Shown here: positions 1 through 33,256 of the stretch, in pieces
How the letters are laid out: each line of letters starts with the position of its first letter
Numbering within the stretch: the stretch's first letter is position 1
DNA from: Halapricum sp. CBA1109
Lineage (GTDB): Archaea > Halobacteriota > Halobacteria > Halobacteriales > Haloarculaceae
Assembly: GCF_009741825.1 (NCBI RefSeq)
Contig: NZ_WPCA01000012.1
Location: 1 to 33,256, forward strand
Direction: 5' to 3'
Length of the DNA stretch: 33,256 bases
Notes under the pieces: generated by a model
Told to the model about the DNA's origin: nothing
The model's input: the letters and a program-made list of their open reading frames with translations, nothing else
Database searches by the model: none
Program-made: the position numbers and the translations under genes

Positions 1-2
1 TC

Positions 3-326
3 GACGAACCGTTCGCCGACCTCGACGCGACCCAGCGAGAGTGCGTCCGGTCGGTCCTCGACGAATCGGTCGCCGACGGGACGGCAGTGGTGTACGCCAC
101 GCCCGACGTCGAACGGGCCGCGACCGCCGACCGAGTGGTCCTGCTCGGCCGCGACGGGAGCGTCGCCGCTGACGGCCCGCCAGAGGCAGTGCTGACCGAC
201 AGGGAACTGCTCCGGACGCACGGCCTCGAACCGCCGCAGGTGGTCACTCTCTGTCGGAAACTCGGCGTCGAAGACCCGCCGGTCACGACCGAGGGTGCAG
301 TGTCGCGGTTCGAAAACCTGCTGTAG
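3..326 (+). CDS. ECF-type ABC transporter ATP-binding protein, C-terminal part
   Basis: This is the 3' end of an ABC ATPase cut by the window edge. The open frame begins with DEPFADLD, which is the Walker B Asp-Glu followed by the D-loop. Next comes a strand ending VVYATPD at the place of the H-loop strand; a Pro-Asp pair stands where the switch His is normally found, so that residue may be missing. The tail, with LRTHGLEPPQVVTLCRKLG, is typical of the CbiO/EcfA family that powers uptake of metals or vitamins together with a T and an S component. The partners and substrate lie outside the window. Family assignment is fairly sure; substrate is unknown. Confidence 0.8.
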   Translation, partial: DEPFADLDATQRECVRSVLDESVADGTAVVYATPDVERAATADRVVLLGRDGSVAADGPPEAVLTDRELLRTHGLEPPQVVTLCRKLGVEDPPVTTEGAVSRFENLL

Positions 327-346
327 GCACTTCGGAACGTGGCACG

Positions 347-368
347 CGGCCGCCGAATCCGGCGGCCG
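347..368. terminator. perfect hairpin between convergent genes
   Basis: A 9-base stem (CGGCCGCCG / CGGCGGCCG) with the loop AATC, followed on the plus strand by five A. Read on the minus strand, a T run precedes the hairpin. It lies between the end of the ABC ATPase gene and the end of the small peptide gene, so it may stop or process both transcripts. The structure is seen directly; the role is inferred. Confidence 0.5.
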
Positions 369-419
369 AAAAAGGGCACGGGGAGGACCCAACCCCGCAG
401 TCGGTGTCGGCAGGTCGCC

Positions 420-518
420 TCAGGCGCGGTAGTCGTCGTACCAGTCGCCGTCGCTGGCGGACCAGAAGCAGAGTACTTTGTCGTCGGTGCTGTCTGAGTC
501 GGACACTCGTGAACTCAT
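420..518 (-). CDS. small acidic peptide, 32 residues, Trp-rich C-terminus
   Basis: An ATG-started frame on the minus strand encodes 32 residues. The first 13 are Ser/Asp-rich; the second half reads KVLCFWSASDGDWYDDYRA, with one Cys (17), two Trp (19 and 26), Phe and two Tyr. A TATA-like stretch (TTATAC on the minus strand, about 26-31 bases before the ATG) fits a leaderless promoter, and a hairpin follows the stop. The plain Ser/Asp leader and aromatic tail could suit a modified-peptide precursor or simply a small soluble protein. No modifying enzyme is visible, but the neighbouring region to the left is cut off. I do not recognise the family. That it is a gene rests on the promoter, composition and terminator. 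Confidence 0.5.
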   Translation of the reverse strand: MSSRVSDSDSTDDKVLCFWSASDGDWYDDYRA

Positions 519-786
519 TGTATCTACACAGAACTGCCGATCCCGTATAAGGCTACCCCTAAAACGGATTTCGAGTACTAACAGTATTAGGAGTGTATAA
601 GGATAATTCTATTCTCCCGGTTTATCAGGTTCTATGCCGGTCTTTCAGCGGATATACGATCCGGGAAATGACGGGAATAGGTACCACGCGAAAGCGAATC
701 CAGCCGAGATTTGCGCTTCCAACGTATCCCGAGTTACGACTGAAAGACAGCTATGACCAAAATCTCATTACAATGCCCGAGCAATT
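519..786. other. intergenic AT-rich region
   Basis: This 268-base stretch is clearly richer in A and T than the flanking genes. It contains the likely promoters for the leftward peptide gene (around 541-550) and the rightward toxin-antitoxin pair. A 65-codon open frame at 593-790 lacks haloarchaeal codon bias and overlaps the antitoxin start, so I do not call it. No RNA gene or insertion sequence end was seen. Confidence 0.5.
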
Positions 787-1098
787 ATGAATATGAGCGA
801 CCCATCAAGAGCGGACGCGACCGACCCGGAGTCCGACGAGGCGGTCACGGTGTCGGTCTCGCCCAACGGACAGGCCACGATTCCCAAAGCGTTCCGGGAC
901 AAACTCGGGATCACGTCTCCGGGACGGGTCCAGTTTCGTGAGACGGACGACGGGGAGATCGTCGTCGAGCGTGTGCCCTCCGTCGAGGAGATGCGAGGCT
1001 TCGCCGCGGAGCGTACCGACGCGTCGACGGACAAGCCCGCGAGTCAACTCCTCCGGGAACAGCGCGCCGAGGAGCGAGCGGACCGTGATCAGGCGTGA
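787..1098 (+). CDS. AbrB/MazE-family antitoxin
   Basis: A 103-residue protein. Residues about 20-60 form a SpoVT/AbrB swapped-hairpin domain, recognisable by VSVSPNGQATIPKAFRDKLG followed by a strand-rich stretch ending GEIVVERV. The C-terminal third is charged and probably unfolded until it binds and blocks the toxin. The stop overlaps the toxin's GTG start in a GTGA junction, which is the usual arrangement for an antitoxin-first pair. Such antitoxins normally bind their own promoter. Starts at 787 and 793 are both possible. The pair sits at the edge of an AT-rich accessory patch. Confidence 0.85.
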   Translation: MNMSDPSRADATDPESDEAVTVSVSPNGQATIPKAFRDKLGITSPGRVQFRETDDGEIVVERVPSVEEMRGFAAERTDASTDKPASQLLREQRAEERADRDQA

Positions 1099-1508
1099 CC
1101 GAGCAGGTCGTCTTCGATACCGAGCCGCTGGTCGCGTACGCGGACGACGAACCCGGGAGCGACGTCGTCGCGGCGTATCTGGACGATGTCGTGACCGGCG
1201 AGACGGACGGGCGACTGACACTCGTCAACGCGACCGAGATACGGTATATTCTGGCTCGGAAGTACGACCGGGAGACCGCGGATACGTTTCTGGACTGGCT
1301 CTGGACAATCGGTGTCGACGCGATGGGCATCGATTCGATATGGGACGGTGCCGCCGAGTACGTCATCGACCACAATCCCGCACTCGGTGATTCCTACGCC
1401 CTCGCAGCGGCGGCGACGCTCGACGCCACGCTACTCGTGGGCGGCGATCAGGAGTACAGCGACATCGGTGACGTCACCGTCGAGCGCTTCCGCGACCACG
1501 GCGTTTGA
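1095..1508 (+). CDS. vapC: PIN-domain ribonuclease toxin (VapC type)
   Basis: A 137-residue PIN-domain protein. The expected acidic metal-binding residues are present: Asp8 in FDTEPLVAY, Glu48 in NATEIRYIL, Asp99 in GDSYALAAA and Asp118 in LLVGGDQEY. VapC toxins cleave RNA, often tRNA or rRNA, when freed from the antitoxin. The GTG start lies inside the antitoxin stop (4-base overlap), which fixes the start and implies translational coupling. All four catalytic positions are intact, so it is likely active. The RNA target cannot be inferred. Confidence 0.88.
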   Translation: MTEQVVFDTEPLVAYADDEPGSDVVAAYLDDVVTGETDGRLTLVNATEIRYILARKYDRETADTFLDWLWTIGVDAMGIDSIWDGAAEYVIDHNPALGDSYALAAAATLDATLLVGGDQEYSDIGDVTVERFRDHGV

Positions 1509-1547
1509 GGGCGAAGCCTCGATACACACCCGGGCGTATTCTCCGAA

Positions 1548-2093
1548 ATGAATCCGGACGGCAAAGCAGGACTCAGCCCGCTCAGGATCCACGGCCAATG
1601 CCACGTCGGTGGAAGCTATATTAGCTCATACTCTGCAGTAGCCAACTTTACAAAACAAGTAAGCAGTTCAGGATGGACCAAAGTCCACGTAAAACTCCCG
1701 CCACAAGCACCAATGGACTCAATGAGTAACGAAACATACAGCTGTTACTTCGGATTCTCACAAGAAATCACAGACCCCACACAATTCACAGAAGGAGAAC
1801 TAGTAGCAGTCGAAAGCTCAGGAGACTTCAACCACACAGGATGGGAAGACACAGCATCAAACACACCACTCAACGGCACAACCACACCAAAAACAATCTA
1901 CCAAGGACTAGACAGAAATCCTCCGGTATCAGTAAATGGAAATAATCCTCCTCCTAGAAAGATAGTGACGATGGGTGACCTTTCAGTCACCGCCCCTTCC
2001 ACATCAGATCCATTCGGAGACTTCCCAAGTGGTGGTTCGTCTTTTAGTTCTTCAAGTGGTGTAAAAGATCGGAGGCCAATTGCTCTTCCCTAA
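1548..2093 (+). CDS. hypothetical protein, AT-rich, unrecognised
   Basis: A 181-residue frame I do not recognise. The first 15 or so codons match the GC-rich flanks, then composition changes sharply to A-ending and C-ending codons (ACA, AGA, GGA), unlike the chromosome. The protein is rich in Ser, Thr, Asn, Gly and Pro, with a Ser-rich stretch near residues 155-172. There is no signal peptide or membrane segment. It could be the remnant of a larger beta-rich protein or a gene from a virus or plasmid. It ends one base before the convergent lipoprotein gene's stop. The frame is probably real but the function is unknown. Confidence 0.45.
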   Translation: MNPDGKAGLSPLRIHGQCHVGGSYISSYSAVANFTKQVSSSGWTKVHVKLPPQAPMDSMSNETYSCYFGFSQEITDPTQFTEGELVAVESSGDFNHTGWEDTASNTPLNGTTTPKTIYQGLDRNPPVSVNGNNPPPRKIVTMGDLSVTAPSTSDPFGDFPSGGSSFSSSSGVKDRRPIALP

Positions 2094-2094
2094 T

Positions 2095-3315
2095 TTATGG
2101 GAAATCCCTGAAGGGCGCATCCTTTAATTCTTCTTTTCTTTCTTCGCCGACTGTCTCCATAATTATTGATCCACCTCTGGATTCCATATTAAATCCGAAG
2201 TGAATTTCGCCGTCTTCCTCTACAGGATCATCATAATCTACTACTTCATCAACGTAATCAACTTGCATATAGGTGCCCGCCTCATCTTCTACAAAAGCAT
2301 CGGCGAACCTAGCTGACTCTTGAACGAGAGCCTTCGCATCAGGTCCAACAGTGTAAGGATTATCATTGGCATTTTTGAAGTCTAAAATTCTACTTCTCTC
2401 AGCATCTGCGTCCGCAGTGTAAATAATATCAACGTTTCCATCAGTAGGCCAAGGAAGCAAAGCATCATTTCTTCTGTTTATCATTTCGTAACCTTCATTT
2501 CCTCCAATATTACCATCCCAAATAGTTCTTACAAGTTGCTTAAACGCGTCTGTGTCTAGAACAGTTGCAGTCCTATTTGCTGAAACTTCTCTGTCTTCTC
2601 CTGGAGTCCAAGTGTCTTGAATTGTTTCTTCTGCGCCTTCAATCTCCTCCTCGTTTTCGGACAAATACGAAATAAAATCTCCTTCATCATTCTCTTGTTG
2701 TCTATGTCCACCAGGCCTATAGTTTTCTATTTTGACGGCTCCATCGTCTTCTGTTCTGAATACTTGAGTTACTTGTTGTCTTTGTCCTCCTGTGTCGAAG
2801 TGGTATGGGTTGAGGAATACTTGTTCTGTGTTGAGGCCGAGTTGGTTGTGGAGTGCTTGTCTGTATGCTGCGATTCCGTTTCTGGTTTCTACTTGTTTGC
2901 CTGCGTGGCCTGCTGTGTCTTCGAGTAGTTCGCTGGTGACTTCGAGGTTAGAGAGGTCGTGGCCGTCTTGTTCTAGGTCGCTAACGATATCGTCCCAGTT
3001 GTTGGTGATCGTTCTTTTGACAGAATCTGGAACCGAGTTCCTTTCGTGATAGACTGTTTCGAAACTTCGCATCTGGTTTGCTGGATCGTTTCCAGATTCT
3101 GTCTCTGTCGGTGTTTGTTCCGGCGGCTCTTCGGTCGTCGTCTCGGTCGGTTCGCTCGTGGTCGGTTCGGGCGTCGCCGTCTCCGGGGCCGTCGCTGGCT
3201 GGCGAGTGCTCGACGCCGGCGCGTCGGTAGTGCCGTCTTCGCCGCCGCTACTCGTACAGCCAGCCAGTAGTATCGCCCCGCCGAGGCCCGCGACCAGTTC
3301 CCGACGCGTCTGCAT
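2095..3315 (-). CDS. exported lipoprotein with unknown AT-rich C-terminal domain
   Basis: A 406-residue protein. The N-terminus MQTRRELVAGLGGAILLAGC has a twin-arginine motif and a lipobox (LAGC), so it is probably Tat-exported and lipid-anchored. A Thr/Pro/Glu-rich linker covers about residues 25-80. The rest is an unrecognised globular region rich in Asp, Asn and Glu with no membrane segment. Base composition changes inside the gene: the signal and linker (about 3060-3315) are GC-rich like the chromosome, while 2095 to about 3050 is AT-rich. This suggests a foreign domain joined to a native export leader. A TATA-like ACTATACG lies about 27 bases before the ATG. Confidence 0.75.
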   Translation of the reverse strand: MQTRRELVAGLGGAILLAGCTSSGGEDGTTDAPASSTRQPATAPETATPEPTTSEPTETTTEEPPEQTPTETESGNDPANQMRSFETVYHERNSVPDSVKRTITNNWDDIVSDLEQDGHDLSNLEVTSELLEDTAGHAGKQVETRNGIAAYRQALHNQLGLNTEQVFLNPYHFDTGGQRQQVTQVFRTEDDGAVKIENYRPGGHRQQENDEGDFISYLSENEEEIEGAEETIQDTWTPGEDREVSANRTATVLDTDAFKQLVRTIWDGNIGGNEGYEMINRRNDALLPWPTDGNVDIIYTADADAERSRILDFKNANDNPYTVGPDAKALVQESARFADAFVEDEAGTYMQVDYVDEVVDYDDPVEEDGEIHFGFNMESRGGSIIMETVGEERKEELKDAPFRDFP

Positions 3316-3377
3316 ACTCGGGCCTTGTCGAGCAATCGTATAGTTCTACTGCCGCGAAGACACTTTGTTCGGCGTTC

Positions 3378-3603
3378 GTGGTTCCTCTCTTCGGTCGGAA
3401 CCACCTATTCCTCCGCGGGTCGCTTTGCTCCCCGCTCCGGTTCGAGGCTCTTCGCTCCGCTCAGAGCCTCGCTACTCCTCCACGGCTCCCTCCGGTCGCC
3501 GTTCCGGTTCGAGACCCCTCACTTCGTTCGGCGTCTCGCTACTCCTCGCGGCTCCTGTCGTCGCCGCTCGGATTCAGAGGTTCTTCACTGCGTTCAGAAC
3601 CTC
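3378..3603. repeat. array of seven hairpins sharing an 11-base loop
   Basis: Four large hairpins (3378-3404, 3444-3470, 3511-3537, 3577-3603) are each 27 bases: an 8-base stem and an 11-base loop of form TCnCTnCGnTC. They start 66, 67 and 66 bases apart. Three smaller hairpins with 5-base stems lie between them (3415-3435, 3482-3502, 3548-3567) with the same or nearly the same loop. Hairpin centres are therefore about 33 bases apart. Stem sequences differ (GTGGTTCC, GAGGCTCT, GAGACCCC, GAGGTTCT), yet the arms remain complementary, with one mismatch in the third. The array lies one base after the HMG-CoA synthase stop and upstream of the lipoprotein gene; no gene is seen within it. Confidence 0.85.
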
Positions 3604-3604
3604 T

Positions 3605-4939
3605 CTATTCCACGTACGTGTACTTCCGTTCACCCATCCGACCCCAACCGTCGAAGACGAACTCGTCTTCGGGCGTCGTGAACGCATCGACGTCGGTCGT
3701 CTCGTCGTGGTTGTGGACGTCGTGGATCTGCTCGTACTGGTCCCAACTGATGTCGTAGCGCTCGACGAGCTGGTTGTCGACGGACAGTTGGGCAATCTCC
3801 TCCTCCCAGCCGGGCTGGACCGTCTCGGTGTGGATTTCGGCCTGCGCGCCCGACCCGTACGAACAGACCAGCAGTTCGCGGTTGTCGAAGTCGAGGCCGT
3901 TCTCGCGGGCGTGTTTCAGTCCCGCGAGGCGGGCGACGTGGACCGAGCCGGTGTACCAGTTGCCGACCTGCGCGGAGATTTCGAGCGTCGGCTCGATGGC
4001 GCGGCCGTACCACTCCTGATACGTGTCGGTCTCGGTGAGTTTGTCGGTGTACTCCTTGAGGGCGTCGCGGTACGTCTCCTCGTCGTCGAACGCCTCGGGC
4101 CGGGGCTGGCGACCGATCTCCTCGGCCAGTTCCTCCTCAACATCGGTGTTGCGGGCGACGTGACGATAGCCCAGCGCCGCGGCCTTACGTACCATCCCCG
4201 GGAACGGGGTGTGGAACGGCACCAGCGCGAAGTCATCGGGGTGGGTGTCGCGCTGCATTTCGAGGTCCTCTAAGGCCTCGCGCATCCGCATCAGGTAGAC
4301 CTGCATCGAGCGCTTGCCGTCGACGCTCGGGAACTGCTGGTTGGGCTTGAGGAAGTCCGTCTCGTCGGCGCTGCCGAAGCCCTGTTCGGGCTCGATAGTG
4401 ACCACGTCGGGGTCCTCGTCGATGAGCATCGCCACGGCGCCGGCGCCTTGGGTCGCCTCGCCCGAATCACCGCGCTCGTAGAGAGCGGTGTCGGTGGCGA
4501 TGACCAGCGCCGCGCGGTCACGGTTCTTGCCCGCGGCGATCCAGTTGACGGCGTCGTCGACGCTCTGGGTCCCGGAGATGCAGGCGAACTTCCGCTCGCC
4601 CTTGTTGGCGTGGTGGAAGTTCGTGTCGTAGACCTGTTCGAGACACCCGGCGACGTACGTCGAGACGGGTTTCGAGTGGTCGAAGGCGCTCTCGGTCGCC
4701 ACGTCGATGCGGCCGATGTCCTGCGGTTGCAGGTCCCGCCGGTCCATCAGGCGCTTGGCCGCGTTTGCGGCCATCGTGACGATGTCCTCGTAGGCGTCCG
4801 GGAAGGAACTGGCGTGCAGGCCCAGTCCCTTCGTATACTTCGCCGGGTCGTCGTCTTTCTCCTCGGCGAACGTCTCCGCGAGGTCGAGTTTCAGCTTCCC
4901 TGTCCGGAACTCCACGGCGTCGATGCCTACGTCAGTCAT
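3605..4939 (-). CDS. hmgB: hydroxymethylglutaryl-CoA synthase
   Basis: A 444-residue thiolase-fold enzyme that condenses acetyl-CoA with acetoacetyl-CoA to give HMG-CoA for the mevalonate pathway, which archaea need for isoprenoid membrane lipids. The catalytic residues are visible: Glu83 in ATESAFDHSKP, nucleophile Cys120 in FACISGTQSV and His243 in PFHTPFPGM. Length and N-terminus (TDVGIDAVEF) fit haloarchaeal HMG-CoA synthases, supporting the ATG at 4939. It stands alone, divergent from the oxidoreductase gene. Its stop codon is followed after one base by the hairpin array, which would lie in its 3' untranslated region. Confidence 0.96.
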   Translation of the reverse strand: MTDVGIDAVEFRTGKLKLDLAETFAEEKDDDPAKYTKGLGLHASSFPDAYEDIVTMAANAAKRLMDRRDLQPQDIGRIDVATESAFDHSKPVSTYVAGCLEQVYDTNFHHANKGERKFACISGTQSVDDAVNWIAAGKNRDRAALVIATDTALYERGDSGEATQGAGAVAMLIDEDPDVVTIEPEQGFGSADETDFLKPNQQFPSVDGKRSMQVYLMRMREALEDLEMQRDTHPDDFALVPFHTPFPGMVRKAAALGYRHVARNTDVEEELAEEIGRQPRPEAFDDEETYRDALKEYTDKLTETDTYQEWYGRAIEPTLEISAQVGNWYTGSVHVARLAGLKHARENGLDFDNRELLVCSYGSGAQAEIHTETVQPGWEEEIAQLSVDNQLVERYDISWDQYEQIHDVHNHDETTDVDAFTTPEDEFVFDGWGRMGERKYTYVE

Positions 4940-5043
4940 TGTCGTCTCACCAATCGCACAACTGGGTTAAGTGTTTGTCGACTATTAGTTCGTCGATTGT
5001 CGAAATCGCGTCGCTTTTCAGGGCGGTCCGCCATCGGGACGGT

Positions 5044-6123
5044 ATGACACAGCGAGTGATTCACGTCGGCTGTGGCGGATGGGGCGCGATGTGGTGTGGC
5101 GATTTCCTGCCGAAGAACGTCGCTGACGACAGTATCGAAGTGGTCGCGGCCGTCGACAGCGACCCCGAGGCGCTGACCAACGCCCGGGAGGGGCTGGGAC
5201 TGCCCGAGAGTCGCTGTTACACCGACGCCGAGACGGCTTTCTCGTCCCACGACGCCGATTTTACGACGATAGTGGTCCCGCCGGCGGCCCGAAAACCGCT
5301 GGTCGAGTCGGCGCTTGCACACGGGCTTGACCTCCTGACCGAGAAGCCCATCGCGCCGACGCTAACCGAGGCCGTCGAGATAGCCGAGATGGTCGAGGCC
5401 GCGGGCGCGAAGATGGCCGTGACGATGAGCCACCGGTTCGACCGGGACAAGACGACCCTGCGGCGGCGGCTCCGGTCGCCCGCCGACGGACCGCTTGATT
5501 ACCTCGTGATGCGGTTCACCCAGCGCTACCGCCAGCGTGACGAGTGGGTCGCCGGCCGACCGTACGAGATGGACCACCCCCTGCTCGTCGAGGGCGGGGT
5601 CCACCACCTCGACATCCTCGCGTCGCTGGCGGGCGCACCGTGTGAGCGCCTGTACGCCCGGACGTGGAACCCAGACCACAGCGAGTTCGCCGGCGACGCA
5701 CAGGCGCTGGTGACGATGACTTTCGAGAACGGCGTCGAGGCCACCTACGAGGGGGCGACGACCAACGCCGTCGCGCTCAACGGCTGGGAGAACGAGTACG
5801 TCCGCGCGGAGTGTCGGGACGCCACGCTGGAACTCGACGCCCGGGAGTTGACTCGCTATCCTTACGACCCCGACGCCGCCCCGCGACACAACGCCAGCGG
5901 CCCGCCCGAGGGGGAGTCACTGGCGCTCGACTCTGGCGAGAAGTGGACGAACGCGTGGCTGATCGAGCAGTTCTGTGACTGGGTCGACGGCGGCGAACGG
6001 ATGGCCACCCACGTCGAGGCCAACCTCCAGTCGATGGCGCTCATCGAGGCGGCGATGGTCTCAAGCGAACGCGGGCAACCGGTGGCCGTGCAGGAACTGC
6101 TGGCCGACGCACGGACCCAGTGA
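5044..6123 (+). CDS. Gfo/Idh/MocA family oxidoreductase
   Basis: A 359-residue NAD(P)-dependent dehydrogenase. The N-terminal Rossmann fold has VGCGGWGAMW and a strand ending VVAAVDSD. The family EKP motif appears as LLTEKPIAPT near residue 100. The C-terminal substrate domain carries LVEGGVHHLDIL, the usual site of the catalytic His/Asp pair. Such enzymes oxidise or epimerise sugars, inositols or related polyols; the substrate cannot be told here. The ATG at 5044 fits the start of the Rossmann strand, and the longer frame upstream lacks conserved sequence. The starch-degrading genes follow downstream, so a sugar substrate is plausible. Confidence 0.88.
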   Translation: MTQRVIHVGCGGWGAMWCGDFLPKNVADDSIEVVAAVDSDPEALTNAREGLGLPESRCYTDAETAFSSHDADFTTIVVPPAARKPLVESALAHGLDLLTEKPIAPTLTEAVEIAEMVEAAGAKMAVTMSHRFDRDKTTLRRRLRSPADGPLDYLVMRFTQRYRQRDEWVAGRPYEMDHPLLVEGGVHHLDILASLAGAPCERLYARTWNPDHSEFAGDAQALVTMTFENGVEATYEGATTNAVALNGWENEYVRAECRDATLELDARELTRYPYDPDAAPRHNASGPPEGESLALDSGEKWTNAWLIEQFCDWVDGGERMATHVEANLQSMALIEAAMVSSERGQPVAVQELLADARTQ

Positions 6124-6170
6124 GAAGGGCCGAAATCCGTCCGTAGCGACCCTAACTAGCCAGCCAGTCA

Positions 6171-6261
6171 GTATATATTACCCGTTGTAATCCCGACTGA
6201 GACGCCGTGTACCGGATGATTTTTAGGGGCGGGATTTCTGCGGTCACGGAAGTGGTGACCG
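6171..6261 (+). promoter_or_regulatory. likely control region of the GH13 gene
   Basis: The stretch contains a clear TATA-like TATATATT at about 6171-6179 and a second T-rich candidate (TTTTTAGG) near 6220. A perfect inverted repeat follows at 6241-6261 with 7-base arms (CGGTCAC / GTGACCG) and a 7-base spacer. It lies about 30 bases before the GH13 ATG, where a regulator could bind or a leader hairpin form. It does not match the haloarchaeal TrmB sugar-regulator motif as I recall it. The repeat is seen; function is inferred. Confidence 0.4.
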
Positions 6262-6291
6262 ACAGCGGACACCACGGGACGGAGTTTCCCC

Positions 6292-9200
6292 ATGCAACGA
6301 CGCACATACCTCTCCGGTCTCGCCGGGATTCCGGCTCTCGGCAGTCTCGGCGGCGACGTACAGGCACTCACAACGGCGCGGACCCACGGCGACAGCCACC
6401 ACCCCGGTCCGCCGCGGTTTATGCGTGCGGACGAGAGACTCGTCGACCCGCTGACGGTCGACTACCGCCGCGGCGGCGGCCCGGACGGCCGCAACACCCT
6501 CGCGCCGCAGGTCCCCGACCCGGAGCGGGATCCTGAGAACTACGCCGACGACGCCTTCCAGTGGCGCGTCGCGGAGACGCCCGCCGACAGCGACGTCGAC
6601 GGCTTCTACGAGAGCCCCGACGAGTACGACTACGAGGGCGACAACGTCGCGGAGTTTGACCCCGACGTTCCCGGCGTCTACACCCTCGAACTTGACGCGC
6701 CGGACGGGACCCACGAACTGACCGTCAGAGCCTTCCCGGAACCGCCCGAGAGCGCCGGCGGACGGCCGCGTGTGAACCCCCGCGGCGAGTACGACGCCGA
6801 CAGCGGGACGTTCACCGTCGAGGCGAACCCGGCAAGCGCCCCGGACAGCGCGCTGTCGAGCGCCGACCTCGACGTGGAGTTCTACGTCGACGACCGCGAC
6901 GCACTGGAGGAGTCCGCGCTTTCGGTCGACGGCGCGACGGCCACCGTCGACGCGGCCGACCTCGACGAACGGGCGCACGTCTACGCCGTCGCTTCGGGCG
7001 AGCGCCACAGCGTCTCGCAGATGGTCGCCTTGGACCCCGAGGACGGCGTCGACCACGTCGACCAGCCCCCGGAGTGGATAGAGAACGCCACGATGTACGA
7101 GATATTCGTCCGGTCGTTCGGCTCTGAACCGGGCGAGGTCGACTTCCAGTACCTCGCGGACAACCTCGACTACGTCGAGTCGCTGGGTATCGACGTCATC
7201 TGGCTGACGCCCATCGTCGAGGCCGCGAGCCACCGCGAGGACCGCGCCGGCGGCCCTCACGGCTACGACACGATCAACTACTTCGACACCGCCGACGCCC
7301 TCGGGTCGATGGCTGACTTCGAGGCGTTCGTCGACGCCTGTCACGAGCGGGACATCCGGGTCTGTTTCGACCTCGTCATCAACCACGTCGACATCACCCA
7401 CCCCTTCTTCGAGGACACCGAAACCAACCTCCAGGGATCGAAATACTTCAACTGGTTCGAGCGCACCGCCGACGGGTCGCCGAACAACTACTTCGGGTGG
7501 GACACGCTGATGAACATCAACTACCAGAACGTGGCCCTGCGTGAGCACATCCTCGCGGCGGCGGACTTCTGGTCACAGCGCGTCGACGGCTTCCGGTGTG
7601 ACATCGCCTACGGCGTCGCCCACGACTTCTGGAAGGAGGTCCGGGAAGTCGTCGTCGGCAACGACGCCGACTTCTTCTTGCTCGACGAGACCATCCCGTA
7701 TCAGGCCGGCTTCGCCGAGCAGGAGTTCGACATTCACTTCGACAACGAACTCCACAGCGCGCTGGTCGAAGTCGGACGGGGCGGCGTCGACGCCACCGCG
7801 ATACTCGACGCCGTCGAACAGCGCCGAATCGAGGGCGTCCCGGACGGGCAGGTGTTCCTCCAGTACATCGAGAACCACGACACCCGGCGGTACCTAGACG
7901 ACAACAGCCTCGCCGCCGAGAAGGCCGCGGCCGCGGCGACGTTCACGCTCCCCGGCATCCCGATGGTCTACTACGGGGCCGAACGCGCCATCGCCGACTA
8001 CGCCGACCCGCGACTCGACGAGAAGGGACACTTCCGCTCGTTCATGAACTGGGAGGAGTACGACGAGGACCACCTCGCGTTCTACCGGGCGCTTGGCGAG
8101 GCCCGCGAGGAGATAGACGCCCTCCAGTTCGACGCCGACCTCGTGGGCGCGTACTTTGAGGCCGACGACGAACAGGTCCTCGCGTTCGGCCGCGACGCCG
8201 GCGACCAGACGGTCGTCGTCGTGCTCAACTTCGCCGAGGAGTCCAAACGCGTCGACCTCAGGGGGCCGGTCGGGACGACCGACCTGATATCTGGGTCCGA
8301 CGTGGGCGTCGACGCCGACGGCGAGACGACGACCGTCGACGTCGACGCCGTCGCGGTGCTCGAGACGCCGTCGCTGTCGGGACTGGGCACCCACGTCGCT
8401 GGCGTCACGGACGAAGTCGGCGACGACACGGGCGCGGGCGACGCCGCCTACCCCGAGGGCGTCGCGACGGCGCGCTGGACCTGACCGGCTTCGACCTCTA
8501 CGAGACGGCCGAGGAGTACCAGCTACGGGTGACCGTCGACGGCCCGATAGAGAACAGCACCGGCCTCGCCGGCGGGTTCGGCGACCAGCACATTCAGGTG
8601 TACCTCCGTGATCCGACCGACGCCGGCGGGTCGGCCGCGGCGCGGGAGGGCGTCGGCGCCGACCTGACCGAACCCTACCAGTACCGCGTCGTCGGCGACG
8701 GCGAGAACGGGGCGCGCGTCGAGACGGCCGACGGCGCGTTCGTCGCCGAGGGGTCGGTGTTCGCCAGTCCCTCGACGCACTCCGTCCGACTCGACGTGCC
8801 CAAGACGGCGGTGCCGGACGATTTGGCGGAGAAGCAACTGGCCGTGGCGATGGCCGGCTACGACTCCGAGCAACCGGGCAACGTGGCGCAAGTCGCCGAC
8901 GACGGCCCGCAGGTGCTCGACGTACTGACGCCGGAGGGCATCGGAAACGCGGACGCCCTCGGCGGCGACAGTCCCGCCATCCCGTACGTCACGCTCGGGA
9001 ACCCGCTGAGCGGCGAACTGGTCGAACGCTTCGAGGACGCGACCGGCGACGACCACGGCCCGGGAAGCTACACCTACCCGACCGGCGACGACTTCGAGGA
9101 GGGGAGCCTCGACGTAGAATCCGTCGCCGTCTACGACGAGGGCGACCGCTACCGCTTCGACTTTGCGATGGCCGAGCCCCTGAGGAACCCGCTCGACGGC

Positions 9201-10643
9201 GATTACGGGTTCTCGCTCCAGCACTGTCAGGTGTACGTCGCCACGCCTGACGGTGAGGGCCCGACGGCGACTGCGGGCCGGGAGGGCACCAACGCCGCCT
9301 TCGCCGACCCCTATGACTACCGCGTCGTCGTCTCCGGGTTCGAGGGCGAGAGTGTCGTCGAGGCCGGTGACGGGTCCGTCGTCTCCGAGGACGTTCGGGT
9401 CGCGGCCTACCGGGGGATGAACACTATCACCGCCTCCGTCCCGAAATCGGCCGTCGGCGGCACCATCGGCAACGGGTCGATAGCGCCGTTGGTGTTCGGC
9501 TACGACGCCGAGGGCCCCGGAGCGGTCCGGCAGGTGGCCGCCGAGGCCGACGAGACGACCTTCGGCGGCGGCAGCGACGGGACCGACCCGGCGGTCGTCG
9601 ACATGGTCGTCCCCGAGGGCGGCGACCAGTCGGCGCTGCTGGAAGACGGGGACGCGCTCCCGTACCTCTCGCTCGCGGGGTTCTCGGGCGACCTGATCGA
9701 TAGCTGGGACGACCCGACCGGCGACGACCACGGCCCGGGAAGCTACACCTACCCCGGTAGCGAGGAGATTCCGGACGGGGCCTACGACATCACTCGTGTC
9801 GAACTGTACGCCACCGCCGACGACTACCGATTCGTCTACTACCTCAACGGTGCCATCGAGAACCCGTGGAGCTCCGAGTTGGGCTTCTCGGTCCACAACC
9901 TCCAGGTGTACATCCGCGACCCGGCGGCGACGGACGCGCCGACGGCGACGGCCGCCCGCGAGGGCGTCCGGGCGAACTTCGCCGACCCGTACCACTACCG
10001 CCTGATGGTCAACGGCTTCGAGATTCAGGCGCTGGAGGCGGCCGACGGCTCGGTCGTCTCACAGGAGGTCGACGCGGAGGGCCACGCGGACCTGAACGCC
10101 ATCGCCGTCGAGTTCCCCGCCGACGCGATGGCCGGCGACGTGCGCGACGCCGAGATAGCGCCGCTGATTCTCGGCCACGACTCCTACGGCCCGGGACTGA
10201 CCCGGGAGATAGCCGCCGAGAGCGCCGGGTGGACCTTCGGCGGCGGCCGCGACGACGAGATGAACCACCACGTCGTCGACGCCATCACACCCGAGGGCGT
10301 CCCCCAGTCCGAGGCCCTTGCCTACACCGCCGACGAACGCGCGTCGATACCGTTCGTCCCCGTCGCCGCCGAGGACGGCGAGGGCGAAGGCGAAACCGGA
10401 GACGGAGAGGGCGACGACGGCGACGGGAGTGGTGACGACGACGGAGACCGGAACGACGAGGGAACGCAGACGGAGACGACGACCGACGGCGGCGCGACGA
10501 CCGACGACGAGGGTGCCGAGACCACCGCGGGCGACGGGCCCGGATTCGGGACGGTCACAGGCGTCCTCGGCACCGCCGGCGGGGCGGCGTACGCGGCCCG
10601 GCGAGTGCTGGACGACGAGGACCGCGAGGAGACCGAAGAGTGA
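6292..10643 (+). CDS. secreted GH13 alpha-amylase family enzyme with three glucodextranase-C-like modules (one frameshift)
   Basis: Read through one frameshift near 8466 (adding a G turns GCGACGGCG into GCGGACGGCG), this is a protein of about 1450 residues. Residues 3-4 are the twin arginines of a Tat signal (MQRRTYLSG). A beta-rich N-terminal region leads to a GH13 barrel beginning near residue 265: DLVINH (360-365), nucleophile Asp437 in GFRCD, acid Glu466 in LLDETIP and Asp530 in ENHD. Three modules follow, starting at about 8400, 9037 and 9709; the last two open with TGDDHGPGSYTYP, resembling glucodextranase C-terminal binding modules. A Gly/Asp/Glu/Thr-rich linker ends in PGFG, a short hydrophobic stretch and RR, a PGF-CTERM anchor. 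It probably cleaves alpha-glucans at the cell surface. Confidence 0.85.
9041..9754 (+). repeat. 39-base direct repeat between binding modules 2 and 3
   Basis: The same 39 bases occur at 9041-9079 and 9716-9754, encoding TGDDHGPGSYTYP at the start of two successive C-terminal modules. The rest of the modules has diverged much more, and module 1 has only a degenerate form (GDDTGAGDAAYP). This points to duplication of the module with later gene conversion or strong constraint on this loop. Confidence 0.85.
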
Positions 10644-10714
10644 AGCCCGTGCCGCGAGGAGCGTCTTAGACACGACCGCGCGTCGCTACCGCGGCGGCGC
10701 GGACACCTACCACT

Positions 10715-13700
10715 ATGGACCACAACACACCATCGACACCGGACATCGGCCGCCGGGGGTATCTCGGCGGGCTGTCGTCGCTCGCGGCGGCAGCAGCGTA
10801 CTCGCTGACAGTACCGCCCGCGGCGGCGGCACAGGTCACCGACGGCCACGACGACCCCGTCCAGACGGTCACGTCGCCGGACGGGGCGATCACCGTCACC
10901 CTCGACGTCGAGGACGGCACGCCGACCTACAGCGTCGAACGCGACGGGACGACGCTGGTCGGCGACTCCGAACTCGGCTTCGAGTTCCAGAACCAGCCCT
11001 CGCTGGACGGCGGCCTCACGGTCACCGGCAGCGAGTCCGAGACGGTCGACGAGACGTGGACGCCGGTCTGGGACCAGTACGACGAGATCAGGGACAACCA
11101 CGTCGAGCGACGGGTCGGCCTCGAAGAGGAGACAGACCCCGGCCGCGCGCTGACGGTCGTGATCCGCGTCTTCGACGACGGCATCGCCTTCCGGTACGTC
11201 TTCCCCGAGGACAGCGGCTTCGGCGAGTTCGTCGTCACGAGCGAGCGGACGCAGTTCGCCGTCGACGGCGATCCGACCTCGTGGTGGATCGAACACGACT
11301 TCGACAGCTACGAGTACGAGTACAAGGAGACGCCGCTGAGCGACCTCGGCGGGAGCAGTCCGACGGGCGGCGCGCACACGCCGATCACGATGCGGACCGA
11401 CGACGGCAACTATATGAGCCTCCACGAGGCCGAACTGGTCGACTACGCCTCGATGGGCGTCGTCCCCGAAGACGGCGGCACGACGCTCACGACCGACCTC
11501 GCGCCGCTTCCCGACGGGACGAAGGTGACCGCCTCGGCACCCCACCGGACGCCGTGGCGGACCCTCCAGATAACCGACCGAGCGGGCGGGCTGATCGAGT
11601 CCAGCCTGATCGTCAACTGCAACGAGCCCAGAGACCCCGAGGACTTCCCGCAGGGTGTCGACTGGATCACACCCCAGAAGTACGTCGGCATCTGGTGGCT
11701 GATGATCACCGAGCGGGCGACGTGGCAGTACTACGGCCCCGACAGCGGCAACCACGGCGCACAGACCGCGCGGATGAAACAATACATGGAGTTCGCCAGC
11801 GAGCACGGCATCGACAGCGTCCTCGTCGAGGGCTGGAACGAGGGCTGGGACTCCTATCCCGGCTCGGGCGATACGATGGACTTCGACCAGACCTACGGCG
11901 ACTTCGACATCGAGGAAGTCACCGAGTTCGGGGCGAGCCTCGACCCGCCCGTCGAGATGACCGCCCACAACGAGACGGCGGGTAACACCACGAACTACGA
12001 GTCCCAGTTGACCGACGGCGACAGCGCCTTTGCCTACTACGACGACCTGGGCATCCACTCGATCAAGACCGGCTACGTCGCCGACAACGGTGTCAGCGTC
12101 GACGACGTGACCCACAACCACCACTGTCAACCGCTGGTGAACCACCACCACCTCGTCTACCGCGAGGCGGCCGCGAACCGCCAGATGCTCAACGTCCACG
12201 AACCGGTCAAACCGACCGGCGAGCGCCGTCGGTTCCCCAACGTGATGACCAAGGAGGGTGTCCGCGGGCAGGAGTACGACTCCTTCGGCGGCATCGACCC
12301 GAGCCACCACGTCACCTTCCCGTTCACGCGGATGGTCGCCGGTCCCGTCGAGTACACGCCCGGCATCTTCGATATGGATTCGGGCAGCGGCGGCATCGAG
12401 ACCACCCGCGCCAAGCAACTGGCGATGTACCCCACCTACCTCAGCGGCCTCCAGATGGCCGCCGACGTGGTCGCGTCCTACCTCGACGACAGCGACGACA
12501 GCGTCGCCCTCGGCCAGGTGACTCAGGCCGAGTTCGGCGAGCGCTCGGACGTCGGCACCGGCGCGCGGTGGGCCAACGCACAGGCCGCCGGCTACGTCTC
12601 TTCGACCCGGCACAGACCAGCGACGGGTCCAGCGTCTCGTTCACCGCGACGGACGTCCCCGAGAGCGGCGAGTACGATATCCACGTCCGGTACTCGCGGG
12701 AGACGCCGGGCGAGGGGTCGCTGACGCTCGAGACCGACGAGACGACGACCACGATGGGGTTCCCGACGACCGAACGGTGGGACACGTGGGAGTCGACCAG
12801 CGAGACGGTGACGCTCCCGGCCGGCGAGAGCACCGTCACGCTGCGGCAAACGCCCGAGGACGGCGGCGGCGCGTACCTCGACGCCGTCGCCATCACCGAC
12901 CCCGGCGACCCGATGCCCGACCCGCCGGAGTCGCCTATCCGCGAACCAGCCGACCCGGCCTTCCAGTTCGTCGAGGACGTGCCAGCGGCCGGGTGGGACG
13001 ACACCGTCGTCGTCGACGCTGAAATCGGCGAGTACACCGTGACGGCCCGCCGGAAGGGCGAGGAGTGGTTCCTCGGCGCGATGACCGGCGACACGGGCCG
13101 GGCGCTAGAGATTCCGCTGTCGTTCCTCGACGGCGAGTACGTCGCCGAGATGTACAGCGACGGCCCCGACGCCGAGTGGGACACGAACCTGACGGACGTG
13201 ACTGTCGAAGAGGTCATCGTCGACGAGTCGACGACGCTGTCGGCGTCGATGGTGACCAGCGGCGGGATGGCCGTCCGGTTCCGGCCGCCCGAGGACGGCG
13301 AGGCGGACTCGCTGCCGGCCTACGAGGGCCCGAACCAGTCCGTCAGCGTCTCGCTGTCCTCGGCGGTTGGCTTCGGCGAACCGTTCGTCTCGGTCACGGG
13401 CGAGAACACGGGTAGTACCGTCGGCGGGACGCTGCTGGAAGTCGTCGTCGACGGCGAGGTATCCGCGACCGAACTGGTCCGCATCCCGGCAGGCGAGTCG
13501 GACTACTCGGGGATGCTGTCGGCGTCCATTGGCGGCGGCGGCGAGTACGACGTCGTCGTCCGGGGCGCGACGGCGAGACGCTGGCGGAGGGGACGGTCAC
13601 CGTCAGCGCCGACGCCGGGTCCGGCGGGACGACGACCGAATCCAATACCGCCAGCGGGTTCGGGCCCGGATTCACCGGTCTCTCGGGGCTGTTGGGCGTC

Positions 13701-13760
13701 GCCGGCGGGACGGCCTACGCGCTCCGCCGACGCCTCGCCGAGGCGGACGGCGAGGACTGA
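10715..13760 (+). CDS. secreted GH97 alpha-glucosidase with inserted CBM-like domain (two frameshifts)
   Basis: With one base restored near 12595 and one near 13569, this is about 1015 residues. A Tat signal (GRRGYLGG, Arg13-Arg14) is followed by the GH97 N-terminal beta domain and barrel. Glu420 (HNETAG), Glu496 (VHEPVKPTG) and Glu520 (EGVRGQEYD) match the catalytic Glu residues of inverting SusB-type enzymes; the barrel has IKTGYV rather than the Asp used by retaining members. A carbohydrate-binding-like beta domain (about 12600-12900) lies before the conserved C-terminal region FQFVEDVPAAGWDDTVVVDA. The end, GFGPGF plus a hydrophobic stretch and RRR, is a PGF-CTERM anchor. It would release glucose from maltooligosaccharides made by the GH13 enzyme 71 bases upstream. 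Confidence 0.85.
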
Positions 13761-13841
13761 TACTGTTTGTTGTAGCTGTCTACCGGTTCGACCGCACGAA
13801 TGCGGGCGGTCGATACCGAAACGACCTACAAGAAACAGTAT
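13760..13841 (+). repeat. 82-base palindromic element, copy 1
   Basis: Terminal inverted repeats of 16 bases (ATACTGTTTGTTGTAG and CTACAAGAAACAGTAT, one mismatch) enclose an inner imperfect hairpin around CGACCGC / GCGGTCG. The first A of the element is the last base of the GH97 stop codon. It shares length and most internal sequence with copy 2 at 16796-16877. It could be a small non-autonomous mobile element, a dispersed palindromic repeat or a 3' end signal. No transposase or target-site duplication was seen. Confidence 0.85.
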
Positions 13842-13879
13842 GGGACGCGGCGGGCACGCCCCACCGGGGCGCAAAGCTA

Positions 13880-13892
13880 AAGACTTAACCGA
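13880..13892 (+). promoter_or_regulatory. TATA box of tfe
   Basis: AAGACTTAACC is centred about 28 bases before the tfe ATG, the distance expected for a haloarchaeal leaderless transcript. This supports the start at 13916. Confidence 0.55.
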
Positions 13893-13915
13893 ACGACGGG
13901 CGCAGGTACGCACAA

Positions 13916-14449
13916 ATGGCTTTTGAGGATCTACTGGAGGACCCCGTCATACAGAAGTACCTCCACGAACTCGTCGGCCCGAAGGGGATGCCCGTCGCGG
14001 CGGCGCCGCCGGACGGCGAAGTGACCGACGAGGAACTGGCCGAGGAACTCGGACTCGAACTCAACGACGTCCGCCGGGCGCTGTTCATCCTCTACGAGAA
14101 CGACCTGGCGAGTTACCGACGGCTCCGGGACGAGGACTCGGGATGGTTGACCTACCTCTGGACCTTCGAGTACCAGAACATCCCCGAGCAACTCGAAGAG
14201 GAGATGGAGCGCCTGTTGGAGGCCCTCGACGAGCGCCGGCGCTACGAACTCGACCACGAGTTCTACCTCTGTGAGCACTGTGGCATCCGCTTCGAGTTCG
14301 GCGAGGCGATGGAGTTCGGCTTCGAGTGCCCCGACTGTGGCAACCAGATGGAGTCGATGGAGAACACCGCGCTCGTCGACGCGATGGACGAGCGAATCGA
14401 CGACCTGAGCGACGAACTCAACGTCGACATCGACGAACTGGAGGCCTGA
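13916..14449 (+). CDS. tfe: transcription initiation factor TFE (alpha subunit)
   Basis: A 177-residue homologue of TFIIE-alpha, which helps TBP, TFB and RNA polymerase open the promoter. The N-terminal half is a winged helix (VTDEELAEELGLELNDVRRALFILYENDLASYRR). A charged helical linker follows, then a zinc ribbon with Cys119, Cys122, Cys138 and Cys141. The acidic C-terminal tail is typical of halophiles. The length is usual for archaeal TFE. Its stop overlaps the next gene's ATG (TGATG), so it leads a probable operon of four genes. Confidence 0.96.
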   Translation: MAFEDLLEDPVIQKYLHELVGPKGMPVAAAPPDGEVTDEELAEELGLELNDVRRALFILYENDLASYRRLRDEDSGWLTYLWTFEYQNIPEQLEEEMERLLEALDERRRYELDHEFYLCEHCGIRFEFGEAMEFGFECPDCGNQMESMENTALVDAMDERIDDLSDELNVDIDELEA

Positions 14450-15122
14450 TGGTCGTACTCGCGACCAAGTGCTACGTGCAGGGCGACGCTCGCGAGCGGT
14501 CGCTCGACTCGCTGCGGTCGCTCGTCGGCAACAGCATCGGCGAACTCGACGTCGAGTTTTCCGTCGGCATCCGGGACGACGACTTCCCGTCGGTGACCGT
14601 CGAGGGCCCCGACGCCGTCGCCGCGCGGAACGTCCTCCGGGAGGAGTTCGGCGAGATAACCGCCCACCGCGAGGACGGCGACGTGTGCTACGGGACCCTC
14701 GAATCGTGGGACGACGACGGGTTCACGCTCGACGCGGGCGAACCGGTCCGCATCCCGGCCGACAACATCGGCCTCGGACAGGGGACCCCCGAGCAGATTC
14801 GGACGCGCTTCGGCCTCGTCCAGCACCTGCCGCTGCGGTTCGTCGAGGAAGACGGCGAAGCCCGACTGGCGACGCGGAGCGTGACCGACTGTACGACTGG
14901 CGGCGGGGCGACGGCCCGGGTCGTGTCAACGTCAACAGCGCGACCAGAGCGGAGGTCCGCGCGACGGTCAACCGCGCCGGCCACGCACAGGACATCGTCA
15001 CCGTCGAACGCCTCGGGTTGCTGGAGCAGTCCATCGTCTGCGGCGAGGGGACGGACCCGCCGGGACTGGTCGCCAGTATCGGAACGTATCTGTCCGCGGA
15101 GCTACTAGCCGTCGTCAAATGA
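14449..15122 (+). CDS. DUF2110 family protein (one frameshift)
   Basis: One G is missing near 14868 (CTGGCGAC should be CTGGGCGAC). Repaired, the protein has about 224 residues, fitting the archaeal DUF2110 family of unknown function. The N-terminal part (VVLATKCYVQGDARERSLDSL) and the C-terminal stretch (GRVNVNSATRAEVRATVNRAGH, then LGLLEQSIVCGEGTDPPGLV) look conserved, with no membrane segments. It overlaps tfe by one base and the next gene by four, so translational coupling is likely. A role in transcription or RNA metabolism can be guessed only from its place beside tfe. The family name is from memory. Confidence 0.75.
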
Positions 15123-15868
15123 ACCGGAGGCTGTGGGCGACGCTCGCCGTCGTGGCGCTGATCGGTATCACTGGCTGTCTCGGCGGCGGCCCCTCGGAGG
15201 AGGACTTGGGCGAGAACGCGACCTACGACTGGGAGACGAACGCGAACGTCTCGATAAACGTCACCGACGACCGGTATCAGGCCGTCTACAACGTCACCAA
15301 CCAGACGCGGATGGACGTCTACCGCGAGGACGCGCTGGGGAGCCGTGAACCGCTTGAGATCCGAGCGATACAGTTCCGCTACACCAACGGCACGGTCGTC
15401 AACGCCTCGGCGTTCAACGTCAGTTCCAACAACGAACGGACCCGGTTGGGACTGCCGGCCGAACGGGGACAACTCGCGTTCACCGTCCAACAGGACAACA
15501 AGGAAGTGCTCGTACAGACCTTCCGGAAGGGGTCGTACAACGTGACGCTCCCGGAGGGCACCGGCGTCGGCATCCCGCTTTTGGCGCGGGTGAGCCCCGG
15601 TGGCTTCAACGAGACGACCGTCGACGGCCGGACCCGCCTCCAGTGGAACGACGTCCAGTCGGACACGCTGGTCGTCCAGTACTACCTCGACCGTGACCTG
15701 CTGATATTCGGCGGCCTGTTCGCCATCGGTCTCACCGCCGCTATCGGCGGCAGTCTCTACTACTACCGGCAGATTCGGACGCTGCGGCGCAAGCGCGAGG
15801 ACGTGGACGCAGACGTCGACATCGACATCGAGGACGACGACAGCGGCCCCCCGCCGGGGATGGGATGA
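15119..15868 (+). CDS. lipoprotein with C-terminal membrane segment (DUF5803-like)
   Basis: A 249-residue protein beginning with a hydrophobic signal and lipobox ITGC (Cys at about residue 20). The middle is an Asn/Thr-rich outer-face domain with several Asn-X-Ser/Thr sites, so it may be glycosylated. A membrane segment (LLIFGGLFAIGLTAAIGGSL) lies near residues 195-215, followed by a basic stretch and an acidic cytoplasmic tail ending PPPGMG. It would therefore be anchored at both ends. It overlaps the DUF2110 gene by four bases (ATGA). I recall this order after tfe as common in haloarchaea; the DUF5803 label is from memory and function is unknown. Confidence 0.75.
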   Translation: MNRRLWATLAVVALIGITGCLGGGPSEEDLGENATYDWETNANVSINVTDDRYQAVYNVTNQTRMDVYREDALGSREPLEIRAIQFRYTNGTVVNASAFNVSSNNERTRLGLPAERGQLAFTVQQDNKEVLVQTFRKGSYNVTLPEGTGVGIPLLARVSPGGFNETTVDGRTRLQWNDVQSDTLVVQYYLDRDLLIFGGLFAIGLTAAIGGSLYYYRQIRTLRRKREDVDADVDIDIEDDDSGPPPGMG

Positions 15869-15910
15869 CGCGAGCGCCACGGTTTTGAGGTGAGACCGCC
15901 AACGAGAGGT

Positions 15911-16602
15911 ATGCGCCTCGCGCTGGTCACCGTCGGCGACGAACTCCTCTCGGGCGACACGGTCAACACGAACGCGGCGTGGCTCGCGGCGGAACTGACC
16001 GACCGCGGCGTCTCCGTCGAACGGGTCACCGTGGTTCCCGACCGGGCGAGCGACATCGCACAGGTCGTCAACGAGTACCACGCCGAGTACGACGGCGTCG
16101 TCGTCACCGGCGGCATCGGGCCGACTCACGACGACATCACGATGGAGGCCGTCGCCGCGGCGTTCGGACAGGACCTAGAGACGAGCGAGGCGGCGCTGCA
16201 GTACATCGAAGAGCACGGCGGCTACGCCCGCGAGGACCTCACCGACGGGACGGCCGACATTCCGGCTGGCGCGACGTTCATTCCGAACCCCGTCGGCGTC
16301 GCGCCGGGGGCACACATCGGGACGTGTACGTCCTCCCGGGCGTCCCCGAGGAGATGAAAGGGATGTTCGAGGAGATAGCCGACGACTTCGCGGGCGAACG
16401 GGACCACGTCCGAATCGTCCGGGCCGCCGAACCCGAGAGTGCGCTGCTCGACCGCATCGAGGCGCTCCGGGCGGCGTTCGACGTGACCGTCGGCTGTTAC
16501 CCCGGCGACCACGTCCGGGTCAAGCTATCGGGCACCGACGAGGCGGTTGTCGAGGACGCCGCGGCGTGGCTCAGCGAGCGGGTCGACCCGGTCGAGGAGT
16601 GA
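15911..16602 (+). CDS. CinA-like molybdopterin-binding domain protein (one frameshift)
   Basis: The MoCF/MoaB-like fold is clear: LALVTVGDELLSGDTVNTNA at the start and VVVTGGIGPTHDDITMEAVA near residues 60-80, matching competence/damage-inducible CinA N-terminal domains. One G is missing near 16321; adding it joins the halves as GAHIGDVYVLPGVPEEMKG, about 230 residues in all. There is no C-terminal nicotinamide-mononucleotide deamidase domain, so it is the short archaeal form. The molecular role of that form is unsettled. The ATG at 15911 follows the previous gene by 42 bases, so it may belong to the tfe operon. Confidence 0.85.
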
Positions 16603-16616
16603 GTCTCGGCCGACAA

Positions 16617-16745
16617 TCAGTCGCGGTAGAGACCGGCCAACCACGCCAGCGTCAGCGCGATGCTGCCCACCGTGACGACGGCCCCGACGGCGTTGATCAC
16701 TGCTCCGTTCACTGTCGCGGTCGACTCCGCGAGTGGCACCAACAT
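16617..16745 (-). CDS. small one-pass membrane protein, 42 residues
   Basis: A minus-strand ATG frame of 42 residues: a short polar N-terminus (MLVPLAESTATVNGA) and one membrane helix (VGAVVTVGSIALTLAWLAGL) ending with YRD. Composition and codon choice match the chromosome. It faces the CinA-like gene, whose stop is 14 bases away, and its upstream side contains palindromic copy 2. Family not recognised. Small one-helix proteins of this type are common in haloarchaea and usually uncharacterised. Confidence 0.6.
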   Translation of the reverse strand: MLVPLAESTATVNGAVINAVGAVVTVGSIALTLAWLAGLYRD

Positions 16746-16795
16746 ACACGCCCGTTCCGGCGCGCTCCTCAAAAGTGAGTCGGTCGACCGGCCTC

Positions 16796-16877
16796 ATAGT
16801 GTTTCTTGTAGCTGTGGACCGGCGCGACTGCCCGGACTCGGGCGGTCGATACCGAAATGACCTACAAGAAACACTAT
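16796..16877 (+). repeat. 82-base palindromic element, copy 2
   Basis: The terminal inverted repeats are a perfect 16 bases (ATAGTGTTTCTTGTAG and its complement). Compared with copy 1, the fourth base pair has changed from C-G to G-C on both arms, so pairing is kept. An inner stem CGACTGCCCG / CGGGCGGTCG is also present. The last base forms part of the stop codon of the TPR gene on the minus strand. Confidence 0.85.
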
Positions 16878-17236
16878 CAGTCGGCGGCCGCGCGGGCCAG
16901 TTTGCGGTCCTCGCCCTTCTCGGCGAGCAGGGACGCGTACTCCTCGCGGACGGCCTCGTCGCCGGCCAGCGAGAGCGCGCGCTCGTAGTGGCGGGCGGCG
17001 CTCTCGACGTAGGACTGCTCGGCGAGCAACGCCGCGTACTCCCGGTGGGCCGTCGCGTTCTCCGGGTCGGCCTCGACGACGGCGCTGTAGTGGTGGGCGG
17101 CCCGGAGCGGTTCGCCGGCCGTGGCGAGTTCGCGGGCCAGCGCGAGTCTGTCGGTCGTACTGTCGGTGCGTCTCTCGTCGTCGCCGCGCGCCCCACCCCG
17201 GAGCTTCGCGACGAACGTGAACACTGTTTCAAACAT
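16877..17236 (-). CDS. TPR-repeat protein
   Basis: A 119-residue helical protein. After a short hydrophobic start (MFETVFTFVAKLRGG) there are about two to three tetratricopeptide units: ALARELATAGEPLRAAHHYSAV, then NATAHREYAALLAEQSYVESA, then YERALSLAGDEAVREEYASLL. TPR units mediate protein contacts; the partner is unknown. It is divergent from the NAD kinase-like gene. Its stop codon overlaps the end of palindromic copy 2, which would be the first part of its 3' untranslated region. Confidence 0.8.
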   Translation of the reverse strand: MFETVFTFVAKLRGGARGDDERRTDSTTDRLALARELATAGEPLRAAHHYSAVVEADPENATAHREYAALLAEQSYVESAARHYERALSLAGDEAVREEYASLLAEKGEDRKLARAAAD

Positions 17237-17329
17237 CCCCCGACGTATTTACAACGCCACCGCCGTCGGATATAAATCTCAGTCAGACGCGCGTGTGACT
17301 TTTGGGTCAGGGCCACTACCGTCGAACCG

Positions 17330-18430
17330 ATGAGGACAATCGGCCTCGTGGTCAATCCGGTCGCGGGGATGGGCGGTCGGGTCGGCCTGAAGGGTACCGA
17401 CGGGAAGGTCGCGGCGGCCCGCAAGCGGGGTGCGGAACCGCGGGCGAACGGACGCGCCACGGTCGCGCTGGAGCGTCTGGCGGCGCTCGCGCCGGACACC
17501 GAGATACGCACCGCCGCAGGCGTGATGGGCGCGGACGCGGCCCGCGAGGCGGGGTTCGACCCGACGGTGGTCACGACGCCGGCGGCCGGCCCCGACGCGT
17601 CGCTCACCGAGACCACGCCCGAGGACACGCGGGCGGCAGTCGCCGCGTTCCGGGAGGCGGGCGTCGACCTCGTGCTGTTCGTCGGTGGGGACGGGACCGC
17701 CGTGGACGTGGCCGAAGCGCTGGGCTACACCGACGAGGACAGTCCCGCGGACCCGGTCCCGATGTTCGGCGTGCCGGCGGGCGTGAAGGTGTACTCGTCG
17801 GTGTTCGGCGTGACGCCGCGGGCCGCGGGCGAGGTGGCCGCCACCTTCGAGACGACGACGGAGGGCGAGGTCAACGACATCGACGAGGACGCCTACCGCG
17901 AGGGGACCGTCCGCTCGGAACTCCGGGCAGTCGTCGCCGTTCCCCGGGCCGAACAGCGCCAATCGAGCAAGCAACTGGCCGGCGGGACCGTCGAGGCAGT
18001 CGCCGAGGGCTTCGCCGAGTCGGTGCGGCCCGGCACCACGTACGTCCTCGGTCCGGGCGGGACCCTCGGGGCCGTCGCGGACGCGATGGGCGTCGAGAAG
18101 TCGCCGCTGGGCGTCGACGTGGTGCGGGACGGCGAGGTGCTGGTCGCCGACGCCAGCGAGGCCGAGATTCTGGACGCGCTTGGCGAGGACAACGTCGTCG
18201 TCGTCTCGCCGATCGGCGGACAGGGGTTCGTCTTCGGGCGCGGGAACCCACAGCTATCGCCGGCCGTGATCCGACAGTGTGCCGTCGAGGTGGTGGCGAC
18301 GCGGACCAAACTCGACGAACTGGGCGTATTACGGGTCGACACGGGCGACCCGGAACTGGACGAAAAGCTACGGGGCTGGCTCCGGGTCCGGGTCGGACGT
18401 TTCGAGCGCCGACTGATGGAAGTCGTCTGA
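17330..18430 (+). CDS. ATP-NAD kinase family protein
   Basis: A 366-residue protein. It begins TIGLVVNPVAGMGGRVGLKG, the nucleotide-binding loop of the AcoX/ATP-NAD kinase group, and has the diagnostic GGDGT at residues 119-123 (VLFVGGDGTAVDVAEAL). A later YVLGPGGTLGAVADAMG matches the C-terminal sheet of the family. Members phosphorylate NAD to NADP, though for this longer archaeal type the acceptor is less certain. A TATA-like GGATATAAATC lies in the shared divergent region with the TPR gene. It appears to be a single-gene unit. Confidence 0.85.
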   Translation: MRTIGLVVNPVAGMGGRVGLKGTDGKVAAARKRGAEPRANGRATVALERLAALAPDTEIRTAAGVMGADAAREAGFDPTVVTTPAAGPDASLTETTPEDTRAAVAAFREAGVDLVLFVGGDGTAVDVAEALGYTDEDSPADPVPMFGVPAGVKVYSSVFGVTPRAAGEVAATFETTTEGEVNDIDEDAYREGTVRSELRAVVAVPRAEQRQSSKQLAGGTVEAVAEGFAESVRPGTTYVLGPGGTLGAVADAMGVEKSPLGVDVVRDGEVLVADASEAEILDALGEDNVVVVSPIGGQGFVFGRGNPQLSPAVIRQCAVEVVATRTKLDELGVLRVDTGDPELDEKLRGWLRVRVGRFERRLMEVV

Positions 18431-18472
18431 GCGCGCTTCAATCGGGGGTAGATCATCACCTGTGACCCCACA

Positions 18473-18488
18473 TAATTGGATACAATTA
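18473..18488. promoter_or_regulatory. perfect inverted repeat overlapping the phoU-like promoter
   Basis: TAATTG-GATA-CAATTA is a perfect palindrome whose right arm merges into the TATA-like AATTAAGG about 24-31 bases before the ATG at 18515. A protein bound here would block TBP/TFB. The gene encodes an AbrB-type DNA-binding domain, so autoregulation is possible. The palindrome is seen; its role is inferred. Confidence 0.45.
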
Positions 18489-18514
18489 AGGTCGTCCGGC
18501 TAACCTAATACAGT

Positions 18515-19549
18515 ATGGAAACGCGAAAGGTTCAGCGGTTGGGTCCGTCGACGCTGGCGATGACGCTCCCGGCGGAGTGGACAAGCAACCACGACGTCGA
18601 GAAAGGCGACGAAGTGTCGCTCCGTATCGGCGACAAGGGGACGCTGACGGTGCTGCCCGAGTCCGTCCAGTCCGAGGAGTCGGAAGCGATCATCCACACC
18701 GCCGATCTGGACGCCGACAGCCTCGAACGGGCCATCGTCGCCCAGTACGTCCTCGGGCGGCGGATCATCCACGTCGACGCCGGCGAGGACGCGACCCTCG
18801 ACAGCGCACACATCAACGCCGTCTACAACGCCGAGACCCAACTGATGGGGCTGGGCGTCATCGAGGAGACGCCCGAGCGAATCGCCATCCGGTGTTCGGT
18901 CGATCCGGAGGACTTCACGCTTGACAACCTCATCGAGCGTCTGGAGTCGACGGGGTCGACGATGCGAAACGAGGCGGTCAAAGCGCTGGCTCACGGCAAC
19001 CCCGACCTCGCACAGCGAGCGCTCAACCGCGAGCGACAGGCCAACAAGATATTCGTCCTGATGTTGCGGCTGATCTTCACCTCCTACCAGAACCCCAACC
19101 TCGCCCGCGCCGTGGGGCTGGACGACGGGTTCCCGCTGATCGGCTACCGCTCTATCGCGAAGAACCTCGAGTTGACCGCGGACAACGCCGAGGACATCGC
19201 CGAGATCGCCTTGGAGTCGGAGAACAACACGCTCGAAGTCGACTCCGCGACGATGAAACGGATCCGTGACTTCACCGATCAGGTCAACGAACTCACCGAG
19301 ATGGCCGTCGAGGCGGCGGTCGAACGGGACTACAACACCGCCATCGAGGTGCGCGAGCAGTTCTCGGGCATCGGCAACCGAGTGCAGGAGATACTCGACG
19401 ACCTGCCGGAGATGGACAACACCGACTTACTCGAGGTCCGCGAAGTGCTCGTCAGCCTCCAGCAGACCGCCGAGTACGCCGTTCGGAACGCCGAGATAGC
19501 GACGAACCTCGCGCTGAACGAGGAGTCCCAGCACACCACGATCCAGTAA
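18515..19549 (+). CDS. phoU: PhoU-family regulator with AbrB-type N-terminus
   Basis: A 344-residue protein. Residues 1-50 form a SpoVT/AbrB-like domain (ETRKVQRLGPSTLAMTLPAEW with a following strand ending GTLTVLPES). A middle region of about 85 residues leads into PhoU helical bundles, with RNEAVKALAHGNPDLAQRAL and later VRDFTDQVNELTEMAVEAAV-like helices. This architecture is the usual archaeal phosphate-uptake regulator, thought to combine DNA binding with sensing through the Pst transporter. No pst genes lie in the window. A palindrome covers its promoter. Confidence 0.9.
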   Translation: METRKVQRLGPSTLAMTLPAEWTSNHDVEKGDEVSLRIGDKGTLTVLPESVQSEESEAIIHTADLDADSLERAIVAQYVLGRRIIHVDAGEDATLDSAHINAVYNAETQLMGLGVIEETPERIAIRCSVDPEDFTLDNLIERLESTGSTMRNEAVKALAHGNPDLAQRALNRERQANKIFVLMLRLIFTSYQNPNLARAVGLDDGFPLIGYRSIAKNLELTADNAEDIAEIALESENNTLEVDSATMKRIRDFTDQVNELTEMAVEAAVERDYNTAIEVREQFSGIGNRVQEILDDLPEMDNTDLLEVREVLVSLQQTAEYAVRNAEIATNLALNEESQHTTIQ

Positions 19550-19580
19550 ACTTAACTGTCGAGTGGTGATACCGGCGCCT

Positions 19581-19772
19581 ATGGCAGAGACAGCTACGGC
19601 GTCGGATATGGGCATCGGGCTCTCGATGCTGTTCGGCGCACTCGCAATCGTCGGGGCCGGGATTATGTACGTCGCGGCCGAGGACCAGATCGTCGCCGCC
19701 GGCGGGTTCGGACTGGCGGTACTTGCCGGGTCGCTCTCTATCGCGGCGCTGCACGTGTACGATTCCCATTGA
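19581..19772 (+). CDS. small two-helix membrane protein, 63 residues
   Basis: Two membrane helices (IGLSMLFGALAIVGAGIMYV and GGFGLAVLAGSLSIAALHVY) are separated by a short acidic loop (AAEDQI). The ATG at 19581 is chosen because a TATA-like CTTAAC lies about 24-29 bases before it. It follows the PhoU-like gene by 31 bases with its own promoter. Conserved-looking but function unknown. Confidence 0.7.
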   Translation: MAETATASDMGIGLSMLFGALAIVGAGIMYVAAEDQIVAAGGFGLAVLAGSLSIAALHVYDSH

Positions 19773-19809
19773 ACAAACGGTTTTTATTCTGCAACCCCTA
19801 CGTCCGAGT

Positions 19810-20034
19810 ATGAGCGAACTAAGCGAAGAAGACCGGCGCATCGTCGAGGACCTCCGCGAGCGCGTCGGCTCCGGCGAGAGCTACGTCCGCGCCAAGCAGA
19901 TCGCCGAGCGGATCGGGCTGTCGGCAAAGCAGGTCGGCGTCCGCCTGCCGAAACTCGCCGAAAAGTCCGACGAGGTCGAGATTGAGAAGTGGGGCCGCGC
20001 GAAGTCGACGACCTGGCGTGTCACCCGGGCGTGA
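19810..20034 (+). CDS. small winged-helix-like protein, 74 residues
   Basis: A short acidic helix (SELSEEDRRIVEDLRERV) is followed by a helix-turn-helix: YVRAKQIAERIGLSAKQVGVRLPKLAEKS, then a basic wing (KWGRAKSTTWRV). It is probably a DNA-binding regulator or an accessory to one. A T-rich TATA-like TTTTTATT lies about 26 bases before the ATG. I recall similar short haloarchaeal proteins under a DUF7123-type label, but that is uncertain. Confidence 0.72.
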   Translation: MSELSEEDRRIVEDLRERVGSGESYVRAKQIAERIGLSAKQVGVRLPKLAEKSDEVEIEKWGRAKSTTWRVTRA

Positions 20035-20070
20035 CGTGACTTTTTTGCGCTCCGGCACGCAGGGACTGGT

Positions 20071-20505
20071 ATGACGATCCGTGTCGAGCGCGTGATGGAG
20101 ATTCCGGCCGATCCACAGGCTGTCTGGGCGTTCATCGTCGACCCCGAGAAGCGCGCCCGGCCGATCAGCGTCGTGACGGGGTTCGACCTCGACGACGAGG
20201 ACGGCCGCAAGGCCACGTGGACGGTCAAACTCCCCATCCCGCTCATCAACAAGACGGTCGAAGTCGACACGGAGGACGTCGAACGGGACCCGCCGCGCTA
20301 CGTCAAGTTCACCGGCCGGTCGCGCGTGATGCAGGTCGTCGGCGAACACACCCTCGAACCGACCGACACCGGGACGCGACTCACCAACGAGTTCACCGTC
20401 GAGGGACGCGTCCCCGGGGTCGAACGCTACTTCAAACGGAACCTCGAACGCGAGTTCGACAACCTCGAAGACGCGCTGTTCGAGGACCTCGGGCTGAGGC
20501 TATGA
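20071..20505 (+). CDS. SRPBCC (START/Bet v1-like) family protein
   Basis: A 144-residue protein with the usual SRPBCC opening (IRVERVMEIPADPQAVWAFIVDPEK), a sheet containing GRKATWTVKLPIP, and a final long helix (ERYFKRNLEREFDNLEDALFEDL). Such folds bind hydrophobic ligands; the ligand here is unknown. It overlaps the hydrolase gene by four bases (ATGA), so the two are co-translated and may act in one process. Confidence 0.85.
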   Translation: MTIRVERVMEIPADPQAVWAFIVDPEKRARPISVVTGFDLDDEDGRKATWTVKLPIPLINKTVEVDTEDVERDPPRYVKFTGRSRVMQVVGEHTLEPTDTGTRLTNEFTVEGRVPGVERYFKRNLEREFDNLEDALFEDLGLRL

Positions 20506-21308
20506 GGGTCGCGCTGGCCCAGATACAGATCGAACCCGGTGACATAGCGGAAAACCGCGAACGCGCCGTCGCGGCCGTCCGGGCCGCCGCCGACTGTGAC
20601 CTCGTCGTCCTCCCCGAGTTGTTCGACGTGGGCTACTTCGCGTTCGATAGCTACGCCCGCGTCGCCGAGGGACTCGACGGCGAGACGCTGTCCGCGATGT
20701 CGGCCGTCGCCGCCGAGGCGGGCGTCGCCGTGGTGGCCGGCACCGTCGTCGAGGACCTCGCCGCGACCGCCGAACGCGGCGTCGCGCCCACGCCGGCCCC
20801 GGAGGGACTGGCGAACACCGCCGTCGTCTTCGACGCCGACGGCGACCGCCAGCTAGTCTACCGGAAACACCACCTCTTTGGCTATGGCTCGGCCGAACAG
20901 GAGCTACTGACCCCCGGCGAGCGCGTACCGACCGCGGAGGTGGCCGGCGTCACCCTCGGCGTGACGACGTGTTACGACGTGCGCTTCCCCGAGTTGTACC
21001 GCGACTTGGTGGATCAGGGGGCGGAACTGATCGCCGTGCCGAGCGCGTGGCCGTACCCGCGGGTCGAACACTGGCAGTTGCTCCCACGGGCGCGGGCCGT
21101 CGAGAACCTCGTCTACGTCGCGGCGGCCAACGGCGTCGGCGAGTTCGACGACGCGACGCTTCTGGGCCGGTCGACGGTGTACGACCCGTGGGGGACGGTG
21201 CTGGCCGGCAGCGACGACGACCCGACGCTGGTCACCGCCGAGGTGGACCCCGAGACGGTGGTGGCGACCCGCGAGGAGTTCCCCGCCCTCGCCGACCGAC
21301 GGCGGTGA
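20502..21308 (+). CDS. carbon-nitrogen hydrolase (nitrilase superfamily)
   Basis: A 268-residue enzyme with the complete Glu-Lys-Cys triad: Glu39 in VVLPELFD, Lys122 in YRKHHLF and Cys157 in VTTCYDVRFPELYR. Length matches the single-domain omega-amidase, carbamoylase and amidase branches. It hydrolyses a non-peptide C-N bond, but the substrate cannot be read from sequence. The ATG start inside the preceding stop is well supported, because MRVALAQIQ is the typical first strand. Confidence 0.92.
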   Translation: MRVALAQIQIEPGDIAENRERAVAAVRAAADCDLVVLPELFDVGYFAFDSYARVAEGLDGETLSAMSAVAAEAGVAVVAGTVVEDLAATAERGVAPTPAPEGLANTAVVFDADGDRQLVYRKHHLFGYGSAEQELLTPGERVPTAEVAGVTLGVTTCYDVRFPELYRDLVDQGAELIAVPSAWPYPRVEHWQLLPRARAVENLVYVAAANGVGEFDDATLLGRSTVYDPWGTVLAGSDDDPTLVTAEVDPETVVATREEFPALADRRR

Positions 21309-21505
21309 CCGAGTCAGGGTGATTTATTAGCCTGCCGCCGTAAGTAACGCCTGCCGGTAAGACGCTTTTCTCGTCACGCCGGCACACAACTCCGCCTCGC
21401 TGCTCGGCCGCGACGCGACTCCCGGGGTCGGCCGTCCGGACGGCCACCACTCCTCGTCCGCCTTCGTCTTCGACGCTCACGCCAAAAATAGCGACAGCGA
21501 CGCTC
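21309..21505. other. convergent intergenic region with perfect palindrome
   Basis: Between the hydrolase (+) and ferrochelatase (-) stops lies a non-coding stretch. It contains an AT-rich box (ATTTATTA, about 21321), a near-duplicated GCCTGCCG...GTAAG motif (about 21331-21362) and a perfect 16-base palindrome GGCCGTCCGGACGGCC at 21430-21445. The palindrome may end transcripts from both sides. No coding frame of note was seen. Confidence 0.5.
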
Positions 21506-22571
21506 TCAGTCCCAGTCCGGGTCCGGCGCGTTCAGACACATCGTCCCCGGTTCGTCCCGACACTGACACTGCCGGAACTGGAAGTAGCCCGGGTCGAAGT
21601 CCGCGAGGAACGGTTCGGCGAGGTCCGCGAGCACCGACGGGAACCGGTCGTCGTCGTGCGGGATGGGGACGCGGTAGAACTCCAGCCCCGCTTCGTCGGC
21701 CTCTTCGCGGAGGTCGATGTCCAGTTCCGCGAGCGTCTCGCTCTGTTCGTGCATAAAGCTCACCGGTTCGACGACGACCCGGTCGGCGTCGACGTCCTCG
21801 ATGGCCGCCTCGATGTCCGGTTCCGTCCAGAGCACGTCGCTGCGGTTGTCGTGGTTCTGGAAGCCGAGCGTGTACTCCTCGACGCCGAGCATCCCGGCCA
21901 TCCCGGCACACCACTCGTCGACGTAGCGGTCGTAGCGACTCCCCTCTTCGAGGTAGTACTGCGGTGTCCCGTGCGCGGAGAAGAACAGTTCGGTGTCGGG
22001 GTCCTGTAGGTCGACGCCGGCCTCGTCGGCGTAGGCCCGGATGTTGTCCGCCCGGAGGCGGTTGTAGGTGGGGTGTTTGTGCCAGCCGCTGACTTGGTGG
22101 TACTCGCCGTCGAAGCCCGCCGCGTCGAGGCCCTCGTCAAGTTTGTCCAGCGAGAGGTTCGTCGTCGAGGGGCCACAGAGCGGGTAGATGGGGAGACCCA
22201 GCACCTCGTCGTGGCCGTCGGCGACGGCCTGTGCGGCCGCCTCGTCGGTGAACGGTTCGGTGTAGAGCATCCCGGTGTAGGTCTCGACGTCGTAGCCGCG
22301 GTTGTCGAGTTCGACCGTCAGCGCCTCGGCCTGCCCCGCGGCCTGTTCGTTCAGCGGCGACCCGCCGCCGATTTCGCCGTACTCCTCGATGAGGCTCCCG
22401 GCCCGGCGCTGAGCCAGTTTGCCCGCCCGCTCACGGGCGCTCTCCTCGGTCATCTCGGGATTCTCCTCGATGTCCATGTTCGAGTAGAAGATGCGTTCGA
22501 GGTAGTCCACGACGCTCGCGCTCGGCCGTCGACGGTTCGCCGAAGTTCAACAGGACGACGCCAGTCGACAT
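21506..22571 (-). CDS. hemH: ferrochelatase (N-terminal frameshift)
   Basis: The body is a clear class I ferrochelatase, which inserts iron into porphyrin: YLERIFYSNMDIEENPE, GSPLNEQA, the active-site His in ELFFSAHGTPQYYLE, and FQNHDNRSDVLWTEPDIE. The conserved first strand, STGVVLLNFGEPSTAERE, lies upstream in another frame starting at ATG 22571. The join near 22511-22513 needs one base removed or two added, giving about 354-355 residues. The C-terminus contains CQCRDEPGTMC, which could be a metal site. A TATA-like CTATTTAC lies about 27 bases before 22571, supporting that start. Without repair, the frame would begin at GTG 22510 and lack the first strand. Confidence 0.88.
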
Positions 22572-22696
22572 ACCCGCCCTTACGGCCGGTCGTAAATAGA
22601 CCCTTGGAGGATTCCCGTGGACACCGGACTGTCCCGCAGTCCCGCGCGGGAAAAATAGCGATCAAGACCGCCGCACGCAGACGGCTGTATTGCCGT

Positions 22697-24250
22697 CTAC
22701 GACCGCCAGTACGCCGTCGTCAGGAGGACGAACACGGGGAGAATCTCCAGACGCCCGACCCACATCAGGAAGATCAACAGGAGCTTCGAGGTGGCGGGGA
22801 ACTGGACGTAGCCGTTCATCGGGCCGACGTCGCCAAATCCCGGCCCGACGTTCCCGACGGCGGAGGCGGCGGCGCTGATACCATCGAGCATCGCCAACTC
22901 GTACCCCCCGAGCCACGCGGTGCAGAACAACAACACCGTCCCGACGAAGAAGATACTGAGGTACAGCAGCGTGAACGCGTGGATGCCGCGAACGGCGCTC
23001 TCGTCGAGGGAGCGCCCGGCGAGGCGAACGGGTTCGACGGCCTCGGGGTGGACCGTCGAGAACAGCTCCCGCTTGATGGATTTGAAGATCACGAGCCAGC
23101 GGACGATCTTGATCCCCCCGCCGGTCGATCCGGCGGAGCCACCGATGAACATCCCGAACAACAGGACGTACTTCGCCGGGGCGCTCCAGGTGTTGAAGTC
23201 CATACTGGCGTACCCGGTGGTCGTGACGATGGCGAGCGTCTGGAACACGGCGTGGCGGACCGAGTCCTCGACCTGATCGACGATGGGGGCGATAGTCGGC
23301 GTCTCGGCGAGGCCCAACCCCGAAAAGAGCAGGCCGGTCAGTATCGCGGTCAGGACGGCCATCGCACCGGCGTAGGTGCGGAACTCGCTGTCGCGGCCGA
23401 ACACGCGCCAGTCGCCGCGCAGCGCCTTCCAGAACAGCGCGAAGTTCGTCCCGGCGACGGCCATAAACGGGATGATGACCCACTGCGCGGCCGCCGAGAA
23501 CGCCTCGATGCTTCGCGCCTCGGGAGAGAACCCGCCAGTGGGAAGGGTCGTCAACGGGTGTGCCACAGCGTTGTACAGTGTCATGTTCGGGGCCCAGTCG
23601 AGCACGTGCGGCCCGACAGCGACCAACAGGAGAAACTCAAGCACCGTGAATCCGAAGTACGCGAGCCACAGGACGCGCGCGGTCGACCGTATTCGGGGAG
23701 TGAGCTTCTCGATGCCCGGGCCGGGCGCTTCGGCGTCCATCAGTTGTGCCCCACCGACGGAGAGTTCGGGCAGAATGGCGACGGCGAGGACGACGATGCC
23801 CATCCCCCCGAGCCACTGGCTGAGCTGTCGCCACAGCATAATCGCGTGGGAGTGATAGCTGGTGTCGATGTTGTTCATCACCGTCGCCCCGGTCGTGGTG
23901 AACCCGGACATCGACTCGAACAACGCGTTGACCGGGCTGGCGACGGTGCCGTTGCCGGCGATGAGGTACGGGGCAGTCCCGAAGAGGCCGACGGCGAGCC
24001 ACGTCATAGCGACCATCAGGAACCCTTCGCGTGCCCCCAAGTCGGGGTCGGGGTCGAGTCGTTCGAGCCCGAACCCGGCGGCGAGGACGAGTGCGATGGT
24101 CCCGACGAACGGGGCGACCGGTTCGGCGTAGTAGAGTGCGACGGCGAGCGGAATCGAAAGCGGTACGGCGAGATACTTCACGACGGTCCCGACGAGGCTG
24201 ACCGACGCGCGCCAGTCGACCCGGAGCGTGGGAGTGACGGAGCGGCTCAT
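22697..24250 (-). CDS. trkH: TrkH family potassium uptake membrane protein
   Basis: A 517-residue protein with about ten or more membrane segments and four selectivity-filter loops of the TrkH/KtrB type: SGFTTTGATV, LPTGGFSPE, TTTGYASMD and GNVGPGFGD. It forms the K+ path, gated by the cytoplasmic TrkA. Its ATG overlaps the trkA stop by four bases, so the two are coupled. Halophiles keep very high internal K+, so this is a core osmotic gene pair. Confidence 0.94.
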   Translation of the reverse strand: MSRSVTPTLRVDWRASVSLVGTVVKYLAVPLSIPLAVALYYAEPVAPFVGTIALVLAAGFGLERLDPDPDLGAREGFLMVAMTWLAVGLFGTAPYLIAGNGTVASPVNALFESMSGFTTTGATVMNNIDTSYHSHAIMLWRQLSQWLGGMGIVVLAVAILPELSVGGAQLMDAEAPGPGIEKLTPRIRSTARVLWLAYFGFTVLEFLLLVAVGPHVLDWAPNMTLYNAVAHPLTTLPTGGFSPEARSIEAFSAAAQWVIIPFMAVAGTNFALFWKALRGDWRVFGRDSEFRTYAGAMAVLTAILTGLLFSGLGLAETPTIAPIVDQVEDSVRHAVFQTLAIVTTTGYASMDFNTWSAPAKYVLLFGMFIGGSAGSTGGGIKIVRWLVIFKSIKRELFSTVHPEAVEPVRLAGRSLDESAVRGIHAFTLLYLSIFFVGTVLLFCTAWLGGYELAMLDGISAAASAVGNVGPGFGDVGPMNGYVQFPATSKLLLIFLMWVGRLEILPVFVLLTTAYWRS

Positions 24251-25578
24251 AGGTCTGTCATCGCGTCGTCGAGAACGTCGGTATCGGCGAACACGACGAT
24301 GTGGTCGCCACGCTCTATCACGGTGTCGCCACGCGGCTGGACGAACGCCCCGTCGCGGGTTATCGCGCCGATGACGACACCGTCCGGGAGGTCACCGATG
24401 GACTCGGCGATGGGCCGTCCCGTCAGGACGCTCGCCTCGTCGACCTCTATCTCGAGGACTTCGGCACGGTCGCTCTCCAGCATCGCGACGTTCTCGGCGT
24501 GTCGTTCGCGGGTGAACCGCGTTATCTCCTCGGCGATAGCCTTGCGCGGATTGACGGCCACGTCGATACCGACGGCCTCGAAGAGGTCGATATAGGACCC
24601 CTCCTCGACGACGGCAATCGCACGGTCGGCCCCCATCCGTTTGGCTAACAGCCCGGCCAACAGGTTCTGCTCGTCGTTGCCCAGAGCGGCGACGACGACG
24701 TCGACCTCGGCGATGTGCTCGCGTTCGAGGAACTCCTGATCGGTCGGGTCGGCGTTGAGGACGGTCGTGTCGGGGAGCGCCTCGGCCAGCACTCGGGCGT
24801 GTTCGGGAGCGGGTTCGATGAGTCGTGTCCCGATACCTTCCTCCGAGAGGACGTCGGCGGTCTGTCGCCCGATGTCGCTACCGCCGACGATCAGCACGTC
24901 GTCGATACTGCCGATATCGCCTCGCATCGTCGTGGCGAAGTCACCGACGCTCTCGGGGGAGCCGATGACGACGACACGGTCCCCGTCCAGCAGGCACGTA
25001 TCACCACGCGGGATCACGACGTCGTCGTCACGGATGATGGCGGCGAACGTCAGCGAGTCGAACCGGTCGGCCGCCGCGACCGTCGTGCCGGCGACCGGGC
25101 TGTCGTCGTGGATGGTGAACTCGGCCATCCTGACGAGGCCATCGGCGAAGGTGTCGACGTCGTGGGCCGCCGGCAGACCGATGACACGGGAGATGCTCCG
25201 CGCGGTCAGGAGGTTCGTCCCGACCATCAGGTCCACACCGAGTGCGCCCTCGGCGTTGTTCCACGTGTCGAGGTACTTGGTGTTGCGGACGCGGGCGATG
25301 GTGAACGCCTCCGAGATGGTCTTGACGGTGCCGCAGGCGACGATGTTCGTCTCGTCGTTGTCGGTACACGCGATGACCATATCCGCGTCCCCGACGCTTG
25401 CCTCGGTCAGTGTCTCAAGCGACGCGCCGTCGCCCTCGACCGGCAGGACGTCGAGCGAGTAGGTGAGCGACTCCACGCGGTCGCTGTCGCGGTCGACGAC
25501 CACGACCTCGTGGTCCGCACAGAGACTCGCCGCGATAGACGACCCCACTTCACCGGCTCCGACGATCACGACGCGCAC
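24247..25578 (-). CDS. trkA: TrkA potassium uptake regulatory subunit
   Basis: A 443-residue protein with two tandem RCK units. Each has a Rossmann nucleotide-binding half (VIVGAGEVGSSIA at the N-terminus and VLIVGGSDIGRQTA near residue 230) followed by an RCK-C half (for example VLTGRPIAESIGDLPDGVVIGAITRDG). It binds NAD(H) or ATP and gates TrkH. The start is a GTG at 25578. It is first in the trkA-trkH operon and divergent from an amino acid permease-like gene. Confidence 0.95.
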   Translation of the reverse strand: MRVVIVGAGEVGSSIAASLCADHEVVVVDRDSDRVESLTYSLDVLPVEGDGASLETLTEASVGDADMVIACTDNDETNIVACGTVKTISEAFTIARVRNTKYLDTWNNAEGALGVDLMVGTNLLTARSISRVIGLPAAHDVDTFADGLVRMAEFTIHDDSPVAGTTVAAADRFDSLTFAAIIRDDDVVIPRGDTCLLDGDRVVVIGSPESVGDFATTMRGDIGSIDDVLIVGGSDIGRQTADVLSEEGIGTRLIEPAPEHARVLAEALPDTTVLNADPTDQEFLEREHIAEVDVVVAALGNDEQNLLAGLLAKRMGADRAIAVVEEGSYIDLFEAVGIDVAVNPRKAIAEEITRFTRERHAENVAMLESDRAEVLEIEVDEASVLTGRPIAESIGDLPDGVVIGAITRDGAFVQPRGDTVIERGDHIVVFADTDVLDDAMTDL

Positions 25579-25674
25579 AGTAACACCCCGCGACTCATTT
25601 GCAGCGAGGTTCCGTGCGCTGTTGTAAGTGGGTTTCTATCCGAACGCCACTCCGTCGACGGCCGCGACTAACCA

Positions 25675-25784
25675 GAATTAATACCTGCCCCCCGTTTCGG
25701 GTATGTATGCACCATTCCGCAGCCGGCCGTCCGGACCGACTGCACTCACCCTCCGTAACTAGTTCACAGGACGTGTCCGGAGGA
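25675..25784 (+). promoter_or_regulatory. leadered promoter region of the permease gene with Shine-Dalgarno
   Basis: A TATA-like GAATTAATAC (25675-25684) is followed about 28 bases later by an ATG at 25707. That ATG opens a 29-codon frame whose stop overlaps the permease ATG. GGAGGA (25779-25784), eight bases before the permease ATG, is a strong ribosome binding site, unusual in a genome where most promoters here suggest leaderless transcripts. A small upstream frame coupled to the permease is possible. Confidence 0.5.
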
Positions 25785-25792
25785 GAGAGACG

Positions 25793-28074
25793 ATGAGCGG
25801 CGGCGACGAGGACCTCGCGAAGGACCTCGGCCCCCTGGCGGCGTTGACAATCGGCGTCGGGACGATGATCGGTGCCGGCATCTTCGTGTTGCCCGGCGAC
25901 GCCGTCTCGACGGCGGGGTCGCTGGCGGTCGGGGCCTTCGTCGTCGGCGGCGTCATCGCGCTGTTCACCGCGCTGTCGGCCAGCGAACTCGGGACGCGAT
26001 GCCCCGCTCGGGCGGCGCGTACTTCTACGTCAACCACGCCCTCGGACCGCTGTTCGGTTCCATCGCCGGCTGGGCCAACTGGCTCGGTCTCGCCTTCGCC
26101 AGCGCGTTCTATATGGTCGGGTTCGGCCAGTACATCCAGCGCATCATCGCCTCTTTCGGCGTCGACGCGACGGGATCGGTCGGACTCGGTCCGGCGTCGC
26201 TGACGGTCGTCGCCATCATCGCACTGATCGGCGCGGCGCTTTTCATCACCGTCAACTACGTCGGTGCGAAAGAAACCGGCCGCCTCCAGAACATCATCGT
26301 CATCATCCTCGTCGCTATCCTCGCGGTGTTCACGTTCGTCGGCGGCCTACAGGCGGACCTCTCGAACCTCCCGGCCAACGAGGGGTACGGCCCGATGCTC
26401 ACCGCGACGGGCTTTATGTTCGTCTCGTATCTCGGGTTCGTCCAGATCACGTCCGTCGCCGAGGAGATCAAGAACCCGGGCAAGAACCTCCCGCGGGCGG
26501 TCATCGGGAGCGTCGTTCTCGTGACCGGCATCTACGCGCTCGTGCTGTTCGTGATGAGCGCGGCCGTCGAGCCCGGATTCATCGCCGGAATCGGCGACAA
26601 CGAGATAGCGGTCGTCCAAGTCGCAAACATACTGCTCGGCCCCGTCGGCGGCGTCGCGATGCTGTTCGGCGGGCTGTTGGCGACGGCCTCCTCCGCGAAC
26701 GCCTCGATACTGGCGTCCTCGCGCATCAACTTCGCGATGGGCCGTGACCGCATCGTCACCCAGTCGCTCAACGAGGTCCACCCACGGTTCTCGACGCCGT
26801 ACAAGTCCATCGCGATCACCGGCGGCCTGATCCTGCTTTTCATCGCCGGCGGGGACCTGATCGGGAGTCTGATCGAGGGGACCGACCCCGTATTGTTGCT
26901 CTCGGGCGCCGCGAGTTTCCTCCATCTGGTCATCTACGGGTTGCTCAACATCGCCCTCGTCGTGATGCGAACGGCCGACCCCGAGGAGTACCAGCCCGAT
27001 TTCAGAGTGCCGCTGTACCCGATCACGCCCATCCTCGGCGGCATCCTCTCGTTCGCGCTCATCTACTTCATCGACCTCCCGGTCATCGCCTTCGGGATGC
27101 TCATCGTCGTCGGTGCGGTCCTGTGGTACGTCTTCTACGCCCGGACGCGGGCGACCAAGAAGGGAATTCTCTCACAGTACATCCTCGATCAGTCCGACAC
27201 GATGCCCGATACGGCCGTCTCCGCGGCCGAGAGTGTCCAACCGGACGGCGGGAAGTACAAGGTGATGGTCCCGCTGGCCAACCCCGAACACGAGAGCGAC
27301 CTCATCACGCTCGCCAGCGCCATCGCCAAACAGCGCGGCGGGACAGTCGAGGCCGTCCACATCGTGACCGTCCCCGACCAGACCACGCTCGAGTACGGGG
27401 CCGAACACGCGGCGGAACTGAACACCGACTCCGAGGAACTACTCGACAGCGCGCGTGAAGACGCCGAGACCTTCGGTGTCGACATCGAGACCAGTACGAT
27501 ATACTCCCACGAGGGGTTCGAACAGATCTTCGACGCCGCCCGCAGCCACAGGGCCGACCTCGTCGTGATGGGCTGGGGGCCGGACTCCCACGGGTCGCCG
27601 GGCCGTGCCGAGAGCGCTATAGACGAGATGCTGGAGGACGTCCCGTGTGACTTCCTCGTGATGCGCGACCGCGGGTTCGACCCCTCGCGGATCCTCGTCC
27701 CGACGGCGGGCGGCCCGGACTCGGACCTGAGCGCCCAGATCGCACGGCTGCTGGCGGCCGAGTACGACGCCGAGATTGAACTGCTCCACGTCGACGACGA
27801 CGAGGCCGCGGGCGAGCAGTTCCTCGCGGCGTGGGCCGACGAGCACGGCCTCGAGGACGCGACGCTGCGCATCGAGAGCGGCGACGTCGAGGCGGCCATC
27901 GAACGGGCGGCCGACGACGCGACGATGGTCATCATCGGCGCGACCGAGCGCGGACTGCTCCGGCGACTCGTCTCCGGGTCGCTTGTCATCGACATCGCCG
28001 ACGACGTGGACTGTTCGGTGTTGCTCGCCGAACAGGCCCGCGAGCGGTCGCTGCGCGAGCGTCTGTTCGGCTAA
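25793..28074 (+). CDS. APC superfamily permease fused to two UspA domains (one frameshift)
   Basis: One G is missing near 25996; repair (ELGTAMPRSGGAYFYVNHALG) gives about 760 residues. The first 460 or so contain about 12 membrane helices with the APC signature IGVGTMIGAGIFVLPG in helix 1. A cytoplasmic tail carries two universal-stress-protein domains: about residues 480-620 (KYKVMVPLANPEHESDL onward) and 625-750. The second ends with a likely ATP-binding GATERGLLRRLVSGSLV; the first lacks that glycine pattern. It probably moves amino acids or other organic cations under nucleotide control. It is divergent from trkA, so both could serve osmotic or ionic balance. Confidence 0.88.
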
Positions 28075-28214
28075 CCGACCGAAGGTATTCGCTCCGCCGG
28101 CACGCGGGTCGCCACTGAGGACGGACCGAGTCGCGCCTTTTTTACTCGCGCCAACCCGAACTACGGTGTCAGCGAGTGCCGTCATCCCAGCGGGTGGCGG
28201 ACACGAGACACACT

Positions 28215-28813
28215 ATGTTCGACCGAATCTACGAGGACGTCAGGGCCGCGCGTGAACGGGACCCCGCAGCGACGAGTACGCTGCTGGTGCTGTTGACCTA
28301 TCCGGGGCTACACGCGGTGTGGTGTCACCGTCTCGCCCACCGCCTCCAGACGGCCGGATTCACCGTCTCGGCGCGCCTGCTGAGCCACGTCGCGCGGTTC
28401 CTGACCGGCGTCGAGATCCACCCCGGCGCGACCGTCGGCCGGCGGTGTTTCGTCGACCACGGGATGGGCACCGTCGTCGGCGAGACGGCCGAGATAGGCG
28501 ACGACGTCCACATGTACCACGGCGTCACGCTGGGCGGGAACGACCCGCGCCGGACCAAGCGACACCCGACGCTTGAGGACCACGTGACCGTCGGCGCCGA
28601 CGCGACGCTGCTGGGCGACATCACCGTCGGCGAGGGCGCGACCGTCGGCGCCGGTGCTGTCGTCGTCGACGACGTCCCGCCCGGCGCGACGGTCGTCGGC
28701 AACCCGCCCACCCCATCGACAACGACTCCGAGACGGCCGTCGAGATGGACTGCTCCGAACCCACGGAACCGGTGAGTACCGACGGGAGCGGCCACCACGA
28801 CGACGACCGATGA
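28215..28813 (+). CDS. cysE: serine O-acetyltransferase (one frameshift)
   Basis: It transfers acetyl from acetyl-CoA to serine for cysteine synthesis. The left-handed beta-helix hexapeptide repeats are plain ([58 protein letters not shown]). Motifs [15 protein letters not shown] and HGVTLGGND carry the expected active-site residues. A missing G near 28706 puts the end in another frame; restored, it reads [13 protein letters not shown] and stops at 28813, about 199 residues. The stop overlaps the glycosylase start (ATGA). A GTG at 28176 in the same frame is an alternative start nearer the T-rich box at about 28140, but ATG 28215 better fits the family. Confidence 0.9.
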
Positions 28814-29418
28814 CGGCCCCGCACGACCGCCTCCGCGAGGACCCGACGATGGCCGACCTGATCGCCGAGTACGGCGAGTTGACGCTCGACCCGGCAGAGG
28901 ACTTGTTCCGACGGCTCGTCGTCTCTATCCTCCGCCAGCAGGTGTCGATGGCCTCGGCGGCGGCGACCCGCGAGCGCCTGTTCGAGGCGGTCGAGGTGAC
29001 GCCGTCGGGGGTTCTGGCCGCCGAGAAGGAGACCCTGCGGGAGGCCGGCCTCTCCCGCCAGAAGACCGACTACGTCCGCAACGTCGCGGAGGCGTTCGCG
29101 GACGACCGGCTCTCGCGGTCGGCCCTCGAAGGGGAATCCGACGAGGCGATCCGCGAGCAGTTGACCGCCGTCACCGGCGTCGGCGAGTGGACGGCGAATA
29201 TGCAACTGCTCTTTACGTTCGGCCGCGAGGACGTGTTCCCGGTCGGTGACCTCGGCGTCCGCAAGGGGATGACTCGACTGTACGGCATCGAGGACCGGGC
29301 GGCGATGGTCGAGTACGCCGAGCGGTGGGCTCCCTACCGGAGTTACGCGACGCTGTACTGCTGGCGCGTCGAGGAGGACATCGCGGCGTCGGTCGGCGAA
29401 GTCGTCGAATCGGAGTGA
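28810..29418 (+). CDS. DNA glycosylase of the HhH-GPD (AlkA-like) superfamily
   Basis: A 202-residue base-excision repair enzyme. The helix-hairpin-helix LTAVTGVGEWTANM is followed by the catalytic loop PVGDLGVRKG with Asp147. The opening helices contain EDLFRRLVVSILRQQVS, typical of 3-methyladenine DNA glycosylase II. There is no iron-sulfur cluster motif at the C-terminus, so it is not an endonuclease III. It overlaps cysE by four bases. It probably removes alkylated purines. ATG 28849 is a possible later start. Confidence 0.88.
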   Translation: MTAPHDRLREDPTMADLIAEYGELTLDPAEDLFRRLVVSILRQQVSMASAAATRERLFEAVEVTPSGVLAAEKETLREAGLSRQKTDYVRNVAEAFADDRLSRSALEGESDEAIREQLTAVTGVGEWTANMQLLFTFGREDVFPVGDLGVRKGMTRLYGIEDRAAMVEYAERWAPYRSYATLYCWRVEEDIAASVGEVVESE

Positions 29419-29463
29419 CTGTCGACCGCCAGACACTTCTCGCTCGCCCGCGGGAGTCCGAGT

Positions 29464-30159
29464 ATGAGCGCCTACGGCGACGGCGAGCGAACCCTCCACG
29501 TCGTGGACCGTACCGACGACTGTCTCGGCTGGCAGGTCCACCCCGACGAGCGACTGGCCCGGACGAGCCACGCGATAGCCACTGACGACGGCCTGTGGTT
29601 GCTCGACCCCCTCGACGCGCCCGGACTGGACGAGTCGCTGGCCGAGTACGGCGATGTCGCGGGCGTGTTGGTCTGTTCGTCGTGGCACGCCCGCGACGCG
29701 GGGGAACTCGCGGCCCGCCACGGCGTCCCCGTCTCGGTGCCGACGTGGCTGGACCGTGTGGCCGAACGGGTCGAGACGGAGACGGAACGCCGCCTCGACG
29801 CGCCCGGCGCGTTCCGGTTTCGCGCGAGCAACCCGCTGCCGTCGTGGCAGGAAGCGATCCTCCATCGGGAGCGCGACGGCACGCTGTACGTCCCCGAGTC
29901 CATCGGGACGAGTCGGTTCTTCCGCGTCGGCGACGAGCGACTGGGTGTGTCGCTGTACCGGCGACTGCTCCCGCCGCGGGCGGCGCTCGCCGACCTCGAC
30001 CCGGACCGGATACTCGTCGGTCACGGGGACGGGATTACGGAGAACGCGGGCGGTGAACTCGCCCACGCGCTGGCGAACGCGCGCCGGCGCGCGCCGCGAG
30101 CAATGTTCGAACACGGCCCGGCGGCGGTCAGCGCGCTGTGGGACTCACAGCGTCACTGA
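29464..30159 (+). CDS. metallo-beta-lactamase-like protein with lost metal motif
   Basis: A 231-residue protein. Its layout (DGLWLLDPLDAPGLDE, a strand GVLVCSSWHARDAGELAARHGVPV, then RILVGHGDGI near the end) resembles the MBL fold, but the HxHxDH motif is reduced to SSWHARD. It therefore probably lacks the usual two-metal site and may not be a hydrolase. It follows the glycosylase gene by 45 bases on the same strand. The fold assignment is moderate; function unknown. Confidence 0.65.
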   Translation: MSAYGDGERTLHVVDRTDDCLGWQVHPDERLARTSHAIATDDGLWLLDPLDAPGLDESLAEYGDVAGVLVCSSWHARDAGELAARHGVPVSVPTWLDRVAERVETETERRLDAPGAFRFRASNPLPSWQEAILHRERDGTLYVPESIGTSRFFRVGDERLGVSLYRRLLPPRAALADLDPDRILVGHGDGITENAGGELAHALANARRRAPRAMFEHGPAAVSALWDSQRH

Positions 30160-30256
30160 GCTATCTCGTTCCACAGCGCCAGCGCGTCGAAGCGGTCGCC
30201 AGTGTCGTCGAAGACGCGAATGATAGCCCTTTTACCCACCGTGGGCTACCGTGTGA

Positions 30257-31536
<1,280 letters not shown>

Positions 31537-31612
31537 GCGGGGCCGACCGCTGTTTTCCGGCGACAGTGTGTGCCACCAGTAGGTACTACTATCCCCGGTC
31601 GGTAGCGGGGGT

Positions 31613-32629
31613 ATGCGACGTGTCGCACTCACGGTTGCTGTAGTCTGTCTCGTCGGACTGGCGGGGTGTTCGACCCTGAGCGGCGGCGACGCGACGACGA
31701 CCGAAGAGGGCTACACGCCCGGCGCGGACGCCCCGTCGTGGCTGGCCGCGGACGGCACGGTCAACGAGTCGGCGTTACTCTCGGCACACCTCCGGGAAGC
31801 CAACGAGTCCGTCGTCGGCATCGACCAGCGCAACGGCAACGACAGCGTCGCCATCGTCCGCGGTCCAGACGCGACCTACGCCCGGGACGACGGCGGCGAG
31901 ACGTGGACCAGCGGGAGCCTCGAACTGCGCAACGCGACGCCGTTTTCGGCCGACTACGGCGTGACCTTCGATAGACAGCGGTCGAGCCTCGGCGGCGCGA
32001 GCGCGGTGGCGTTCGGCCTCTCGGTCCGCCTCTCGACGGCGGAGTACGAGGCCGTCGGGACGACGACCCGCGACGGAGAGCGCTTCTACGAACTCGAAGC
32101 CGTCGGCCCGAAGGGGCTGGGGTCGTCGCTGGGCCACTACACCGGCACGGCACTGGTCGACCCGAACGGTCGCATCCACTCACTGTCGGGCGAAGTCGGG
32201 GAGAACGAGAGCGTCGCCGACGCCTACAGCTACGCGTTCGACTGGTCGGTCGACAGCGTGCCGAAACCGGAGTGGACCGCCGACCTCCCGCAGGTCGACG
32301 CGCGCCTCGGGCCCGACAACGAGACGGTCGTCCTCGACCACACCGGCGGCGCGACGATACCGGCCGGGAGCGAACTGTCTGTCAGCGTTCGCCTCGACGA
32401 GCGCTTCGACGGGACGGCCGAACTGGAGACGGCCCTCGAAACCGGGGAGACACTGGTTCTCGGTATCGACGACGGGGGCGACGAGCGGCGGGTTCGGAGC
32501 GGCCGAGGGTCGCTGTCGGGGTCGCTGGTCGACCTGACTGGGAGTTCGGTGACCGTCGAGAACGACGCGCTCTCGGTGGACGGCCGGACCGTGGACCTAC
32601 GGGTGTCGGTCGGTGCGTCCGTACTCTGA
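31613..32629 (+). CDS. haloarchaeal lipoprotein, unknown function
   Basis: A 338-residue exported protein: signal MRRVALTVAVVCLVGLAGC with a lipobox Cys at residue 19, an acidic Thr/Gly linker, then a beta-rich outer-face domain with many Asn-X-Ser/Thr sites. The middle resembles LppX/outer-lipoprotein-like sheets (YELEAVGPKG, HYTGTALVDPNGRIHSLSGEV), which occur in a common haloarchaeal lipoprotein family (DUF7537-type, from memory). No C-terminal membrane anchor. Likely a cell-surface protein anchored by lipid; role unknown. A TATA-like ACTACTATC is about 25 bases before the ATG. Confidence 0.8.
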   Translation: MRRVALTVAVVCLVGLAGCSTLSGGDATTTEEGYTPGADAPSWLAADGTVNESALLSAHLREANESVVGIDQRNGNDSVAIVRGPDATYARDDGGETWTSGSLELRNATPFSADYGVTFDRQRSSLGGASAVAFGLSVRLSTAEYEAVGTTTRDGERFYELEAVGPKGLGSSLGHYTGTALVDPNGRIHSLSGEVGENESVADAYSYAFDWSVDSVPKPEWTADLPQVDARLGPDNETVVLDHTGGATIPAGSELSVSVRLDERFDGTAELETALETGETLVLGIDDGGDERRVRSGRGSLSGSLVDLTGSSVTVENDALSVDGRTVDLRVSVGASVL

Positions 32630-32631
32630 GG

Positions 32632-32784
32632 CTACTTGCCGCGGCCCTGATTGACGCCCTCCTTGAAGCCGCTGAGGGTCCGGCGGATGAACAGGTAGAC
32701 GAAGAAGACGAACGCCAGCATAACGACGACGATACCGACGAGGACGGGGTCGAGGTCGCTCAACAGGAGCGGGAGTGCTGTCAT
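32632..32784 (-). CDS. small one-pass membrane protein, 50 residues
   Basis: A minus-strand ATG frame with one long hydrophobic helix (VLVGIVVVMLAFVFFVYLFI) followed by a basic tail (RRTLSGFKEGVNQGRGK), giving an inside-positive C-terminus. It ends two bases after the convergent lipoprotein gene's stop. The start ATG 32784 is chosen over the longer frame upstream because the extra sequence is a shadow of the regulator gene. Family not recognised with certainty. Confidence 0.72.
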   Translation of the reverse strand: MTALPLLLSDLDPVLVGIVVVMLAFVFFVYLFIRRTLSGFKEGVNQGRGK

Positions 32785-32872
32785 AGGGATGGCTTCCGAG
32801 GCGTGGAAAGTATGTGTTTCGGGCGAGGCCGACGGACAAGATTCATCACGAACGCTGTTCAACCAACGGCTG

Positions 32873-33256
32873 ATGTCCCTGCTGCCCTCCAAACCGGACA
32901 CGTCTCCGCCCGAGGACGCCGAACCACGGGTGGTCGGCGTCGACAGCGACGACGCCGAGGACGTCATCTCGGCGCTGTCTTCGGATACGGCCCGGACGGT
33001 GCTGGCCGAACTCCACGAGGATCCCGCACCGCCCTCCGAACTCGCCGACCGGGTGGACACCTCCCTCCAGAACGTCCAGTACCACCTCGAGAAGCTACAG
33101 CGCGCCGGCGCGGTGTCTGTCGTCGACACGGCCTACTCCGCGAAGGGCCGCGAGATGGATGTCTACGCGCCCGCCGACCAACCGCTGGTCATCTTCGCCG
33201 GCGACGAGGAGAAGACGACCGGTCTCAAGGCCGCGCTCTCGCGGTTGCTCGGCGCG
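32873..33256 (+). CDS. ArsR-type winged-helix regulator, 5' part
   Basis: The first 128 residues of a protein cut by the window end. After an acidic lead, a winged helix is clear: VISALSSDTARTVLAELHEDPAPPSELADRVDTSLQNVQYHLEKL followed by a wing ending REMDVYAPADQPLVIF. This matches haloarchaeal ArsR/HTH_20 regulators. The part after about residue 115 (KTTGLKAALSRLLGA) may begin a membrane or effector domain outside the window. Confidence 0.85.
   Translation, partial: MSLLPSKPDTSPPEDAEPRVVGVDSDDAEDVISALSSDTARTVLAELHEDPAPPSELADRVDTSLQNVQYHLEKLQRAGAVSVVDTAYSAKGREMDVYAPADQPLVIFAGDEEKTTGLKAALSRLLGA

Follow-up and report, generated by a model that had tools for sequence, protein, structure and literature searches.

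What occupies the DNA directly downstream of the HMG-CoA synthase gene (hmgB) of Halapricum sp. CBA1109, and what might it do there? In the 33,256-nt contig that was analyzed as a whole (hereafter, the window), hmgB runs directly into a tandem array of short hairpins. A preliminary description of the locus had offered three explanations for them: an RNA element in the hmgB 3' end, a protein-binding array, or a terminator cluster.

Array architecture

Seven hairpins were found on the minus strand, with stems of 8-9 bp alternating with stems of 5 bp at a pitch of about 33 nt. The large and small alternation and the constant loop, including one loop of 10 nt, agreed with the preliminary description (Table 1). 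By rising coordinate, the large stems measure 8, 9, 9 (with one G-G mismatch) and 9 bp. The centres of the large hairpins are 66-67 nt apart, and those of adjacent hairpins 32-35 nt.

Each minus-strand hairpin has the form stem-GA-N-C-GNA-G-N'-GA-stem, in which an outer helix is followed by tandem G·A mismatches, then by a covarying N/N' pair and a C-G pair, with a GNA triloop at the tip. A sheared closing pair is possible in the minor ANC and ANA triloops as well. Small hairpins carry an extra GA/GA step outside the 5-bp stem, mostly enclosed by a C-G pair. A K-turn was rejected, as the tandem G-A lacks an adjoining 3-nt bulge. The repeat unit, 59-67 bp long, is a module of two hairpins: a large hairpin, an AACCGGA-like linker, a small hairpin and an ARTAG-like tag. 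In the window, 3.5 copies lie in tandem. The tags ahead of the four large hairpins are AATAG, AGTAG, AGTAG and AATAG. Several copies, at 3510-3538 in the window, at L027:1294-1506 and at L054, share a G-G mismatch in one fixed position of the large stem (ACGCC/GGGGT or GCGCC/GGGGC), which is a heritable subfamily mark.

The hmgB stop TAG (3605-3607) is itself part of the 5' tag of the element, AATAG (3605-3609). The array had been placed one base past the stop; it does adjoin the stop, with no spacer at all, the coding sequence ending at 3605 and the first stem starting at 3604. Downstream of the array, the putative lipoprotein had no match in a Pfam search. Elsewhere in the window, the MazE-like antitoxin and the PIN-domain protein (787-1508) are probably a toxin-antitoxin pair.

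Table 1. Positions of the array elements and of neighboring genes in the window.
Feature	Position	Strand	Details
MazE-like antitoxin	787-1098		
PIN-domain protein	1095-1508		
Putative lipoprotein gene, downstream of the array	2095-3315	minus	406 aa; LLAGC lipobox
Large hairpin 4 (unpaired half unit)	3378-3404	minus	8-bp stem; loop GACCGAAGAGA; GGAATAG in front; weak R1 match at 3351-3409 (25 bits)
Small hairpin 3	3415-3435	minus	5-bp stem GCGGG/CCCGC; loop GAGCAAAGCGA
Large hairpin 3	3443-3471	minus	9-bp stem; loop GAGCGGAGCGA; GGAGTAG in front
Small hairpin 2	3482-3502	minus	5-bp stem ACGGC/GCCGT; loop GACCGGAGGGA
Large hairpin 2	3510-3538	minus	9-bp stem with one G-G mismatch; loop GAACGAAGTGA; GGAGTAG in front
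Small hairpin 1	3548-3567	minus	5-bp stem GCGGC/GCCGC; 10-nt loop GACGACAGGA; GA/GA flanks
Large hairpin 1	3576-3604	minus	9-bp stem; loop GAACGCAGTGA
Three full modules	3543-3609, 3477-3543, 3410-3476	minus	R1 covariance model scores of 67.4, 78.1 and 84.4 bits, two of the three being R1 training sequences
hmgB, HMG-CoA synthase	3605-4939	minus	444 aa; Pfam PF01154 and PF08540; ORF

Distribution of the family

Blastn searches with the array hit the MAG that contains the window at 27 places and gave matches in 23 of the 30 relatives. The preliminary description had guessed that similar hairpins are common in haloarchaeal intergenic DNA and had proposed a covariance-model search, and a dispersed family was indeed recovered. 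The model, R1 (68 positions and 19 pairs, built from 11 sequences), gave 20-75 matches in each of six genus genomes at E ≤ 0.01 and also matched three further haloarchaeal samples; at E ≤ 0.1 it had no match in 348 kb from non-haloarchaeal members of the phylum. The exact small-hairpin pattern was present in 20 of 295 phylum genomes, all within the window's own order, and a reversed-pattern control gave zero matches in the same 295. In genome G004, 43 hairpins were counted that have the core and a stem of 5 bp or more; permuted or mirrored cores gave 4-14, and a random sequence matched in dinucleotides gave 6. Within its phylum, the element is restricted to Halobacteria.

Among relatives, modules are patchy in presence, mostly intergenic, and 59 to ~70 bp long. 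The suggestion that so regular a run may be new was not upheld, as tandem runs occur elsewhere; at G001:C1:483807-484341 (L230:4808-5342), nine units spaced by 59 bp lie in tandem, eight of them with an identical model score, which suggests a recent expansion. In samples of G233 (for example L131:5625-5689 and L138:12691-12890), divergent gene pairs enclose variant modules of the form CGTGGCC...GGCCACG followed by TTA-AG, at a distance of 30-56 nt from a start codon; these are possibly a second subfamily adjoining promoters.

Five element-rich loci had no match in Rfam release 15 at E ≤ 0.05, and the best Rfam match of the window array (E 0.065) fell far under the gathering score. Blastn against plasmids and phages gave no real match, and five IMG/VR contigs contained the exact small hairpin alone, without a full module. 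No published description of the family was found in a literature search of open-licence papers. The repeat family is previously uncatalogued. At locus L093 (18514-18598, 18677-18712 and 18922-18949), two duplicated pieces of the 3' end of a tRNA-Leu gene come after that gene, with GA-capped hairpins in between. A GA cap in tRNA variable arms was rejected, since the two matches that had suggested it lie next to duplicated tRNA 3' fragments rather than within tRNAs.

Folding strand and conservation of structure

Folded as RNA, the minus strand of the array reached -115.8 kcal/mol versus -80.9 ± 4.6 for shuffles (z -7.5, 0/200), and the plus-strand fold was weaker against its shuffles (z -4.0). 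Single departures from pairing in the stems, scored on the GA strand, were G-T or T-G in 17 cases versus A-C in 3, and the GA strand is therefore the folding strand. The hairpins had been read on the plus strand in the preliminary description; they are real, and the informative strand is the minus strand, that of the hmgB transcript.

The inner loop pair was Watson-Crick in 91 of 96 loops (39.6 expected, with a maximum of 55 in 2000 permutations) and was G-C or A-T in all 46 exact matches to the small-hairpin pattern. When sites were anchored on the loop core only, all five flanking pairs were Watson-Crick at 146 of 1089 sites versus 3.5 expected, and four of the five at 75 sites versus 28 expected. 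None of these three analyses depends on choosing paired stems. Decayed copies are therefore few. In an alignment of 123 R1 matches, which was fitted to the R1 model, two-sided substitutions were present at 19 of 19 modelled pairs, and 95.8% of cells were paired versus 28-42% with slid partners. Covariation of the kind expected of a conserved structured RNA was thus found across copies. Selection on the structure of the hairpins, as already claimed in the preliminary description, is strongly supported by these comparisons, and the conserved feature of the family is the predicted folded shape rather than the sequence.

The hmgB locus in relatives and placement at stop codons

In G003 and G005, modules of the same layout lie directly 3' of the hmgB stop with different stems, the G003 locus being identical in sequence to Halapricum hydrolyticum locus L021. 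A module in G004, again with different stems, is placed after a duplicated hmgB 3' end. The C-terminus encoded by hmgB is unchanged in G001 and G002, and the TAG stop that precedes the array is found in these array-less relatives as well; the array is therefore not essential there. Its presence in some hmgB orthologues and absence in others makes gain or loss of the array possible. UAG readthrough or recoding was rejected, as unit periods of 59, 62, 63, 66 and 67 break the frame and the last hmgB residue is the same in orthologues with and without the array.

In three species, part of the hmgB 3' end recurs as a duplicate behind the intact gene (L097/L102 in G004, L101 in G001 and G017:C1:4079795-4079851). 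The G004 duplicate measures 127 bp (97% identity); that of G001 measures 46 bp (100%) and reaches a few nt beyond the stop; that of G017 comprises 19 residues. A short hairpin/T-run segment separates the copies in G004 and G001. These duplications look like repeated insertion or single-crossover events.

Across the family, 59 of 101 clusters follow a same-strand gene, in a set where many loci were picked by similarity to the window and gene calls came from a home-made scorer of ORFs, which overlooked one or more genes of the window. Among these 59 sense clusters, 27 start between -8 and +4 nt from the stop of the upstream gene, 20 have the TAG stop exactly within the tag (a count favored by the inclusion of the tag in R1), and in a further 8 the stop falls within the first hairpin. 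Array starts coincide with stops, usually TAG, far beyond chance. Tandem gaps numbered 38 sense versus 10 antisense, but only ~9:6 in four genome samples not picked by window similarity. Eighteen clusters sit between genes that diverge, which means that some copies cannot be 3' UTRs.

Proposed function and alternatives

We give an even chance to the reading that the array is a dispersed haloarchaeal two-hairpin element acting as a structured mRNA 3' UTR, its hairpins serving as roadblocks at the RNA level. Of the three options first offered, the evidence speaks most for an RNA element at the 3' end of hmgB, given that the sense strand is the one that folds and that the array begins right at the stop. 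The hmgB mRNA would carry the array as its 3' UTR from the UAG stop onward, and the serial hairpins would shield the mRNA 3' end from RNase R-type 3'-5' decay, perhaps also slowing the polymerase or the terminating ribosome. Copies may have spread as REP/BIME-like repeats and grown by tandem duplication.

With no exosome subunits, haloarchaea rely on RNase R (PMC2841640), so that hairpins at the 3' end are a plausible point of control. Haloferax RNase R has been reported to degrade structured RNA (PMC2841640), which weakens the idea of protection and makes it uncertain. The GCGNAGC heptamer is an ultrastable, nuclease-resistant mini-hairpin of DNA, not RNA (PMC4686876), and a role in single-stranded DNA thus remains alive. 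A broader proposal, which we regard as speculative and unlikely, is that the arrays make up an undescribed clade-wide system in which tandem GA-capped hairpins at stops, selected copy by copy, would be the target of a dedicated protein that binds RNA or ssDNA, and would set mRNA stability or termination without an exosome.

The repeats might instead be selfish and REP-like, with GA-strand hairpins as single-stranded DNA substrates of an HUH/Y1-type transposase or another ssDNA enzyme, insertion beside TAG at gene ends and any RNA effect incidental. The ARTAG tag at unit starts, its coincidence with TAG stops, the patchy mixture of tandem and dispersed copies and the match of the loops to ultrastable DNA mini-hairpins would all follow, and in bacteria GTAG REPs likewise lie at gene 3' ends and coincide with TAG stops (PMC3733652). 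However, stems vary within a genome, even between neighbors, and decayed copies are few, unlike recent identical copies; the Y1 domain (PF01797) is absent from the complete genome G004, which has the most copies, and from the window's own MAG (79% complete), although it is present in some relatives; and archaeal Y1 proteins belong only to IS200 subclass 1.1, not to TnpA-REP (PMC6006769). We consider this account somewhat unlikely.

A cluster of intrinsic transcription terminators, also among the options first offered, is decidedly unlikely. The hairpins are placed after stop codons, haloarchaeal 3' ends can follow hairpins (PMC7237163), and a few copies are followed by T-runs (for example L009 and L014). 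However, T-runs are no commoner after arrays than after ordinary stops: T4 occurred within 60 nt downstream of 4 of 59 sense arrays versus 149 of 673 ordinary stops, and T5 within 120 nt of 7 of 59 versus 48 of 422. The window array has no T-run behind it.

Templated quasi-palindrome correction is a known route to perfect inverted repeats. By keeping complementarity through mutation, without selection, it would account for stems that are variable yet perfect, but it would also erase the tandem G-A mismatches, which are invariant between two perfect helices, and it leaves the conservation of loop, linker and tag unexplained; we consider it very improbable. An array of duplex-DNA protein-binding sites phased on one helix face, suggested by the ~33-bp pitch in the window, is hardly credible: the pitch holds here, but helical phasing at three turns of B-DNA was rejected because unit length varies from 59 to ~70 bp among relatives. 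Also against such an array, stem sequence varies freely while pairing is kept, which is unexpected for duplex recognition, and the strands are unequal (G-T over A-C).

Relation to known elements

Returning to the proposed 3' UTR element, its closest known counterpart is the GTAG REP/BIME of bacteria, which is associated with RAYT/TnpA-REP. Common to both are short palindromes with 5-9 bp stems in many intergenic copies, tandem or grouped near gene 3' ends, and, less clearly, a GTAG-like tag at the hairpin foot, which in GTAG REPs often supplies the TAG stop of the neighboring ORF (PMC3733652). That study lists GTAG families in bacterial phyla only (PMC3733652). Unlike in GTAG REP/BIME, the haloarchaeal stems are not constant within a genome, every large-stem pair varying with compensation; the large and small hairpins are paired in direct, not inverted, order; and the tag is degenerate (AGTAG in 12, GGTAG in 2 and AGCAG in 4 of 59 modules, with others), particularly outside the genus. 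Of the traits of the class, many intergenic copies of 20-40 nt palindromes (20-75 model matches per genus genome) and a 3'-end position with a TAG stop (20/59) are present; a near-constant stem and loop within a genome is lacking, as is an associated RAYT transposase in the window's own MAG and in G004. The element works like REP/BIME, but is not filed as one.

Hairpins at haloarchaeal transcript ends are also described for Haloferax volcanii (PMC7237163). There, the structures were clustered from the 100 nt preceding each 3' end, and one hairpin reduced read-through in a reporter; the present family shows no T-run enrichment. With d(GCGNAGC)-type DNA mini-hairpins (PMC4686876), the element shares the apical heptamer N-C-GNA-G-N', most often GCGNAGC. 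Those are known as isolated oligonucleotides or aptamer parts, not as a dispersed haloarchaeal repeat, whereas the haloarchaeal heptamer sits on tandem G-A pairs and a variable stem.

Implications

That this structured repeat family is real is well supported by the sequence comparisons; its function is inferred. Bacteria are known to have hairpin repeats dispersed at gene ends, and whether these act as selfish DNA, mRNA stabilizer or translation brake is still argued. The haloarchaeal copies diverge in sequence yet stay folded, which suggests selection on individual copies, a level of selection seldom so clear in bacterial REPs. The coincidence of the tag with TAG stops bears on the mode of repeat insertion. 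The family yields a ready covariance model and a genus in which hmgB has or lacks the array, and its exosome-less setting would allow the effect of 3' hairpins on mRNA decay to be tested directly.
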